Assembly (NCBI RefSeq): GCF_020149915.1
Contig: NZ_CP083760.1
Location: 434,001 to 498,000, forward strand
Source of the DNA: Candidatus Sulfidibacterium hydrothermale
GTDB taxonomy: Bacteria; Bacteroidota; Bacteroidia; Bacteroidales; F082
Reading direction: 5' to 3'
DNA: 64,000 nt
Shown here piece after piece: positions 1 to 64,000 of the stretch; within the stretch, counting starts at the first letter, position 1; the number at the start of each line of letters is the position of its first letter. A program made the position numbers and the translations under genes. The notes below the pieces were generated by a model. It was not told where the DNA came from. It did not search any database and saw nothing but the letters and a program-made list of their open reading frames with translations.

Positions 1-2
1 AG

Positions 3-638
3 CAAGGATTTGTTCAGGCGCGGATTGAAAAAGAAGCCCGGAAAAAAGATGAAGATCTTGCCCGCCGTAAAATTTCTGTTCTCGGGGTTAATCAGTTCCC
101 CAATGTTACGGAACGAATCACAGCGCCGCTGGATCCGGCGGTTTTTGAACCTTTGCCGGTACCTTCCGGCACGCGGGCGAAACCATTACGTTTGTACCGG
201 GCTGCTGCTCCTTTCGAAAAACTACGCTACGTCACAGATGTTTATGCCCAAAGTCACCAGCGCCCCCGGGTTTGGTTGTTTACGCTTGGTGATTTGGCCA
301 TGAGACGGGCCAGAGCGCAGTTTGCCGAGAATTTTTTCGGCTGTGCCGGTTACGAAATTATTGACCATACCGGGTTCGCTTCTGCCGAAGAAGGCATCGC
401 TGCTGTAAGGAAAGAACAACCGGAAATCGTCGTGCTTTGCAGCGATGATAAAACATATGAAGAGGTAGCCCTGACTGTTTTTGATGCGTTGAAAGATCAA
501 ACCCTGCTTGTGCTGGCGGGCTATCCCCGGCCTTTGACAGAACAGTTAAAAGCTGCCGGAATGAATCATTTTATTCATGTACGAAGTAATGTGCTGGAAA
601 CCTTGCAACAATTTCATCAGTTGCTGGGGATCGGATAA
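3..638 (+). CDS. mutA: Methylmalonyl-CoA mutase small (beta) subunit, 3' part
   Basis: This is the C-terminal 211 residues of the small subunit, whose 5' end lies left of the window. The frame is open from base 3, and the internal GxNQFPN segment (around residue 36 of the visible part) is typical of this family. The C-terminal half is a degenerate B12-binding fold without the DxHxxG motif, as expected for the non-catalytic subunit. It pairs with the large subunit that follows 36 bases downstream to form the heterodimer interconverting succinyl-CoA and (R)-methylmalonyl-CoA in the propionate pathway. The two genes are almost certainly co-transcribed. An in-frame TTG at 153 is not the start, because the family homology continues upstream of it. 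Confidence 0.93.
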   Translation, partial: QGFVQARIEKEARKKDEDLARRKISVLGVNQFPNVTERITAPLDPAVFEPLPVPSGTRAKPLRLYRAAAPFEKLRYVTDVYAQSHQRPRVWLFTLGDLAMRRARAQFAENFFGCAGYEIIDHTGFASAEEGIAAVRKEQPEIVVLCSDDKTYEEVALTVFDALKDQTLLVLAGYPRPLTEQLKAAGMNHFIHVRSNVLETLQQFHQLLGIG

Positions 639-674
639 ATTTTCGGAAATACCCAATGATAAAAATACAAATCC

Positions 675-2816
675 ATGAAACCCAATTTTCATTCCATAAA
701 TATTTTTCAGGTTCCTGAAAGCCCATCCCGCGGAAACAAAAAAGAAAAAATAACTTCCTGGGTTCCGGCAGAAAAGATCAACATTAAAAGTCTTTACACC
801 GATAATGATGTTGCCGAACTGGAACATCTGGATTTTGCTGCCGGTATTCCGCCTTTTTTGCGTGGACCGTATTCTACGATGTACGTTACCCGTCCGTGGA
901 CCATTCGCCAGTATGCCGGATTTTCTACCGCCGAAGAATCCAATGCTTTTTATCGCAGAAACCTGGCTGCCGGGCAAAAAGGACTTTCTGTGGCTTTCGA
1001 TCTGGCTACTCATCGCGGTTATGATTCTGATCATGAAAGAGTGGTGGGTGATGTGGGAAAAGCCGGAGTAGCCATCGATTCGGTACTTGATATGAAAATC
1101 CTTTTTGATGAAATCCCGCTGAACAAGATCTCTGTTTCCATGACCATGAATGGTGCCGTATTGCCGGTAATGGCTTTTTATATTGTTACGGCACTGGAGC
1201 AGGGAGCCCGGTTAGATGAACTTTCCGGAACCATCCAAAACGACATTTTGAAAGAATTCATGGTGCGGAATACATACATTTATCCTCCCGGACCTTCCAT
1301 GCGGATTATCTCGGATATCTTTAAATATACTGCTCAAAACATGCCACGGTTTAACAGTATTTCCATTTCGGGATATCATATGCAGGAAGCGGGTGCTCCC
1401 GCCGATTTGGAATTGGCTTATACTTTGGCAGATGGTTTGGATTACATCCGTACCGGATTAAAATCCGGATTAAAGATTGATGATTTTGCACCACGGCTCT
1501 CTTTTTTCTGGGGGTTGGGAATGAATCATTTCATGGAAATTGCCAAACTCCGTGCTGCCCGTATGTTGTGGGCCAAGCTGGTGAAACCGTTTCGTCCGGA
1601 GAATCCCAAATCCATGGCACTGCGTACCCATACGCAGACTTCGGGTTGGAGCCTTACCGAGCAGGATCCGTTCAATAACGTGGCCCGTACTTGCATTGAA
1701 GCGTTGGGTGCTGCGTTGGGTCATACCCAATCGTTGCATACCAATGCGCTGGATGAAGCCATTGCTTTGCCTACGGATTTTTCAGCCCGTATTGCCCGGA
1801 ATACCCAGATTTACCTGCAACAGGAAACCGGTATTTGCCGGACGGTAGATCCGTGGGCGGGATCTTATTACGTGGAAAGCCTGACCCACGAAATTGCACA
1901 CAAAGCCTGGCAACATATTCAGGAAGTGGAAGAAATGGGCGGAATGGCCAAAGCCATTGAGACGGGCTTACCTAAAATGCGGATTGAAGAAGCAGCAGCC
2001 CGGAAGCAGGCCCGGATTGATGCAAAAAAAGATATCATTGTGGGAGTAAATAAATATCGCCTCGAGAAAGAAGAACCGCTGGAGATTCTGGAAGTGGATA
2101 ATACGGCTGTTCGCGAAGCGCAGCTGGCCCGTTTGAAAAAGTTGCGGGCCGAAAGAAACGAAGCGGAAGTCCAAAAAAGCCTGGAGGCCATTACCCGGGC
2201 CTGTGAAACAGGCGAAGGAAATTTATTGGCTTTGGCGGTGGATGCCGCAAAAAAACGTGCCAGTCTCGGAGAAATTTCGTATGCTTGCGAAAAAGTTTTT
2301 GGGAGGTACAAAGCAGTGATAAAATCCATCTCCGGTGTTTATTCTTCAGAAGCCGGCGACAACGAATCTTTTGAAAAAGCCCGTCGTCTGGCTGATGAAT
2401 TTGCTGCCCTGGAAGGCCGTCGTCCACGGATTATGATTGCCAAAATGGGACAAGACGGACACGACCGGGGGGCTAAAGTGGTGGCTACCGGCTATGCCGA
2501 TATCGGTTTTGACGTGGACATTGGCCCCCTGTTTCAAACCCCGGCAGAAGCAGCCCGCCAGGCAGTAGAAAATGATGTACATATTTTAGGAGTGTCCAGC
2601 CTGGCTGCAGGCCATAAAACCTTGGTTCCCCAGGTAATTGAAGAACTAAAAAAATTGGGACGCGAAGACATTATGGTGATTGTGGGCGGTGTAATTCCCC
2701 ATCAGGATTATCAGTTTCTGTACGATGCCGGCGTAGCAGCTATTTTTGGTCCGGGCACGGTCATTTCGGAAGCCGGTATCCAGATGCTGGAACTCTTACT
2801 GGCAGCCCGGAAATAA
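675..2816 (+). CDS. mutB: Methylmalonyl-CoA mutase large (alpha) subunit
   Basis: A complete 713-residue catalytic subunit of the adenosylcobalamin-dependent mutase, of normal length for the family. The N-terminal two thirds form the CoA-binding TIM barrel (for example the [12 protein letters not shown] segment near residue 156 and [16 protein letters not shown] near 320). The C-terminal cobalamin-binding domain carries DGHDRG at residues 594-599, the DxHxxG motif whose His596 is the lower axial cobalt ligand. It acts in the cytoplasm in succinate/propionate interconversion. It follows mutA directly. No GTPase chaperone (MeaB/ArgK) or epimerase gene is visible downstream, so these must lie elsewhere or to the left. 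Confidence 0.98.
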
Positions 2817-2903
2817 TCCATTCTTTTTATCATTTCGGCGGTCTTGGAATGTGTTTTTTTAAAAGACCGGGTAACGGGTAACTCCGGGTTTCCCTGCTTT
2901 GTC

Positions 2904-2911
2904 TATTTTTG
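2904..2911 (+). promoter_or_regulatory. Bacteroidota -7 promoter element (TATTTTTG)
   Basis: Matches TAnnTTTG, the -7 element recognised by the Bacteroidota primary sigma factor. It lies 30 bases before the ATG at 2941, which supports that start over the upstream TTG at 2899 that falls before the element. Confidence 0.5.
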
Positions 2912-2940
2912 TCGTAAAAATACAGTGTAAAAATTTATCT

Positions 2941-3570
2941 ATGCAAACAGATTTTCTTAGCCTCTTCGGCTACTTTGCTTCGTTGGTTATTGCCATCTCC
3001 ATGACCATGAATTCCATCGTAAAATTCCGGTGGATCAATTTGGTGGGAGCTGTTGGCTTTGCCGTGTATGGTGTTCTGATCCATGCGGTTCCGGTTACGG
3101 TCCTGAACGGCTTTATTGCTCTTGTAGATGTGTATTATCTGGTGAAAATTTACCGGAAAAAAGAAGTTTTCGATATTTTGGAAGTGCGGAGCGATAACAA
3201 ATATCTATTGGAGTTTTTAAAATTTCATGAGAAAGATATTCATCGGTTTTTTCCCGATTTCAGCTACAAACCCGAAATGAATTCCATCAGTTTTTTTGTG
3301 TTACGGAATTTAAATGTTGCCGGTGTTTTTCTTGCCCATCGCGAAGAAAAAGATATTCTTTATGTGGGACTTGACTATGTAACTCCTGAGTACCGTGATT
3401 TGAAAAACGGGAAATTTATTTACAGCCATTTGCGTTCCCGGTTTATTCAGGATGGATTTAAACGGGTGGTTGCTCCGGTATCCAGTAAAAAGTATGAAAA
3501 GTACCTGAAAAAGTTGGGCTTTAAAAAGGACAAAGAGGGTAAATTCGCCAAAGATCTGGTACAGGATTAA
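2941..3570 (+). CDS. YgjV-type membrane domain fused to a GNAT-like domain
   Basis: A 209-residue protein. Residues about 1-75 are three hydrophobic helices resembling the YgjV/Imp-YgjV inner-membrane family (sugar-transporter-like small membrane proteins of unknown role). From about residue 85 the protein becomes soluble and looks like an acetyltransferase fold, with a segment DYVTPEYRDLKNGKFI that matches the position of the acyl-CoA loop, ending in a KKYEKYLKKLGF segment typical of GNAT C-termini. I chose the ATG at 2941 because it follows a good -7 element and starts directly at the first helix. The substrate is unknown; the membrane anchor suggests acylation of a membrane-proximal target, which is inference only. 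Confidence 0.8.
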   Translation: MQTDFLSLFGYFASLVIAISMTMNSIVKFRWINLVGAVGFAVYGVLIHAVPVTVLNGFIALVDVYYLVKIYRKKEVFDILEVRSDNKYLLEFLKFHEKDIHRFFPDFSYKPEMNSISFFVLRNLNVAGVFLAHREEKDILYVGLDYVTPEYRDLKNGKFIYSHLRSRFIQDGFKRVVAPVSSKKYEKYLKKLGFKKDKEGKFAKDLVQD

Positions 3571-3731
3571 GAAGGACGAAGCAGGAAGTCCGAAGTCGGA
3601 AGATGGAAGAAGAACATTATTGCAAAGCAGTTTTAGGATGAATCGAAGTAATTTTTGACTTTAGGTTGCATCTGTTTTGGATACGCAAAAAAACGATTTA
3701 TCCGTTAAAAGGATAGAAGAACCATAAAAAG
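3571..3731. repeat. Intergenic low-complexity GAAGTCNGAAG-type sequence
   Basis: Between the YgjV-GNAT gene and the amidohydrolase. Bases 3571-3612 are purine-rich short repeats (gaaggacgaag, gaagtccgaagtcggaag) of a kind common between genes in Bacteroidota. No gene is seen here. Confidence 0.45.
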
Positions 3732-5105
3732 ATGAAAATTCTCATTAAAAACGGCATGCTGGTAACCGCTGAACGTACTTTTGCAGCGGATATTTTTGTT
3801 GAAGACGGAAAGATCAGCCGGATAGAGAATCCGGGTACGCTTTCTGTTTCGGCCGAAAAAACCATTGATGCCACCGGCTTGTTAATTTTTCCGGGGGGTA
3901 TCGATCCGCATGTTCATATGCACCTGCCTACACCGGCAGGTTTTTCCAGTGATGACTTTTATTCGGGCAGCCGGGCTGCGCTGGCAGGCGGCACCACTAC
4001 ACTGATTGATTTTGTTACCCCACATCGTGGTGAGCCGTTAAAAGAAGCGCTGGAAAAAAGAAAGGCAGAAGCGGCCTCTTGTCTGACCGATTATGCTTTT
4101 CACATGAGTCCGGTGGAGTGGCGTCAGCATTTGCCGGAAGAAATCAAAGCCTGTATTACAGAGGAAGGGATTCCTTCGTTTAAAGTGTATATGGCTTATA
4201 AAGATAGTATTGGCCTTGAAGATGACGCTTTACAAAAAGTGTTTTATGCGGTAGCCGAAGCCGGAGGAATGGTTACGGCTCACTGCGAACTGGGTGACGA
4301 GATTGAACAGCTTCGTCGTGATTATGTTCAAAACGGACAGACTACGCCGGAGTATCATCCGCTGTCGCGACCGGCTGAGCTGGAAGCCGGGGCCGTGGAA
4401 AAAGCCATTGCAATGGCTGCCCGGGCAAATTGTCCGTTTTATATTGTGCATGTGTCGGCAGCTGGTTCGCTGGAGTTTATACGACAGGCACAGCAACGGA
4501 AACAACCCGTTTTTGCCGAGAGCTGTCCGCATTATCTTTTGCTGGATGACAGCCGGTATAAAGGTTCTTTTGAACAAACGGCTCCTTATGTTTTAAGTCC
4601 GCCTTTACGTAAAAAATCAGATAACCGGGCTTTATGGCAGGCACTGTCAGACGGGACAATTCAAAGTATGGGGACCGATCACTGCCCGTTTATGATGGAG
4701 CAAAAAAGAAACGGATTGCATGATTTCCGGAAAATTGCCAATGGTGCCGGCAGCGTAGAACACCGGCTTACGTTGCTTTATACTTACGGTGTATTACAAA
4801 ACAAAATAAGCCTGAACCGTTTTGTGGAGTTGATTTCTACCCGGCCGGCGAAGATTTTTGGCCTTTATCCTCAAAAGGGAGCATTACTTCCGGGTGCCGA
4901 TGCCGATATCGTCATTTGGAATCCTGAAAAGGAAAAAACAATTTCGGCTCAAAATCATATGATGCATTGCGATACGGATATTTATGAAGGATTTAAAACC
5001 ACCGGTGCCCCCGAATATGTTCTTTCATCGGGTCATGTTGTGGTGGAAAACGGAACATGGAAAGGAAAAGCTGAACCGGGACGGTTTTTAAGAAGAAAAC
5101 TTTAA
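3732..5105 (+). CDS. Dihydropyrimidinase / hydantoinase-type amidohydrolase
   Basis: A 457-residue cyclic amidohydrolase of normal length for the dihydropyrimidinase branch. The binuclear zinc ligands can all be placed: His60 and His62 in DPHVH, the carboxylated Lys151 in SFKVYMAY, His184 in TAHCE, His240 in IVHVSAAG, and Asp316 in GTDHCPF. Such enzymes open dihydrouracil, hydantoin or similar cyclic ureides in the cytoplasm. There is no neighbouring beta-ureidopropionase or dihydropyrimidine dehydrogenase gene, so the true substrate (dihydropyrimidine, hydantoin or another cyclic imide) cannot be decided from context. Dihydroorotase is less likely given the overall match to hydantoinases. 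Confidence 0.92.
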   Translation: MKILIKNGMLVTAERTFAADIFVEDGKISRIENPGTLSVSAEKTIDATGLLIFPGGIDPHVHMHLPTPAGFSSDDFYSGSRAALAGGTTTLIDFVTPHRGEPLKEALEKRKAEAASCLTDYAFHMSPVEWRQHLPEEIKACITEEGIPSFKVYMAYKDSIGLEDDALQKVFYAVAEAGGMVTAHCELGDEIEQLRRDYVQNGQTTPEYHPLSRPAELEAGAVEKAIAMAARANCPFYIVHVSAAGSLEFIRQAQQRKQPVFAESCPHYLLLDDSRYKGSFEQTAPYVLSPPLRKKSDNRALWQALSDGTIQSMGTDHCPFMMEQKRNGLHDFRKIANGAGSVEHRLTLLYTYGVLQNKISLNRFVELISTRPAKIFGLYPQKGALLPGADADIVIWNPEKEKTISAQNHMMHCDTDIYEGFKTTGAPEYVLSSGHVVVENGTWKGKAEPGRFLRRKL

Positions 5106-5282
5106 GAAGATAATTTTACCGAAAGATCTTGTCTGGCACCTTTCGTTGTTTGGGCGTCTGCTCGGACGATAGCCGATGGCTTTTTTGCAATTCGGAACAG
5201 ACGGTAAAATGGAATTCTTTCCGGTTTTCCTGATGGTTTTTCATATTCAATTCTGAAAAGATTCGTAATCGGTATAAATCAT

Positions 5283-5290
5283 TATTTTTG
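5283..5290 (+). promoter_or_regulatory. Bacteroidota -7 promoter element (TATTTTTG) for porW
   Basis: Matches TAnnTTTG and lies 55 bases before the proposed TTG start at 5345. An earlier in-frame TTG at 5288 lies inside this element and so cannot be translated from this promoter. Confidence 0.5.
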
Positions 5291-5344
5291 CGATGCACTA
5301 AAATAAATATTCGGAAAATCTGTTATTTAAAGCAAACTTCCACA

Positions 5345-8023
5345 TTGAAAATTAAGTACATCCATAGCATTCTTTTCGTTATGCTTTTTCTGGGTTTTGC
5401 CTGGAGTTTTTCTTCCTGTTCTACCAAAAGGAATACAGCTGCAGCCCGTGGTTATCATAATCTCACGAGTCATTATAATGTTTATTGGAACGGAGAACAA
5501 AATCTTCTTGAAGCGGAAGCATTCCTGCGCAGTCAGGTAAAAGACAACTACAGCAAGGTGCTCCGGGTGTACAATTATGGCGATAAAAAGATCGGGCAGC
5601 AAATGGCTCCGCGGGTGGAACTCACCATAAAAAAAGCTGCGCTGACCATTCAGGATCATTCCATGGTTTTTGGCCGTAAAGAAAAAGTGAAATGGGTGGA
5701 AGAAAGCTACTTGATGATGGGAAAGGCTTTTTTCTATAAACATGATTTTACGGCAGCCCGCAGGGTTTTTGATTTTGTTCAAACAAAATACAATTACAGT
5801 CCTATTCATTATCGCGGAACATTATGGCTGGCCAAAACGTACATCGAAATGAAACAGTTTGGTAAAGCCGAAGCTGCACTGAATTTGCTGTCAAGCCAAC
5901 AAAACGAGAAAGATTTTCCCAAGGAAGTAAAAAACACGCTGCCATTGGTATATGCTGATTTGTATCTTGCCCGGGGGAATACAGCAGCAGCTTATCCCTA
6001 TCTGGAAAAAAGTATTTCTCTTGTCCACAATAAAGATCTGCTGAGCCGGGTATATTTTATTCTCGGACAAATCAATAAAGAAGAAGGCGATCTGGATCAG
6101 GCTTCCCGTTATTTTTCAAAGGTCATTAAAAGAAATCCGCCGTTTCAAATGGATTTTGAAGCACGATTGTATCTGGCCAAGTGTTACGATGCATCTAACG
6201 GCAACAGTAAAGACATCATGAAAACACTGGAAAAAATGGCCCGGAAAAATCTTTACAGCGAATACCGTGACCAGATTTATTATGCAATGGCCGAGGTGGC
6301 CGAGAAAAACAAGAACGACAGCTTGATGGTACATTTTTTACGGCTGTCGGTCAGTTACAGTAAAAACAATCCGTTTCAGAAATCCATGTCTTCTCTTAAA
6401 CTGGCCGAAGATTATTTTCAGCACGGAAAATATGTTTTGTCACAGGCTTACTACGATACGGCGGTGCAATTTCTTCCTAAAGATTATCCTGATTTTGAGC
6501 AAATCAAAAACAAAGCCCGGGTATTGTCGCAGTTGGTTGAAAATCTGAAAACCATTCATATCCAGGACAGCTTATTGCGTATCTCCAGAATGGATACGGC
6601 ACAACTGTATGCGCTGATTGATAAAAAAATAGAAGCCTACCGGCAACAAATGAAAGAGAAGAAAAAAGCAGCGGAAATTTTGGCTGCCAATCGTGAAGCC
6701 GGAATGGGTTCTCCGGGTTCGGGAACTTCATTTCCCACAAGTGGTCCGGCCGGAGGCGGATGGTATTTTTATAATCCTACTGCCCTTTCGCAAGGATTTA
6801 ACGAATTCAGAAAACGTTGGGGTCAGCGAAAACAGGAAGATCTCTGGTGCCTGAACGATAAACACACCACCATGGCTACATCCGGTGTGGTTTCCGGGAG
6901 CCTTTCCGGAGCAGAAAAGCTATCGCGGATTACCCGGGCAAAAAGAAAAAAACCGGTATTAACCGGACCCGAAACCAGAGCCTATTACCTGAAAGGATTG
7001 CTCAAAACACCGGAAGAATTCAAACGGGCCGATTCACTCATTATCAACAGCTATAATAAGCTTGGATTTCTTTATCTCGAAGAGCTGAAAGATACGGTTG
7101 ATGCGGTAAAAACATATCTCACTTTGCAGAGAAAATATCCGGATAACCGGTTTAAACTACAAAACTGGTATGCCCTTTACAGTATTTATTCTGCACGTAA
7201 CCAAACCCGCGAAGCCGAAAAATATAAGAATCTCATTTTAGAGAATGCACCGGAAAGCCTGTATGCCAAAGTGCTAAAGAATCCTGACTATTATAAAAAA
7301 CTGCAAGCCGGACATCGCGAAGCGGAAAGCTTATACAGCCGGACCTGGAAAGCTTTTGAACGCGGACAGTATTACCGGGTGATCAATTATGCCGACCGGG
7401 CAATGAAAAAATATCCGGAAGATTCGCTGGTTCTTCCGAAATTTATGTATTTGCGGGCACTCTCGCTAGGAAAAGTAGAACTTCCGGATACGTTGTACCA
7501 GGCTTTACAACAGTTTGTTAAGACGTACCCGAAACATCCGTTGGCTGAAAAAGCCAAAGCCATCATAAAAACCCTTCAGTTGGAATATGGTATCGGTATT
7601 AGCGAAAAAGAGCGCCAGGCGATGCTGGCTGCCCAAAAGCGAAAGAAAAACACAGGAAATTACGTGTTTAAAACCGATGCACCACAACAAGTGCTGCTGT
7701 TGGTAAACCGACGGATGGTAAATGGCCGGGCGCTGAAAACAAGGTTGTCTGATTTTAACCAAAAATATTTCCGTAACCTGCCCTTGCAGATTAATGCGCT
7801 GATATTTAATGACAAATATACTTTGCTGTTGGTGAAAACATTTGTCAATGTGCCTGCAGCCATGCGTTATTACCGCCGGTTAATTCGCGATCCTTACGTG
7901 TTTTCAGGAATTCGCAGCCAAAATTATAAGGTATTTGTTATCTCAAAAGAAAATTATCCTTTATTTTACAAAAACAAAGACATCAAAATATACGGGCAAT
8001 TTTTTGATGAATATTACAAATAA
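5345..8023 (+). CDS. porW: PorW/SprE-type TPR lipoprotein (type IX secretion / gliding)
   Basis: An 892-residue lipoprotein with tetratricopeptide-like repeats. I chose the TTG at 5345: it gives a clean lipoprotein signal peptide (MKIKYIHSIL... ending FSSC, Cys25) and lies downstream of the -7 element. The mature N-terminus (CSTKRNTAAARGYHNLT, then a YNVYWNG segment) is characteristic of PorW of Porphyromonas and SprE of Flavobacterium. TPR-like helices fill residues about 100-420 and 560-760, split by a Ser/Gly-rich low-complexity stretch near 460. The family links outer-membrane parts of the type IX secretion system to its motor. It is followed by the bactofilin with 13 bases between them. 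No other por/gld gene is in the window. Confidence 0.9.
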   Translation: MKIKYIHSILFVMLFLGFAWSFSSCSTKRNTAAARGYHNLTSHYNVYWNGEQNLLEAEAFLRSQVKDNYSKVLRVYNYGDKKIGQQMAPRVELTIKKAALTIQDHSMVFGRKEKVKWVEESYLMMGKAFFYKHDFTAARRVFDFVQTKYNYSPIHYRGTLWLAKTYIEMKQFGKAEAALNLLSSQQNEKDFPKEVKNTLPLVYADLYLARGNTAAAYPYLEKSISLVHNKDLLSRVYFILGQINKEEGDLDQASRYFSKVIKRNPPFQMDFEARLYLAKCYDASNGNSKDIMKTLEKMARKNLYSEYRDQIYYAMAEVAEKNKNDSLMVHFLRLSVSYSKNNPFQKSMSSLKLAEDYFQHGKYVLSQAYYDTAVQFLPKDYPDFEQIKNKARVLSQLVENLKTIHIQDSLLRISRMDTAQLYALIDKKIEAYRQQMKEKKKAAEILAANREAGMGSPGSGTSFPTSGPAGGGWYFYNPTALSQGFNEFRKRWGQRKQEDLWCLNDKHTTMATSGVVSGSLSGAEKLSRITRAKRKKPVLTGPETRAYYLKGLLKTPEEFKRADSLIINSYNKLGFLYLEELKDTVDAVKTYLTLQRKYPDNRFKLQNWYALYSIYSARNQTREAEKYKNLILENAPESLYAKVLKNPDYYKKLQAGHREAESLYSRTWKAFERGQYYRVINYADRAMKKYPEDSLVLPKFMYLRALSLGKVELPDTLYQALQQFVKTYPKHPLAEKAKAIIKTLQLEYGIGISEKERQAMLAAQKRKKNTGNYVFKTDAPQQVLLLVNRRMVNGRALKTRLSDFNQKYFRNLPLQINALIFNDKYTLLLVKTFVNVPAAMRYYRRLIRDPYVFSGIRSQNYKVFVISKENYPLFYKNKDIKIYGQFFDEYYK

Positions 8024-8036
8024 AAAAGGGAAAAAG

Positions 8037-8423
8037 ATGAAAAAATATTCAAATGGAAACGGAGAATCACAGGTTCCGAATATTATTTCGCTCGGGACAA
8101 AGGTAACCGGCGAAATTGAATCGGATGGAGATGTTCGTATTGACGGTTTCCTTACGGGGAAAATTCATGCCAAAGGAAAAGTGGTTATTGGTAAAGATGG
8201 CGTGGTAGATGGTGAGATTTATTGTAAAAATACCGATATATCCGGTAAAGTAAATGCTACCATGGAAGTAAAAGAAGTAACGGTTTTAAAAGCCACAGCT
8301 GTTTTTACCGGAAAAATTACCACATCTAAAATATCTATCGAAACCGGAGCGCTTTTTACAGGCGAATGTGTGATGTCCGGAACAGGAACTGCCAAGGCAA
8401 AAAATGAAACAAAAAAAGGATAA
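8037..8423 (+). CDS. Bactofilin family polymer-forming protein
   Basis: A 128-residue small protein composed almost entirely of the right-handed beta-helix bactofilin domain: a short tail followed by repeating turns (for example GEIESDGDVRIDGFLTGKI, then GKVVIGKDGVVDGEI). Bactofilins form nucleotide-independent filaments attached to the inner membrane and help in cell shape or protein localisation. I use the ATG at 8037, after the porW stop; an in-frame ATG at 8007 would overlap porW. Its end overlaps the next gene by 20 bases, so porW, bactofilin and the atpI-like gene are probably one transcript. Confidence 0.93.
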   Translation: MKKYSNGNGESQVPNIISLGTKVTGEIESDGDVRIDGFLTGKIHAKGKVVIGKDGVVDGEIYCKNTDISGKVNATMEVKEVTVLKATAVFTGKITTSKISIETGALFTGECVMSGTGTAKAKNETKKG

Positions 8424-8640
8424 AAAAGACGCTTTGAAAGCCTATGCCGTATATTCGGCACTCGGTATGCAAATGGCCGTGATTGTGGTAGCCGGTGCTT
8501 TTGGCGGCCGGGCACTGGATAAATGGGGCCAGTGGCATTTTCCGGTGTTTACCGTGGTGCTGACCCTGCTGTCGATCGTCCTTTCTATTCTTTACGGAAT
8601 GCGTGAATTTTTTAAACAGGATAAAAAAAGAGATGAATAA
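8404..8640 (+). CDS. atpI: AtpI-type F0F1-ATPase accessory membrane protein
   Basis: A 78-residue protein with two membrane helices separated by a short loop: a first helix with GMQMAVIVVAGAFGG and a second with VVLTLLSIVLSILYGM. This is the ATPase_gene1/AtpI family, a small protein usually encoded at the start of ATP synthase operons and thought to assist c-ring assembly. It overlaps the bactofilin gene by 20 bases and the next membrane gene by 8. In many Bacteroidota this pair leads directly into atpB; here the ATP synthase genes are absent and greA follows. Confidence 0.87.
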   Translation: MKQKKDKKDALKAYAVYSALGMQMAVIVVAGAFGGRALDKWGQWHFPVFTVVLTLLSIVLSILYGMREFFKQDKKRDE

Positions 8641-9049
8641 ACTGATTTTAACTTATACTCTCCGGTTAGCCGTAATGACGGTTATGCTGGGAATACTCAC
8701 CTTTGCATTTGTACGGATATTTCGAACGATTCCGGTAACCCCGGCCTATGTTTTTGTTCTTGGCTTTTTGTTCGTTTTTTCGTGGCTTGCTTTTTATACT
8801 ACTGCCAAAAGCATGCAAAAAAGAATCAGCCGTTTTGCTAATACCTACATGGTGATCAATTTTCTGAAACTGCTCATCTTCTCTTTGTTTTTGTTGGCTT
8901 ATGCTTATCTGAACCGCGATGATGCTGCTCCGTTTATTATTACGTTTTTTGTCTATTATATTTTTTACACGGTATTGGAAGTGATCGGACTGAAAGAGTT
9001 AAACAGTCGAAATAAAAAAGAATCCGAAAACGGAAAAAAAGAATTTTAA
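8633..9049 (+). CDS. Small four-helix membrane protein, AtpI partner
   Basis: A 138-residue protein with four predicted membrane helices and a charged C-terminal tail rich in Lys, Glu and Asn. I do not recognise a named family, but a protein of this size and topology commonly sits between atpI and atpB in Bacteroidota, so it is probably an ATP synthase-associated protein. The ATG at 8633 overlaps the atpI stop by 8 bases, which suggests translational coupling. An in-frame GTG at 8603 inside atpI is a less likely start. Confidence 0.8.
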   Translation: MNKLILTYTLRLAVMTVMLGILTFAFVRIFRTIPVTPAYVFVLGFLFVFSWLAFYTTAKSMQKRISRFANTYMVINFLKLLIFSLFLLAYAYLNRDDAAPFIITFFVYYIFYTVLEVIGLKELNSRNKKESENGKKEF

Positions 9050-9080
9050 TGGTTTGATTTAACCAATAACAAGATATTTG

Positions 9081-9088
9081 TATCTTTG
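9081..9088 (+). promoter_or_regulatory. Bacteroidota -7 promoter element (TATCTTTG) for greA
   Basis: An excellent TAnnTTTG match. Transcription would begin near 9093-9095, exactly at the left arm of the hairpin at 9096-9127, leaving a leader of about 70 bases before greA. Confidence 0.65.
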
Positions 9089-9095
9089 TCGTGTA

Positions 9096-9127
9096 AAAAG
9101 ACCCCTTCGTTTGGTTTGGGGTCTTTT
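9096..9127 (+). terminator. Perfect 10-bp stem-loop with U-rich 3' side, in the greA leader
   Basis: AAAAGACCCC (9096-9105) pairs perfectly with GGGGTCTTTT (9118-9127) across a 12-base loop and is followed by TATATTTTTAAT. It can serve as the terminator of the upstream atpI pair. Because the greA -7 element lies just before it, it may also act as an attenuator or stabilising hairpin at the 5' end of greA mRNA. Confidence 0.7.
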
Positions 9128-9162
9128 ATATTTTTAATCGTTGAAACTAAAAACATTACGTC

Positions 9163-9636
9163 ATGGCAGAATCAAGATATTATACTGAAGAAGGACTAAA
9201 AAAATTGAAAGACGAGCTGGATTATCTCACCAGTGTGGAACGCCGGAAAATTTCAGAGGCTATTGCCGAAGCCCGGGATAAAGGTGACCTTTCCGAAAAT
9301 GCCGAATACGATGCTGCCAAAGAAGCACAGGGGATGCTGGAGATGAAAATAGCCAAACTCCAGGAAATTATTGCCCATGCCCGTATTATTGACGAATCAA
9401 AAATGGACAGCTCTAAAGTGCTGATTCTTTCTAAAGTAAAAATTAAAAACCTGAAAAACGGCGCTACCATGTCTTATACACTGGTTCCTGAAAAAGAAGC
9501 TGATCTGAAAAGCGGGAAAATTTCAGTGAATTCTCCTATTGCCAAAGGATTACTCGGAAAGTCGGTAGGCGATGTGGTGGAAATTAAAGTGCCGGCCGGA
9601 AATATCCAGTTCGAGATCATCGAAATATCGAGATAA
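9163..9636 (+). CDS. greA: Transcription elongation factor GreA
   Basis: A 157-residue factor of standard length. Residues 1-75 form the antiparallel coiled coil, whose tip GDLSENAEYD carries the two acidic residues Asp42 and Glu45 that place the catalytic magnesium in the RNA polymerase secondary channel. The rest is the FKBP-like C-terminal domain ending with GDVVEIKVP and the typical beta strands. GreA stimulates cleavage of backtracked transcripts. It has its own promoter and an unusual hairpin leader (see 9081-9127). Confidence 0.98.
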   Translation: MAESRYYTEEGLKKLKDELDYLTSVERRKISEAIAEARDKGDLSENAEYDAAKEAQGMLEMKIAKLQEIIAHARIIDESKMDSSKVLILSKVKIKNLKNGATMSYTLVPEKEADLKSGKISVNSPIAKGLLGKSVGDVVEIKVPAGNIQFEIIEISR

Positions 9637-9964
9637 ACTTTTTTCTTTCGGTTTTTGATTCATTTTTCAAGCCGAACAAATGCTCGTTCGCATTGCTCCG
9701 CAGGAGTGCGCCAGAGGTGTTTTCAATCCTCACGGTACAAACCGTGAACTAAGATTTGTTTTTGGGAATTTGATAACCCGGAGCTTGAGATTTATGGCTC
9801 TCCATCCACTTTTCAGGCCGGACCCGGCGTGAAAAGATACGGCCTGCAAGAATAATCCAAGCGGAGAATGTCCGAATCAATGGGAAGAATTTGTGCCGGA
9901 ACATTCCGGGTTTATTGCCATACTCTTTTTATCTTTGTGAAAGAGTGAAATAAAAGCTAAACCC
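9637..9964. other. Intergenic region with short palindromes, no gene
   Basis: 328 bases without a credible gene. A perfect hairpin TCACGGT-ACAA-ACCGTGA lies at 9730-9747, and a small CTCC-GCA-GGAG palindrome lies near 9700. These look like remnants of interspersed Bacteroidota palindromic repeats. A -7 element for the fucosidase is at 9930-9937. Confidence 0.5.
9930..9937 (+). promoter_or_regulatory. Bacteroidota -7 promoter element (TATCTTTG) for the fucosidase gene
   Basis: Matches TAnnTTTG, 27 bases before the ATG at 9965. Confidence 0.55.
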
Positions 9965-11290
9965 ATGAAACGAATCTTTACTTTTCTTTTTGTTGTGTTG
10001 TTCTCTGCCGGCGTATTGGCACAAAAAAACAATTCAACAGCACAGCGCCTGGCCTGGTTTAAAAATGCCAAACTGGGGATATTTATCCACTGGGGGATTT
10101 ATTCGGTGGACGGGATTACCGCCAGCTGGCCCATGAAATGGAAAAAAATGAGCTGGGAAGATTACATGAAACAGTCGACCGGATTTACGGCTAAGAATTA
10201 CCATCCTGACCAGTGGGCGCAACTGTTTAAAGAAGCCGGAGCCCGTTATGCGGTGCTTACCACCAAACATCACGATGGATTTGCGCTTTGGCCTACCCGG
10301 TATAGCAAGCTGAACTGTGTAGATCATTCACCGGCCAAGAGAGATTTAATCGGTCCGTATGCGGAAGCCATGCGTAAGGCAGGAATTAAAGTCGGTTTTT
10401 ATTTTTCGCTACTCGACTGGTCTAATAAAGATTATCATGTAGATTTTCCCCGGCCTGAAAAAACGTTGAAAAAGCTGTATCCGCAGCCGGCCTGGGAAAA
10501 ACACCTGAATGCACATCAACGTTTTTTGCGGTTTATGTTTGGCCAGCTTTCCGAATTATCGCACCGGTATCATCCTGATCTGTTTTGGTTCGATGGCGAC
10601 TGGGAACATCCGGCAGAGTGGTGGCAGGCACAATCGTTGAAAGATTCGTTACTGACCTGGGACAAGAAAGTAGTTGTCAATGGCCGGTTGCGGGGTTATG
10701 GCGATTATCAAACTCCGGAGCAGGGTATTCCGACCACGCCGCCCAAAGGTCCCTGGGAATTCTGCATGACCATTAACGACCATTGGGGTTATGTTCCGTC
10801 GGATACGAATTATAAACCGGCAGCCCAAATTATCCGGACATTTGTGAAAATTATTTCCGAAGGTGGAAATCTCCTGTTGGATGTGGGGCCTAAACCTGAC
10901 GGAACGATTGACAGTGCCGATGTCCGGATTCTGAAAACACTGGGTGCCTGGATTCGCCGGAACAAAGAGGCGGTTTACGGTAGCACCGCCGGATTACCGC
11001 CTGGTCATTTTTATGGTCCTACGTTACTTTCAAAAGATAAAAAGACGTTGTATCTGGCGTTGTTCGGTCAGCCGAAAGATTATATCGGGTTAGCCGGTGT
11101 GAGAAATAAAATTTTGAATATCAGAGTGCTCGGTACGGATAAAACATTAAAATGGGTGCGTAATGGCGGGGCCAAGTGGAAAAATATTCCCGGATTACTT
11201 CGTATTGAAGCACCTTCTTCCAAAGATCTTGATCCATACGTAACGATCCTTGCTGTGGATTTGGAAGGGCCTATTGATATTTATCAATAG
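9965..11290 (+). CDS. Secreted alpha-L-fucosidase, GH29
   Basis: A 441-residue exported glycoside hydrolase. Residues 1-19 are a signal peptide ending in GVLA before QKNNS, so the protein is probably periplasmic. The GH29 barrel shows FKNAKLGIFIHWGIYS (32-47), TTKHHDGFALWP (99-110) and WFDGDW (208-213), in which Asp210 is the expected nucleophile. The C-terminal part (from about residue 340) is a small beta-sandwich. It removes terminal alpha-L-fucose from glycans. No SusC/SusD pair or other glycosidase is adjacent, so it is not in a recognisable polysaccharide utilisation locus. Confidence 0.93.
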   Translation: MKRIFTFLFVVLFSAGVLAQKNNSTAQRLAWFKNAKLGIFIHWGIYSVDGITASWPMKWKKMSWEDYMKQSTGFTAKNYHPDQWAQLFKEAGARYAVLTTKHHDGFALWPTRYSKLNCVDHSPAKRDLIGPYAEAMRKAGIKVGFYFSLLDWSNKDYHVDFPRPEKTLKKLYPQPAWEKHLNAHQRFLRFMFGQLSELSHRYHPDLFWFDGDWEHPAEWWQAQSLKDSLLTWDKKVVVNGRLRGYGDYQTPEQGIPTTPPKGPWEFCMTINDHWGYVPSDTNYKPAAQIIRTFVKIISEGGNLLLDVGPKPDGTIDSADVRILKTLGAWIRRNKEAVYGSTAGLPPGHFYGPTLLSKDKKTLYLALFGQPKDYIGLAGVRNKILNIRVLGTDKTLKWVRNGGAKWKNIPGLLRIEAPSSKDLDPYVTILAVDLEGPIDIYQ

Positions 11291-11423
11291 GAATTCTCTC
11301 CGCTGTACATTTTCGGTTCGTATCACCTACTTTTAGCTTGAGCCAAAAGCTGAAAAGAGTGCTGATCCATACAAAACAAATAATCCGGGCGAAGCGTCCG
11401 GATTATTTGTGGTTGTTTTTGGC

Positions 11424-13100
11424 TTAAGAATAATGGAAGCTGCTTCCGTCCAGAAATTCGCGAAGAATAGAGGTGGGGGGAATTTCCCTTGCATTGATAG
11501 GAACAAGGTATGAGAGGAATTTGAGCAGCCGGCGGGCTTCAGAATATTCCGGAACATTCGGCGGTACTTCGCGTAACAATGGTTCGGCCCAACGTTTTAA
11601 AACCCCCAATTCAAAAACAAGGGCCGTGTTAAACATAATGTCGGCTTCTTCCTGATAAGGGAAAATATGTTTTTCTTCTCCTTTCCGTACGCTGGGCCAG
11701 CGTTGTAAAGTTTCCAGTGCCGAATATCCTCTGTACTTTGAATCGCGTACCATGCGGCGTATCAGCCGGTTGTCGGTAGTGGGAATCCGGTTGTTGGCAT
11801 CAATGCTCAGTGGCGTTAAAGCAGAAACATATACCTTGAATTTGCGGTCTTTTGGAATCATCGCCGAAATTTCCGGATTTAATCCATGAATACCTTCTAC
11901 CACAATGATGCTGTTCTTTTCCATTTTCAGTTTGGTACCATCGTAATACCGTTTTCCTTCCTGGAAAGAAAATTTGGGAAGATCGATTTCTTTTCCGGCC
12001 AGCAGATCCAATATATTTTGATTGAAGAGCTTGATATCCAGCGCATGCGGACTTTCAAAATCATAATTTCCGTTTTCATCACGCGGGGTGAGTTCGCGAT
12101 CCACAAAATAGTTGTCCATGGAAATAACTACCGGTTGAAAACCAATAACTTTTAATTGTATTCCCAACCGTTTGGCAAAAGTGGTTTTCCCCGATGATGA
12201 CGGGCCGGAAATAAAGACCACACGGGCGGTTTCCCTTTTTTGAATCATGTCGGCAATGCAGGCCAGTTTTTTCTCTTGTAAAGCTTCTGATACTTTGATA
12301 ATATCGCCGATTTTCCGTTCCAGTGTTAGCTCGTTCAGCCTGCCTACATAAGGAACTCCGATAATCTCCACCCACTCTTTGAATTCCTGGAAAATATCAA
12401 ACAGTTTGTTTTGAATAATGATTTCTTCCAGCTCATCCGGGTTGTCTTTTTTAGGCAAAACCAGCAACATCCCTTTGTAATATTTAACCAGAGAAAACTT
12501 CTTCAGATAACCGGTTGAAGGGACCAGATAACCGTAAAAATAGTTGATTACATCATCGAGCTTATACACTGAACTGTAAAACTGTTTGCGGGTACGCATC
12601 AGTGTGCATTTATCTTCCAGCCCAAACTCTTCGAAGATCCGTAAAGCAATCTCTGTTCGTAATTCTTCCCGTTCAAACGGAATATCCTGTTCGATGATTT
12701 CACGCATCCGTTGATGGAGTTTGTCCACCACTTCTTCGTGATTTCCATTGACAGAAAGTCCTTCCAGCTCACAATATAATCCTTTTGAAACGGTATGTTC
12801 GATTTTTAATTTGTAATTAGGATACAAGTCGACCACAGCTTTAAAAAGGACCATGGAGAGCGAACGGGTGTACATGCGTTGTCCGTCCGGATGGCTATAA
12901 CCGATAAACCGGACGGTTTTAGGTTTGTAAATCAGATAATCCAACTCTTTCAGCGTATTGTTGACCATGGCACCAAGGATGTCTTCTCCGATATCCACTT
13001 TCTGGTCTTCAATGATATCGCTTAAGGTTGTCCCGAAAGGATATTTTTTTTCCGTTTTGGTGTTTTCGCAATAAACGGTAAACTCTTTTAATTTTTTCAT
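11424..13100 (-). CDS. Nucleoside kinase with TGS/ThrRS-like N-terminus and uridine kinase domain
   Basis: A 558-residue protein conserved in Bacteroidota. The N-terminal 60 residues resemble a TGS domain, residues about 65-260 resemble the second additional domain of threonyl-tRNA synthetase, and the C-terminal half is a phosphoribulokinase/uridine kinase domain with the Walker A motif GPSSSGKTT (299-307) followed by SMDNYF. It probably phosphorylates a nucleoside (uridine/cytidine) using ATP; the exact substrate is unproven. Its ATG is confirmed by a -7 element further upstream on the same strand at 13225-13232. It is transcribed alone, convergent with the fucosidase gene. Confidence 0.88.
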   Translation of the reverse strand: MKKLKEFTVYCENTKTEKKYPFGTTLSDIIEDQKVDIGEDILGAMVNNTLKELDYLIYKPKTVRFIGYSHPDGQRMYTRSLSMVLFKAVVDLYPNYKLKIEHTVSKGLYCELEGLSVNGNHEEVVDKLHQRMREIIEQDIPFEREELRTEIALRIFEEFGLEDKCTLMRTRKQFYSSVYKLDDVINYFYGYLVPSTGYLKKFSLVKYYKGMLLVLPKKDNPDELEEIIIQNKLFDIFQEFKEWVEIIGVPYVGRLNELTLERKIGDIIKVSEALQEKKLACIADMIQKRETARVVFISGPSSSGKTTFAKRLGIQLKVIGFQPVVISMDNYFVDRELTPRDENGNYDFESPHALDIKLFNQNILDLLAGKEIDLPKFSFQEGKRYYDGTKLKMEKNSIIVVEGIHGLNPEISAMIPKDRKFKVYVSALTPLSIDANNRIPTTDNRLIRRMVRDSKYRGYSALETLQRWPSVRKGEEKHIFPYQEEADIMFNTALVFELGVLKRWAEPLLREVPPNVPEYSEARRLLKFLSYLVPINAREIPPTSILREFLDGSSFHYS

Positions 13101-13224
13101 TTGTTTTCAATTTTTATTTTGCGGTCCGTAGACCGGTTCCCGACAGGGTAAAATTTCACCGGTAGATGAAATGACTCACCATCAGGGATAATTTATTATG
13201 TCTTCTTTTGAAGAGGTTAAAAAG

Positions 13225-13232
13225 CAAAAGTA
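13225..13232 (-). promoter_or_regulatory. Bacteroidota -7 element (TACTTTTG) for the nucleoside kinase
   Basis: Reads TACTTTTG on the minus strand, about 125 bases before the kinase ATG, with TTGG about 22 bases further upstream. Confidence 0.5.
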
Positions 13233-13406
13233 GAGAAATTTACTGTAAAGGATGCCAATTTTTGTTTGTTCTGTTACAGGTTTTGGTTTTTTTAACGTTT
13301 CTTGCAAAGGGTTAACTTTCTTATGGATATCTGATTTAAATGCCGTTTTGTTTTTTCGGAAAATCGTCTGTAAAAAAGGCTGTTTCAGAGGTATTATTAT
13401 TTTCGG

Positions 13407-13414
13407 TAACTTTG
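13407..13414 (+). promoter_or_regulatory. Bacteroidota -7 element (TAACTTTG) for the lipoprotein gene at 13532
   Basis: Matches TAnnTTTG. It would give a leader of about 110 bases containing the hairpin at 13446-13462. Confidence 0.45.
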
Positions 13415-13531
13415 CTAAGGAATAAAAAAACGGAAGTCTGTGGGATTTCCGGAATCCGGAAAACAAAAATTTCGGGAGCACATGAGCATCCCTGAAATGG
13501 AGAAAATCTGTAACAAACAAAATTTATTTGT

Positions 13532-14032
13532 ATGAAAAAGTTGTTTATTATTTTTCTGTTCACATTGCCCTTTTTTATCGGTTGTTCTTCGAACAATAAC
13601 AGCCGTGCCGTTCAAAACATTCAAGTCGTGGAAAAATATGTTCAATCGGTTGAAAACCTTGATTATAAGACCATGGCTTCGTTGTTGGATGATCATTATT
13701 GGGGCTATGGCCCGGCATACGGCGATTCCATTAATAAGCAGCAGGCACTGAAACAATGGAAGTACAATGTAGAGCATCTGTACAAAAGTATCCATTACAA
13801 TAAATCGCGGAGTGTGGCCATGACCATAAAAGACGGTGTTAATTACGGTGACTGGGTTTCTAACTGGGGAGAACTGCACATTGTTTTCAAAGACGGCAAG
13901 ACTGTCAATTTATGGGCCAACACCATTTATAAAGTCAAAAACGGGAAAATCGTTAAGAGTTATACTTTTTACGATGAAGCAGATGCTTTACAGCAGTTGG
14001 GATATGTTTTTGTTAATCCGGCTGATCTGTAA
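13532..14032 (+). CDS. Lipoprotein with NTF2/SnoaL-like domain
   Basis: A 166-residue lipoprotein: signal peptide MKKLFIIFLFTLPFFIGC with lipidated Cys18, a Ser/Asn linker, then an NTF2-like (SnoaL/DUF4440-type) cone fold. The helix-rich start (VEKYVQSVENLDYKTMASLL) and the final beta strands (VNLWANTIYKVKNGKIV and YTFYDEADALQQLGY) are typical. Such domains bind small hydrophobic molecules or act as enzymes; no catalytic residues identify a reaction. It is followed 38 bases later by the glycine-zipper protein, possibly as one transcript. Confidence 0.8.
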   Translation: MKKLFIIFLFTLPFFIGCSSNNNSRAVQNIQVVEKYVQSVENLDYKTMASLLDDHYWGYGPAYGDSINKQQALKQWKYNVEHLYKSIHYNKSRSVAMTIKDGVNYGDWVSNWGELHIVFKDGKTVNLWANTIYKVKNGKIVKSYTFYDEADALQQLGYVFVNPADL

Positions 14033-14070
14033 ATTCTATTTTTAATTTGTAAATCAAAATATTTTCCATT

Positions 14071-14583
14071 ATGAAAAACATAAAATATATTTTACCGGCT
14101 TTTTTCTTTTTGATTGGTTTTTCTTCTCTTAAAGCACAAAATAAAGCCGCCAACAACACCATAGCAAAAGGCTTGGGGCTGTATGTTTTTCCGTCAAAAG
14201 GGCAGGACAAAGACCGGCAGGAATTAGATGAATATAAATGTTACAAATGGGCCAAAGAACAAACCGGTGTTGATCCGATAAATCCTCCCAAAGTGCAGGC
14301 TAAACAAGCCGATCGTTCGCCAGATGGAACGGCTGTGGTTGGAGCAGCCGGGGGCGCTGCTGCCGGAGCCGCTATTGGCGCTATCGCTGGTGATGCCGGA
14401 AAAGGAGCAGCCATCGGCGCTATTTTGGGCGGCCTGCGGGGCAGAAGAGCCAAAGTAGTTGGCGACCAGATGGAACAACATCATTATAACCAGCAGGCAG
14501 CAGCCAAAGAAAAGGCACTGATGGATAGCTTTAAAAAGGCTTTTTCTGCCTGTATGGAAGGAAAAGGTTATACCGTGAAATAA
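14071..14583 (+). CDS. Exported glycine-zipper protein
   Basis: A 170-residue exported protein. Residues 1-23 are a signal peptide ending SLKAQ. Residues about 85-130 are a glycine-zipper segment with a repeating GxxxG pattern (VVGAAGGAAAGAAIGAIAG, then GKGAAIGAILGG), which usually packs two helices in a membrane. The C-terminus is charged and has two Cys around YKCY/SACM-like positions, one near residue 52 and one near 163, that might form a disulfide. Related YMGG/glycine-zipper proteins are envelope proteins of unknown function. A strong terminator follows. Confidence 0.8.
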   Translation: MKNIKYILPAFFFLIGFSSLKAQNKAANNTIAKGLGLYVFPSKGQDKDRQELDEYKCYKWAKEQTGVDPINPPKVQAKQADRSPDGTAVVGAAGGAAAGAAIGAIAGDAGKGAAIGAILGGLRGRRAKVVGDQMEQHHYNQQAAAKEKALMDSFKKAFSACMEGKGYTVK

Positions 14584-14602
14584 AAGCTGTTTTTGCAGAA
14601 AT

Positions 14603-14637
14603 AAAAAAATCAGATGCTTTTTGCACCTGATTTTTTT
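14603..14637 (+). terminator. Rho-independent terminator after the glycine-zipper gene
   Basis: AAAAAAATCAGATGC and GCACCTGATTTTTTT form a stem with one mismatch around a TTTTT loop, ending in a run of seven T. Confidence 0.85.
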
Positions 14638-14796
14638 ATGCCAAATTGTGTTATTAATGTCAAAATGGTTACGGAAAAGCCCGCTCTTTTTGGTTCATCA
14701 TTCTCAATAACCAGAGTTTGAAATGGCAAAGTGGGAAATCCCAAAAAACAAAAAAGCAAATGACAAAAAATCTCAAATCCCCAAAACCAACCGGTA

Positions 14797-14824
14797 TGTC
14801 CTGCTGAGCAACGCGAAGCATCTC
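14797..14824. repeat. Repeat arm, copy 0 (diverged)
   Basis: Bases 14797-14824 match the TGTCATnnTGAACGnAGTGAAnnATCTC arm found at 15188 and 15410, with several changes. No matching right arm is clear. Confidence 0.45.
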
Positions 14825-15187
14825 GTTTAACAGCCTCTTTCATCGTTTGAGCATCCGCTCGGACGATGAATTATCACCGAAGATGTAGTGTAATGGAGTC
14901 CCGTAGGGACGACTTATTATCATTGACGCTGAATTTATTCAGATGCCAGTGTTCAACCCCTTCGGGGTTATGATTTTCTGATGGGTTTATTTCCCTGCAC
15001 TTCGTACAGGGTTATTCTGGTTTAATCCCTTCGGGATTAGTTATAAGCACGAGATAAATACCTGGCTAACTTTGAGTATTTCACACTTTAAACTTTAAGT
15101 ACTTCAAGTGCCTAAAGTTAGAAGTGCCTAAAGTGGGAAATCCTAAAAAACAAAAGAACAAATGACAACTTCAAAAGCCAATCGTTT

Positions 15188-15265
15188 TGTCATGTTGAAC
15201 GCAGTGAAACATCTCTATTAACAACTGTATTATTTATGAGATCCTTCACTTCGTTCAGGATGACA
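15188..15265. repeat. Inverted-repeat element, copy 1
   Basis: Left arm 15188-15215 and right arm 15238-15265 are imperfect inverse complements of 28 bases, around a 22-base AT-rich loop. The arms share TGTCAT..TGAACG.AGTGAA..ATCTC. The pattern is a widespread non-coding palindromic repeat in Bacteroidota. Confidence 0.7.
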
Positions 15266-15409
15266 GCAAAAACACGGTAAAATATTGATGATCAACGATT
15301 AAATATCCGTCGATTATTGTTCGTCCTTCCCAATGGCCAATGACTAATGACCAAGTTTGAAATCCTAAAAAACAAAAGAGCAAATGACAACTCCAAAAGC
15401 CAACTGTTT

Positions 15410-15497
15410 TGTCATGTTGAACGCAGTGAAACATCTCTATTAACGGCTGTAATTATTTTTGAGATCCTTCACTTCGCTACGCTTCGTTCAGGATGGC
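15410..15497. repeat. Inverted-repeat element, copy 2
   Basis: Left arm 15410-15437 equals that of copy 1. The right arm, 15461-15497, carries a 9-base insertion that duplicates CGCTACGCTT-like sequence. The surrounding 165 bases are also shared with copy 1, so the two units are a tandem duplication that has since diverged. Confidence 0.7.
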
Positions 15498-15717
15498 AGC
15501 AAAAACACGACTAAAACACTAAAAATCAACCAATCACTAATGACCAGTGACTTTTTCCTATTCACCGGTTATCATTCTACACTCATCATTCATCCTTTCC
15601 CAATGACCCTTTTCCACCAAAAGATAAAACATCAAACATCCTTCCATCGAACATCCACACATCCTCCATCCTTCCATCTCCACATCGAAAATCCTCCATC
15701 CTCACATCCAAACATCC

Positions 15718-18700
15718 TTAGTTGTTTACTTTCACGGTTCCACCCCCCATTGTGGCTTGTATCGAATGGTCGTACATAGCCTGACAACTTACCGGCGGAA
15801 GGAAGAAGGTTCCGGGATAGGAAGCATTCAACAAAATGTAAAAATGTTTTTTGCTTTTGTAATCCAAAGAGAAGAAAATGTTTACACGATCGTCACGAAT
15901 ATCGAGATAATCGTATGACGAAGAGTGCAGATTATTGCCTACATCCAGCATGCGGGTATTTAAAATTTCCCATCCCGAAGGAACTACAAAGGTCAACGCC
16001 ATATTTTTTACATTTCTCAGGGTAGGATTAAAAACATCCACTTTAGCATAAAAATCTTTTCCTTGTTTCAGGTCTTCAGGAGAAATGGCATGTCCGTTCA
16101 TGTCATAATAAGTCACCTTTAGCCGCAGGTTTTGCTGCTCATTGACTATTTTCCCGGGCAATGGAATTCCGGATGTTTCCACATTTAAAAACAGGGTTTG
16201 TTGTGATGTATTTTGAACAGACAGCGTTTTCCCCGGTTGCGGCGTCAGCGTTTTCAGATAAACCGGTTTTTCACTTTGTGCAGTGGCTTTGGTGTTCCCG
16301 TATTTCCATTTGAAAGTAAAGGATTGTTCACCGGACTGGTTTCCGGCAAAAAGCGCTACGGCATACAGCGCGTAAGCCGTGGTTTGTGTGCTCATCCACT
16401 GGTCGCTGCCCAATGCTCCGGCAATATCGGTAAACAGTGGAAAAGCCTTGGTTTTGTTTCCGGTTAAAAGCCAGGTTTCCAAGGCCAGTGCTTCATTACG
16501 AACCGTAGAACCAAAACTGATATCCCAATCGTTGGTTTCTTCCTTTGGTGAATTTTTTACCTGCTGTAAAAGCATTTTGGCTGCATTTTGTTCATTCAGT
16601 AAAGCATACGCTGCAGCAAGTCGTAAAAGAGCTGCCGAAGAGAGGTGTTGCATCCCGCGCATCCGGTTCATGGCACTCATCGCCGGCTTTCCGGCCAATG
16701 CCAGTGTATAAAGACGGTAAGCCTGATTGAGATCATCGATATACCGGCCATACCGGTTTGTTTTTCCGCTCCATTCGTTGGCTGTTTTTTGCTGGTACAG
16801 GATCCATCGGTTCAGCATTTCGGCCGGAACATAATATCCGTTTTCTTTGGCCAAAAGCAGATAGTTTCCGGCATAACTGGTGCCCCAGTCACTGATGGTG
16901 GTTCCGCCCGGCCAGTAGGGGAATCCGCCGTTATAGGCCTGCATTTCCAGTAGCTGTTGAATTGCGTGATTCTCATCCTTTTCAATTTTGCTTTGCTGGT
17001 TGCCCGAAAGCTGGGTGAGCCGGTTCAGGTACAGCTGAACAAAAGCCGATGACACCGTTTGTTCGATACAACCATACGGATACTGAATCAGGTACTGTAA
17101 CCGTTTTTCCAGATTTACCGGCGGAATTTTTGAAACGGTAAAAGCCATCTTCCCGGCAGAAGTCCCGGGAACAAGATCCGGTTTTGTCCGGACGGTTTGT
17201 CCGGCATCCAGCGAATAGTTTTTGGTATGATATACCCGCTTGTTGGGATTCCGAACAGGAACGGTTACGGTATAAGATGCTTTTTCATTTCCTGAACTTA
17301 CCCGGATCATTACTTTCCCCGTTCCGGTTTGGGAATTTACTTTTACCCGTACCAAGGCTATTTTCTGACCGGGTTGCTGAAAATCAACAATTTGTTCTTT
17401 GGGTTGTATGGAAAATAAAGCATTTCCGGAAACCTGCAGTTTTACCTTTTGAACCGATTTTTCCAGTGCAAAGATGGTCACCGGCAAGTTCATGGTTTCT
17501 CCGGGCTGAAGTGCACGCGGCATGGAAGCCAATACCATGAGCGGTTGTTTTACTTTGACGGTTTTTTCTGTTTTGCCATAGGCTCCCCGGCCATTTCCGG
17601 CTATGACCATAACCCGTACAGCTCCCATGTAATTGGGCATCTTCAGCTTGTGGGTTTGCCCTCTGCTGCCTTTTGGCAAAGTAAAAGGTCCCAGAAATGT
17701 AACCACCGGATGGAAACGGTTGAGCTTTTTACGTCCCAATTCGCGCACAGAATTTCCCCCGCCGATGGCAAAAACCTGAGAAAGCCGGATGCCGTAGGCC
17801 CCGATAACATCGTTATAATAATCCCAGGTATTCACGGCCAGTGCTTCTTTCCGGTAAAAATAATCGTGTAACGACGGGGTTTTAAAATGCGTTAGGTCCA
17901 ATAAACCTTCGTCTACAACAGCCAGTACATACGTCATTTTACGATGACGGGCTTCACTTACTGTAATTTGATATGGCTGATCCGGCTTGAGCTTGTCGGG
18001 CATGCTGATTTTTGGATAAAGAAAAGTTTTCGGATCTTCCACTTTTATCGGAATGACGCCGTAAGCACGGATAGGCAAATCATTTTGTGTTTGCAGATGA
18101 GGTTGTATTACCGAAACATAAATATAAATGTTGGGCGTCATTGCTTTGGTCACCTTAAACCGGATGGAAGTTTGGGTACTCACGGCATCTTTCCACCATG
18201 TTTTTAAAATCCGGTTGTTTTTTTCCATGCTGACAAGCACCCGCGAACCTTTAGGAGTGGGGAAACTGACTACCGCTTCGTCGCCGGGATGATAAACCGG
18301 TTTGTCGGCTGAGAGGCTTAGTAAAGTAGCATCACCCTGTGAACGGTTTTTCCGGCCATAAGAAGAAGGCCAGTCAAAATAAACGATGGTTCCGGTGCTA
18401 TGCCCTCCTTTCAGGTCGGAAACCCGGATATAATAGCGGCCCCATTGCGGATAATTTACCCGGAAGGTAAAGCTTCCTGTTCCGTTACTGGTATGAATTA
18501 TCTTACTGGTTATCCGGCTCTTGTAGTTCCGGCTGATATAAGAGGCCAAATTACTGTTGTTGCTGTTGTACCACCAGCTCCAGTCTAATTTATAAATTTC
18601 CACTTTCAGTTTTTTTACCGAAACTTTGTGTCCGGCAAAATCGACAGTCGCTACTTTAAATTTCTGGGGTTTTCCGGTTTCGAGATAGCCGTTGTTTCCC

Positions 18701-21201
18701 GGTTCGGGAGATGCAATGCCCACAAATGTGCGGAACGGAGCATACAAAAAGCTTTTTTGGTCGATACTAAACCGGCCGCCGGCTTCAAATACTTTAGCTA
18801 CGAAAGTCAGTCTCAGCATTCCCGGGAGACCGGATTTTTCCGGAAGGTCAATTTTAAACCGGGCTTTCCCTTCATTGTTCAGTTTTCCTTCAAAAACCGG
18901 TTCTTCTTCCGGAGAAAAGACCTTTGCCGGATCATCAAAAACATAATTTTTATATCCTTTAAACCGGGTTTTTGTCACGGTCATATTTTCTGTAACGGAA
19001 GCTTTCAATCCGGATGCTATTCCTCCGTTTAGCCAAACAGACTGTAAGGTCATATAAGGACTGCTTTCAGGAGTAAACCGGTCTCCGGGTGCGATAAAAT
19101 TAATTTTCAAACGGTTGGGTAAAACGGTTTCTATTCGCAGGTTTTTCGTAAACCGGTGGTTTCCCACTTTAGCCACAGCCCGCCATATTCCGGTAGGTGC
19201 ATCTGTTGTAGTAGGGATTTTAAAGACATAAAAACCATTGATTCCCCGGGTCGAAACACGGGTAAAAACTTTTTTATCCCGTGCATTGTAAACCGAGAAT
19301 TTCACCGGAAAATCAGCGGGTAAGATTTTCTGATTGTCTTGCATGACAAAAGTTAAGAATAGGGTGTCTCCCGGACGCCATACGCCTCTTTCGCCGAAAA
19401 TCATTCCTTTTAACCCTTTTTCCGTTTTTGTTCCGGAAGTATTGAATTTACTGTACGATAAAGCATCGCCGCCGGTAAGTTTCAAATAAGCAAACTGATT
19501 TTTTTGGTGGGCAACGAGCAGAAAAGGTTTCTTGTCGGCAGTTATTTTTGCTTCTCCTTGCCGGTTGGTAACGGCCGAGGCTATTTTTTGGTTTTGATAG
19601 GTGTAGAGGGTCAGTTTGACTTTGTTCAGCGGTTTGGCTGAAATCAGATCGCGGGCAAAAATGAGAAAATCATGAGGCCCTGAATTTTTTACCGTTAGTC
19701 CGATATTGGTAGCCAGGAAGTTTTTGGTTTTAAAACGGTTGGATGTATAATAAGAAATGTCACACGGATTATCACGGTTCATCCACCGGTAATTTTCCGG
19801 ATAGTAATAGGAAGAAGCATAATAGGCTGTACTGTCGAAAGAGGTTTCTGCAGTATCGTTTTTACTGCATTCCAATAGGGAATAAGACGGGCGAAAACGC
19901 AAACTGATCCGGTAAATGGCGCCCGGATCGGCCTGGACCATTTTACTCAGGTCTATGGCAAAGCTTTTCCATTTATTATCTGCTTTTTCATTCTTATCGG
20001 CCAAAACAATGTGATGATGGTAAATGTATTCGCCCACACGACGCAGGGTCCAGTTATCGCCTTCCGACAAATCGTCGTCCTGTAAGAACTGGGGAACATT
20101 ATTGGCAAAGATTTTAAATACAATTACGTCAACAGCCTGCAGGTTAATGGTTTCAAAAGGAATGATCCATTTTTCTTTTCCGGGAAGAATATTTCCTTTT
20201 CCGATAAAACGAACCTGTGGCGGAGCCATTTTGAAATACGGATTCAGAACATAATCCCGAATTAAAGTGTAACCCTGAACACTCCGGATGCTTTTCTTGA
20301 TGATCAGTTTATGTCTTCCGTTGAGTTGTGTCTTCGGGTAAATATTGACCGTGTTGTCTTTTACACTTAAATCCAGCGGTTTCCCGTCGGCAAAATAAAT
20401 GAGACCGTTTAAATTTTGCTGAGGTGCAATACGGTCGGAAAAGACAAGTTCAAGATGCAGTTGGGGTTTTTGTATCAGGTTGTATTGCAAAAACATGAAT
20501 TTCTTTACCGACGGAACCAGATAACTCTTGGTAAGAACGACAGGGGCTCCCAAAGATTTCCCGTTTAAAACGACTTTTATTTTTTGAGGCTGGTCGGTTC
20601 GTTCAATGCTGTCCACGGTAACCATAAAGTGACGGTTATTAATTTCCGATATTCGAACCGGCAATGCTTTGTCTGCCTGAAAAGCCGAAAGAGATTTTTT
20701 TAGTTTGGCTGCATCAACAAATCCCGAAGCGTAGATGTCACCGGAAACACGGGCGTAAGCTTTCCTGTTTACCTTGAAGGGGGTCATCTGTCGCAGCTGC
20801 AGCGATAATTCCAGCGGAAGGGTTTGAATACTAAAGCGGAAAGTTTTCCTGTCGGGATGGTTGAATAATTTGTCCAAATGAAGGGTTACTTCGTATTTTT
20901 GGTGAAAAGCCAGTGCTTTTTCCGGCTGAAAAACGATGGTTTTTTCCGATACCCGGTAAATGTTTCCTTTTACTGCCGGTTGAATGGTAATAATGGAGGC
21001 AGCTTTTACGGAAGATAAGTCTTTCAGCTTTTCCGGTACCTTGGTAAACGTGATGGTCAGGGCCGCATCGGGCTGAAAATATTTACCGGATGGATAACTG
21101 GCAATGAGTTTTTCCTGTACTGATTGGTTTTTTTGGTTGCCACAAGCGGCAAAAAATAAAACGGCAAAAAGAAGTAGAATTCTCTGAGAAAAAGTTTTCA
21201 T
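15718..21201 (-). CDS. Alpha-2-macroglobulin family lipoprotein with thioester
   Basis: A giant 1827-residue lipoprotein: signal peptide ending LFFAAC with Cys20. The order of domains is a series of macroglobulin beta-sandwiches (about 30-900, including the KGMIFGERGVWRPGDTLFL segment typical of MG3 near 590), an alpha-2-macroglobulin central region (LDLTHFKTPSLHDYFY near 1105), and a thioester-containing helical domain. The reactive motif CIEQ is intact at 1378-1381, so this copy can probably trap proteases covalently. Bacterial members are thought to protect the envelope by trapping invading proteases, often together with penicillin-binding protein 1C. No pbpC lies next to it here. A -7 element is at 21305-21312. 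Confidence 0.95.
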   Translation of the reverse strand: MKTFSQRILLLFAVLFFAACGNQKNQSVQEKLIASYPSGKYFQPDAALTITFTKVPEKLKDLSSVKAASIITIQPAVKGNIYRVSEKTIVFQPEKALAFHQKYEVTLHLDKLFNHPDRKTFRFSIQTLPLELSLQLRQMTPFKVNRKAYARVSGDIYASGFVDAAKLKKSLSAFQADKALPVRISEINNRHFMVTVDSIERTDQPQKIKVVLNGKSLGAPVVLTKSYLVPSVKKFMFLQYNLIQKPQLHLELVFSDRIAPQQNLNGLIYFADGKPLDLSVKDNTVNIYPKTQLNGRHKLIIKKSIRSVQGYTLIRDYVLNPYFKMAPPQVRFIGKGNILPGKEKWIIPFETINLQAVDVIVFKIFANNVPQFLQDDDLSEGDNWTLRRVGEYIYHHHIVLADKNEKADNKWKSFAIDLSKMVQADPGAIYRISLRFRPSYSLLECSKNDTAETSFDSTAYYASSYYYPENYRWMNRDNPCDISYYTSNRFKTKNFLATNIGLTVKNSGPHDFLIFARDLISAKPLNKVKLTLYTYQNQKIASAVTNRQGEAKITADKKPFLLVAHQKNQFAYLKLTGGDALSYSKFNTSGTKTEKGLKGMIFGERGVWRPGDTLFLTFVMQDNQKILPADFPVKFSVYNARDKKVFTRVSTRGINGFYVFKIPTTTDAPTGIWRAVAKVGNHRFTKNLRIETVLPNRLKINFIAPGDRFTPESSPYMTLQSVWLNGGIASGLKASVTENMTVTKTRFKGYKNYVFDDPAKVFSPEEEPVFEGKLNNEGKARFKIDLPEKSGLPGMLRLTFVAKVFEAGGRFSIDQKSFLYAPFRTFVGIASPEPGNNGYLETGKPQKFKVATVDFAGHKVSVKKLKVEIYKLDWSWWYNSNNSNLASYISRNYKSRITSKIIHTSNGTGSFTFRVNYPQWGRYYIRVSDLKGGHSTGTIVYFDWPSSYGRKNRSQGDATLLSLSADKPVYHPGDEAVVSFPTPKGSRVLVSMEKNNRILKTWWKDAVSTQTSIRFKVTKAMTPNIYIYVSVIQPHLQTQNDLPIRAYGVIPIKVEDPKTFLYPKISMPDKLKPDQPYQITVSEARHRKMTYVLAVVDEGLLDLTHFKTPSLHDYFYRKEALAVNTWDYYNDVIGAYGIRLSQVFAIGGGNSVRELGRKKLNRFHPVVTFLGPFTLPKGSRGQTHKLKMPNYMGAVRVMVIAGNGRGAYGKTEKTVKVKQPLMVLASMPRALQPGETMNLPVTIFALEKSVQKVKLQVSGNALFSIQPKEQIVDFQQPGQKIALVRVKVNSQTGTGKVMIRVSSGNEKASYTVTVPVRNPNKRVYHTKNYSLDAGQTVRTKPDLVPGTSAGKMAFTVSKIPPVNLEKRLQYLIQYPYGCIEQTVSSAFVQLYLNRLTQLSGNQQSKIEKDENHAIQQLLEMQAYNGGFPYWPGGTTISDWGTSYAGNYLLLAKENGYYVPAEMLNRWILYQQKTANEWSGKTNRYGRYIDDLNQAYRLYTLALAGKPAMSAMNRMRGMQHLSSAALLRLAAAYALLNEQNAAKMLLQQVKNSPKEETNDWDISFGSTVRNEALALETWLLTGNKTKAFPLFTDIAGALGSDQWMSTQTTAYALYAVALFAGNQSGEQSFTFKWKYGNTKATAQSEKPVYLKTLTPQPGKTLSVQNTSQQTLFLNVETSGIPLPGKIVNEQQNLRLKVTYYDMNGHAISPEDLKQGKDFYAKVDVFNPTLRNVKNMALTFVVPSGWEILNTRMLDVGNNLHSSSYDYLDIRDDRVNIFFSLDYKSKKHFYILLNASYPGTFFLPPVSCQAMYDHSIQATMGGGTVKVNN

Positions 21202-21304
21202 GGGGTTAAATTTATTTTATTCTTTTCTTAGGTTTAAAACAAATATTTCTGTATCTGTGGGACTTTTGAATTGTTTTATCTTTTTTAGAAGAAACAATAT
21301 ATCA

Positions 21305-21312
21305 CAAAGATA
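21305..21312 (-). promoter_or_regulatory. Bacteroidota -7 element (TATCTTTG) for the A2M gene
   Basis: Reads TATCTTTG on the minus strand, about 100 bases before the A2M ATG, with TTGG/TTTG sequence 15-20 bases upstream. Confidence 0.55.
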
Positions 21313-21440
21313 AAAAAATAGTCAGGCAAACCAATTTAAAGGAATTTGCTGAAGAAGTTAAAATAAAAAGGTTTCTTTATTTTCCGACTGTTTTTTGGGT
21401 ATCAAACGGGTATTGAAAGTTGTATGTATCCTGACCGGTA

Positions 21441-24400
21441 TTACTCCTCTATTTTTGCTTTGTCGTATTGATAATCATCAAACTTTACTTTAAACAACAG
21501 GGCATAAACAACAGGAACGTACAACAGGATGATAACGGTTCCGAAAGTAAGACCGAAAATAATAGCCAAAGACAAAGGCTGCCATAGCAAGCCGCCACTA
21601 ATCAACAAGGGTAACATTCCCAGCGAAGTGGTCAGGGTGGTTAAAATTACAGGACGGAATTTATGATTGGCTGCTTTTATAATTGCATCCTGTTCGGAGA
21701 GTTCCGGGTTTTCCTCTTTTTCACCCCCGATTCTGTCGATAAGTATGATGGCATTATTGATAACAATACCTGCCAGCGCAATAATTCCCAATATACCGAA
21801 GAAGCTGACAAAAGTACCCCCGATATACCATCCGATAACCACACCGATTACTCCGAGAGGAATGGTAGAATAAACAATGAGTGATTTTCTGATGGAATTA
21901 AACTGCAATACCAGCAGGATTAAAATAATCCCGAATGAGAGGGGCAACCAATCGACAATTGCTCCCAGGTTCTCGTTTTTATCTTCATCTTCCCCGCCAA
22001 ACGAATAATTATATCCGGTACCCCAACTTATTTTTTGTTCGTTTAGCCAGCCTTCGATGCTTTTAAATATATCCTTTGCCGAATATCCGCTTTCCAGATA
22101 ACTGCCCACGGTTGTTGTCCGTTTCAAATCTTTGCGTATGATTTTTGCAAATTGCCAATCAACTACCACTTTGGCAACATGAGAAAGCTGTACATTTTTT
22201 CGTGTAACCGGCGAAAAAATATTGTAACTCTCAATTTTTTCAATATCGTATTTATCGCTGTTTTTTGCTTTTACGTAAATAGGTATGCTCTTGTCTTTTT
22301 CTCTGAAGTTGTCCACTTTAAACCCAGATAATCCGGCATTTAAAGCCATTGCAATATCCATATTGGTAAGACCTGCCCGCTGTGCTTTGTCTTCGTTGAT
22401 TTTAACCGTCAGTTTTTTGATTTTCGGGCCCCAGTCGTCTGTTATATTTTTCGTCCCCGGTATTTGTACCAGTTTTTCTTTAACGGCTTTGGCAATAGCC
22501 GCTAACTTTTCGGGGTTTTTACCTGAGATACGGATTTCGACCGGCGTACCCGATGCTCCGGCTCCTGTCAGCCGGTTTACACGAATATCCGCATCGGGGA
22601 AATTGTTAAAACAGTATTTGTCCAGTTTCCTGATTACATAATCATTATCAAGGTCTCCTGTGGTATTCAGTAGCATGTGTGCATAACTCGATATGGCTTC
22701 ATTTTTAAAGTATCCTAAATCATAAGGTTCCGGGCCTTCTCCAATAAAAGAAGAGTAATCCAGCACCCCGCGTGATCTGTTTTTAGAAACAATCAAAGAG
22801 TCCTGAATATACTTTTCAATTTTGGCAACAGCCGCATCCGTAATTTCAATTTTTGTACCTGTCGGGAATATGACATCAACGGTTACAAGATTACGGTCGC
22901 TGTCGGGTACCAGCTTAAACGGTAGAAACGGCATCAAAATAATTGAAAGGATAAACAAAACGAAGATAAGGATGACAAAAGGAACTTGTGCCTTAGTCAA
23001 TACCCTGACCAATAATTTATTATACCATGCGTTTATCCGGCTCATCATCCGGTCAACAAAGCTCCCTTTTTTTTCTTTCATTTTGATTTTAAACATAATC
23101 AAAGCCAGCAGAGGTACGAAGGTAAAGGTCAGAAACCACGAACTGAGAAGAGAGATGGAAACCACGGAAAACAACGGGGATGCCATTTCTCCCATGGGAG
23201 TTTCTGCCAGGGCAAATGATAAAAATGCCGCCGATGTGGTGAGTGTTGAAATCAATAGTGGAATCATCAACATCCGGCAGGAATCAACGGCAGCCTTAAA
23301 TGTTGATTGTCCGCTTTGTACCCGAACCAATATCTGCTCGGCCATAACAATCCCGTTGTCGACAAACAATCCGAGAGAAATAATCAATGCGGCAAGCGAT
23401 ACTTTGTTCAATCCCAAATCGAACAAATGCATAAAAAAGAAAGTGCTCAGAATGACCATCGGAACAAGGGTTGCAACCAACGAACCGGTCCTAAATCCTA
23501 AAAAGAACAGCATGACGGTAAGCACAATGATTACCGATTGCAATAAGCTGATTAAGAAATTATTCACCTGTTTATTTACAATATGGTCCTGCGATGCTAT
23601 CCTGACAAGTTCCACACCAAGCGGTAAAGTTCGGTTGATTTGGGGGATTATTTTATCCACTTCTTTACCCAGCCGGACAATATTGGCTCCTTTTTTTAAG
23701 GATATAAACAGAGCAATGGCATTTTTTCCGTTTACACGGACAATATTCTCCTTCGGATGAATATAGTCACTGTATATATTGGCAATATCTCCCAGAAAGA
23801 TGGTAGACCCGGTACCGGTAGGAATTAATGTTTTTTTCAAGTCTTCGATTGACTGATAACTGCCTGTAGGTTCAAGAATAATTCTTTTTTTACCCACGTT
23901 TACCACCCCGGCCGGATACAAAATATTAGTAGAGGAGATAATCCCGGCTAAGCGTTTTACATTCAGGCCGTAACGCGACAGCTGCTGATCGTCAAACGCC
24001 ACAATGATCCGCTCTTCCTGGACCCCTCCGTATTTGACTTTGGCCGCATCGGGCAAAAGCAGTAACTTATCACGAATTTCTTTGGCATAATCTTCCAGTA
24101 CGTTATAAGGAACACCATCGCTTTCTACGCCAAGTATAATACCAAAAACGGTTCCTATATCTTTATCTTTAACGATGGGGCCTACAATATTTTTTGGCAA
24201 CGTTGGTTTGACTTCATTCATTTTATCTTTCAGCTCATCCCAAACCGGTTGCAGTTCATCGCCACTCACATTATCTTTAAGTTGTACAGTGATTACAGAC
24301 AATCCCGTCCGCGATTCGCTCTCAATACTTTTCACTTCTGCCATCTCCCGGATTGCTTCTTCCAGCTTTTCTGTTACCAGCGATTCTACCTCCGCCGGCG

Positions 24401-24563
24401 AAGCTCCGGGAAAACGGGTGACAACCGATGCTATACGGATGGTATAAGGGGGCATACTGTCTCTGGAAAGGTCAAAATAGTTGCTTATACCAACAATGCT
24501 AACTAAAAGGAGTACGATTATTGCTATACGGTTGTTTTTGAGTGTTATTTCTGTTAAATTCAT
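21441..24563 (-). CDS. RND efflux permease (AcrB-like), pump 1
   Basis: A full-length 1040-residue inner-membrane RND transporter with 12 membrane helices and two large periplasmic loops. The N-terminal amphipathic helix (LKNNRIAIIVLLLVSIVGI) and SRFPGASPAEVE-like porter segment are typical of the HAE1 branch. The proton-relay sites are unusual: TM4 reads VDNGIVM with Asp402-Asn403 where AcrB has two Asp, and TM10 reads VINNAI with Asn936 where AcrB has Lys940. It is the last gene of a tripartite operon with a lipoprotein adaptor and a TolC-like protein. Substrate is not predictable; heavy-metal CusA-type export is not supported by obvious Met clusters. Confidence 0.93.
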   Translation of the reverse strand: MNLTEITLKNNRIAIIVLLLVSIVGISNYFDLSRDSMPPYTIRIASVVTRFPGASPAEVESLVTEKLEEAIREMAEVKSIESESRTGLSVITVQLKDNVSGDELQPVWDELKDKMNEVKPTLPKNIVGPIVKDKDIGTVFGIILGVESDGVPYNVLEDYAKEIRDKLLLLPDAAKVKYGGVQEERIIVAFDDQQLSRYGLNVKRLAGIISSTNILYPAGVVNVGKKRIILEPTGSYQSIEDLKKTLIPTGTGSTIFLGDIANIYSDYIHPKENIVRVNGKNAIALFISLKKGANIVRLGKEVDKIIPQINRTLPLGVELVRIASQDHIVNKQVNNFLISLLQSVIIVLTVMLFFLGFRTGSLVATLVPMVILSTFFFMHLFDLGLNKVSLAALIISLGLFVDNGIVMAEQILVRVQSGQSTFKAAVDSCRMLMIPLLISTLTTSAAFLSFALAETPMGEMASPLFSVVSISLLSSWFLTFTFVPLLALIMFKIKMKEKKGSFVDRMMSRINAWYNKLLVRVLTKAQVPFVILIFVLFILSIILMPFLPFKLVPDSDRNLVTVDVIFPTGTKIEITDAAVAKIEKYIQDSLIVSKNRSRGVLDYSSFIGEGPEPYDLGYFKNEAISSYAHMLLNTTGDLDNDYVIRKLDKYCFNNFPDADIRVNRLTGAGASGTPVEIRISGKNPEKLAAIAKAVKEKLVQIPGTKNITDDWGPKIKKLTVKINEDKAQRAGLTNMDIAMALNAGLSGFKVDNFREKDKSIPIYVKAKNSDKYDIEKIESYNIFSPVTRKNVQLSHVAKVVVDWQFAKIIRKDLKRTTTVGSYLESGYSAKDIFKSIEGWLNEQKISWGTGYNYSFGGEDEDKNENLGAIVDWLPLSFGIILILLVLQFNSIRKSLIVYSTIPLGVIGVVIGWYIGGTFVSFFGILGIIALAGIVINNAIILIDRIGGEKEENPELSEQDAIIKAANHKFRPVILTTLTTSLGMLPLLISGGLLWQPLSLAIIFGLTFGTVIILLYVPVVYALLFKVKFDDYQYDKAKIEE

Positions 24564-24640
24564 GTTATTCTTGATAAAATGTATTTTACTGTCTGTGCAA
24601 TATTACCGTTGATGAAAGCCATGTTGTTTACCCTCTGCAT

Positions 24641-25726
24641 TTACTGGTTTTTCAATAACTTTACTTTTCTGCCGTCATACATAAAATTCAATCCGGCAGT
24701 AATAATCGTATCGTTTGTGTTCAGCCCCTTTTTTATTTCATATCCCATCGAAGTCAATTTACCCAGTGTAACGTTTCGGCGTTTTGCCAAGTAAATTCCT
24801 TTTGTGTTGCTATGTTTGACTACATAAACAAAATCGCCGTCTTCGTCGTGAGCAACTGCATCGGGCGGTATAACAATTTCAGATCCGTTGTTTTGTCCGA
24901 GATCCATTTCAATGGTACAGGCCATTCCGGGCAGTATATCAACATATTTGTCTGTCAGATCAATGATAACAGGATATGTTGAAGCACCACCGGTGCTCCG
25001 TGCTATTTCGGAAATAACACCGTTAAATACTTTATCTGGTATTACCGTAAACTTGACTTTTACCTGTTGTCCCAGCTTTATTTTTTTTATCACATTTTCA
25101 GGTACTTGTGTTCTTAGCTCTGTCTTCCCGTTCGACGAAAAAATCAGCACTGGTCGGCCTGCGCCGATCATTTCGTTTTCTTTAGCCAGTATTTTTGAGA
25201 TAGTACCGGTAAAAGGAGCTTTTAGTTTTGTGTATTCCAATTGATTGCGGGCTGCACGCAGCTGCGATTCAGCTGTTTTTAACATGGCTTTGGCCGATTC
25301 GTACTGTGCTTTGGCTTTTTCAAAGTCGCTTAATGAAACGTTGTTATTGGCATAAAGTTTTTCTATACGATTAAATGCCGATCTGGCGCTTGATAATTGA
25401 ATCTCCGCATTCTTTTTAGCCACTTCGGCTTTTTGATAGTTAATGCGATAATCCTCACTGTTCAGATAGGCGATGGTTTTGCCCTTGCGTACTGTTTCCC
25501 CAAGTTTGTAAAGGATTTTTTCCAGTGTTCCTCCCACTTTAAAACTGAGTTTTGCCTCATGTTCCGCCTGTGATACTCCTGCAAAGGTACGCTTACCGGA
25601 TACCGACATTTCAGCAACGGGTTTATAAAAAACCGGACGTATAGCCTCTGTTTTTTCTACTTTTTGTTTGCATGAAACAAGAAAAATCATCGTTAGTGCT
25701 ACAAGGTAAATTCTTATTTTCTTCAT
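24641..25726 (-). CDS. RND periplasmic adaptor (membrane fusion protein), lipoprotein
   Basis: A 361-residue HlyD/MFP-family adaptor. I chose the ATG at 25726, which gives a lipoprotein signal ending IFLVSC (Cys19); an in-frame ATG nine codons upstream is also possible. Order: beta-barrel/lipoyl segment (KLSFKVGGTLEKILYKLGE), a coiled-coil hairpin from about 80 to 150 (rich in Ala, Lys, Glu), the second lipoyl half (LKAPFTGTISKIL), then a beta-barrel and membrane-proximal domain. It bridges the RND pump (77 bases downstream) and the TolC-fusion protein (stop 54 bases upstream of this ATG). Confidence 0.93.
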   Translation of the reverse strand: MKKIRIYLVALTMIFLVSCKQKVEKTEAIRPVFYKPVAEMSVSGKRTFAGVSQAEHEAKLSFKVGGTLEKILYKLGETVRKGKTIAYLNSEDYRINYQKAEVAKKNAEIQLSSARSAFNRIEKLYANNNVSLSDFEKAKAQYESAKAMLKTAESQLRAARNQLEYTKLKAPFTGTISKILAKENEMIGAGRPVLIFSSNGKTELRTQVPENVIKKIKLGQQVKVKFTVIPDKVFNGVISEIARSTGGASTYPVIIDLTDKYVDILPGMACTIEMDLGQNNGSEIVIPPDAVAHDEDGDFVYVVKHSNTKGIYLAKRRNVTLGKLTSMGYEIKKGLNTNDTIITAGLNFMYDGRKVKLLKNQ

Positions 25727-25779
25727 TATTGTTATTGTTTGAAAGCGATACATCTTTTTTGGTTGTTTTTGGATTACGG

Positions 25780-28128
25780 TTAATTCGTTGTTTTTTTCAG
25801 CAAAAAGCGCTCTAATCTTTTTGTATAAGCCATTTGCTCTTCTTCAGGACTTAAGAAAATAAATTTGCCCTGATATCGCTGCACTTGAATAAAGTCCAAC
25901 ACATATTGATAATAGGCGATATTGGCCAGATGTTTTATGCGGGTCATAACATTTTGAGCATCAATTAGCTGTATTGAATTGGCAGCTCCCCTGGAATAGG
26001 CATCCTGCACCGTTTTGTAGTTATCTTCTGCTGCTTTTGCCGCATTTTTCGACAATTCGAGCTCAAAGTAGGATGTCCTTAACTTCTGTACGCTTGTTCT
26101 GATCCCTACTTCAAGTTGGTTTATTAATTCATCTTTTTGGTTTTTTATTTTGTTCGTTTCTATTACAGACTTTTTTGCTTCTGCCGATGATTTTCCTCCC
26201 TGAAATATGGGGATTCTCAAACTAATACCAAGATTATACGTCATATCGTCGGGTGGGGGCGGAACAGGCATATTCGGCGGTTGAATGGTACCGTTTCTTA
26301 TAAATGCCTGCTCGGCTCCTGCTACCAGCGCCAGTTCAGGAATGTACCATTGCTTTTTGTAAAGCTTGCGTTTTCTGTTTATAATTTCTGCCAAAGCTTG
26401 CAGTTGTTGCAACTCAGGAGAATTTGTCTTCATCTCTTCGATGATGAACGAAGCATATTTCTCCGTAAGGTTGGGATTTTTAAAGATCCGGGTTAAGATG
26501 TCCTGATTGACCAAAATGGATTTATCTACCGAATCAGGAATGTTGATCGTGTTATCAATTTTGCTGTTGAGCTGCTGATTGATGTTATACATACTGGTTC
26601 GGTATGTTGTATAGGCATCATTGAATTTCATTTTGTTAAGATTCAATTCACTCACCCATCTGTTCACATCGGAAATACCGGTTTGTCCTGCTTTCTCTTT
26701 TGCTTTAGCCAGTTGCAGATTTTTCATGGTGGCATTAATGTTCTCGTTCTGTATCAGTAAATTGCTTTTAGAGAACAATAAACCTATATATGAACCCGAT
26801 ATCTTTGCAATAATGTCTAAAACGGTTTGGTCGTTATAAAATTTCTTATTGTCCAGCATCAGTTTGTTGATGGCAATATTTGCAATTGCGGATTCTGAAA
26901 AAATCACTTGCTTTAATGAGGCGGAACCGGTTAACGTAAAAGCGCCTCTTTGTCCCATAGATGCTTCCACCAAGTTATTGCTAAGCCATACGGTATTTCC
27001 GCCAACACTTACTTGCGGTAATATATTCGACTTGGCAATCCGGACATTCTTTTCTGCAATCTCAATATCCTTTTTTGCCATTTTCCCCTGTAGGTTATTT
27101 TCAAGTGCATCGGCTATTGCCAAACGGATATTTAATTTTTTTCCTGTCGGAAATTTGGTGGTGTTAAGCAATATGGATTCGTTGAGAAAGCTTGCCTTCG
27201 GAAATTTACCGATAACCCGAATACTGGCCATATTGACAATAGGAACCCGTTGGCTATTTACCGATACTGAAAGTTTTGCGGGGTTAGTCCCTTCGTATAT
27301 TTTCAGTACTCTTAAAGCGATCTGACGGGCTAACCGTTGAAATGTAAACTCCGGACTGAATGTTACTGTAGCGCCCAGGTTTAAGTAGGAAACCCCGCTT
27401 ACGGCAAGAGTAGGAATGTGTCGGCTGTTTAATTTATGGAATAATTTAGCCATTTCATCTTTGGAAAAACCTTCAAGAGGCAGAACCATTGCCGCATCAG
27501 TATTTTTAGGTAATTGCGATAGTACTGAAGCCGTATTGTTGCTAACCGGAATAAGCGAAACATTGATTTGTAAGTTGCTTTGTTTTAAATAATCCGTTAT
27601 TTCGGGAATTGATTTGATGAATGTTTCCGGTACCAAAACCGCAAGTTCATGTATCTCAAACATCTTAGCGAATCTCACGGCATCATTTTTCAACTGAATA
27701 ACCGGTTCGATATAAGTATAATTGTTTAACCCGGTTGTGTCGCTTTGTGTGATCGACTTATCAAGCAATCCTTTATCGAGAATATTTGCTGCAATAACCG
27801 GTTTAGAAAAAGACTTGTTTTTGGATATTTCAAGCGAAGAGAGGTAACCCAATGTTACAAGTATTGATACTGTAGGGTCCTCTAATAACAACTTGTTGTT
27901 TTGTTTTACTTTGGCGATCTCCCCGTTTGCACTCAATTCTTTAAATTTCACATTAACCCCAGGCCCCAACAATGCGGTTATTTCTTCTTTTAAATGGTTA
28001 TCAAGACGGTTCAGTTCCTCGGTATCGGCATCTTTGCTTATGCCTATAGTTATTGTTTGTTGTGCATATAGCTTTGCAGAAAAGGATATAAGAAATGCTG
28101 TTATAATAATGAGTATTCTGTTTTTCAT
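25780..28128 (-). CDS. TolC-family outer-membrane protein with N-terminal substrate-binding-like domain
   Basis: A 782-residue exported protein, about 350 residues longer than a usual TolC. After a signal peptide ending KLYAQ, residues about 25-330 resemble an ABC-type substrate-binding protein of the TrpX/ABC_sub_bind family: alternating strands and helices with ILVTLGYLSSLEI, KPVIAANILD and LAVLVPET segments and a second lobe (DAAMVLPLEGF, PTLAVSGVSYLNLGATV). Residues about 345-782 are a classical TolC repeat: long helices, coiled coil, and the GISLRIPIFQGGK strand. It heads the pump 1 operon (adaptor and permease follow). The added domain could select ligands in the periplasm. The fusion frame is continuous, with no sign of an assembly join. 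Confidence 0.85.
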   Translation of the reverse strand: MKNRILIIITAFLISFSAKLYAQQTITIGISKDADTEELNRLDNHLKEEITALLGPGVNVKFKELSANGEIAKVKQNNKLLLEDPTVSILVTLGYLSSLEISKNKSFSKPVIAANILDKGLLDKSITQSDTTGLNNYTYIEPVIQLKNDAVRFAKMFEIHELAVLVPETFIKSIPEITDYLKQSNLQINVSLIPVSNNTASVLSQLPKNTDAAMVLPLEGFSKDEMAKLFHKLNSRHIPTLAVSGVSYLNLGATVTFSPEFTFQRLARQIALRVLKIYEGTNPAKLSVSVNSQRVPIVNMASIRVIGKFPKASFLNESILLNTTKFPTGKKLNIRLAIADALENNLQGKMAKKDIEIAEKNVRIAKSNILPQVSVGGNTVWLSNNLVEASMGQRGAFTLTGSASLKQVIFSESAIANIAINKLMLDNKKFYNDQTVLDIIAKISGSYIGLLFSKSNLLIQNENINATMKNLQLAKAKEKAGQTGISDVNRWVSELNLNKMKFNDAYTTYRTSMYNINQQLNSKIDNTINIPDSVDKSILVNQDILTRIFKNPNLTEKYASFIIEEMKTNSPELQQLQALAEIINRKRKLYKKQWYIPELALVAGAEQAFIRNGTIQPPNMPVPPPPDDMTYNLGISLRIPIFQGGKSSAEAKKSVIETNKIKNQKDELINQLEVGIRTSVQKLRTSYFELELSKNAAKAAEDNYKTVQDAYSRGAANSIQLIDAQNVMTRIKHLANIAYYQYVLDFIQVQRYQGKFIFLSPEEEQMAYTKRLERFLLKKTTN

Positions 28129-28179
28129 TCGCTTAATGTTTATGATCTGTATATAATTGTCTCAGATATTGTCAGGTTT

Positions 28180-28256
28180 AATCTAAAACTCCTCCGACCT
28201 CGGGACCGGGAGTAAAGCACCTTTCAATTCCCGATTGCTTTGCTTCAGGAGAGGTA
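28180..28256 (-). ncRNA. Candidate structured leader upstream of the TolC-fusion gene
   Basis: A GC-richer island in an AT-rich intergenic region. CTCCT (28189-28193) can pair with AGGAG (28247-28251), and AAAGC (28214-28218) with GCTTT (28237-28241). Alternatively CTCC (28192-28195) can pair with GGAG (28209-28212). On the minus strand it lies about 50-130 bases before the TolC-fusion ATG. I cannot assign it to a known riboswitch class; it could equally be an interspersed repeat. Confidence 0.3.
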
Positions 28257-28368
28257 TTGTTTAAGTATCTATATGATATTTAGTGACAATACTGATTATG
28301 GGGTATATGGAATTGTTAATTCCAATATAACCGGTTTTATTGTTGAAGATGATTTGTATACAACAAAT

Positions 28369-28773
28369 CTATGCTTTTTTGTTTGCGGGTCTTAGTTTTC
28401 GATAATTCACACAGGCGAGTAAAGTAAATACCAGACTTATTACAATTCTTACCGTCAAAGCTTTAACGGTTCGGGTTTCGTAAATGCCCCCGGAGTGTAT
28501 ATAAAACTGAAACCCCACAAATGTGATAATCAGCAAACCAACTGTCAATAGCAGTATTTTACTTGTCCACTTTTTATATTTAATAAAACCATAAACCGCA
28601 GACAGATACACCAGACTACTGATAAAATTTGCCCAAATGACGAATAACACATAGTTTCCCTCTTTTTCTCTTACCCCAAATAAGTTAAAAAAGATGGATA
28701 CGGTTAAGTATAAGGTAAATAATCCAAAAGCCAATACAGGCGTAGCAAACAAATAGGTTAAAATACGTTTCAT
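28369..28773 (-). CDS. Small four-helix membrane protein, unknown
   Basis: A 134-residue integral membrane protein with four predicted helices (about 5-30, 42-65, 71-92, 104-122), short loops and a positively charged C-terminus (RKLRPANKKA). I do not recognise the family. It lies upstream of the RND pump 1 operon on the same strand, 240 bases before the TolC-fusion gene. A minus-strand -7 element (28831-28838) lies 58 bases before its ATG. Co-expression with the pump is possible but not shown. Confidence 0.65.
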   Translation of the reverse strand: MKRILTYLFATPVLAFGLFTLYLTVSIFFNLFGVREKEGNYVLFVIWANFISSLVYLSAVYGFIKYKKWTSKILLLTVGLLIITFVGFQFYIHSGGIYETRTVKALTVRIVISLVFTLLACVNYRKLRPANKKA

Positions 28774-28830
28774 GAGCTTAGTGTTAGTTAATGTTCACTA
28801 TAAAAGGAGGGATTAACCGGTTATCGATTT

Positions 28831-28838
28831 CAAAAATA
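28831..28838 (-). promoter_or_regulatory. Bacteroidota -7 element (TATTTTTG) for the 28369-28773 gene
   Basis: Reads TATTTTTG on the minus strand, 58 bases before the ATG at 28773. Confidence 0.45.
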
Positions 28839-28967
28839 AAAAAGTTGTTCATTGAATAAACAGAATTATCAGTAGTCCACATTTATTCGATCAGAAAAAT
28901 AAATGTTGGGTTCAAACAATTAAATATATAGACAATTTCATACGAAATTACAAAAATTTCTTTATCA

Positions 28968-28984
28968 TTTACCAATTGGGTAAA
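28968..28984. promoter_or_regulatory. Near-perfect palindrome, possible operator
   Basis: TTTACCAATTGGGTAAA is a 17-base near-palindrome upstream of the small membrane protein and pump 1 genes. Its size suits a dimeric helix-turn-helix repressor, but no regulator gene is in the window. Confidence 0.3.
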
Positions 28985-29322
28985 TAAATTCGTTTTTATT
29001 TATATGTACGATGGGATAATAGTTATAGTTGTTGTGTTTTTTTGTTTGATCCTGTCCTGTCGTATCTTAAGTAGGAGGTGGCAAACCCCATTCTTTTGGC
29101 AACCGTTCTCCGAATATTTGTTCCGTTTGTCCTTTTTTAATGTAATGGCTGTACTTTAGCCGATTAAACAGATTCCCTGATAATATCGATTGAAAATCAA
29201 AATGCGCTTTTGGGATTGAAATGAACCAAAAGTATTTTGATTTAGTACCGGCATTTACAATGGCATTACCTGTTTCACAAGACAAAAAATAGTCAGTAAA
29301 CCAAACCGGAGAAATCGGACAT

Positions 29323-29355
29323 AAAAAAAGCCGGAACAAAATTGCTCCGGCTTTT
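29323..29355 (-). terminator. Rho-independent terminator of the Mbx-like operon
   Basis: AAAAGCCGGA (29326-29335) pairs perfectly with TCCGGCTTTT (29346-29355). On the minus strand the stem is followed by TTTTTTTAT, and it lies 19 bases after the stop codon of the last operon gene. Confidence 0.88.
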
Positions 29356-29373
29356 CTGTTACAGAATGAAAAA

Positions 29374-31164
29374 TTATTTTCCACTAAGCATTTCGTCAAT
29401 GGCTTTGCAGGCACGGAAACCGTCGGCAATAGCCGAAATAGCATCAGCTGTACGGTTTACGGCGTCACCACCGGCAAATACTTTCGGATCACCGGTTTGT
29501 TGTTTTTCGTTGACAACAAACCGACCTCTTTCGATCTTAATCTTTTCAGTAAACTCTTCCGGCAGGAAGCTGTAATCGCCTTTCTGACCGATAGCGGCCA
29601 TCACAGCGGTGGCTTCCAGGATGGTGTTACTGCCTTCGATGGCTACCGGCCGCGGACGTCCGCCTTTATCATCCGGAACCATTTTGGCTTTCAGATATTC
29701 TACTGCTTTTACCCGGCCTTTTTCATCTTTATGAATTTTGACGGGAATTCCCTGCGGGATGATGTGTACACCTTCATCTTCAGCACCTTCAATTTCTTCC
29801 CAGTCGGCGGGCATATCTTCCACACGACGACGGTAAAGAATGGTTACATCGGCACCTAAACGACGGCTTACACGTGCTGCGTCGATGGCTACGTTACCAC
29901 CACCCACAACAACGACTTTATCACCGATATCTACTTTTTCGCCGGAGTTAATCATGTAGAGGAAACGATAAGCCTGCATCGAGCCTTTGGCATCGTCGCC
30001 TTCAACACCCAGCGGCCAGGCATCGGGGAATCCAACACCCATGAATACCGCATCGTATTTGTCGTAAATCTCTTTAAAGCTGATGTCTTTACCCACTTTG
30101 GTATTGAAGTGAATCTTCACGCCGATACTCTTGATGTACTCGATCTGTTTATCCAAACTTTCAATGGGGAAACGATATTTCGGGATACCGTACATGGTAG
30201 CTCCACCGGCTTTGGCGTTGGCTTCGTAAATCGTGACATCATAACCACGCAGCGCCAGGTAATAGGCTGCGGTAAGACCGGAAGGACCGGCACCAATGAT
30301 TCCCACCGTTTTTCCGTTGGGTTCCCTGATTTCTGGATTCACGATTTCGCGGGTAATTTCGGTGGTGGCTGCTGTTTCGGTAGCATACCGTTTCAGCCAG
30401 CGAATAGCCAGTGCTTCACCACGGGTAGCAATGGCACAGACATCTTCGCACCGGCGGGTACAAACCTTACCACACATTTCCGGCAGCGGGTTGTTGTCGT
30501 ATATGATACGCAATGCGTCGGCATCGTTACCGGCTGCAATGGCGTTAATATATTCGGGGATGTGCATGTGCTCCGGACAAACTTCGGTACACAATCCGCA
30601 GCTGATACAACGGCTGGCTTCGGCACGGGCTTCGGCTTCGCTGTATCCGAGAACCACTTCGGCAAAACTCTTGACGCGTTCTTTGCCTTCCAGTTCCGGC
30701 ATGGGAACACGGTTGAAAACGTTGAGAGAGATTTCCTCGGTGCTGTAGAATGAAATTTGTTCTTTGCCATCCGGGTTATCTTTACCGGGAGTCCATAAAA
30801 AGTCGTCCGGATCTTCACTGACAAACAGGTAATCTTTTGTCAGGCTCAGACTGCCGGTAGGACATACTTCCACGCAAAGGGCACACCAGCAGCAACGGCC
30901 GTTGTCCACACGGGGACGCAGTCCGGAATCTCCTTTTTTCCCTTCAATTCCTTCGATATGAATCATATCGATGGCAGCATTCTGGCAGATGGTGGAACAG
31001 TTTCCGCAACCGATACATTCGTCCAGGTCGTTATAGTGAAGCCCCCGGTAACGCGGAGCGGCTTCCTTTGATTCTTTCGGGTACGAAATGGTATGCGGTC
31101 TTTTACCAAACTGTTTTAAAGCAGTTAATGGTTTCAGTGTTCCGTTTAGATCAAAAAAGCTCAT
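29374..31164 (-). CDS. NuoI-like ferredoxin fused to GltD/Nfn-type NAD(P)H oxidoreductase
   Basis: A 596-residue fusion and the last gene of the operon. Residues about 45-110 are a NuoI/MbhN-type ferredoxin domain with two CxxCxxCxxxC clusters (Cys50/53/56/60 and Cys91/94/97/101). Residues about 180-250 are the iron-sulfur helical domain of glutamate synthase small subunits, with Cys186/189/192/196 and Cys231/235/239/243. The flavin oxidoreductase part follows: FAD site GIIGAGPSG (288-296), nucleotide site VVVVGGGNVAIDAAR with LYRRR after it (arginines suggest NADPH), and the second FAD motif VFAGGDAV near 565. It is expected to carry electrons between NAD(P)H or ferredoxin and the NuoB/C/D module. 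Bacterial complex I and archaeal Mbx keep these as separate proteins. Confidence 0.9.
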   Translation of the reverse strand: MSFFDLNGTLKPLTALKQFGKRPHTISYPKESKEAAPRYRGLHYNDLDECIGCGNCSTICQNAAIDMIHIEGIEGKKGDSGLRPRVDNGRCCWCALCVEVCPTGSLSLTKDYLFVSEDPDDFLWTPGKDNPDGKEQISFYSTEEISLNVFNRVPMPELEGKERVKSFAEVVLGYSEAEARAEASRCISCGLCTEVCPEHMHIPEYINAIAAGNDADALRIIYDNNPLPEMCGKVCTRRCEDVCAIATRGEALAIRWLKRYATETAATTEITREIVNPEIREPNGKTVGIIGAGPSGLTAAYYLALRGYDVTIYEANAKAGGATMYGIPKYRFPIESLDKQIEYIKSIGVKIHFNTKVGKDISFKEIYDKYDAVFMGVGFPDAWPLGVEGDDAKGSMQAYRFLYMINSGEKVDIGDKVVVVGGGNVAIDAARVSRRLGADVTILYRRRVEDMPADWEEIEGAEDEGVHIIPQGIPVKIHKDEKGRVKAVEYLKAKMVPDDKGGRPRPVAIEGSNTILEATAVMAAIGQKGDYSFLPEEFTEKIKIERGRFVVNEKQQTGDPKVFAGGDAVNRTADAISAIADGFRACKAIDEMLSGK

Positions 31165-31193
31165 ATTTTTTGTTTTTTGTCTTGTTCTGATAA

Positions 31194-32297
31194 TTAACGT
31201 TCAATTTCCGGAGGACAGGTTCCCAAACTATTCATGATGGCAGAGATATCTGCTAAATTCTCTCCAACCAGGAGATTTTCAAGCAGGGTAATCGCATGTA
31301 CGTAAGCTGCTCCACGGAAATGGGTCCGACGCGGATGCGTACTTCCATCACTGACGATGTACATTCCTACTTCGCCACGGGTGGCTTCGGTACGGGCATA
31401 AGCATCTCCTTTGGGAAGAGCCCATTTATGCGGATTGGGAATCCGGTTGTAATACTCACCGGAAGGCATTTTTTCAATGACTTGGCGGATAATCCGGATC
31501 GACTGGCGGATTTCCTGACGACGGACCAATGCCCGTGACCAGATGTCACCGCCTTCTGCAGTCGGGACAATAAAGTCCAGTTTGTCATATACTTCGTATG
31601 GGTCGTCAATACGGATGTCGCTTTTGACTCCGGAGCCTCGTAAAACAGGACCAACTACGCCCCATTCTACGGCTTTTTCTTTAGGAATGACACCCACACC
31701 TTGTGTTCTTTTCTGGAAAATGGTATTCTGGAACATCAGGTCATCATAATCATTCAACCTTTTTTCCATGTAATCCATGGTACGAAGTACTTTGTCGGCA
31801 AAGCCTTCGGGAAGATCACGACGAACGCCGCCCGGCCAAATGTACATGTGGTAAACACGGCCACCGGTCAATTCTTCAAAGAGATCGAGGATGTAGTTTC
31901 GGTCTCCTACCGACCATTGGCCGATGGTGTACAAACCCAGAGAACCGGCTTGTCCGCCGTACCACAGCAGGTACGAACCCATACGGGCCAGTTCCAGCAT
32001 CAGTACGCGGATGTATTTGGCTCTTTCGGGTACTTCACGGCCTTCGAGCAGTTCCACAGCACGGGCGTATGATTCTTCTACCGGGTCAGGTTCCGGAACA
32101 CAAAAACGGCACAGCAGCGTAAAGCTTTGCAGCCAGTTTCTTCTTTCCTGTAATTTTTCAAAAGCTCGGTGCAGATATCCTACTTCGGTACGGGCTCTCA
32201 CAATGGTGTCGCCTTCTACCTGCACTTTGACCATCATGTTACCGGTAATCCCGGGGTGCTGAGGCCCAATATATAAAGTTGTTGCCTTTTCTCTCAT
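31194..32297 (-). CDS. NuoD/hydrogenase-large-subunit-like protein (Mbx L-type)
   Basis: A 367-residue member of the NuoD/group 4 NiFe-hydrogenase large-subunit superfamily (GPQHPGITGNM start; RTEVGYLHRAFEKL at 36-49). I chose the ATG at 32297, immediately after the NuoC-like stop; the reading frame extends upstream only by overlapping nuoC. The metal-ligand positions are altered: the N-terminal RxCxxC site reads RFCVPE (Cys66, Glu69) and the C-terminal DPCxxC site reads GTCPPE (Cys361, Glu364), so one Cys of each pair is replaced by Glu. The complex I quinone residues are also missing by eye alignment (Thr18 for His, Val67 for Tyr). It is the catalytic-site subunit of the peripheral arm, with unknown acceptor. 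Confidence 0.92.
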   Translation of the reverse strand: MREKATTLYIGPQHPGITGNMMVKVQVEGDTIVRARTEVGYLHRAFEKLQERRNWLQSFTLLCRFCVPEPDPVEESYARAVELLEGREVPERAKYIRVLMLELARMGSYLLWYGGQAGSLGLYTIGQWSVGDRNYILDLFEELTGGRVYHMYIWPGGVRRDLPEGFADKVLRTMDYMEKRLNDYDDLMFQNTIFQKRTQGVGVIPKEKAVEWGVVGPVLRGSGVKSDIRIDDPYEVYDKLDFIVPTAEGGDIWSRALVRRQEIRQSIRIIRQVIEKMPSGEYYNRIPNPHKWALPKGDAYARTEATRGEVGMYIVSDGSTHPRRTHFRGAAYVHAITLLENLLVGENLADISAIMNSLGTCPPEIER

Positions 32298-32298
32298 T

Positions 32299-32868
32299 TT
32301 ATCTCGAGTATTTTTTTGCAAAATCAGGTATTTCTTCTCCATCGCGGTTAGCAATGGTTTCACGTACATCTTGTGCATCTTCGCGTCCCGGACGCTGCCA
32401 GAAAGTCTTTTCAGCGTAAGCAGCTGTATCAAAGTCGCGGCGGAATGGCGGCGGGCCTTGCCAGTCTTCCAGGATAAATTCGTCGGGAGCTTCCAGGCCG
32501 GTGAACTGAACACCGAACATTTCGCGCAGTTCTCTTTCGTAGGTATTCAATTGCCGCCAGATCATATCCAGATTGTCCATTACCGGATTATCTCTGTCGA
32601 GGCGGGTACGGACAAAAACTTTTATTTTATCTTTTGGCGACCATACAATGAAAACCACTTCCAGTTCGCCTTCTTCCAGCCAGTCAACACAGCTTACATG
32701 AGACAGGTGGATAAAGCCCATTTCGTCTTTCAGGTAAAAAAGTATGGAAGGAATGGTTTCTTTTTTCACCGTAAAGTCCACACGGTTGTCCGGAAAGTCG
32801 TTTTTCTCCACGGCATCCGCGAAGTTGGCTTTTATCCGCTTAATGATATTTTCTTTCAATTCTTTCAT
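32299..32868 (-). CDS. NuoC-like subunit (complex I 30 kDa / Mbx K-type)
   Basis: A 189-residue protein of the complex I 30-kDa family. It shows the alpha-beta N-terminal half (VSCVDWLEEGELEVVFIVWS) and the conserved YERELREMFGVQFTGL with the following FILEDWQGPPPFRRDFD, which docks to the large subunit. Length is normal for a separate NuoC. It joins the NuoB- and NuoD-like subunits in the peripheral arm. It lies 12 bases after the NuoB-like gene and 1 base before the NuoD-like gene. Confidence 0.93.
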   Translation of the reverse strand: MKELKENIIKRIKANFADAVEKNDFPDNRVDFTVKKETIPSILFYLKDEMGFIHLSHVSCVDWLEEGELEVVFIVWSPKDKIKVFVRTRLDRDNPVMDNLDMIWRQLNTYERELREMFGVQFTGLEAPDEFILEDWQGPPPFRRDFDTAAYAEKTFWQRPGREDAQDVRETIANRDGEEIPDFAKKYSR

Positions 32869-32880
32869 CGTGATCTTTTT

Positions 32881-33426
32881 TTACCAGTTATATTCAGGCA
32901 TTACCCAGTTAGGAATGATTTTCTTTTGATTGGCACGATACCATTCCAGGTTTTCTTTGTATTGCTTTGCACCGTTGGCGCGGCCTTCGGCAATCCGTTT
33001 TTGCAACTGGGCAAATCCGGAAAGAACCGCTTCAGGACGCGGCATACAGCCGTTGATATATACATCAACCGGAAGGTATTTATCCAGTACTTTAATGGTA
33101 TTATACGAATCGTAATACATCCCGCCGTTAATGGTACAGGATCCGAAGCCGATGACATATTTCGGGTCTTGCATTTGTTCGTACACCCGAATTACCCGTT
33201 TGAGTGTTTTTACCGTCAGATATCCGGTAATCAGTAAAACATCAGCCTGACGCGGAGTGGCAGCACCCCGTACTCCCAAACGTTCGGCGTCGTATCGTGA
33301 AGTCATAGTAGGCGGAATTTCAATGGCTCCGCATCCTGTTCCGTAGGCCAAAACCCAAATAGAGTGTTTTCGTGCCCAGTTCTGGATAAAATCAACTATC
33401 TTTTGAGAATTCTTATCGTTAATCAT
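32881..33426 (-). CDS. NuoB-like iron-sulfur subunit (Mbx J-type)
   Basis: A 181-residue NuoB/hydrogenase small-subunit relative that should hold the proximal [4Fe-4S] cluster. The visible cysteines are Cys32 (GTGCGAIE), Cys97 (GFGSCTI) and Cys127 (NGCMPRP). Complex I has two adjacent Cys at the first site and group 4 hydrogenases have CxxC; here it is C-G, so the fourth ligand is not clear from sequence. SRYDAERLG and PRQADVLLITG are family signatures. It forms the interface with the NuoH-like membrane subunit and the NuoD-like subunit. Confidence 0.92.
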   Translation of the reverse strand: MINDKNSQKIVDFIQNWARKHSIWVLAYGTGCGAIEIPPTMTSRYDAERLGVRGAATPRQADVLLITGYLTVKTLKRVIRVYEQMQDPKYVIGFGSCTINGGMYYDSYNTIKVLDKYLPVDVYINGCMPRPEAVLSGFAQLQKRIAEGRANGAKQYKENLEWYRANQKKIIPNWVMPEYNW

Positions 33427-33436
33427 CGTCTTTCAT

Positions 33437-34348
33437 TTAAAAAATTACAGCCTGTAAAATAGCCAACAGTCCGAAAAAGCTCGGCCATCCCCAAAACCAG
33501 CGTACTGCCTGCTCCGTGCGATAACGCGGACTTACATTTCCGTATAATACCGGAATCATGTAAAGGGCAAAGGTTTTTACTAATAAAATCAGCAGGTTAT
33601 CGGCTCCGCCCATGAACAAATCCACATAAAGGGTCAGTTTGGCAAAGGTGAATACCGAACCCGAAGACATCATTACAAAGAGATACTTTCCGCCGTTTTC
33701 GGATACAGGACCAGATGCCAACTCCGTAGGTGCTCCGACAATATCGAAAGGAGAGTACCGGAACATTCCGAGCATAGCCATTACTGCGGCAATAAAAGCA
33801 AAGGGCGAAGAAAACATCAACCAGGTTCCGGCTTGTTCCTGAGCAGCCATGAGACCGGTAATGGAAGTGGTATGATACTGAATCATCAGCGCCACGAGTG
33901 CCAACACCCACGGAATCTCAAATCCCACCATCTGGCTCAGACCACGGGTTACCCCTATGGCTGAGTTCGGGTTACCGGTTTGTCCGGCTCCAAGAGCCAT
34001 TCCCAACGGACCAAAGGTCATAATATACAACAGGAAGATTAAATCGCCCTGAAAATTCAGGTTGGGGAACCAGTTGTTGTGAGTCAGTACCGGAACCACC
34101 ATGAGTGTCATTACTGATGATACCATCAGGAAAGCAGGTCCCATGTGATGCATAGCGCCATGATGGATGGCTGATGATTTTGATCCCAGTTTAAAAGCAT
34201 CAATAAAATTCTGATACCAGGGCGGTCCTTTTCTGTTTTGAATTCGGGCTGTAATTTTACGTGTCAGCCCGCCATAGGTCATCCCTACTACAAAAGCCAC
34301 CATAAATGTGACCACCGCACCTAAAATATCCATTAATACTGTTTCCAT
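33437..34348 (-). CDS. NuoH-like membrane subunit (Mbx M-type)
   Basis: A 303-residue membrane protein of the complex I subunit 1 family with eight or so helices. Charged family loops are present: TARIQNRKGPPWYQ near residue 35 and PFDIVGAPTELASGPVSENGG (about 205-225, first 20 residues quoted as the key acidic loop) containing the Glu residues that link redox chemistry to ion movement. It connects the peripheral NuoB/C/D module to the antiporter-like subunits. It lies 15 bases downstream of the 615-residue antiporter-like gene. Confidence 0.94.
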   Translation of the reverse strand: METVLMDILGAVVTFMVAFVVGMTYGGLTRKITARIQNRKGPPWYQNFIDAFKLGSKSSAIHHGAMHHMGPAFLMVSSVMTLMVVPVLTHNNWFPNLNFQGDLIFLLYIMTFGPLGMALGAGQTGNPNSAIGVTRGLSQMVGFEIPWVLALVALMIQYHTTSITGLMAAQEQAGTWLMFSSPFAFIAAVMAMLGMFRYSPFDIVGAPTELASGPVSENGGKYLFVMMSSGSVFTFAKLTLYVDLFMGGADNLLILLVKTFALYMIPVLYGNVSPRYRTEQAVRWFWGWPSFFGLLAILQAVIF

Positions 34349-34363
34349 TGATCTATTTTTAGA

Positions 34364-36211
34364 TTAGAACAAAACGTTCTGAAATAACAACACAATTACA
34401 ACAAACACGATGACATAAACGGTGTACGTTTGTCCGTTACCCGTATAAATACGTCGGACGAACTCAAAAAGCGATTCAAGTCCGTTGGCAAAATCGGTAT
34501 AATATTTATCAATTTGCCGGCGCATGGCAGGAGCAACAGCTCTAAGGAAAGGCTGCATAAACCCTACCGAGAAAGTCAGATTTTCATCTTCAGCCGGAAC
34601 TTCACCCGAAGTACTGATGTCTTTGGTTGTAACGTAGCGTGTTTCTTTGTATCCTTTCCATGTGAGAAAAATCAGGAAGAAGACGAAAATGGCAATGATA
34701 TAATAAAGAATGGGTTGCAGCACAACCTGGTCGCCCCAGGCATTTAAGATAATGGAGCTGTCCCATAAATGTTTGTAGGTGTCAATAAATCCGAGATCGA
34801 TCAAACCGCTATTGATGGGTTTTAAAAGGATTCCGGGGAAAGTACCTAAAACAAACATTACAATTCCCATTAAAATCATGGGTACTACCATTACAGCCGG
34901 TGCTTCTTTTACATGTTCCCATTCTTTTTCTTCCTGTCCCAGGAAAAATCCGAAGAGGAATTTGTAACAATAAAGGAATGCCGCTGTACTGGAAAAGAAT
35001 ATCATCACAACCAGGATGTAATGATTACTGGTAATCAATGATTCGTACAACATCCATTTCCCGACAAATCCACCCAACGGCGGGATTCCTGCCAGAGCAA
35101 TAATAGCCAGCAAGGCAGCCAGGAAAGTCCAGGGCATTTTACGAATTAATCCGGTTACTTCGGTAAAGTTGGTTGTTCCGGTTTGTTTTTCAACCGCTCC
35201 GGTAACCATGAAAAGGGTTCCTTTAAACAGGGAGTGCATTACAGCCAGGAAAAGACCGGCCAGCATTCCCAGTTCCGTACCGATGGCAATACCGGTAATA
35301 ATGTATCCCAGTTGTGCCACTGACGAATAGGCTAAAAGCTTTTTGGCATCATCCTGTTTAATGGCCCAAAGGGTTCCGAGTACAGCAGTAATACCGCCCA
35401 GCCAGGCAATAACTTCTCTGAACCAGAATCCCTGGGGAATTTGATTCACCATGGTGACCAAAACGATAACCATTCCGTAAACACCCATTTTGGAAAGTGC
35501 TCCGGAGAAAATGCTGGTATAGGCCATTGGCGAATTGCTATATGCATCAGGAGCCCATACATGCAGAGGCATCATGGCTGCTTTTACGCCAAAAGCCATC
35601 AGGAAAAGAATCGGAAGTGTGATTTGCATTCCCATGTTCATTGCGGGATAAGCATTGATCATTTGTCCGATGCTGAACGAGCCGGTGATGTGGTGTACAA
35701 TAACAATGGCCATCAGCATGGCATAGGCGCCAATTGCGCTAAATACGAAATACTTGATTCCGATGCGCTGGATATCTTTTCCGCTGTAAAGCGTCATGAG
35801 ATATGATGACCATGTCATGATTTCCCAGAAAATGAAGAAAGAGATCAGGTCAACGCTGAGCAGAATGCCCATCATGGCCATGATGCTGAGGATAAAGTTG
35901 AAATAAAAATATCCTCTGCGCTCTTTTCCTTTCATAAAGCCAACGGAATAGATCGCGGCAAGCGATCCCAAACCAAGTACAATAAGGGAGAAGAGCCAGC
36001 TGAAATGGTTTACCCCCCACATCAGTTTAATTCCACCCAAATAAAGGGTAGCGGCTTCGGCAATTTTCACATACGAGAAAAAGAGCCCGGCCGGTACCAA
36101 AACCGAAGCGAGGAAAAGCAAATCCTGAAGCGCTTTGCTTACTTTTCCGGCGAAATAGGTTATCACCGCACCTCCGAGAAAGATCAAAAATATTATATGT
36201 ATCATTTCCAT
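34364..36211 (-). CDS. NuoL/MrpD-like antiporter subunit, 615 residues
   Basis: A 615-residue polytopic protein of the proton-conducting membrane transporter family (about 14-16 helices). Key pump residues appear: Glu in FFIFWEIMTWSSY near residue 130 and Lys in GVKAAMMPLHVWAPDAY near 210, followed by the discontinuous-helix region. The C-terminal extension after about residue 490 ends with a long linker and a final helix, as in NuoL-like subunits with a lateral arm. It corresponds to the second antiporter subunit (H') of the archaeal Mbx order. Confidence 0.93.
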   Translation of the reverse strand: MEMIHIIFLIFLGGAVITYFAGKVSKALQDLLFLASVLVPAGLFFSYVKIAEAATLYLGGIKLMWGVNHFSWLFSLIVLGLGSLAAIYSVGFMKGKERRGYFYFNFILSIMAMMGILLSVDLISFFIFWEIMTWSSYLMTLYSGKDIQRIGIKYFVFSAIGAYAMLMAIVIVHHITGSFSIGQMINAYPAMNMGMQITLPILFLMAFGVKAAMMPLHVWAPDAYSNSPMAYTSIFSGALSKMGVYGMVIVLVTMVNQIPQGFWFREVIAWLGGITAVLGTLWAIKQDDAKKLLAYSSVAQLGYIITGIAIGTELGMLAGLFLAVMHSLFKGTLFMVTGAVEKQTGTTNFTEVTGLIRKMPWTFLAALLAIIALAGIPPLGGFVGKWMLYESLITSNHYILVVMIFFSSTAAFLYCYKFLFGFFLGQEEKEWEHVKEAPAVMVVPMILMGIVMFVLGTFPGILLKPINSGLIDLGFIDTYKHLWDSSIILNAWGDQVVLQPILYYIIAIFVFFLIFLTWKGYKETRYVTTKDISTSGEVPAEDENLTFSVGFMQPFLRAVAPAMRRQIDKYYTDFANGLESLFEFVRRIYTGNGQTYTVYVIVFVVIVLLFQNVLF

Positions 36212-36230
36212 AGTATTATTCGCTTAGAGG

Positions 36231-37715
36231 TTATTGTTTTAATGATAATACATGATGAATGTATTGCCCTTTGTCCATTAAGCTGGCTGAAGCTTTGTGC
36301 AAGATGCCGGTAACAGCATCCGGATAAAATCCGATTACCAGAATAATGGCACCGAGAACCAGCATCACCACCATGGCATTAATGGTTGGCCGGTGCGGTT
36401 TAATAGACGCTTCTTTTTTGAAGAAATAAATCCGGTTCACCACGCGCAGGTAATAAACCAGTTCTACCACACTCACAATTAAAACCAATGCCATGATCAG
36501 GATCATGTTGCTGTCCGCTGCGGCCGTCATTACCGAAAGTTTACTCCAGAAACCGGCAAACGGCGGTAATCCTACAATGGCAAAAGCGCCCAGAGCAAAC
36601 AGCAGCGAAGTGATCGGTAAGTATTTCGACATGCCGTTTACCTCTTCTATTTTTTTCTCGGTAGAGTTATATACGAGATAACTTCCGGAGAAGAACAGAA
36701 GCGATTTGATAATGGCATGGTTCAGCATCAAAAACAGTGCAGCAAAAACACCCTCTTTGGTTCCGAAACCGAAGGCCACCAGTACTAATCCCATCTGACC
36801 GATACTGGAATAAGCCAGCATTCTTTTGAGTTTTTCCTGTCGGATGGCTGCTGTTTCGGCAATGATGAGAGTAATCATACCAATAATGATGAGGAAGTTC
36901 AGGGTTCCGGAAAGGTCGAAGATGGTGTAGGTATAACGAATGATTGCATACACAGCCGCTTTTACTACAATACCGGCAAAAGCAGCGCCTACCGGACCAG
37001 GAGCTTCGGCATACGCATCAGGAGCCCAACCGTTAAGCGGGAAAATCTCTGCTTCAATACCAAGCGCGGTAACAAAAAAGATGTATGAGATGATTTTGTA
37101 TGCCGGCTTCATGGTATGAATACGGTTGGCAATGTCAGCCATATTCAGCGTGCCGAGCTGCGAATAAATAATCATGATGGCGAGCAACAGGAAAGTAGAA
37201 GCAATCGAACCCATCATAACATATTTAAAGGAAGCTTCAGCGCTGTTACGTCCTTTATAAAAGGCGGTCAGACCATAGGCCGAAATACTGGTAATCTCAA
37301 TAAATACGAACATGTTGAAGATATCACCTGTCAGTACGATACCTACCGAACCGGTAATCAGCATCATCAGCATCAGGAAGTATTTCAGGGCCGGTTCATA
37401 ATCTACGTTTCGTTTAAACCGGTAACTGTAGGCCCATACCAGGAGTCCGAGGAACTCCATTAAAACGACCAGGAAGCCGGAAAAGGCGCTAAATACCAGA
37501 TTAATTCCAATTGGTGGTACCCATCCGGCGATAACTTCTACGATAGGGCCGTGAACCAAAACATGGTTTAAAAGGTTCACCGACAATATCAATAAATAGG
37601 TGAGTACCAGTCCTGGCACAATTCTGACCAGTTCTTTCCATATCATCCCGAGCAGCGGAATCAGAAATGCCGCTAAAAGGGGAATTGCTACAAATAATAC
37701 CGGAGTTCCTACCAT
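36231..37715 (-). CDS. mrpD: MrpD/NuoN-like antiporter subunit, 494 residues
   Basis: A 494-residue MrpD-like membrane protein with about 14 helices, of normal length. The first pump glutamate is kept (FIEITSISAYGL near 130). The TM7 lysine site, usually VKAAxFPLH, reads GIEAEIFPLNGW, so the expected Lys is Glu221, and the His is Asn. The following Lys in IVVKAAVYAI is present. It overlaps the mrpC-like gene by 7 bases. It is one of two antiporter-like subunits of the complex. Confidence 0.93.
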   Translation of the reverse strand: MVGTPVLFVAIPLLAAFLIPLLGMIWKELVRIVPGLVLTYLLILSVNLLNHVLVHGPIVEVIAGWVPPIGINLVFSAFSGFLVVLMEFLGLLVWAYSYRFKRNVDYEPALKYFLMLMMLITGSVGIVLTGDIFNMFVFIEITSISAYGLTAFYKGRNSAEASFKYVMMGSIASTFLLLAIMIIYSQLGTLNMADIANRIHTMKPAYKIISYIFFVTALGIEAEIFPLNGWAPDAYAEAPGPVGAAFAGIVVKAAVYAIIRYTYTIFDLSGTLNFLIIIGMITLIIAETAAIRQEKLKRMLAYSSIGQMGLVLVAFGFGTKEGVFAALFLMLNHAIIKSLLFFSGSYLVYNSTEKKIEEVNGMSKYLPITSLLFALGAFAIVGLPPFAGFWSKLSVMTAAADSNMILIMALVLIVSVVELVYYLRVVNRIYFFKKEASIKPHRPTINAMVVMLVLGAIILVIGFYPDAVTGILHKASASLMDKGQYIHHVLSLKQ

Positions 37716-38092
37716 TTTAAATTCTTTATTTCGTCAATATTTAAAGTACCATGATGTCTGTATAAGCGAATGACCAGTGCCAATGCCACGGCAGTAACAC
37801 CAAAGCCAATAACAATAGCGGTAAGTACCAGAGCCTGCGGTACGGGGTCTACCATTTTACTTACACTTTTAAAGTTGTCAAGAAATCCTTGCGAAAAGAT
37901 AGGTGCTGTACCGCCTTTGTAATAACCAATGGCCACAATCAACAGGTTAAGGCCCGAATCGATCACAGAAAGGCCAATCACAATCTTTAACAAAGATTTT
38001 TTCACCATTGCGCCGTAGAGTCCAATAAGCATCACCAAAACGGCGGTGCCGTACACGGCATAATCTAAGTATCCAAATAATGTATTATCCAT
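37709..38092 (-). CDS. mrpC: MrpC / NuoK-like subunit
   Basis: A 127-residue three-helix membrane protein of the NuoK/MrpC family (LYGAMVKKSLLKIVIGLSVI and PQALVLTAIVIGFGVTAVAL). The second helix carries few charged residues, as in MrpC. It overlaps both neighbours by 7-8 bases, consistent with tight co-translation within the operon. Confidence 0.94.
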   Translation of the reverse strand: MDNTLFGYLDYAVYGTAVLVMLIGLYGAMVKKSLLKIVIGLSVIDSGLNLLIVAIGYYKGGTAPIFSQGFLDNFKSVSKMVDPVPQALVLTAIVIGFGVTAVALALVIRLYRHHGTLNIDEIKNLKW

Positions 38093-38801
38093 TGTTCTCC
38101 CCTTTTTCGTGTAAAACAGTATAAATTACACCGGTCAGTTCGGCGCCCACTTTAAAGCCTACGGCAATATAAATAATGGGGATTACCCCGCCGCTAAACA
38201 GGTTATTCATCACCCCTGACGGAAGGAAGTTTTGTAAGAAGGTACCTCCGTGCATAAAGCCGAGGAGACCTACGCCGGCAAAAGTGATCCCTGCCAGCGA
38301 CTCTACAATGGAAAGGGCGGTGTGACTCACTGAGTAATTTTCATAAGCCAGCAGCATCAGCAAGAAGCCGGTGGCAATGATTACCCCGCCCTGAAAACCT
38401 CCGCCGGGCGACAGGTGTCCGTGAATGAAAACGTAAGCACCCAGCAGGATGATCGCCGGAAACAACAGTTTTGAACCGGAAGTAACAATACTACTGGAAT
38501 TAAATAATACGGAACGTTCGCCCACGTGGTGTCTTTTCTTATACAATACACTGCCTAACACCGTAACCGCAAGAAAAAGTACGGTAACCTCTCCCAGGGT
38601 ATCAAAGCCCCTGAAGTTGACCACAATACTGGTAACAGCATTGGAAACTTTCAGCGGGTTCTGTGTTTTGGCCAGGTAAATATCTTTAACGGGTGCTGCG
38701 CTTTTTACAAAATGGGGCTGCCCGAAACCAATATCAAAATAGGTATCGGCAATGTAATAGCCGAGAACGGCCAGCAGCAGTATGACTAAAAACTTTTTCA
38801 T
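38085..38801 (-). CDS. MbhE-MnhB fusion (MrpA C-terminal piece plus MrpB)
   Basis: A 238-residue membrane protein that joins two modules. Residues about 1-90 match MbhE, the last part of MrpA (key segment NAVTSIVVNFRGFDTLGEVT at 54-73). Residues about 110-238 match MnhB/MrpB (key segment FIHGHLSPGGGFQGGVIIAT at 125-144). In Mbh and Mbx these are separate or arranged differently. It overlaps the mbhD-like gene by 4 bases and mrpC by 8. Confidence 0.93.
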   Translation of the reverse strand: MKKFLVILLLAVLGYYIADTYFDIGFGQPHFVKSAAPVKDIYLAKTQNPLKVSNAVTSIVVNFRGFDTLGEVTVLFLAVTVLGSVLYKKRHHVGERSVLFNSSSIVTSGSKLLFPAIILLGAYVFIHGHLSPGGGFQGGVIIATGFLLMLLAYENYSVSHTALSIVESLAGITFAGVGLLGFMHGGTFLQNFLPSGVMNNLFSGGVIPIIYIAVGFKVGAELTGVIYTVLHEKGENNG

Positions 38802-39082
38802 TTCACAGCAGATTTAAATTTTTCTTTCTTGTCAGACTCATCTTCCATACGTACCGTATTTCGTATGGTGATTACAAAGATGATGGTGGTCAGCGCCACG
38901 CCAATGGCCGCTTCTGTAAGGGCAACATCAGGTGCCTGTAACAGGTAATACAAAATGGAAAGGATCAGGCTGATAATTCCTGTTGCCATTACCGCATAAA
39001 GCAGGTCCTTTTGTATAATTGAATATACCGAAGCGGCAATCATTAACAAAAGCAAAACGGATATTAAAATGAAATAAATCAT
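38798..39082 (-). CDS. MbhD-like subunit (DUF4040, MrpA C-terminal piece)
   Basis: A 94-residue three-helix membrane protein with the LLQAPDVALTEAAIGVALTT segment (48-67) that is diagnostic for the DUF4040/MbhD module, where the Glu and Asp residues contribute to ion movement at the Mrp interface. It overlaps mrpG by 4 bases and the MbhE-MnhB gene by 4. Confidence 0.93.
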   Translation of the reverse strand: MIYFILISVLLLLMIAASVYSIIQKDLLYAVMATGIISLILSILYYLLQAPDVALTEAAIGVALTTIIFVITIRNTVRMEDESDKKEKFKSAVK

Positions 39083-39444
39083 GCTTTTTCCTCCTTTGTT
39101 TTTTCGTGTGGAACCACTTCCTGATAAGCGTCCATATTTTCTTTGTCTTCGCTTTTAATATAGGGATAATGCCCACGGCGATAGTTAGCACGGGCCAGCG
39201 CATGTGAGCTGATCGGGTTGGAGTAGGCAATGAAAATAATGATAATCAAAGATTTCCAAATCCAGTCGGGTTGTAAAAGACCCACACCCAATACGAGGCT
39301 CATACCCCCCAGTGTAGTTGCTTTGGTTCCGGCCTGCAGGCGGTTGTATGTGTCAGGCATCCGGAAAATTCCCAAACCACCGAGAAACAAAAACGTACTT
39401 CCGATAATTAGTAAAATACCGCCAATAATTTCCAGTACACTCAT
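39079..39444 (-). CDS. mrpG: MrpG / MnhG subunit
   Basis: A 121-residue three-helix protein with the G-family signature (GGLGIFRMPDTYNRLQAGTK at 23-42). The C-terminal 40 residues are a hydrophilic tail rich in Lys and Glu. It overlaps mrpF and mbhD by 4 bases each (ATGA-type junctions). Confidence 0.95.
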   Translation of the reverse strand: MSVLEIIGGILLIIGSTFLFLGGLGIFRMPDTYNRLQAGTKATTLGGMSLVLGVGLLQPDWIWKSLIIIIFIAYSNPISSHALARANYRRGHYPYIKSEDKENMDAYQEVVPHEKTKEEKA

Positions 39445-39698
39445 AAGGCGCCCTCCAAATATCTTGCAATGACAATTACGCCGATAAAGCCAAGAACAGC
39501 ATATACCAACGCTACGTCAACATAAATAAAACGTTGAAACATATATCCCAGTAACACCAGGCCGGCCACCCCAATGGTGGTCAGCGTATCCATGGCTACG
39601 GTACGGTCGGCCGCCGTCGGTCCTTTTACAAACCGGATGGCCGAGAAAATCATTCCCAGTGCCATGAACACAAATGCATAATAAATGATGTAAGTCAT
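39441..39698 (-). CDS. mrpF: MrpF / MnhF subunit
   Basis: An 85-residue three-helix protein with RFVKGPTAADRTVAMDTLTT (22-41), the MrpF signature including the conserved Asp residues. It lies 2 bases after mrpE and overlaps mrpG by 4. Confidence 0.95.
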   Translation of the reverse strand: MTYIIYYAFVFMALGMIFSAIRFVKGPTAADRTVAMDTLTTIGVAGLVLLGYMFQRFIYVDVALVYAVLGFIGVIVIARYLEGAL

Positions 39699-39700
39699 AA

Positions 39701-40213
39701 CTAAAAGATTTTTAAGAGTATTTTCTCAAAAGGTTCGGCTATATCTTTGAAAGCCTGTTCCGGATCAGTGGACTGAACATCAATCCAATGAATATAAAAA
39801 GTATCGCCGATCACATCTACCGACAATGTTCCGGGGGTAAGCGTGATGCTGTTAGCCAAAACCATTTTGGAATAATTGGTTTTTAATTTGGTTTTGAATT
39901 TGACAATACCCGGATTGATGGGCAACGAAGGAGAAATCACTCTTTTGGCCACATCCAGATTGGCAATGATCAGTAATTTCAGAAACACAAAAAAGTACCA
40001 GACCATCCAGAAAATCTTTACCGGATTAAGAATGGACAGGGTACAACAGGTGAAAAGCCGGATACTGGCCAATGAAATCAACATGGATACCACGGCTCCG
40101 ATCAGGACTTCCTGCCAAAACAGGGTGCTGGTGAACATCAGCCATACCAGAAACAGAAAAATCCAGTTGACAATGAACCGTCCCAGTTTTTGATTGAATG
40201 TTAAACTTTGCAT
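39701..40213 (-). CDS. mrpE: MrpE / MnhE subunit
   Basis: A 170-residue membrane protein of the MrpE family: two or three N-terminal helices followed by a soluble domain with ILANSITLTPGTL-like sequence (LANSITLTPGTLSVDVIGD) typical of MrpE. I chose the ATG at 40213; an in-frame TTG at 40261 would overlap the preceding gene. It starts the membrane-arm part of the operon. Confidence 0.93.
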   Translation of the reverse strand: MQSLTFNQKLGRFIVNWIFLFLVWLMFTSTLFWQEVLIGAVVSMLISLASIRLFTCCTLSILNPVKIFWMVWYFFVFLKLLIIANLDVAKRVISPSLPINPGIVKFKTKLKTNYSKMVLANSITLTPGTLSVDVIGDTFYIHWIDVQSTDPEQAFKDIAEPFEKILLKIF

Positions 40214-40232
40214 AAAGCGATTTTTTAAGGTT

Positions 40233-41231
40233 CTATCCCAGGTCGTATTTTTTACTTTCAAAATATTTCATGAACTGTACTCTTTCGTATTCAGCCGGAT
40301 TGGGGCTATTTACCTGGCTCATTTTGCCGCGGAAATCATCCAGTTTGTCAAAACCGTGTTTTTCCATCCAGGCTTTCAGTTCATCAAGCATAGTGGAAAC
40401 GTACCCGATACCGTTGTTGTAAAGGGTGGAAACCACCTGAACGGCATTAGCCCCGGCCAGAATTTCTTTGATCACTGATGCGCCGTCGTGAACGCCGGTA
40501 GAAGCAATCAAATCGCAACCCAGCCGTCCGGAAAGAATAGACATCCAACGCAAGGTAATGGCTACGTCAGACGGTTGACTCAGTACGTTTGACGGAACAA
40601 CTTTGAAGTTGTCGATGTCAAAATCGGGATGGAAGAAACGGTTAAACAAAACAACGCCGTCCACACCACTTTCCGAAACTTTTTTCACAAACGAAGCCAG
40701 GTCAGCAAAATAATAACTTAACTTGGCAGCTACCGGGATGGAAACCTTTTCTTTAATTTTAGCCAAAATGTTCAAGTAGGCTTCTTCCACGTCGGAACAG
40801 CTTTTTGAAAAATCGGAAGGAAGGGTGAAAAGATTTATTTCGATAGCATCTGCACCGGCTTCTTCAATTTTTTTAGCAAAAAAGCTCCATTCCCATGAAC
40901 TGACACAGTTGATACTGGCAATTACCGGAATGCTCAGTTCTTTTTTTGCTTCCTGAATCAGCGAAAGATATTTCTTGATGTTATCGTCTTTGATTTTATA
41001 ATCGTAATAATCGAGAAAGCGAACATCAGGAAATTCCAGGTCTTTTTCTTTTTCAAGAATGCTCTGGTATTCGTTATAAATTTCTTCTTCGAAAATCGAT
41101 TTTAAAACCACCGCACCGGCACCGCTCTCCTCTATTTTTTTCAGGTTGGCTACCGAAGCGGTCAGACTGGAACTACCCACCACCACCGGTGATTTGAGTT
41201 TCATTCCTAAATAACTGACTGATAAGTCCAT
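40233..41231 (-). CDS. Dihydroorotate dehydrogenase-like flavoprotein
   Basis: A 332-residue TIM-barrel protein of the PyrD superfamily (MDLSVSYLGMKLKSPVVVGS start, ASINCVSSWEWSFFAKKIEE region, VVSTLYNNGIGYVSTMLDEL near 280). It probably binds FMN. It is annotated in many Bacteroidota as dihydroorotate dehydrogenase-like and is distinct from the true PyrD. It lies 19 bases upstream of mrpE on the same strand and is very probably the first gene of the Mbx-like operon. Whether it donates electrons to that complex is unknown. A -7 element is found 39 bases before its ATG. Confidence 0.88.
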   Translation of the reverse strand: MDLSVSYLGMKLKSPVVVGSSSLTASVANLKKIEESGAGAVVLKSIFEEEIYNEYQSILEKEKDLEFPDVRFLDYYDYKIKDDNIKKYLSLIQEAKKELSIPVIASINCVSSWEWSFFAKKIEEAGADAIEINLFTLPSDFSKSCSDVEEAYLNILAKIKEKVSIPVAAKLSYYFADLASFVKKVSESGVDGVVLFNRFFHPDFDIDNFKVVPSNVLSQPSDVAITLRWMSILSGRLGCDLIASTGVHDGASVIKEILAGANAVQVVSTLYNNGIGYVSTMLDELKAWMEKHGFDKLDDFRGKMSQVNSPNPAEYERVQFMKYFESKKYDLG

Positions 41232-41561
41232 AACGTACGTTTTTGTGTTATTACTTTTAAAAGATGTCGCAAAAATATGGAAAATGAAATGATATAGCCT
41301 TCTCCTTTATATGTCGCCGGCTAATTTATTATTGGTATAAATAAATAGCGGATTGTTAAGGAGTTAACAACACTTTTCACAGCTAACGCTGCTCAATTGA
41401 TTACATCCTAATTTTCAAATAATTAGATACCTTCATATAAAGGGGGGAAATGCTTGTTTTGTCCCCCGAAAAAGAAGGATTGTTAATATTTTGGAATTAA
41501 TATAAATTATGATTCTGCTTCTTTTTGAAAAAAAGAACGTTACCCCGGCATAGAGGCTCGT
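41232..41561. other. Intergenic region with the operon promoter
   Basis: 330 AT-rich bases without a gene. It contains the minus-strand -7 element at 41270-41277. The rest shows only weak A/T-rich complementary stretches next to the cvpA stop (41517-41538). Confidence 0.5.
41270..41277 (-). promoter_or_regulatory. Bacteroidota -7 element (TATTTTTG) for the Mbx-like operon
   Basis: Reads TATTTTTG on the minus strand, 39 bases before the ATG of the flavoprotein gene. No other -7 element of this quality is apparent inside the operon, so it may drive all genes down to 29374. Confidence 0.55.
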
Positions 41562-42101
41562 TTATACTACTTTTTTCAAAAGCTCTTCTTTGTCCGGAAT
41601 TTTTTCTTTGAAATGGTCCAAATGGAGTTTGGAATAAATCATGGGGGCTAATGATTCTACCGGTTTATAAAAGATTGATTGTTGGGCTGCCTGAGGCTTT
41701 ATGATGGAGTGGCCGGGATCAAAATAATTGATGATCAAAATAATGATGCTTAGAAAAAGGGCTCCTTTTAACATGCCGAAAACAGCACCCCCAAGTTTGT
41801 TTAGGAATCCAAGCATGAGAATATTGATGAATTTTTCCAATATTTTGGCCAGTGCCAGCACAACAACAACGACCCCAATAAAAGTGGCAATGAACGAAAC
41901 GGCTGCCATATATCGGGGCTGTATGTTAAAAAACTGTTTAAGGTAACCGGCAGTGAAATCGGAAAAATAAAAAGCAAAATAGAGGCCGAGAACAAAGGCA
42001 GCCAGCGAGGCAATTTCAATGATTAACCCTTTTTTATATCCGTTGTAACCAAACCACAGCAGCGGAATTAACAAAATGATATCCAGTAAATTTATTGTCA
42101 T
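41562..42101 (-). CDS. cvpA: CvpA family membrane protein
   Basis: A 179-residue protein with four membrane helices of the CvpA/colicin V production family (LLDIILLIPLLWFGYNGYKK near the start and LGGAVFGMLKGALFLSII near residue 95). I chose the ATG at 42101; the frame continues upstream through further codons, but the homology begins here. CvpA proteins affect envelope integrity and peptidoglycan-related functions. It follows the NusG-like gene with a gap of 56 bases. Confidence 0.9.
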   Translation of the reverse strand: MTINLLDIILLIPLLWFGYNGYKKGLIIEIASLAAFVLGLYFAFYFSDFTAGYLKQFFNIQPRYMAAVSFIATFIGVVVVVLALAKILEKFINILMLGFLNKLGGAVFGMLKGALFLSIIILIINYFDPGHSIIKPQAAQQSIFYKPVESLAPMIYSKLHLDHFKEKIPDKEELLKKVV

Positions 42102-42157
42102 AAAAAGATGTTGAGCATTCAAAAATACAATTTTTATTAAGATCACTTTCCGCTTTT

Positions 42158-42664
42158 TCAGTCAATGATCCGCAATTGTTTTCTTGAGATATTCAGAATG
42201 ATCGCGCTTCCCACCACTTCTATTTCCACTTTTACCCGGTTTTTGCCGTTTACTTTAACCAGTTTACCCCGTAAACCGGTAAGTTTACCCGACATTACTT
42301 CTACTTCTTTTCCTTCCTGCCAGTCAGAAGGATTCATATCGGTTTCCGGATCTTTTTGTTGCAGATAAATTTTGATGGCGTCAATTTGCCGTGGGGGAAC
42401 CGCTACGGCTTTTCCCTCAAAACTAACATATTTTACTGCTCCGTTGATTCGCAATACTTCATAATACTCTTTTTGTTCGATGTGTACAAAAATGTAAGAC
42501 CGGAACAGCGGTTCTTCCACCCATTTTTTTCGATCACTCCACTGTTTTAGTTTTTTCTCCAGCGGCAGGTAATAATCGATATTCAGCCCTTTTAATTCTG
42601 TCGCGACTTTTTTTTCATTTCGCGATTTCACATAAAGCGCGTACCATGTTTTTTCTTTAGGCAT
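42158..42664 (-). CDS. NusG/UpxY-type transcription antitermination factor
   Basis: A 168-residue NusG paralogue: NGN domain (WYALYVKSRNEKKVATEL at the start, RSYIFVHIEQKEYYEVLR in the middle) and a C-terminal KOW domain (MSGKLTGLRGKLVKVNGKNR). This is the specialised UpxY/RfaH-like class; the housekeeping NusG would sit next to the ribosomal rplK genes. Such factors usually control capsule or surface polysaccharide operons, but none is visible here. It overlaps the nitroreductase stop by 8 bases. Confidence 0.9.
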   Translation of the reverse strand: MPKEKTWYALYVKSRNEKKVATELKGLNIDYYLPLEKKLKQWSDRKKWVEEPLFRSYIFVHIEQKEYYEVLRINGAVKYVSFEGKAVAVPPRQIDAIKIYLQQKDPETDMNPSDWQEGKEVEVMSGKLTGLRGKLVKVNGKNRVKVEIEVVGSAIILNISRKQLRIID

Positions 42665-43208
42665 AACGGTTGTATTTCACCACGTTTTCAAACTTTTTTC
42701 TGATCTTTTTCCGGTGTTTATAGTTATCCGGCGTGTATCCCAGTGTGATTAAAAGCGGAACCGTTTTTTCTTCCGGAACCTGCAGCAGCTCTTTCACTTT
42801 TTTCTCATCAAACCAACCGAGCATGCACGAGCCCAGTCCTTCGTCGGCTGCCTGCAGGCAGAAATGCTCAGCTGCAATGCCCACATCCATCAATGGATAT
42901 TCTTTCTTTTTTATCCGGCCACCCAATTCGGTGACTACTTTGGGTTTTTCCATCACAATGGTTACAATAATCGGAACTTTTGATGCAAAATTATTAAACG
43001 ATTTCAATGGTCCGGCAGCGGCTTTTCCCACTTTTTTAACCAGCTCAGGGTCGGTAACCACTACAAAAGTCCAGGGTTGTGAATTGCTGGCCGAAGGAGC
43101 CAGCCTTGCTGCTTCCAGGCAACGTTCCAGCTTTTCGGGCTCTACCGGTTTGTCGGTATATTTCCGGTCGCTTTGTCGTTTTTGTACCAGTTCAAGAAAT
43201 GTTTTCAT
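42657..43208 (-). CDS. Nitroreductase family protein (FMN)
   Basis: A 183-residue NAD(P)H-FMN reductase-fold protein (RQSDRKYTDKPVEPEKLERC near the start, RLAPSASNSQPWTFVVV, and DVGIAAEHFCLQAADEGLGS). I chose the ATG at 43208; the frame upstream overlaps the lnt stop. It resembles the small nitroreductases that reduce flavins or nitro compounds; the physiological substrate is unknown. It overlaps the NusG-like gene by 8 bases, suggesting co-transcription. Confidence 0.9.
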   Translation of the reverse strand: MKTFLELVQKRQSDRKYTDKPVEPEKLERCLEAARLAPSASNSQPWTFVVVTDPELVKKVGKAAAGPLKSFNNFASKVPIIVTIVMEKPKVVTELGGRIKKKEYPLMDVGIAAEHFCLQAADEGLGSCMLGWFDEKKVKELLQVPEEKTVPLLITLGYTPDNYKHRKKIRKKFENVVKYNRYA

Positions 43209-43222
43209 AAAAGAGCAGTTTG

Positions 43223-44821
43223 TTAAAAAAGACTGTTTTGGCGTTTCAGCCATCCCTGTACCAGCGATGCCAGCAAAATAAGAGCGCTGATAAAACCGGA
43301 AATCCGGGCAATTTGGTCGCCGTTTTTTACGTAATAAGTTTGTTGGCTGTTCAGGTTAAGTTGCCGGGCAATAACTGCCGGCTTATCGTAAGGCGTTGTT
43401 TGGAAAACATCACCCCGCTGGTTGATAAATCCGGAGGTTCCGGTGTTGGCCGAACGGGCCACATCGCGACGTGTTTCAATGGCCCGCAATACCGAAAACA
43501 AAAAGTGCTGGCGATAACCGGGTGTATTTCCCCACCAACCGTCGTTGGTGATGACAAACAACAGCTGGGCTCCTTCGCGCACATAACCGGCCACATAGTC
43601 GCCAAATACCGATTCATAACAGATGGCTGTTCCGATTTTTGTTCCGGTTTTTGGATTTTCGAAGATGGTAATTTTGTCATCACCTTTTAATGAGCCTACC
43701 GTACCTCCGAGATTAATGGCAAATTTTTCCAAAGGGCGCATGAAAAACCATGAGGGCATTTTTTCCACCCCTGGCGTAAATTTCGATTTATGATGAATTT
43801 GAACGTAAGGAGAATGGTCAATGTAAAACGCTGTGTTATAAGCATAATAATACATACCTTTCCGGTAAAAACGGGCGGCGGGTGTTCTTTTTTCATTCGG
43901 ACTGAGCCAGCGGTAGGTGGTAGCACCAATAACTACCGATAATTTCGGATAGTGGCTGATGAACTGTTGAATGGTCCGGATACTTTGCGAGCGGCGCAAA
44001 TCTCCTTCCCAAATATTTTCCTGAATGGCCGATTCGGGAAAAACAGCATAATCGGTACTGTCGTTTACTTTTTTTGCGGCCAGTGTGAGGTTCCGCTGCA
44101 GTAATTTAGCCGGCGGTACGTTGTATTCCTCGGTGTATGGATTTACATTGGGCTGTACCACCACCACATTTACCGGTTGTTTGGTTTCGTGATAATGGTT
44201 GTACAGATAAAAAGAAAAAAGTAACGGCATCGCCACTGTGAAAATCAGGATTCCGCTGTTGATCAAGGCACGGATGGTTTTTCCTGAAAGTAATTCGTTT
44301 ATAATATGATATACAATGATGTTGACCAGTAAAACCCAAAAGGTACCCCCCAAAACACCGGTATATTCATACCATTGTATCCAGGTGTGACGGGCAGCAA
44401 AAACATTTCCTAAAGTAAGCCACGGCCAGGTTAAATCCCAGTTCATGTGAAAATACTCCCAGCTGATCCAGTAAAAGATCAATATTCCGAAACCCCGCTG
44501 GTTCCGGAATAACCATTTTTTGGAAACATGAAATACCTGAAACACGGTAGCCATAAAAAGCGAATTCAGGAGAATAGCAGCCAAAGCACCGCCTGCCGTT
44601 GCATTCCATATCCACCAGGTTGTTAATGCATTCCATATCAGGAAAGTCAGCCACGAAAGCCAAAACATTCCTTTTTTGCCGGTATCGCCCAGGTATTGTT
44701 GTACAAAAAACAACGGAACAAAAGCCACAAAAATGAGTGGCGTCCAGCCGTTTACCGGCCATGATGCTGCCAGCAGCAATCCGGTAAGTACAGACAACAA
44801 CAACGGGTGAATACGTTTCAT
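43223..44821 (-). CDS. lnt: Apolipoprotein N-acyltransferase
   Basis: A 532-residue enzyme with about six N-terminal membrane helices and a C-terminal nitrilase-like periplasmic domain. The catalytic triad is visible: Glu263 (VFPESAIQ), Lys345 (HHKSKF) and Cys401 (TAICYES). It adds the third acyl chain to the N-terminal Cys of lipoproteins. I chose the ATG at 44821; a TTG two codons further upstream is not needed. It is followed 15 bases later by the nitroreductase gene. Confidence 0.96.
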   Translation of the reverse strand: MKRIHPLLLSVLTGLLLAASWPVNGWTPLIFVAFVPLFFVQQYLGDTGKKGMFWLSWLTFLIWNALTTWWIWNATAGGALAAILLNSLFMATVFQVFHVSKKWLFRNQRGFGILIFYWISWEYFHMNWDLTWPWLTLGNVFAARHTWIQWYEYTGVLGGTFWVLLVNIIVYHIINELLSGKTIRALINSGILIFTVAMPLLFSFYLYNHYHETKQPVNVVVVQPNVNPYTEEYNVPPAKLLQRNLTLAAKKVNDSTDYAVFPESAIQENIWEGDLRRSQSIRTIQQFISHYPKLSVVIGATTYRWLSPNEKRTPAARFYRKGMYYYAYNTAFYIDHSPYVQIHHKSKFTPGVEKMPSWFFMRPLEKFAINLGGTVGSLKGDDKITIFENPKTGTKIGTAICYESVFGDYVAGYVREGAQLLFVITNDGWWGNTPGYRQHFLFSVLRAIETRRDVARSANTGTSGFINQRGDVFQTTPYDKPAVIARQLNLNSQQTYYVKNGDQIARISGFISALILLASLVQGWLKRQNSLF

Positions 44822-44910
44822 AAACAAAAATTTGGCGCTAAATTAACCCAAATTCACTAAAAGAATAAAATGAAGAAAAGCTTTTGTTTTTTCAGTGATG
44901 GGTTTGTGGA

Positions 44911-46002
44911 TTATTTTTTGTCGTTGATAATTTTTTCCTGTCGCCGGATAGATTCTTTGTGAATCAGATTCAACAATTTTTTCAAAAAAGTTTCTTCTAA
45001 CTGAAGATGAGTTCCGATGGAAAGCCGGTCGGAGAGAATTCCGGCCCAGCGTTTCATTTGCAAAATAGTAATATTGTTTTCCCTTTTGTAGTCGGCTATT
45101 TCATCAATAATTTCCATCCGTTTGGCCAAGATCTGTAACAATTCGCCATCCAGTTTGTCGATCTCGGTACGGAGAGTTTCCAGTATATTTTCAAAATCGG
45201 GATTGCCGGTTTTGTGGCGCAGCACAAGACGGGATAAGAGTTCTTCTAAAACCGGTGGTGAAACTTGTTGGGATGCATCGGTAAGGGCTTCGTCCGGATT
45301 AGAATGGACCTCCAACATCAGTCCGTCCATCTCCAGGTCAATGGCTTTTTGTGAAATTTCCGGCAACAGATCGCGTCTTCCGCAAATATGGCTGGGATCA
45401 ACAATAATCGGAAGTTGTGGCGCTAACCGTTTAAGCTCGATGGGGATTTCCCACATGGGGGCGTTACGAAAAGGTGACTTCTCGAAATAATGAAAACCCC
45501 GGTGAATGGCGAACAGGTTTTTTATCCCGGCTGCGTTGATACGCTCCAGGGCGCCAACCCAAAGTTTTAAATCCGGAATGATCGGATTCTTGATCATCAC
45601 CGTAACGGGAGCTCCCTTTAATGCCTCGGCCAGTTCTTGCACTACAAAAGGACTAACTACCGTACGGGCACCGAGCCAAAGCACATCAATTTCAAATTCC
45701 AACGCTTTTTCTATGTGTTCGGGCTTGGCAACTTCCACCGCTGTTTTCAGACCTGTTTCGGCTTTTACTCTTTGTAACCAGGGTAAACCTTTTCCGCCGA
45801 CTCCTTCAAAAGAGCCTGGGCGTGTACGGGGTTTCCACAATCCGGCCCGGAAAATTTTTACTTCCGGTATTTGTGCCAGCTGCCGGGCTGTTTGAAGTAC
45901 CTGTTCTTCTGTTTCGGCACTACAGGGCCCAGCCAGGATCAACGGAAACTTTTCAGGATTCCACAGCGGTTCAGAAAATGATATGTCAATATTGGTTCCC
46001 AC
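44911..46002 (-). CDS. DAHP synthase / chorismate mutase fusion
   Basis: A 363-residue bifunctional enzyme of the shikimate pathway. Residues 1-265 are a KDSA-like (type I beta) 3-deoxy-7-phosphoheptulonate synthase: LILAGPCSAE (Cys27 is a metal ligand), RAGLWKPRTRPGSFEG, and IVDPSHICGRRDL. Residues about 270-355 are an AroQ-type chorismate mutase helical domain (LRTEIDKLDGELLQILAKRM). The usual order in Bacteroidota is the same. No ATG precedes the homology; the GTG at 46002 is the only sensible start, and a -7 element lies only five bases before it. Confidence 0.94.
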   Translation of the reverse strand: MGTNIDISFSEPLWNPEKFPLILAGPCSAETEEQVLQTARQLAQIPEVKIFRAGLWKPRTRPGSFEGVGGKGLPWLQRVKAETGLKTAVEVAKPEHIEKALEFEIDVLWLGARTVVSPFVVQELAEALKGAPVTVMIKNPIIPDLKLWVGALERINAAGIKNLFAIHRGFHYFEKSPFRNAPMWEIPIELKRLAPQLPIIVDPSHICGRRDLLPEISQKAIDLEMDGLMLEVHSNPDEALTDASQQVSPPVLEELLSRLVLRHKTGNPDFENILETLRTEIDKLDGELLQILAKRMEIIDEIADYKRENNITILQMKRWAGILSDRLSIGTHLQLEETFLKKLLNLIHKESIRRQEKIINDKK

Positions 46003-46006
46003 GGTA

Positions 46007-46014
46007 CAAAAGTA
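46007..46014 (-). promoter_or_regulatory. Bacteroidota -7 element (TACTTTTG) directly before the DAHP synthase GTG
   Basis: Reads TACTTTTG on the minus strand. With the usual spacing, transcription would begin at or next to the GTG start at 46002, giving a leaderless mRNA. Confidence 0.45.
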
Positions 46015-46068
46015 ACGATTTGAAAAGGCTGTAAAAGATTATAAACGAGATTTCAGAAAAAATTATCC

Positions 46069-46527
46069 CTACTCGTTCATCCATTCAAAAAGCAGATAAT
46101 GATCGCCGTTCATTCCCAGTTTCCGGTACACTTCAATGGCATTCCGGTTGGTTTTATCCACATACAGCCGTATTCCGGCAATGGAATTGTCGGTTTTTGC
46201 CCAGGATTTTATATGGTTATAAAGCATTTTAAAAACACCTTTTCCGCGGTATTCGGGTAAAACGTAAACCGATTGTATCCAAAGTACCAGTTTGTTACGC
46301 CAGTCGCTCCATTCGTAAGTAATCAGCAGCGAAGCCACCACCTGATTGGTTTCCGTATCCGTTGCCACAAAATATTTTCCCTTTTCAGGATTGCGCAGTA
46401 CGTGCATAACCCCTTCGTTTACTGTTTCTTCATCGAGTGACAAATTTTCGGTTTCCAGCGCCATCTTTACCTGAAAAGCTGCAATAAAATCTTTGTCTTC
46501 TTCGGTGGCAATTCTGATTTGTACCAT
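46069..46527 (-). CDS. GNAT family N-acetyltransferase
   Basis: A 152-residue acetyltransferase with the acetyl-CoA loop VYVLPEYRGKGVFKMLYNHI (near 88-107) and the C-terminal KTNRNAIEVYRKLGMN motif. The substrate is unknown. Divergent from purF, with overlapping promoters between them. Confidence 0.9.
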   Translation of the reverse strand: MVQIRIATEEDKDFIAAFQVKMALETENLSLDEETVNEGVMHVLRNPEKGKYFVATDTETNQVVASLLITYEWSDWRNKLVLWIQSVYVLPEYRGKGVFKMLYNHIKSWAKTDNSIAGIRLYVDKTNRNAIEVYRKLGMNGDHYLLFEWMNE

Positions 46528-46536
46528 GTTTTTTAA

Positions 46537-46544
46537 TAATTTTG
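46537..46544 (+). promoter_or_regulatory. Bacteroidota -7 element (TAATTTTG) for purF-like gene
   Basis: Matches TAnnTTTG, 40 bases before the ATG at 46584; it lies within 13 bases of the divergent element at 46557-46564. Confidence 0.45.
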
Positions 46545-46556
46545 AAAAATAATTTT

Positions 46557-46564
46557 CAAAGATA
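46557..46564 (-). promoter_or_regulatory. Bacteroidota -7 element (TATCTTTG) for the GNAT gene
   Basis: Reads TATCTTTG on the minus strand, 30 bases before the GNAT ATG. Confidence 0.55.
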
Positions 46565-46583
46565 AAAATCTCTTTCGAAACCC

Positions 46584-48485
46584 ATGAGCGAAGCCATCAA
46601 ACATGAGTGCGGTATTGCACTGATTCGGCTGCTAAAACCCCTTGAATATTATCAGGGAAAATATGGCACCACCCTTTTCGGATTACAAAAACTTCATTTA
46701 CTGATGCAAAAGCAACACAACCGCGGACAAGATGGTGCCGGTATGGCTTGTGTGAAATTTGATCTTCCTCCCGGAAAAAAATACATTAACCGGATCCGTT
46801 CCAATAGTGCTACGCCGATTAAATCGGTTTTTGACAAAGCTTATCAGGAGCCGGAATCAATTAGCAAGAAGCATCCTGAACGGTTGCAGGATGTGATTTG
46901 GATGAAAGAAAACGTACCGTTTGTCGGAGAGCTTTTCCTGGGACATCTGCGCTATGGTACATACGGGGGCAACGGAGTGAAAAACCTGCACCCGTTGAAA
47001 AGAGCCAACAACTGGAAAACCCGTAACCTGTTACTGGCCGGGAATTTTAACATGACCAATACCGATGAGCTGCTGCAACATCTGATAGAGCTGGGGCAGT
47101 ATCCACAGGAAACTTCTGATACCATTACTGTTTTGGAAAAAATCGGCCATTTTCTGGATGAAGAAAATGAACGGTTGTATCAGGAACTGAAAAAAAGAGG
47201 AATCTCTAAAAAAGAAGCCACGGATGAGATTATCAAACATATTGACCTGTTGCCTGTTTTGCGCGAATCGGCAAAACATTGGGACGGCGGTTATGTGATT
47301 GGCGGATTGCTGGGACATGGCGATGCTTTTGTGCTGCGTGATCCGGCCGGTATTCGTCCGGCATTTTTTTATGCTGATGATGAAATTGTGGTTGCTGCTT
47401 CGGAAAGACCGGTTATTCAAACAGCGCTGAATGTCCCCATTGAAAGAATCAAAGAACTCGAACCCGGTCATGCTCTTATTATCCGTAAAAACGGAGAGCT
47501 TCGCAACGAACGGTTTATTGCGCCGTTGCCCAAAAAATCCTGTTCTTTTGAGCGTATCTATTTCTCGCGGGGTACCGACCGTGATATTTATCTGGAAAGG
47601 AAAAAGTTAGGGTTTTTGCTGGGCGAACAGGTGTTGGAATCCATTCATTACGATTTGAAAAACACGGTGTTCTCGTATATTCCCAATACTGCTTCTGTAG
47701 CTTTCCAGGGATTGGTAGAACGGCTTAATGCTTTTACCATTGAGCAGATCGAAGAAAAGATTCTTTCGGAACAGGGGAAACTGAGCCGGGAACGCCTGGA
47801 TGTCATTTTTTCAACCCGTCCCCGCATCGAAACCATTGCCGTAAAAGATGCCAAATTGCGCACCTTTATCACAACCGACAATCAACGAAACGATTTGGTG
47901 GCACACGTGTACGATGTGACTTACGGCATTGTTCGTGATAACCTGGATACCTTAGTGGTGCTCGATGATTCCATTGTCAGAGGAACGACACTGAAGCAAA
48001 GCATTATCCGTATTCTTGACCGGTTAAATCCCAAGAAGATCATTATTGTTTCATCAGCGCCCCAGATCCGTTATCCGGATTGTTACGGGATAGACATGGC
48101 CCGTTTGGATGATTTTATTGCTTTCCGGGCGGCCATTGCCTTGTTGAAAGAACATCATAATGAAAACATCATCAACGAAGTGTATGCCCGGGCCAAAGCG
48201 CAGGAGAACCTTCCCAAAGAACAAATAGTCAATCCGGTAAAAGCAATTTATCAGCCGTTTACGGCAGAACAGATTTCTGCTAAAATTGCCCAGCTGGTGA
48301 AAGATTCAGATATTCGTGCCGAAGTGGATGTTGTTTATCAAACCATTGAAAATCTGCATAAAGCCATTCCCCATCATAAAGGCGACTGGTATTTTACGGG
48401 CGATTATCCCACCCCGGGGGGAAATAAAGTGGTGAATCAGGCATTCATCAACTATGTGGAGGGGCGAAAAGAAAGAGCGTATTAA
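46584..48485 (+). CDS. purF: Amidophosphoribosyltransferase
   Basis: A 633-residue class II glutamine amidotransferase/phosphoribosyltransferase, longer than the E. coli enzyme, as is common in Bacteroidota. The nucleophile is Cys9 after an eight-residue propeptide (MSEAIKHE then CGIAL), as in enzymes that remove a short leader. The glutaminase half is followed by the PRPP-binding loop VVLDDSIVRGTTLKQS near residue 457. It makes phosphoribosylamine, the first step of purine synthesis. No other purine gene is adjacent. Confidence 0.94.
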   Translation: MSEAIKHECGIALIRLLKPLEYYQGKYGTTLFGLQKLHLLMQKQHNRGQDGAGMACVKFDLPPGKKYINRIRSNSATPIKSVFDKAYQEPESISKKHPERLQDVIWMKENVPFVGELFLGHLRYGTYGGNGVKNLHPLKRANNWKTRNLLLAGNFNMTNTDELLQHLIELGQYPQETSDTITVLEKIGHFLDEENERLYQELKKRGISKKEATDEIIKHIDLLPVLRESAKHWDGGYVIGGLLGHGDAFVLRDPAGIRPAFFYADDEIVVAASERPVIQTALNVPIERIKELEPGHALIIRKNGELRNERFIAPLPKKSCSFERIYFSRGTDRDIYLERKKLGFLLGEQVLESIHYDLKNTVFSYIPNTASVAFQGLVERLNAFTIEQIEEKILSEQGKLSRERLDVIFSTRPRIETIAVKDAKLRTFITTDNQRNDLVAHVYDVTYGIVRDNLDTLVVLDDSIVRGTTLKQSIIRILDRLNPKKIIIVSSAPQIRYPDCYGIDMARLDDFIAFRAAIALLKEHHNENIINEVYARAKAQENLPKEQIVNPVKAIYQPFTAEQISAKIAQLVKDSDIRAEVDVVYQTIENLHKAIPHHKGDWYFTGDYPTPGGNKVVNQAFINYVEGRKERAY

Positions 48486-48543
48486 ACCGTCATCCCTTTC
48501 TCTTTTGTTTAAGTTGTTGTAAAACAGTATTAAATAATAAAAT

Positions 48544-50124
48544 ATGAAACGTTTTGTATTTTCTTTTTTCTTTTTGATTTTAGGATGGAGTGCTTTTGCC
48601 TGTACCAATATTTTGGTGACGAAAGGCGCCTCGGCCGATGGCAGTACTTTTTTGGTTTATTTGAATGATGGGGAATGGCTTTATCATTTAAAAACAACAC
48701 CGGCAGCCGACCATGATATTCATGATTCGCTGGTTTATACCAGTCTTTCGGGAAAAAAGTACAAAATTGCTCAGGTACCACATACTTATGCCATTGTAGG
48801 GTTTCAGATCAACGAATATCAACTGGCTATTGGCGAAACTACTTTTACAGGACGTAAAGAGCTGTGGGATAAAACCCAGCCTTTGAAATACTGGGATTTG
48901 ATGCGACTGGCATTGCTCAGAGCCAAAACAGCCCGCGAAGCCATTAAAGTGATGACCTCACTGGCCGAAAAATACGGTTACGGTAGCGAGGGCGAAACGT
49001 TTTCCATTGCTGATCCTAACGAAGCCTGGCTGCTTGAGATGGTGGGTACCGGAGGCAAAGGCGGTGCCATCTGGGTAGCCCGCCGGGTGCCTGATGGGAT
49101 GATAACGGCTCATGCCAATCATTCACGCATTGGCACTTTTCCGCTGCATGATCCGGAAAATTGTCTTTACTCTAAAAACGTGATCAAATTTGCCAAAAAA
49201 AAGGGTTACTGGAATCCGAAATCGGGAAAACCGTTTGCTTTTAACAATGCTTACGATCCGCCTTCGCCGGCGCATTTGAAATATACGGAAACCCGTGTTT
49301 GGAGTATCTTTCGCCGGGCAGCTCCTTCGCAGCATTTTTCCATGGATTATAACCGCGGAGTGCCGGGAGCCAAACGTTATCCTTTATTTATTAAACCCGA
49401 TAAAAAACTGCGGCTGCAGGATGTTTTTGCCTTGGTTCGTGACCATTACGAAGGCACTCCGCTGGACATGACCCGGTTGCCCGAAGGGGGGCCGTTTGGC
49501 AATCCCAACCGGGTACGTCCGCTGGAATGGAAAACCGATTCGGCTGATTATTCCTGGGAGCGTCCTATTTCTACTTACAACACATCTTTCTCTTTTGTGG
49601 CCCAGCTGCGTAACTGGTTGCCTGATGCCGTTGGCGGCCTGATTTGGTTTGGCGAAGATGATACCTACACCAATTGTTATTTCCCCATTTATTGTTGTGT
49701 AACCGATATCGCCAAACCGTATAAAACCGGTGATATCAATCATTATTCGCAACAATCGGCCTGGTGGGTTTTCAATTTTGTTGCTAATTATGCCAATACG
49801 CGTTATGATCTGATATCAAAAGATATCCGGAAAGTACAGCATACCTTGGAAAGTCGCTTTATCCGGCAGCAAGATTCGATTGAAAAGCTGGCATTGCAAA
49901 AGAAAGGTACCGCCCGTATTGCTTTTCTTACGCAATATTCCAAAGATGCCGGAAATCTGGTTTGGAAACGCTGGATTGCGTTAGGAAACGAACTGGTAAC
50001 CAAGTATAACGACGGATATGTGAAAGAAAACGGTCACATCAAAGCGGTACCTTACCCCAAAGCGTGGCGCGATTACATTATCCGGCAAAATCCGGAAAAG
50101 CACAAAATCCGGAAATGGAAATAG
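48544..50124 (+). CDS. Exported C69 family dipeptidase
   Basis: A 526-residue exported peptidase of the Ntn-hydrolase type (peptidase C69/U34). The signal peptide ends at SAFA, so the mature chain starts with Cys20 (CTNILVTKGAS), the catalytic N-terminal nucleophile. Other marks include GSEGETFSIADPNEAWLLEM near residue 155 and the ITAHANHSRIG segment. It likely cleaves dipeptides in the periplasm. Confidence 0.93.
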   Translation: MKRFVFSFFFLILGWSAFACTNILVTKGASADGSTFLVYLNDGEWLYHLKTTPAADHDIHDSLVYTSLSGKKYKIAQVPHTYAIVGFQINEYQLAIGETTFTGRKELWDKTQPLKYWDLMRLALLRAKTAREAIKVMTSLAEKYGYGSEGETFSIADPNEAWLLEMVGTGGKGGAIWVARRVPDGMITAHANHSRIGTFPLHDPENCLYSKNVIKFAKKKGYWNPKSGKPFAFNNAYDPPSPAHLKYTETRVWSIFRRAAPSQHFSMDYNRGVPGAKRYPLFIKPDKKLRLQDVFALVRDHYEGTPLDMTRLPEGGPFGNPNRVRPLEWKTDSADYSWERPISTYNTSFSFVAQLRNWLPDAVGGLIWFGEDDTYTNCYFPIYCCVTDIAKPYKTGDINHYSQQSAWWVFNFVANYANTRYDLISKDIRKVQHTLESRFIRQQDSIEKLALQKKGTARIAFLTQYSKDAGNLVWKRWIALGNELVTKYNDGYVKENGHIKAVPYPKAWRDYIIRQNPEKHKIRKWK

Positions 50125-50148
50125 ATCCCGATTGTTTTTGACAAACAA

Positions 50149-50814
50149 TTATGGCTCAATGATATAAGGTAAATGAGCCGTGCGGTATTTTTTCTTTTTG
50201 ACTTCTTTACGCATTCTGCGAATGGTTTCAAACGGACCTTTGGCAGCGGTAAGATTTACAAGCCATTTGGGGATGGAGCCGCCCATGTCAATAGACATAG
50301 TGAATATTACTTTTACCCATCCGTCGTTCTCCGGAATAAATTGCCATTGGGCCTGTGCGTAAGGAATCCGGACATGATGCGGATCTTTTGGAATGTAATC
50401 GGGCACTGCTTCCCCATAAATGGTAACTACTTTGGTTTTTTTGTCTTGGGAAAGCCGGGCATGCGTAATGATATCACGGTCAGTTACCGGCCAGGGCGCA
50501 TCGGTTTGCGAATACAAAAACCATTCAAAATCATTTTTCTTTTGCAGAAGGTTTGTTTTTTTATTTAAATACACCCAGTTTTTATGGTTTTTATTGTCAA
50601 TGAGTAAAGCAACAAGAGCAGATAATGAAGTTTTGATTTCTGTTTCGGCTTTGATGATCTGAAGATTGGAAGAATTACTTTTTTTGGAATAGACAAAAAC
50701 GGAATCGGATTTTTTTACACATTTCCATTTCCCGTTTTGTGCACCGGTAAAAACAGGAAAGACAACCAGAATAAAAGACAATGTAACAAGAATTATTTTA
50801 GTTTTCGAAATCAT
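50149..50814 (-). CDS. Exported START-domain protein
   Basis: A 221-residue protein with a signal peptide (MISKTKIILVTLSFILVVFPVFTGAQ gives cleavage after residue 25 or so; the key part is the hydrophobic core and GAQ) followed by a START-like lipid-binding domain: YSQTDAPWPVTDRDIITHAR near 95-115 and the closing WVKVIFTMSIDMGGSIPKWL. It probably binds a lipid or hydrophobic ligand in the periplasm. Its ATG overlaps the ribF stop by 4 bases, so it belongs to the asd-ribF operon. Confidence 0.87.
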   Translation of the reverse strand: MISKTKIILVTLSFILVVFPVFTGAQNGKWKCVKKSDSVFVYSKKSNSSNLQIIKAETEIKTSLSALVALLIDNKNHKNWVYLNKKTNLLQKKNDFEWFLYSQTDAPWPVTDRDIITHARLSQDKKTKVVTIYGEAVPDYIPKDPHHVRIPYAQAQWQFIPENDGWVKVIFTMSIDMGGSIPKWLVNLTAAKGPFETIRRMRKEVKKKKYRTAHLPYIIEP

Positions 50815-51734
50815 AAGATTCGAATCGAATGCTCTTTGTCTTTTGCCAGTTGTTGTTTTAATGCCTCTATGTTTTCAAATTTCTTTTCGTCGCGCAAGCG
50901 GTCAACAAATTCAATGGTAATTTTTTCACCATAAATTTCTTCGTCGAAATCGAAGATGTTAACTTCAATGGTTAAATCACCATGATCTATTGTAGGCCGT
51001 ACCCCGATGTTTCCCATGCCTTTATAAACCTGGTTTTTAACAATCACCCGGCAGGCATAAACACCGTTTGCCGCAATTAATTTGTATTCGTTGGGCAACT
51101 CCAAATTGGCGGTTGGATAGCCAATTTTACGGCCCAGTGCTTTTCCGCGGACCACTTCGCCGGTGATGGCATATTCGTAGCCCAGCATCCGGTTGGCTTC
51201 TTTTACGTTTCCTTCGTGCAAAAGGTTTCGAATACGGGTAGAACTTACCGGAACCCCATCGACATAAAACGGCGGAACTTCTTCCACTTCATACCCAAAT
51301 TTATCTTTTAACCGTTCGAGCAGGGCAATATTCCCCTCGCGGTTTTTCCCAAAATGATGGTCATAACCGATAATGAATTTTGCCGGATGGATATATTTTA
51401 CCACGTAATCTTCAATAAATTGCTCAGAACTGTTTTGCGCAAATTCTTTGGTAAATGGAATAATGACCAGATGATCAATTCCCGCTTTTTCAAGCCGCTC
51501 GGTCTTTTTTTCACGGGTATTGATGAATTTCAGGTGGATACTATCCTGATATAAAACCAAGCGCGGATGCGGATGGAAGGTAATTACCACCGTTTCTCCA
51601 CCGGTTTTCCGGGCTTCCTCTTTCATTCTGGAAAAGATCGCCTGATGACCCAAATGTACCCCGTCAAAAGTTCCGATGGTTACGATGGGACGATTTACAT
51701 TTTTAAAGTCCTTTATGCATTGATAAACTTTCAA
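50811..51734 (-). CDS. ribF: Bifunctional riboflavin kinase / FAD synthetase
   Basis: A 307-residue enzyme: N-terminal nucleotidyltransferase domain (TIGTFDGVHLGHQAIFSRM, then PVSSTRIRNLLHEG) and C-terminal flavokinase domain (GRKIGYPTANLELPNEYKL). The start is a TTG at 51734; the family N-terminus (KVYQCIKDFKNV) begins immediately there and no ATG is available. It converts riboflavin to FMN and FAD. It follows asd by 11 bases. Confidence 0.95.
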   Translation of the reverse strand: MKVYQCIKDFKNVNRPIVTIGTFDGVHLGHQAIFSRMKEEARKTGGETVVITFHPHPRLVLYQDSIHLKFINTREKKTERLEKAGIDHLVIIPFTKEFAQNSSEQFIEDYVVKYIHPAKFIIGYDHHFGKNREGNIALLERLKDKFGYEVEEVPPFYVDGVPVSSTRIRNLLHEGNVKEANRMLGYEYAITGEVVRGKALGRKIGYPTANLELPNEYKLIAANGVYACRVIVKNQVYKGMGNIGVRPTIDHGDLTIEVNIFDFDEEIYGEKITIEFVDRLRDEKKFENIEALKQQLAKDKEHSIRIL

Positions 51735-51745
51735 TTTCTTCTTTT

Positions 51746-52738
51746 TTAACCCAACAGTTTTTGTTTCAACAAAAATTCAGCAATTTGCACAGCATTGGTA
51801 GCCGCGCCTTTTCTTAAATTGTCAGCAACTACCCATAAATTTATCCCGTTTTCAATGGAAGGATCCCGACGGATACGTCCAACAAAAACTTCATCTTTTT
51901 CATGGGCATACACCGGCATGGGATACAGGTTTTTTTCCGGATCATCCAAAACCACAAGCCCCGACATCTCTTTTAGCAGGAAACGTACTTCATCCATGCG
52001 AAATGGCTTTCTCAACTCCAAATTTATGGATTCGGAATGTCCGCCGATTACCGGCACCCTGACCGCTGTTGCTGATACAGCAATGGTTTCGTCTCCCAGA
52101 ATTTTCCGGGTTTCATTCACCAGTTTTTCTTCTTCAGTAGTATAGCCGTTATCTAAAAAGTCTCCGGCATGAGGAAGCGTATTCAGGTCAATAACATGCG
52201 GATAAATTTTTTCTCCATTCCGGTTTTGCCGTTCGCTCATGAGCTGGTCCACGCCTTTTTTTCCGCTTCCGCTGACCGATTGGTAAGTGGAAACCACAAT
52301 GCGGCGAATGCCGAATTTGCGGTGAAGCGGAGCAATAGCCATCAACATCTGAATGGTCGAACAGTTAGGATTAGCAATAATTTTATCGGTTTTTCGAAGC
52401 ACATTTCCGTTGATTTCCGGAACAATCAGCGGTTTGTCCGGATCCATCCGCCAGGCGGAAGAGTTATCAATTACAATTGTTCCCTCCGCAGCAAACTGTG
52501 GTGCCCACTGACGGGAAACAGAAGCTCCTGCCGAAAATAAAGCAATATCAGGACGTGCTTTAACGGCCTTTTCAGGTGTTATGACCTCTATTTCCGATTG
52601 TTTAAACGGAACTTTTTTCCCTTCCGATTTTTCAGAGGCTACAGCATACAGCCGTGTCAGCGGAAAATTTCGTTCTTCCAGCACCTGAATCATTTTTCGT
52701 CCTACCAGCCCGGTAGCTCCTACAATGGCTACTTTCAT
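51746..52738 (-). CDS. asd: Aspartate-semialdehyde dehydrogenase
   Basis: A 330-residue enzyme with the N-terminal NADP loop GATGLVGRK (8-16), the active-site Cys126 in ANPNCSTIQM, and the HSESINLEL segment with the catalytic His. It makes aspartate semialdehyde for lysine/diaminopimelate, threonine and methionine. It heads an operon with ribF and the START protein; a -7 element lies at 52788-52795 on the minus strand. Confidence 0.97.
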   Translation of the reverse strand: MKVAIVGATGLVGRKMIQVLEERNFPLTRLYAVASEKSEGKKVPFKQSEIEVITPEKAVKARPDIALFSAGASVSRQWAPQFAAEGTIVIDNSSAWRMDPDKPLIVPEINGNVLRKTDKIIANPNCSTIQMLMAIAPLHRKFGIRRIVVSTYQSVSGSGKKGVDQLMSERQNRNGEKIYPHVIDLNTLPHAGDFLDNGYTTEEEKLVNETRKILGDETIAVSATAVRVPVIGGHSESINLELRKPFRMDEVRFLLKEMSGLVVLDDPEKNLYPMPVYAHEKDEVFVGRIRRDPSIENGINLWVVADNLRKGAATNAVQIAEFLLKQKLLG

Positions 52739-52787
52739 CTTTTTTCGTAATTTTTTGTACTTTTATGTGCTTTGACAGCAAACGCTG

Positions 52788-52795
52788 CAAAATTA
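52788..52795 (-). promoter_or_regulatory. Bacteroidota -7 element (TAATTTTG) for asd
   Basis: Reads TAATTTTG on the minus strand, 50 bases before the asd ATG. Confidence 0.5.
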
Positions 52796-52803
52796 CCAAA
52801 ATA

Positions 52804-55389
52804 ATGAAACCTTTTTTATTTCTTTTGCTGTTGTTCCCTCTCTGGGGCACGGCTCAAATTTCCGATTCATTTAACAGCCCCGATTTACAACAACCGTTGC
52901 CGTGGACAGGCACCTTAAACCGTTTTCGTGTCAACGATGCCCATCAATTGCAATTAAATGATACTGTTGCTGATACGGCCTGGCTTTCTACTCCTTTTCA
53001 GGTTCCCCGCTCTGCCGAATGGCAGTTTTGGGTAAAGGCAGCCTTCAGCCCTTCGTCGAAAAATTACATCCGGTTTTACCTGATTGCAGATTGCACACAA
53101 CTTTCGAAAATGACAAACGGGTATTTTCTTCAGTTGGGCGAAAAAGGTACACACGATGCCATTACGCTTTTTCATCAAACGGGTACCACATTAAAAACGG
53201 TTTGCCGGGGTACTGATGGCGAAATTGCCCGGCCTTTTGCCCTCCGGATAAAAGTGACTTGTGATTCTTCCGGAAACTGGACGCTTTACTCGGATAAAAC
53301 CGGCGGTAACCACTTTGAAAAGGAAGCCACGGGAAAGGACGGACAAATCCTGAAAAAAGGTTCTTTAGGGATTTTTTGCCGGTATACGGTTTCTTATGCC
53401 CGGAAAGTATTTTTTGATGATCTTTATGCCGGACCGCCGGTTTTCGATACGATTCCTCCGGTTATTGACAGTGTAGTTATTTCCGGCGATCATACGCTTT
53501 ATCTTTATTTTAACGAAACACTCGACAGTTTATCTGTTGTACAAAAAGCAGAATTCCAACTTCAACCTGCTGCAGGAAATCTTTCAGAAATCATACTTTC
53601 CGGTCACAAGAAAAAAATTGAACTTCGCTTTTCAGAACCTTTTCAGCGCAATACCCTGTACCGGCTTTCTGTTTCAGGAATTGCTGATGTTTCAGGAAAC
53701 ATAATGCCCCGACAAACACGTATGTTCCGTTATGTGAAACCGGAATTTGGAAATGTGGTTTTTAACGAAATTATGGCCGATCCGACACCGGTGGTCGGAT
53801 TGCCTCCGGTGGAATATCTCGAATTGTTTAACCGGGATACGATTGACCTGAACCTGAAAGGCTGGCACCTTGTACTTGGAAAATCTGTCCGGACTTTTGA
53901 CACGGTTACCCTTCCGGCAAGAGGTTATATCATTGTTTGTAAAACAGATGCTGTGAATGCCTTGGCCGGATATGGTAAAACGTATGGTTTTTCCCGCTTC
54001 AGCCTGACCAACAGCGGCGAAGAATTACAGCTTTTTGATTGTGCCGGAACATTGATTCATGCTGTACGATATACTACGGATTGGTACGGTGATGCATCTA
54101 AAGCCAAAGGGGGATGGTCACTGGAGCAAATCAATCCGGATAATATTTGTTCTGCAGCAGATAACTGGCGTGCTTCGGAAGATCTGCGCGGAGGAACACC
54201 GGGAAAACAAAACTCGGTTTACCGGGATCTGATTTTTCATCCGGAAGTAACCGCTCTTTTTGTTCCGGATAACCAAACGGTACAGCTTTTGTTTTCGCAA
54301 CGTATGGATACATCGACCTTGAAAAATCCGGAAAATTATTCGGTTGTTCCGAATACCATTCAGATAAAAAGGCTCCGTGTTTCCGATGAAAACCGGCAAG
54401 TTACCCTCTCTTTTTATCCGGCCATTGACACGGCAACAGTCTATTCCTTAAACCTTTCCGAAAAGCTGAAAAATTGTGCCGGAGTTATGATACAAGATAC
54501 TTCTCTTCGTTTTGGGATTCCCCAACCGGCGAAAAAAATGGATGTTGTTATCAATGAAGTGCTGTTTTACCCCTTGGAAGGTGGCAGCGATTATGTAGAA
54601 CTGTATAACCGTTCAAATAAGATCATCGATTTGTCCGATTTATTATTGGGAACCGTAAAACACGTTCCGCCCAATCCGCCGGATTCGCTTTTTTATACGA
54701 TCTGTTTACAGCAAAAACTCTTTTTCCCGGGCGATTATGTGGTGTTAACCGCTTCGCCTGAAAAGGTAAAAAGTCAGTACCGGATCAAAAATCCCAGTGC
54801 CTTTTTGAAAGTTTTGCCCTTTCCTAAATTGAAAAAAGATAAAGGAAGCGTGTTGTTGTACCGGCAATTGTATAAAATTGATGCTTTTGATTATGCTGAA
54901 AAAATGCAATATCCGTTGTTAAATTATACGCAGGGAGTGGCTCTGGAACGTGTTTGTCCCGATGCCCCGACAAATCATCGTGATAATTGGCACTCGGCAG
55001 CAGAAAGTGCCGGGTTTGGTACTCCGGGTTACCGTAATTCACAGGCTGCTCCGTTGTTAAACAATTCTATTGCCGGAGAAGTAACAATAAAACCAGAAAT
55101 TTTTTCACCGGATGATGACGGTTATCAGGATTTACTTCATATTTATTACCGGTTCAAAACATCCGGAAATACCCTGACCATTCAAATTTTTAATCGTTCC
55201 GGACAGTGTGTCAGACATTTGGTGAACAATGAATATACCGGAACGCAAGGTGTTTTTGCGTGGAATGGTTTACAGGATGACGGGACAAAAGCCCCTGTCG
55301 GGATTTATGTTTTGTATTTTCAGGTTTTTGATGGCAAAGGTCATGTGAGCCGTTTCAAAAAAACGGCGGTTTTGGCTACTAAACTGTAA
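52804..55389 (+). CDS. Modular exported protein with two lamin-tail domains
   Basis: An 861-residue exported protein. The ATG at 52804 gives a signal peptide (MKPFLFLLLLFPLWGTAQ). Order: a concanavalin-like beta-sandwich (about 25-215), an Ig-like Big_5 domain (220-312), lamin-tail domain 1 (VVFNEIMADP at 316 to about 470), a second Big_5-like domain (about 480-575), lamin-tail domain 2 (VVINEVLFYP at 581 to about 750), and a C-terminal FlgD-like Ig domain (PEIFSPDDDGYQDL near 765, WNGLQDDGTKAPVGIYVLYF near 820). Such proteins are large surface or secreted adhesin-like proteins, often linked to type IX secretion, though no clear sorting domain with the standard motif is visible. Function unknown. 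Confidence 0.88.
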   Translation: MKPFLFLLLLFPLWGTAQISDSFNSPDLQQPLPWTGTLNRFRVNDAHQLQLNDTVADTAWLSTPFQVPRSAEWQFWVKAAFSPSSKNYIRFYLIADCTQLSKMTNGYFLQLGEKGTHDAITLFHQTGTTLKTVCRGTDGEIARPFALRIKVTCDSSGNWTLYSDKTGGNHFEKEATGKDGQILKKGSLGIFCRYTVSYARKVFFDDLYAGPPVFDTIPPVIDSVVISGDHTLYLYFNETLDSLSVVQKAEFQLQPAAGNLSEIILSGHKKKIELRFSEPFQRNTLYRLSVSGIADVSGNIMPRQTRMFRYVKPEFGNVVFNEIMADPTPVVGLPPVEYLELFNRDTIDLNLKGWHLVLGKSVRTFDTVTLPARGYIIVCKTDAVNALAGYGKTYGFSRFSLTNSGEELQLFDCAGTLIHAVRYTTDWYGDASKAKGGWSLEQINPDNICSAADNWRASEDLRGGTPGKQNSVYRDLIFHPEVTALFVPDNQTVQLLFSQRMDTSTLKNPENYSVVPNTIQIKRLRVSDENRQVTLSFYPAIDTATVYSLNLSEKLKNCAGVMIQDTSLRFGIPQPAKKMDVVINEVLFYPLEGGSDYVELYNRSNKIIDLSDLLLGTVKHVPPNPPDSLFYTICLQQKLFFPGDYVVLTASPEKVKSQYRIKNPSAFLKVLPFPKLKKDKGSVLLYRQLYKIDAFDYAEKMQYPLLNYTQGVALERVCPDAPTNHRDNWHSAAESAGFGTPGYRNSQAAPLLNNSIAGEVTIKPEIFSPDDDGYQDLLHIYYRFKTSGNTLTIQIFNRSGQCVRHLVNNEYTGTQGVFAWNGLQDDGTKAPVGIYVLYFQVFDGKGHVSRFKKTAVLATKL

Positions 55390-55399
55390 CGGCAAAAGG

Positions 55400-57238
55400 T
55401 TATTCCACCGTTACCGACTTTGCCAGGTTGCGGGGTTGATCCACATTACAGCCCCGTAAAACAGCAATATGATAAGCCAGTTTTTGCAAAGGAATACTGG
55501 CCAGTAACGGTGTGAAAATTTCATCAGTTTTAGGAATTTCTATGACGTAATCCACCATGTTTTTGATGACTTCATCGCCTTCGCTGACAATGGCAATGAC
55601 ACGACCATTCCGGGCTTTTACTTCCTGAATATTACTGACCACTTTATCATAAATTCCGTTAGACGGTGCCACAAAAACAACGGGCATGTTCTTGTCTATC
55701 AGGGCAATTGGCCCGTGTTTCATCTCGGCAGCCGGATATCCTTCGGCGTGAATGTACGAGATTTCCTTTAGTTTCAGTGCGCCTTCAAGTGCCACGGGGA
55801 AGTTATATCCTCTCCCAAGGTATAAAAAGTTGGTTGCGTCTTTAAATTCCTGTGAGATCTGCTTGATGATGTCGTCATTTTGGAGGGCCCTTTCTACTTT
55901 TTCAGGGATAATATCCAACTCGTGAACAAGCTCCATCCAACGGGAAGTGGGCAGCGTTCCTTTTAACCGGGCTAAACGCAGGGCCAATAAAGACAAAACG
56001 GTTACCTGAGCGGTAAACGCTTTTGTGGAGGCGACCCCGATTTCAGGACCGGCATGCGTATACGAACCGGCATGGGTTTCACGGGCGATGGAAGATCCAA
56101 CCACATTACAAATCCCTAAAATGGTTGCTCCTTTTTCTTTGGCCAGTTGAATGGCAGCCAGCGTGTCTGCTGTTTCTCCTGATTGTGAAATGGCGATAAC
56201 CACATCGTTTTCATCAATAATTGGATTACGGTACCGGAATTCGGAGGCGTATTCCACTTCTACCGGAATTCGGGCCAGATCTTCAATCAGGTATTCGCCT
56301 ACCAGTCCGGCATGCCATGATGTACCACAGGCAATAATGAGAATCCGTCTGGCCTGGACGATTTTTTGTTCGTAATCGACGATTCCTCCCAACGAAACCC
56401 AACCGTTGGAAGCGTGTAAACGTCCACGCATACTGTCACGAATGGATCGGGGTTGCTCAAAAATCTCTTTGAGCATGAAATGGTCATAGCCTTCTTTTTC
56501 TAACTGGCTGAGATCCATTTCCAGTGCCTGGATGTAGGGTGTTTTTTTCTGGTTCCGGATGGTGGTAAGTTCCATTTGATTGCCGCGGCGCAATACAGCC
56601 ACATGTTCCTCCTCCATGTAAATCACTTTTTTGGTGTATTCCACCAGCGGAGTAGCATCAGAGGCCACAAAAAATTCGTCTTCACCCACTCCGATGACCA
56701 TCGGGCTTCCTTTACGGGCTACAATCAGCATGTCAGGATCTTCTTCGGAGAGAACAGCAATGGCATAGGCGCCGGTTACCTGGTTCAGGGCGATGCGTAC
56801 TGCTTCGTCCAGTCCCACTTTTTCATTTTTACGAATGTCTTCAATCAGATTAGCCAACACTTCGGTGTCGGTTTCTGATACAAAACGGTATCCCCGTTCA
56901 ATTAACGCCTCTTTTAGTGCGGTATAATTTTCGATAATTCCATTATGGATAATGGCCAGTTTTTTATCCTGCGAAACGTGGGGATGGGCATTTACGGTAT
57001 TGGGTTCGCCATGGGTAGCCCAGCGCGTATGGGCAATTCCCACATGTCCGTTTTTATTGTTTTCGGATACAAATTTTTCCAGATCCGATACTTTACCTTT
57101 GGTTTTATATACTGACAATTGTTGGTCAAGCAGGGCTACGCCGGCACTGTCATATCCACGGTATTCCAACCGGTGTAATCCTTTCATTAAAATAGGGTAA
57201 GCTTCTCTCGGACCAATGTAAGCAACGATTCCGCACAT
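55400..57238 (-). CDS. glmS: Glutamine-fructose-6-phosphate aminotransferase (isomerizing)
   Basis: A 612-residue enzyme: N-terminal glutaminase with Cys2 (MCGIVAYIG), HTRWATHGEPN, and HNGIIENY; two SIS domains (ACGTSWHAGLVGEYLIED, SQSGETADTLAAIQLA); and the conserved C-terminus VDQPRNLAKSVTVE. The ATG at 57238 is right because Cys2 must follow Met1. It makes glucosamine 6-phosphate for envelope polymers. No glmS ribozyme is recognisable upstream; instead a hairpin lies in the leader (57314-57346). Confidence 0.97.
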   Translation of the reverse strand: MCGIVAYIGPREAYPILMKGLHRLEYRGYDSAGVALLDQQLSVYKTKGKVSDLEKFVSENNKNGHVGIAHTRWATHGEPNTVNAHPHVSQDKKLAIIHNGIIENYTALKEALIERGYRFVSETDTEVLANLIEDIRKNEKVGLDEAVRIALNQVTGAYAIAVLSEEDPDMLIVARKGSPMVIGVGEDEFFVASDATPLVEYTKKVIYMEEEHVAVLRRGNQMELTTIRNQKKTPYIQALEMDLSQLEKEGYDHFMLKEIFEQPRSIRDSMRGRLHASNGWVSLGGIVDYEQKIVQARRILIIACGTSWHAGLVGEYLIEDLARIPVEVEYASEFRYRNPIIDENDVVIAISQSGETADTLAAIQLAKEKGATILGICNVVGSSIARETHAGSYTHAGPEIGVASTKAFTAQVTVLSLLALRLARLKGTLPTSRWMELVHELDIIPEKVERALQNDDIIKQISQEFKDATNFLYLGRGYNFPVALEGALKLKEISYIHAEGYPAAEMKHGPIALIDKNMPVVFVAPSNGIYDKVVSNIQEVKARNGRVIAIVSEGDEVIKNMVDYVIEIPKTDEIFTPLLASIPLQKLAYHIAVLRGCNVDQPRNLAKSVTVE

Positions 57239-57313
57239 AATTAAGGGTTTAAAATCATGAAAAGAAATAACATAGCAAGGGTTTTTTATGTTAAAAAACA
57301 CCTTCTTTCAAGG

Positions 57314-57346
57314 TCCTTTGTTTAAAAAGAAAACAAAAACAAAGGA
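57314..57346 (-). ncRNA. Hairpin in the glmS leader
   Basis: TCCTTTGTTT (57314-57323) and AAACAAAGGA (57337-57346) are perfect 10-base complements around a 13-base loop. It lies between a -7 element (57360-57367) and the glmS ATG, near the start of the expected transcript. It lacks a following U tract on the minus strand, so it is not a normal terminator. Confidence 0.4.
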
Positions 57347-57359
57347 TTTTGTTAAAAAA

Positions 57360-57367
57360 CAAAAGTA
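57360..57367 (-). promoter_or_regulatory. Bacteroidota -7 element (TACTTTTG) for glmS
   Basis: Reads TACTTTTG on the minus strand, 122 bases before the glmS ATG and 8 bases after the DUF4270 stop codon. Confidence 0.5.
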
Positions 57368-57374
57368 GGAAAAT

Positions 57375-58757
57375 TTACTTTACAATGGTGTACAAAATGT
57401 TTAATTGTGCACGCCGCGCTGAGTCTCCGGAATATTCCGGTCCGTTAAAGATAAACCGGTTGGGAGCAATGGAACTGTTTACCACATAAAGTGCCAGCCC
57501 TCTGTCCTCAAGAGTTGTATCTTTAAGTAACGATTCCAGATAACGGGTGATGCGGAAGGTGTACGAATTGGTTTCACTGTTGTAAACTCCGCCGAAATAA
57601 TCGGGCCCTTCTCCTTCATCCGGTAGTTGAGACAATGTGGTGTCGCTGGTAATTTCTGCAAGAACCAGAGATGGTGGTGCGTCGAGACCGGGTGGCGGAT
57701 CTTCTGCTCCCGGAAGAACAAGTTTGGCCTCATTAATGCCCACTTTTCCCAGTTTATTTAAATCCCGGATGTGTGGGAATTTAAATATGGCTCGTACTCC
57801 TGCCAGCCCCTGAACATAAAATTTCTTTTGTCCCAAAGCAGTATCTCCGTCTACTACTTGTTTTACAAAATCAGGATCCCCGCTTTTGTAATCGTGGTGA
57901 TAATAATTAATCCGTGCCATGTACGCATTCATGACATAGCTGTATTGAAGCGAATCAGCCGTGTCGTTTCGGTAGTACACCGTTAAAACGGTTTGGGTTG
58001 TATTGGTGATAAATGCAGCTAAAGCTCCGCCGCTGGTTACAGGATCTACTGTAATGTACAGGCCTCTGAAATAATTCATGAACAATTCATTACTATCCAG
58101 AATAGCGGTGTCCGCATTGAGTAATTTATCTCCAAGTGCTGTGGACAGATGACTTAAGTTGAGCCGGATTACATGTCTTACCGTATCCATAATCGTATCT
58201 ATCCCTGTGGGAAATAAATAGTAATTATTCGGATGGGGTTGAAAGGTTTCATCGGCATAATCAGTGGGATATACTGCTATTTTTTTATTGGAGTAGTAAA
58301 CACTGTCGTAATGGATATCATCTTTCATTTCGTATACATGGACACGGAAAGTGGTATTGGTGTCACCGTAAACCGTGCCATAATACAGTTGAAGGATTAC
58401 AGAATCTGTTTTGGGATGATCTCCGAAACGGTGTCCGACAGATACCGGTAAGATTTTTGAATAGAAACCCGCATCGGTTTCGCCGAAAACAGGATCATTC
58501 AGACTTCCAATAAAACTTTGAAATAACTCATCGGACCGTACGGTATCGATCGGTACGGAATATACCCGGAAAGTGTCCTGCTTAAAATGCATGGATAAGG
58601 CATTGTTGGGCATTAGGTCGGCACCCACCTTCGATGGATATTTCGAACAGGAAATGTTAAAAAAACCTAAAATTAAAAATAGCAGGAAAAGGTTTATGAA
58701 AAACAGGGGGTTTTTCTTCCCGCAGCACGATTTACTCCTTCTCCAAAATCTCGTCAT
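57375..58757 (-). CDS. DUF4270 family lipoprotein
   Basis: A 460-residue lipoprotein of the DUF4270 family, widely conserved in Bacteroidota, function unknown. From the ATG at 58757 the first 36 residues give a charged N-terminus (MTRFWRRSKSCCGKK), a long hydrophobic helix and Cys37 (FFNISC). The mature part starts SKYPSKVGADLMP. The domain is beta-rich, with many Asp and Thr. The start overlaps the glycogen-synthase-like gene by 26 bases; the two genes are commonly neighbours in this phylum and are probably co-transcribed from 59575. Confidence 0.88.
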   Translation of the reverse strand: MTRFWRRSKSCCGKKNPLFFINLFLLFLILGFFNISCSKYPSKVGADLMPNNALSMHFKQDTFRVYSVPIDTVRSDELFQSFIGSLNDPVFGETDAGFYSKILPVSVGHRFGDHPKTDSVILQLYYGTVYGDTNTTFRVHVYEMKDDIHYDSVYYSNKKIAVYPTDYADETFQPHPNNYYLFPTGIDTIMDTVRHVIRLNLSHLSTALGDKLLNADTAILDSNELFMNYFRGLYITVDPVTSGGALAAFITNTTQTVLTVYYRNDTADSLQYSYVMNAYMARINYYHHDYKSGDPDFVKQVVDGDTALGQKKFYVQGLAGVRAIFKFPHIRDLNKLGKVGINEAKLVLPGAEDPPPGLDAPPSLVLAEITSDTTLSQLPDEGEGPDYFGGVYNSETNSYTFRITRYLESLLKDTTLEDRGLALYVVNSSIAPNRFIFNGPEYSGDSARRAQLNILYTIVK

Positions 58758-59544
58758 AAAACTGGTTATACGCATCAAAATAATCTTCATCTCCCTGATA
58801 TTCAAGAATAGGTTTTCCGCTAGCCTGAACATAATCAAGCACTTCGGTATTTATGTTATCTTCTCCTATGATAAATGCATCCGCAAAATCAATGGCACTT
58901 TTCATAAGAGAAACGTAATTTGCCTCTTTGTAGTATTGAAGTGCTTTATCGGGAATCCCCGGAGCTTTTATTTTCTCAACAAAGTTCGGAGCAAAACTTT
59001 CCTCAAAACCATCATTATAAAGCGAAACAATAATTTTACTGTCGCTGAATAAAGGATTGTCTTTGTAAAGTGTCCGTACGTAAAGGGGCAGTAAACCGGA
59101 GAACCATCCGTTGGTGTGAATGATGTTCGGTTCCCATCCCAGTTTTTTCACGGTATCGAGAACCCCTCTTGAAAAGAAAATGGTCCGTTCATCGTTATCG
59201 TCAAAAAACTTGCCTTTAGCATCTCTAAATATAAATTTTCTATGGAAGAAATCTTCGTTTTCAATAAAGTAAACCTGCATCCGGGCTTGCTGAATGGAAG
59301 CTACTTTGATGATCAACGGGTGGTCAATGTCCTCAATAATCAGGTTCATTCCCGAAAGTCGGATAACCTCATGCAATTGGTTTCGTCTTTCGTTGACAAG
59401 ACCAAAACGAGGCATAAAAACCCGGATTTCTTTTCCTGATTCCTGAATCTTTTGGGGGAGGAAACGTCCTATTTTACTCATGTGCGATTCAGGTAAATAG
59501 GGCATAATCTCTTGAAACACATAAAGTACTCTTTTCTTCTGCAT
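58732..59544 (-). CDS. Short glycogen/starch synthase-like protein (GT5 domain only)
   Basis: A 270-residue protein that matches only the N-terminal (Glyco_transf_5) half of glycogen synthase: YVFQEIMPYLPESHMSKIGR start, VRVFMPRFG-like segment (IRVFMPRFGLVNERR), and PNIIHTNGWFSGLLPLYVR. The C-terminal ADP-glucose-binding half (GT1-like) is missing. This short form is conserved in Bacteroidota and is not a truncation in this genome. Whether it is catalytic is unclear. It is followed by the DUF4270 gene. Confidence 0.87.
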   Translation of the reverse strand: MQKKRVLYVFQEIMPYLPESHMSKIGRFLPQKIQESGKEIRVFMPRFGLVNERRNQLHEVIRLSGMNLIIEDIDHPLIIKVASIQQARMQVYFIENEDFFHRKFIFRDAKGKFFDDNDERTIFFSRGVLDTVKKLGWEPNIIHTNGWFSGLLPLYVRTLYKDNPLFSDSKIIVSLYNDGFEESFAPNFVEKIKAPGIPDKALQYYKEANYVSLMKSAIDFADAFIIGEDNINTEVLDYVQASGKPILEYQGDEDYFDAYNQFYDEILEKE

Positions 59545-59574
59545 AGAATTGGTTATTTAGAGATTTAAGCTGTG

Positions 59575-59582
59575 CAAAGGTA
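59575..59582 (-). promoter_or_regulatory. Bacteroidota -7 element (TACCTTTG) for the GT5/DUF4270 pair
   Basis: Reads TACCTTTG on the minus strand, 31 bases before the ATG at 59544. Confidence 0.55.
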
Positions 59583-59635
59583 ATGAAAAAATGGTTATCC
59601 CGGAAAAGAGACTTTATCAGACGCTGCAGAATGAA

Positions 59636-60553
59636 TTATCCCCGTATGAAAAGCGCTTTCATAATATCGGAAGCCACTTTTGGATTTTCCTTTAAACGTC
59701 TTGTGGAATAAGGAAACCAGTCTTCACCAAAGGGAACATACACTCTTAGCCGGTGTCCTTTTTCAATGATGCTTTTTCGCAAGCCGGGCGTTACGCCGTA
59801 TAACATCTGAAATTCATACCGGTCTTTCGGGACTTTGTATTTTTCCAGAAGCCGGTATGCTCCTTCAATTAACGGAATATCGTGGGTGGCAATTCCTGGA
59901 TACATTCCGTTCTTTAAAATGAACTCCAGATCTTCGAGATAGTGCCGGTTGATTTCATCATAATCTTTATACGCAATCTCTTCCGGTTCCACATAAATTC
60001 CTTTGCAAAGTCTGAAATTCAACGGATTGTCTTTGCTGTTCAATTCGGAGAGATTTTTTAAGTCATCCAGGGTCCGGCGCATATAAGCCTGCAACACCAA
60101 TCCGACATTTTTCGGAAATTCTTCTTTCAGTCGCCTGAAAAGCTTGATTTCTCTGTCGACACACGATGAATCTTCCATGTCGATACGGACGAAGTTGTTG
60201 TACGACACGGCTTTGGCTACTATTTCACGAATATTCCGATAACAGGCTTCTTCGTCTAATAATAGGCCGAACATACTGGGTTTTAAGGAGTAGTTTCCGT
60301 CGATCTGGTTTTTTTGAATGGTATCGATAATATTCAGGTATTGATCACGGTTTTTTTCGGCTTCATGCAACTCGGTAATAAATTCGCCAAGAAGATCAAT
60401 CGTAACCATGTAACCTTCTGCATTCAGCTGTTTGGAAACACGGACGGCATCGTCAATGGTTTGTCCGGCAATGTATCGTTTGGAGAAAATCCATACTAAC
60501 CTTTTGGGCATATGCGGCAGGATGGAAGCAATCATTTTATTGAACCACATCAT
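59636..60553 (-). CDS. Proline dehydrogenase
   Basis: A 305-residue FAD-dependent proline dehydrogenase barrel, without the P5C-dehydrogenase part of PutA. Marks: NFVRIDMEDSS near 138, GLVLQAYMRRTLDDL near 173, FRLCKGIYVEPEEIAYKD near 200, ATHDIPLIEGAYRLL near 243, and the C-terminal YVPFGEDWFPYSTRRLKEN with the arginines that bind the proline carboxylate. It oxidises proline to pyrroline-5-carboxylate at the membrane. Two ATGs (60553 and 60550) are adjacent. Confidence 0.95.
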   Translation of the reverse strand: MMWFNKMIASILPHMPKRLVWIFSKRYIAGQTIDDAVRVSKQLNAEGYMVTIDLLGEFITELHEAEKNRDQYLNIIDTIQKNQIDGNYSLKPSMFGLLLDEEACYRNIREIVAKAVSYNNFVRIDMEDSSCVDREIKLFRRLKEEFPKNVGLVLQAYMRRTLDDLKNLSELNSKDNPLNFRLCKGIYVEPEEIAYKDYDEINRHYLEDLEFILKNGMYPGIATHDIPLIEGAYRLLEKYKVPKDRYEFQMLYGVTPGLRKSIIEKGHRLRVYVPFGEDWFPYSTRRLKENPKVASDIMKALFIRG

Positions 60554-60574
60554 AGCTGTAATTTTTTGTCGCTA

Positions 60575-60582
60575 CAAAATTA
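60575..60582 (-). promoter_or_regulatory. Bacteroidota -7 element (TAATTTTG) for proline dehydrogenase
   Basis: Reads TAATTTTG on the minus strand, 22 bases before the ATG at 60553. Confidence 0.5.
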
Positions 60583-60827
60583 ATTCTAATTTTCTGGTTG
60601 TAATGTATTGATTTTCTAATTTATAATTTTTACAAACAATCTGTAAATAATTGTATGTAAATAGTTTATGTGGCTGTATGTTATCTTTTATCAATGGATA
60701 TGCCAAAATGGTATTCGCTTTTGTGTAAATAACAACTTTTCTCCGGGAGTTTGTTTCGCCAACTCGTTTAAAACGAAGTAATTTTCGGAATACGGCACCT
60801 TGGTTTGTGGAGAAAATCTGTTTCTGC

Positions 60828-60870
60828 AATCCTTCGCAGATTTTCGTGGAAAGAAAACCTGCGAAGGATT
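60828..60870. repeat. Perfect 12-base inverted repeat
   Basis: AATCCTTCGCAG (60828-60839) and CTGCGAAGGATT (60859-60870) around a 19-base loop. It is not followed by a U tract, so it is more likely a repeat element or operator than a terminator. Confidence 0.55.
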
Positions 60871-60895
60871 ATAAAGTGCAGAGAAGAAAGGTTAA

Positions 60896-60930
60896 AAAGA
60901 AAGGCTCAGCTTGAAAAGAGCCTTCTGTTT
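60896..60930 (-). terminator. Terminator after the NodT-type gene
   Basis: AAGGCTC (60901-60907) pairs with GAGCCTT (60918-60924); on the minus strand the stem is followed by TCTTTTTAAC. It lies about 30 bases past the stop codon at 60956. Confidence 0.65.
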
Positions 60931-60955
60931 TTGTCAAAGATTTACCCGGTTTTTT

Positions 60956-62395
60956 CTACTTTTTCGTGCCAGGAGAATTTCCGGGTTGTGTATTTTGCTG
61001 ATATGCTTTTTCTTCTGCCGGGGTTAGCCATCCGCCACCCAAGGCTTTATACAAAGCTACATACGCATTGAGCAACGCGGCTTTGGTTTGCGAACGGGCC
61101 AGTTGGGCTTCAAAGCTCTGACGTTCCGATTCAAGCACTTCGAGATAACTGGTCTGTCCTTTATCGTAACGTTCATACGAAAGCATTTCGGCATTGATGG
61201 CTGCCACAGAACGCTGTTGCTGGGCGATTAATTCTTTCCGGAGTGTATGAATGGAAATAAGCGCATCTTCCACTTCTTTAAAAGCCTGCATTGCTACATT
61301 TTCATAGTTGTGCAAAGCTTCTTTGGTGCGGGCTTTTTCTATTTCCACCCGGCGTTTGTTTTTCCCAAATTCAAAAACCGGTCCGAGTAAGGTTCCGCCT
61401 ACTGACCAACCCAGTCCGGAAGAGGTCAGTGATGAAAGGCTGGAAGAAGCTACGCCTAACAGTCCGGTCAGGTTCAACGAAGGCCAGCGCATGGCTTCGG
61501 CTGTGCCAATCCGGGCATTTTGGGCAGCATACACTTCTTCGGCTTGTCTTACATCGGGCCTTCTGAGCAGAAGCTGTGAAGGCAATCCGGCCGGGACTTT
61601 CATGGGAACTACCTGGTCAAACAGTGATTTCCCTTCCGGGATATCCGTTGAATATTTCCCCAAAAGGACAGCCAGTGCGTTTTTACTGTAAGCAATGTTT
61701 CTTTCGTAAACCGGAATGGCTGCCGCTGAAACGGCTCGTTGTATCTGGGCCTGATTTAAATCAATCTCCGGAACAATCCCATACTGAAACCGCGCCTTGA
61801 TGATGCGAAGAGAGCTGTCACGGGCTGCCAGTGTTCGTTTGGAAATCTCCAGTTTTTTCATGTTATCAAGCAAGGTGAAATAAGCCGTTGCCACTTCGGA
61901 GATGAGTCCGATTTGAACGGTACGCAGTCCGTATTCTGAAGCCAGCAATTCGGCCCGGGCGCTTTCATTCATGCGCCGGTATTTCCCCCAAAAACCAACT
62001 TCCCAGTTCATTTGTGTGAAACCGAAATAACGATCGGTTGAGCTGCTAAACTGCACGGTACCAATGGAGTTCCCGCTTCCTGCACCGGCATTGAAATTCA
62101 ACGAAGGCCACTGTTCGGCTTTGGTGTACCCCAGGCTTGCCCGGGCGGCTTCCACACGGGCTGCAGCCACCATCACATTTTTGTTGTTTTCCAGCGCTTT
62201 GATGATCAAAGTATCCAGTACCGGGTCGTTAAATAATTCCCACCATCTTAAATTCACGATGGTGTCATTGGTTAGTGAGTCATATTGAAAAGTTGCCGGA
62301 CCGGTGTAAACCGGTTTCACAAAATCAGGTCCGAGTTTACAACCCGAAAGATAGAGAAGCATTCCGGCAAGAAGGAAAACGAATATCTTTTTCAT
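60956..62395 (-). CDS. NodT/OprM-type outer-membrane efflux lipoprotein, pump 2
   Basis: A 479-residue outer-membrane factor with a lipoprotein signal (LLYLSGC, Cys19) and two outer membrane efflux repeats. Marks include LRWWELFNDPVLDTLIIKAL, LLRRPDVRQAEEVYAAQNA and SYLEVLESERQSFEAQLAR. It forms the exit duct of a tripartite RND pump. The permease gene is 34 bases upstream on the same strand. It ends in a Pro/Gly/Lys tail. Confidence 0.95.
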   Translation of the reverse strand: MKKIFVFLLAGMLLYLSGCKLGPDFVKPVYTGPATFQYDSLTNDTIVNLRWWELFNDPVLDTLIIKALENNKNVMVAAARVEAARASLGYTKAEQWPSLNFNAGAGSGNSIGTVQFSSSTDRYFGFTQMNWEVGFWGKYRRMNESARAELLASEYGLRTVQIGLISEVATAYFTLLDNMKKLEISKRTLAARDSSLRIIKARFQYGIVPEIDLNQAQIQRAVSAAAIPVYERNIAYSKNALAVLLGKYSTDIPEGKSLFDQVVPMKVPAGLPSQLLLRRPDVRQAEEVYAAQNARIGTAEAMRWPSLNLTGLLGVASSSLSSLTSSGLGWSVGGTLLGPVFEFGKNKRRVEIEKARTKEALHNYENVAMQAFKEVEDALISIHTLRKELIAQQQRSVAAINAEMLSYERYDKGQTSYLEVLESERQSFEAQLARSQTKAALLNAYVALYKALGGGWLTPAEEKAYQQNTQPGNSPGTKK

Positions 62396-62429
62396 AAAAA
62401 TCTTGTTATTTTTTTATTCAAAACCTGAT

Positions 62430-64000
62430 TTAATCTTTTCCGGGCAACGATTGTTCATCGGCCGCATTTGAAGTGATTTCGGCGGCTTTCATTTTATCCC
62501 GTTTTTTCTCATACCCGGCCAGTTTGCCAATCAGTACAAAAAGCATGGGATACATGAAAACTCCAAGGAAAGTAGCAACGGTCATTCCGCCCAGCAGCGC
62601 AACTCCCATTACTTTCCGGGCTTCAGCACCGGCACCGGTGGCTACCACAAGCGGCAATACACCAAGGATGAAAGAAAAAGCCGTCATCAGGATCGGACGA
62701 AAACGGAGTTTGGCTGCTTTCATGGCGGCATCAAAAAGGCTCAGTCCTTTTTCAAATTCCATGTTGGCAAACTCTACAATCAAAATGGCATTTTTCGCCG
62801 CCATGGCAATCAGCATCACCAGCGAAATTTGCATGAACACATTGTTTTCGTAACTGGTGCTGATGATCCGGGCAAACAAAATGAACAACATGGCTCCGAA
62901 AACAGCAAACGGTGTTCCGAGCAAAATGCTAAACGGCAACGACCAGCTTTCGTATTGCGCTGCCAAAATCAGGAAGACAAAGATCAAAGCAAAAATAAAG
63001 ACGACATTTCCTGAGCCACTGGCTTTCTTCTCCTGATACGACATGTTCGACCACTCATAACCCATGTCTTTGGGAAGAACTTTCTGGGCTACTTCTTCCA
63101 GGGCACTCATGGCTTGTGCTGATGAATAGCCTTCGGCAGGCTGACCGGTAAGTTCCACGGCCCGATACAGATTGTACCGAATGGTGTAATCCGGCCCGGT
63201 AGTGTCTTTTACGGTGACCAGTGATGAAAGAGGAACATTTTTGCCTTCTTTGTTCTTTACAAAAAACAGATTCAGATCCTGTTGTTTTACGCGATACTGG
63301 GGTTCGGCCTGAATAAATGTTTTGTACAACCGGCCAAACCGGTTAAAATCATTCACGTAAGTTCCCCCCAGAAAAGCACCGATAGTCGAATACAAATCAT
63401 TCAGATTCACACCGGCTTTTAATGCCAGATCTTTATTGATTTTCAGGTATTTCTGCGGGACATTAGCCTGGTATGTGGTAAAAATAGAGCCGATTTCCGG
63501 ACGTTTTTTGGCAGCAGCAATAAACTTTTGTGCCTGTTTGGCCAAATAAGCCGGTGTGTTTCCGCCTTTGTCCTGCAACATCAGACTGAATCCGGAGCCG
63601 TTTCCCAAACCGGGAATAGCCGGCGGACCAAAAGCAAAAACCTGTGCTCCTTTTATTTTTTGATGAAACTCGCGGTTAATCTGATAAACAAACTGGTTAA
63701 CGGTAATATCCCGTTTGTCCCAGTCTTTCATGCTCACAAAAATAAATCCGGAGTTAGGAGCCATAGCACCGGAAAGCATACTGTATCCGGCAGCAGAGGT
63801 GACATAGCTAATGACATCGCGGTGTTCGTTCAAAATAGCTTCCACTTTTTTGGTGATTGCGTTGGAACGCTGCAGCGATGCCGCATCAGGAAGTTGAATG
63901 TTGACAAAGAAATAGCTCATGTCTTCTTCCGGAATAAATCCGCCCGGAATGAATTTCCCAACCAATACAATACCCAAAGTAAGAATAACAATGAAAATGA
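62430..64000 (-). CDS. RND efflux permease (AcrB/MexB type), pump 2, 5' part missing
   Basis: The C-terminal 523 residues or so of an HAE1-type RND permease; the gene continues past the right edge (the frame is open to base 64000, and the TTG at 63977 is internal). It shows the second porter half and the C-terminal six helices, with MAAKNAILIVEFANMEFEKG carrying the TM10 Lys-Asn of AcrB, and the LRPILMT-like FRPILMTAFSFILGVLPL segment. In contrast to pump 1, the proton-relay lysine is intact. It ends 35 bases before the NodT-type gene. Confidence 0.95.
   Translation of the reverse strand, partial: IFIVILTLGIVLVGKFIPGGFIPEEDMSYFFVNIQLPDAASLQRSNAITKKVEAILNEHRDVISYVTSAAGYSMLSGAMAPNSGFIFVSMKDWDKRDITVNQFVYQINREFHQKIKGAQVFAFGPPAIPGLGNGSGFSLMLQDKGGNTPAYLAKQAQKFIAAAKKRPEIGSIFTTYQANVPQKYLKINKDLALKAGVNLNDLYSTIGAFLGGTYVNDFNRFGRLYKTFIQAEPQYRVKQQDLNLFFVKNKEGKNVPLSSLVTVKDTTGPDYTIRYNLYRAVELTGQPAEGYSSAQAMSALEEVAQKVLPKDMGYEWSNMSYQEKKASGSGNVVFIFALIFVFLILAAQYESWSLPFSILLGTPFAVFGAMLFILFARIISTSYENNVFMQISLVMLIAMAAKNAILIVEFANMEFEKGLSLFDAAMKAAKLRFRPILMTAFSFILGVLPLVVATGAGAEARKVMGVALLGGMTVATFLGVFMYPMLFVLIGKLAGYEKKRDKMKAAEITSNAADEQSLPGKD

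Follow-up and report, generated by a model that had tools for sequence, protein, structure and literature searches.

The closest described relative of the operon reported here is the membrane-bound sulfane reductase (MBS, or Mbx) of Pyrococcus furiosus (PDB 6u8y), with which it shares a homologous subunit set, two antiporter subunits, an MbsE-type fusion, a three-Cys site for the proximal cluster, two left-over Ni-Cys residues in subunit L and the lack of quinone-site residues. Unlike the P. furiosus complex, however, the operon carries an extra NfnL-like FAD/NADPH domain on subunit N and an added DHOD-like gene. Comparable 13-gene clusters of bacterial MBS type have been described in Thermotoga maritima (MBX) and strain 3DAC (MBS); these descriptions, on which our comparison is based, give ferredoxin as the donor and, as far as they go, mention no fusion of N (PMC9431562, PMC10356935). 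Elemental sulfur (S0) raised T. maritima mbxA 4.36-fold (PMC9431562) and 10 of the 13 MBS genes of 3DAC (PMC10356935), a bacterial precedent that favours the sulfur-linked reading proposed below, and Mbx of Caldanaerobacter/Thermoanaerobacter is also in print (PMC4596419).

Other complex I-like loci without an NADH module are known. One is the 11-gene complex I that Ignavibacteria have, devoid of NuoEFG, and another is the second of the ndh loci in Caldithrix abyssi; both, unlike this operon, are described as nuo/ndh genes (PMC6338057, PMC5317091). With its 11 tags (Cabys_1521-1531), the locus in C. abyssi may be of the 11-gene complex I type rather than MBS. The open-access literature searched describes no MBS/MBX in Bacteroidota. 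A study of vent Bacteroidetes VC2.1 Bac22 (Leng et al. 2022), whose abstract reportedly mentions polysulfide reduction, may be prior notice. What is new is the form seen in Bacteroidota; the kind of complex was known already. Where a first, sequence-only reading had proposed a distinct energy-conserving complex of this lineage, a distinct predicted ion pump stands, and a type limited to archaea or to the lineage does not, since bacterial MBX/MBS are in print.

Organisation of the operon

Within the window – the whole 64,000-nucleotide stretch of the Candidatus Sulfidibacterium hydrothermale genome that was analysed – the operon occupies positions 29374-41231, entirely on the minus strand. Coordinates and strand are those of the sequence-only reading; its count of 13 genes has to be raised to 14 (Table 1). 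Gene identities were taken from Pfam and NCBIfam profile matches, and the order runs from the DHOD-like gene through MrpE, F and G, MbhD, the MbhE+MnhB fusion, MrpC, two antiporter subunits and the NuoH-, B-, C- and D-like subunits to the ferredoxin/oxidoreductase fusion. Neighbouring genes overlap by at most 29 bases and lie at most 29 bases apart, provided that MrpE starts at its TTG, the alternative ATG leaving a 19-base gap at that junction; for L, the ATG was preferred to the GTG of a longer reading frame.

Table 1. Genes of the operon in transcriptional order, with window positions and principal matches
Feature	Position	Strand	Evidence
DHOD-like flavoprotein (PRK07565/NF005741 family), first operon gene	40233..41231	-	NF005741 420 bits, cut-off 303; best PDB match dihydropyrimidine dehydrogenase (FMN domain), 48.5 bits
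MrpE-like, MbsA (TTG start; alternative ATG 40213)	39701..40261	-	PF01899 143 bits
MrpF-like, MbsB	39441..39698	-	PF04066 69 bits
MrpG-like, MbsC	39079..39444	-	PF03334 87 bits
MbhD-like, MbsD	38798..39082	-	PF13244 71 bits
MbhE+MnhB fusion, MbsE	38085..38801	-	PF20501 31 bits + PF04039 83 bits
MrpC/NuoK-like, MbsG	37709..38092	-	PF00420 98 bits
Antiporter-like MbsH	36231..37715	-	6u8y_H 355 bits vs MbhH 220
Antiporter-like MbsH' with C-terminal extension	34364..36211	-	6u8y_X 318 bits vs MbhH 177
NuoH-like membrane anchor MbsM	33437..34348	-	6u8y_M 141 bits vs MbhM 73, HycD 63
NuoB-like MbsJ; only Cys C32, C97, C127 (predicted proximal cluster)	32881..33426	-	6u8y_J 230 bits, next 145
NuoC-like MbsK	32299..32868	-	PF00329 89 bits
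NuoD-like MbsL, start ATG 32297	31194..32297	-	6u8y_L 358 bits vs Nqo4 251, MbhL 157; tree
MbsN (two ferredoxin-type [4Fe-4S]) fused to NfnL-like domain (two [4Fe-4S], FAD, putative NADPH site)	29374..31164	-	5jca_L 316 bits over 150-594; 6u8y_N 87 bits over 10-117

Class assignment

Judged by its sequence features, the operon is of the MBS/MBX type and neither complex I nor hydrogenase. It encodes the 13-subunit set with two antiporter subunits and an Mrp E/F/G-like module by which MBS/MBX is recognised, and the best PDB match of J, L, M, H and H' is in each case P. furiosus MBS, which upholds, for both H and H', the initial view of an Mbx-type complex with two antiporter subunits. In the L tree, which is unrooted, operon L and MbsL are split from complex I and the hydrogenases at 100/100 (the complex I group itself at 94/100), branching within the MBS side being poorly resolved; the M tree gives the same split with moderate support (91.4/92). 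The comparison with complex I called for by the sequence-only reading has thus placed both the NuoD- and the NuoH-like protein outside it.

A complex I variant reducing quinone, or a [NiFe] hydrogenase, is accordingly a most improbable reading, despite the general fold and subunit kinship and the fit of L to the NCBIfam NuoD model NF004739 (433 bits, cut-off 360). Besides the L tree, complex I is rejected because L lacks both quinone-site residues (Nqo4 His38 is replaced by Thr and Tyr87 by Val) and J lacks the tandem Cys of NuoB, having a single Cys there; a group 4 hydrogenase (Mbh) is rejected because only two of the four Ni-ligand Cys are found in L, the others being Glu. A CRFC motif in operon L was also considered as a hydrogenase CxxC and discarded, as only its second Cys aligns with a Ni ligand.

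Predicted catalytic site and membrane arm

In P. furiosus, the catalytic cluster is held by MbsJ C28, C93 and C123 alone (PMC7684303), and C32, C97 and C127 of operon J are spaced in the same way, which fits a proximal cluster held by only three J Cys, as in MBS. Exactly these three are found in J of 59 of the 67 relatives' loci with a J match and four Cys in six, a truncated J (L076) and a different, hydrogenase-like protein (L068) belonging to neither group. The fourth, non-ligand Cys of P. furiosus J is Gly in the operon, and P. furiosus mutants lacking it (C25A), or C85 and C385 of L (C85A/C385A), are still active (PMC7684303); operon J would be a naturally occurring MBS-type J that lacks the fourth Cys, in agreement with the C25A mutant. 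L was compared in 67 of 73 loci, six with short fragments being omitted: the equivalents of C85 and C385 are each kept in 65, the two remaining Ni-Cys positions are both Glu in all 67, the Nqo4 Y87 position is Val in all 67, and the H38 position is other than His in 66. A three-Cys J with a two-Cys L is how the site at which MBS reduces polysulfide is recognised in the literature (PMC7684303), so the acceptor, at first regarded as unknown, need not stay so and can be sharpened to polysulfide as the likely candidate.

Along the membrane arm, 8 of 10 charge-axis residues are kept in H and H' and three of five in M. Equivalents of E138, E219, K250 and K393 of MbsH and of E128, K217, K248 and K399 of MbsH' are present; H330 and H336, unlike in P. 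furiosus, are both replaced by Leu. Among relatives, the H330 position is His in 0/45 and the H336 position in 5/47, and MbsM E104 and E193 are kept in 0/61; these losses are points against the function proposed below.

Probable electron input through subunit N

MbsN is the best match of its kind to the N-terminal part of N (87 bits, the next having 56), and the C-terminal 445 residues of N resemble NfnL/NfnB, the subunit with an NADPH site, FAD and two [4Fe-4S] clusters; the match of N to NF010590 (654 bits) lies under the model cut-off of 946. In the 54 complete N sequences (14 of 68 matches, being incomplete, were omitted), 16 cluster Cys are invariant. NfnL/NfnB differs in having a Glu cluster ligand: the position of NfnB Glu117 is Lys, with a new Cys, in 54/54. 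The fourth ligand in N, like the preference for NADPH, is read from sequence motifs. Neither an NfnS partner nor the Glu-ligated proximal cluster of Nfn is found, the gene list and Pfam/NCBIfam matches giving no NfnS gene in the operon. We also considered flavin-based bifurcation at this domain and set it aside on indirect evidence: the altered ligands of the cluster beside the FAD favour a plain electron conduit.

A YRR motif, linked to NADP(H) use by work on DsrL (PMC7596348), is present in operon N and in 47 of the 54, and from it the donor side of the operon's N reads as NADPH. This would narrow the earlier choice between NAD(P)H and ferredoxin, with ferredoxin entry at N still possible. 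The seven sequences without YRR (Desulfurellales, Hippea, Caldisericum-type and Zixibacteriota; L062-L066, L068 and L075) mean that use of NADPH does not extend to every member of the set.

It is also conceivable, albeit rather unlikely in our judgement, that ferredoxin is the true donor and that the NfnL-like domain also reduces NADP+ or balances NADPH, making the complex an energy-conserving ferredoxin:polysulfide/NADP+ oxidoreductase. P. furiosus MBS accepts electrons from ferredoxin, whose transfer to sulfane yields an ample 41 kJ/mol (PMC7684303), older work named Mbx a ferredoxin:NADP oxidoreductase, and the genome encodes pyruvate:ferredoxin oxidoreductase and RnfC. Yet the fusion provides N with an NADPH-type site of its own, absent from the 208-residue P. 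furiosus MbsN, and if ferredoxin simply handed its electrons to NADP+ inside N, the coupling site in J/L/M would presumably be skipped.

A possible DHOD-like partner

By Pfam and PDB matches, N and the DHOD-like protein jointly hold the module set of dihydropyrimidine dehydrogenase (DPD)/PreTA; unlike in those enzymes, the modules are encoded by two separate genes, one at each end of a complex I-like operon, and the catalytic Cys position is not conserved throughout. That position, which aligns with the catalytic cysteine of the DPD FMN domain, is Cys in the operon protein but, among 26 relatives, in only 17. The two proteins might form a DPD-like branch reducing an organic substrate, with J/L/M acting on a different one, a two-output scheme that we consider improbable. 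Its appeal lies in the complete module set and in the neighbouring DHOD-like gene, upstream within 253 bases in 23 of 73 loci and downstream in six (one of them at 2.4 kb); against it, the gene is missing from 6 of the 18 loci having at least 1.2 kb on both sides, the Cys is retained in only part of the relatives, and four further DHOD-like copies lie elsewhere in the genome.

Proposed reaction and energetics

We give somewhat more than an even chance to an energy-conserving NADPH:polysulfide (sulfane sulfur) oxidoreductase coupled to H+/Na+ transport. NADPH would reduce the FAD bound by the NfnL-like half of N, and the four [4Fe-4S] clusters of N would pass electrons to the proximal cluster in J; this cluster, with one iron free of a Cys ligand, would cleave polysulfide in a J/L/M pocket, and the cleavage would drive the two antiporter subunits, a Na+ gradient being formed via the Mrp-like end (E, F, G and MbhE+B). 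The fuller version – an ion-pumping NADPH-driven sulfane reductase with an NfnL-derived module in place of NuoEFG, a three-Cys cluster and perhaps a second output through a DPD-like FMN partner – is put forward only tentatively; it would be a second, independent route to a pyridine-nucleotide-driven complex I-type pump.

Energetically, NADPH to polysulfide yields an estimated 10-21 kJ/mol from redox potentials, barely covering one or two ions, and this small yield counts against NADPH-driven pumping. The estimated near-equilibrium of this couple would also suit reverse running, in which the ion gradient would drive NADP+ reduction with electrons from sulfide or short polysulfides. Related NfnL-like DsrL enzymes are bidirectional (PMC7596348); the characterised MBS, however, is a reductase (PMC7684303), and the other sulfur cluster of the genome looks reductive (PhsA/PsrA-like), so we hold reversal to be very unlikely. 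Also to be set against a sulfur role, S0 and thiosulfate are described as not stimulating Melioribacter roseus, the locus in our set (L058) coming from a MAG labelled with that name as opposed to the type strain, and C. abyssi is described as unable to respire S0 or thiosulfate when given H2 or acetate (PMC5317091).

Should the NADPH:polysulfide assignment be correct, MBS-type polysulfide-linked energy conservation would extend to Bacteroidota and neighbouring phyla, and the operon suggests that electron transfer to sulfur may be a source of energy for some anaerobic Bacteroidota. A complex I-type core would have gained an NADPH-type input by NfnL-like fusion, independently of NuoEFG – a testable case of how electron-input modules are acquired by pumps related to complex I.

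Genomic setting and relatives

The genome had been taken for an otherwise ordinary Bacteroidota one, which its electron transport does not bear out. A NuoD-family search retrieves only operon L and one Ehr-like protein, with no canonical NuoD in the genome, and a separate Psr/Phs-like cluster encodes PhsA/PsrA-like, iron-sulfur and NrfD subunits, two Sulf_transp and two rhodanese proteins. This cluster alone could serve as the sulfur reducer, which counts against such a role for the operon. NqrF, NfnAB and a Hox hydrogenase are also encoded, and [FeFe] hydrogenase has no match in the genome. As context, the Psr/Phs-like cluster, NfnAB and the lack of an [FeFe] match also speak in favour of the NADPH:polysulfide reading.

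All 13 core genes are present in 37 of the 73 relatives' loci, and in 33 of these 37 they agree in order and strand and lie less than 400 bases apart; the order of whichever core genes are held (in some loci only two or three) is kept in 72 of 73, the exception being L068. Such recurrence places the operon far from chance. Some of the relatives' record labels (Guay, SulCav, ZodW) read as Guaymas sediments, a sulfidic cave and Zodletone spring.

Operon layout and distribution

The operon consists of 14 minus-strand genes arranged head to tail from 41231 to 29374, with neighbours overlapping or separated by gaps of <30 bases; the sequence-only reading was thus right about the common strand and close packing and one gene short in counting thirteen. 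The window (434001-498000) lies within a single-contig genome of 3.27 Mb, and the NuoD-like gene starts at ATG 32297. When this gene product was used as a query against genome contigs, 73 loci were recovered – for the most part in MAGs labelled Bacteroidales, Bacteroidetes or Chlorobiota, alongside some from Melioribacteraceae, Calditrichota, Neomarinimicrobiota, Desulfurellales, Hippea, Caldisericum and Zixibacteriota. The complete set of 13 core genes is found in 37 of them, 33 of which have identical order and strand with gaps of <400 bases, and the order of whichever core genes a locus holds is maintained in 72/73.

Counts from two genome samples are lower bounds, owing to gaps in MAGs: across the phylum, 352 of 395 genomes have a match, and among the matches listed (best first) the MBS type is limited to the organism itself (100%) and a single further genome (73%), the remainder being near 40% identity or less; within the family, 31 of 60 genomes have a match, 16 of them of the MBS type at no less than 77% identity, including all five sampled members of the genus, while other matches listed are at most 40%, apart from one additional relative at 49%. 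Six of the phylum matches at about 40% or less were placed in the L tree and proved to be ordinary Nuo. The 49% relative (G446:C173:11381-12469, on a contig of another genome of the family) perhaps represents a second MBS subtype.

Family assignment

Searches of the PDB returned the Pyrococcus furiosus membrane-bound sulfane reductase MBS (6u8y) as the top match for J (230 bits; next 145, MbhJ 114), L (358; Nqo4 251, MbhL 157), M (141; MbhM 73), H (355; MbhH 220) and H′ (318; MbhH 177). Phylogeny of the NuoD- and NuoH-like subunits bore out the earlier suggestion that the complex stands apart from Nuo. In a tree of 32 L sequences (367 columns, LG+F+G4), the window protein, MbsL and their relatives are separated from complex I and hydrogenases with support of 100/100, placing L outside the complex I group (94/100); on the MBS side, a Bacteroidota-to-Calditrichota group is well supported (99.8/100), the order of other branches being poorly resolved. 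The M tree (20 sequences) gives the same split with moderate support (91.4/92).

Catalytic site

In P. furiosus, MbsJ C28, C93 and C123 ligate the proximal [4Fe-4S] cluster, so that one of its irons has no cysteine ligand; this cluster is the proposed polysulfide-reducing site, and MbsJ C25 and MbsL C85/C385 are dispensable (PMC7684303). The only cysteines of the window J are C32, C97 and C127, spaced as in MbsJ, and the position of C25 is Gly. Exactly three cysteines occur in J at 59 of the 67 loci with a J match; six relatives' loci (L062, L063, L065, L066, L069 and L075) have four, with MbsJ-like CTGC or CTAC, and the last two are a different protein (L068) and a cut one (L076).

In L, the equivalents of C85 and C385 are each present in 65/67 loci, and Glu occupies both remaining Ni-ligand positions at all 67. 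The position of the Nqo4 quinone residue Y87 is Val throughout (67/67), and that of H38 is Thr in 59, Pro in five, Val in two and His in one. These patterns in J and L therefore make hydrogenase activity (reduced Ni-ligand cysteines) and quinone reduction (Y87 and H38 replaced) unlikely, and a sulfane-type site likely. Both left-over Ni cysteines have been lost in L068 and L069 (50-51% identity).

Electron input and energetics

In subunit N, residues 150-594 match NfnL (316 bits) and residues 10-117 match MbsN (87 bits); P. furiosus MbsN has 208 residues, compared with 590-625 in all 54 complete relatives. The 16 expected cluster cysteines are present in 54/54, as is a new Cys, and the position of Glu117 – a ligand in NfnB (PMC7596348) – is always Lys. 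The YRR motif, tied to NADP(H) (PMC7596348), is found in 47/54, the seven exceptions (L062-L066, L068, L075) all being labelled outside Bacteroidota. As read from these motifs, the path would be a non-bifurcating one in which NADPH reduces FAD and four [4Fe-4S] clusters carry the electrons on to J. At another site the genome has a regular NfnAB.

On this sequence basis, we somewhat favour an NADPH:polysulfide oxidoreductase coupled to H+/Na+ transport. The main difficulty for this reading is energy: NADPH as donor would yield an estimated 10-21 kJ/mol. Because this is small, two alternatives are kept: a ferredoxin donor, for which transfer to sulfane gives 41 kJ/mol (PMC7684303) and which we consider rather unlikely; and operation of the complex in reverse, which seems very improbable.

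Predicted ion pumping

Along the proposed proton paths, nearly every Glu and Lys is present across 45 sequences of H and 47 of H′: MbsH E138 (45), E219 (45), K250 (40) and K393 (44), and MbsH′ E128, K217, K248 and K399 (47/47). The H330 position of MbsH is His in 0/45 and the H336 position of MbsH′ in 5/47; a neighbouring His is present in all sequences of both. Among 61 M sequences, D196 (59), E203 (61) and E211 (61) are kept, and E104 and E193 in none. From these counts, ion pumping by the complex is plausible.

Sulfur and redox metabolism

The genome encodes RnfC, NqrF, pyruvate:ferredoxin oxidoreductase and an NAD-linked [NiFe] hydrogenase of the Hox type that contains the motifs CGIC and DPCLSC. 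A 170-aa ORF and then a DHOD-like gene come after the hydrogenase genes. A search of the genome gave no match to [FeFe] hydrogenase. A NuoD-family search of the genome found only the operon's L and one Ehr-like protein. Because the small-subunit-like protein of that Ehr/Hyf-like cluster (158 aa, no Pfam match) has zero cysteines, it probably lacks a proximal cluster. A second sulfur cluster, whose PhsA/PsrA-like molybdoenzyme scores 462 bits (under the PhsA cut-off of 694), also encodes an iron-sulfur subunit and an NrfD membrane subunit, with two Sulf_transp, two rhodanese and HdrA/QmoC-like proteins upstream; this suggests that the organism uses sulfur compounds as electron acceptors.

Features of the operon and of the rest of the genome (G000:C1, the organism's own genome; L005, L119 and L125, stretches of it)
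Feature	Coordinates	Evidence
Operon genes 1-7: DHOD-like, MrpE, MrpF, MrpG, MbhD, MbhE+MnhB fusion, MrpC/NuoK		Pfam, NCBIfam
Operon genes 8-14: two antiporter-like, NuoH-, NuoB-, NuoC-, NuoD-like, ferredoxin/oxidoreductase fusion		Pfam, NCBIfam
DHOD-like paralogues	G000:C1 1404596, 1417405, 474245, 1745613, 683915	
Hox cluster: NuoE/F-fusion, HoxU-like, small and large [NiFe] subunits	L119:6069-10704 = G000:C1 ~1747068-1751703	Ni motifs present
Ehr/Hyf-like cluster	L005:7286-13954 = G000:C1 ~1007285-1013953	
Second sulfur cluster: PhsA/PsrA-like, iron-sulfur, NrfD	L125:81-11007 = G000:C1 ~2624080-2635006	

Bacterial MBX/MBS has been reported in Thermotoga (PMC9431562), 3DAC (PMC10356935) and Caldanaerobacter (PMC4596419); no description of MBS in Bacteroidota was found in the open-access literature searched. 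As described in PMC5317091, fermenting C. abyssi reduces S0 and thiosulfate and is slightly stimulated, and it could not respire either with H2 or acetate; the authors credit other enzymes. The second ndh locus of C. abyssi, without NuoEFG (PMC5317091), and the 11-gene nuo operon of Ignavibacteria relatives, likewise without NuoEFG (PMC6338057), may be of a different type from MBS. M. roseus is not stimulated by S0 (PMC3534657), which counts against the sulfur reading.

The DHOD-like flavoprotein

The operon's DHOD-like protein is regarded as a putative accessory redox protein. Its gene is found no more than 253 bases upstream in 23/73 loci and downstream in six, one of them 2.4 kb off; where both flanks extend at least 1.2 kb (n=18), 10 loci have it upstream, two have it downstream and six lack it. 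Taken together, N and the DHOD-like protein have the modules of dihydropyrimidine dehydrogenase. At the position aligned with what we take to be the catalytic Cys of that enzyme, Cys occurs in 17/26 DHOD-like relatives, so the residue is not conserved.

Five paralogues (PRK07565), 36-51% identical, are encoded in the genome. Besides the copy in this operon, one immediately follows NfnAB, another comes after the Hox hydrogenase genes, a third is divergently oriented to pyruvate:ferredoxin oxidoreductase, and the last lies ~1.5 kb away from a methylmalonyl-CoA decarboxylase-like gene. Four of the five adjoin low-potential redox enzymes, of which the DHOD-like protein may be a shared accessory.
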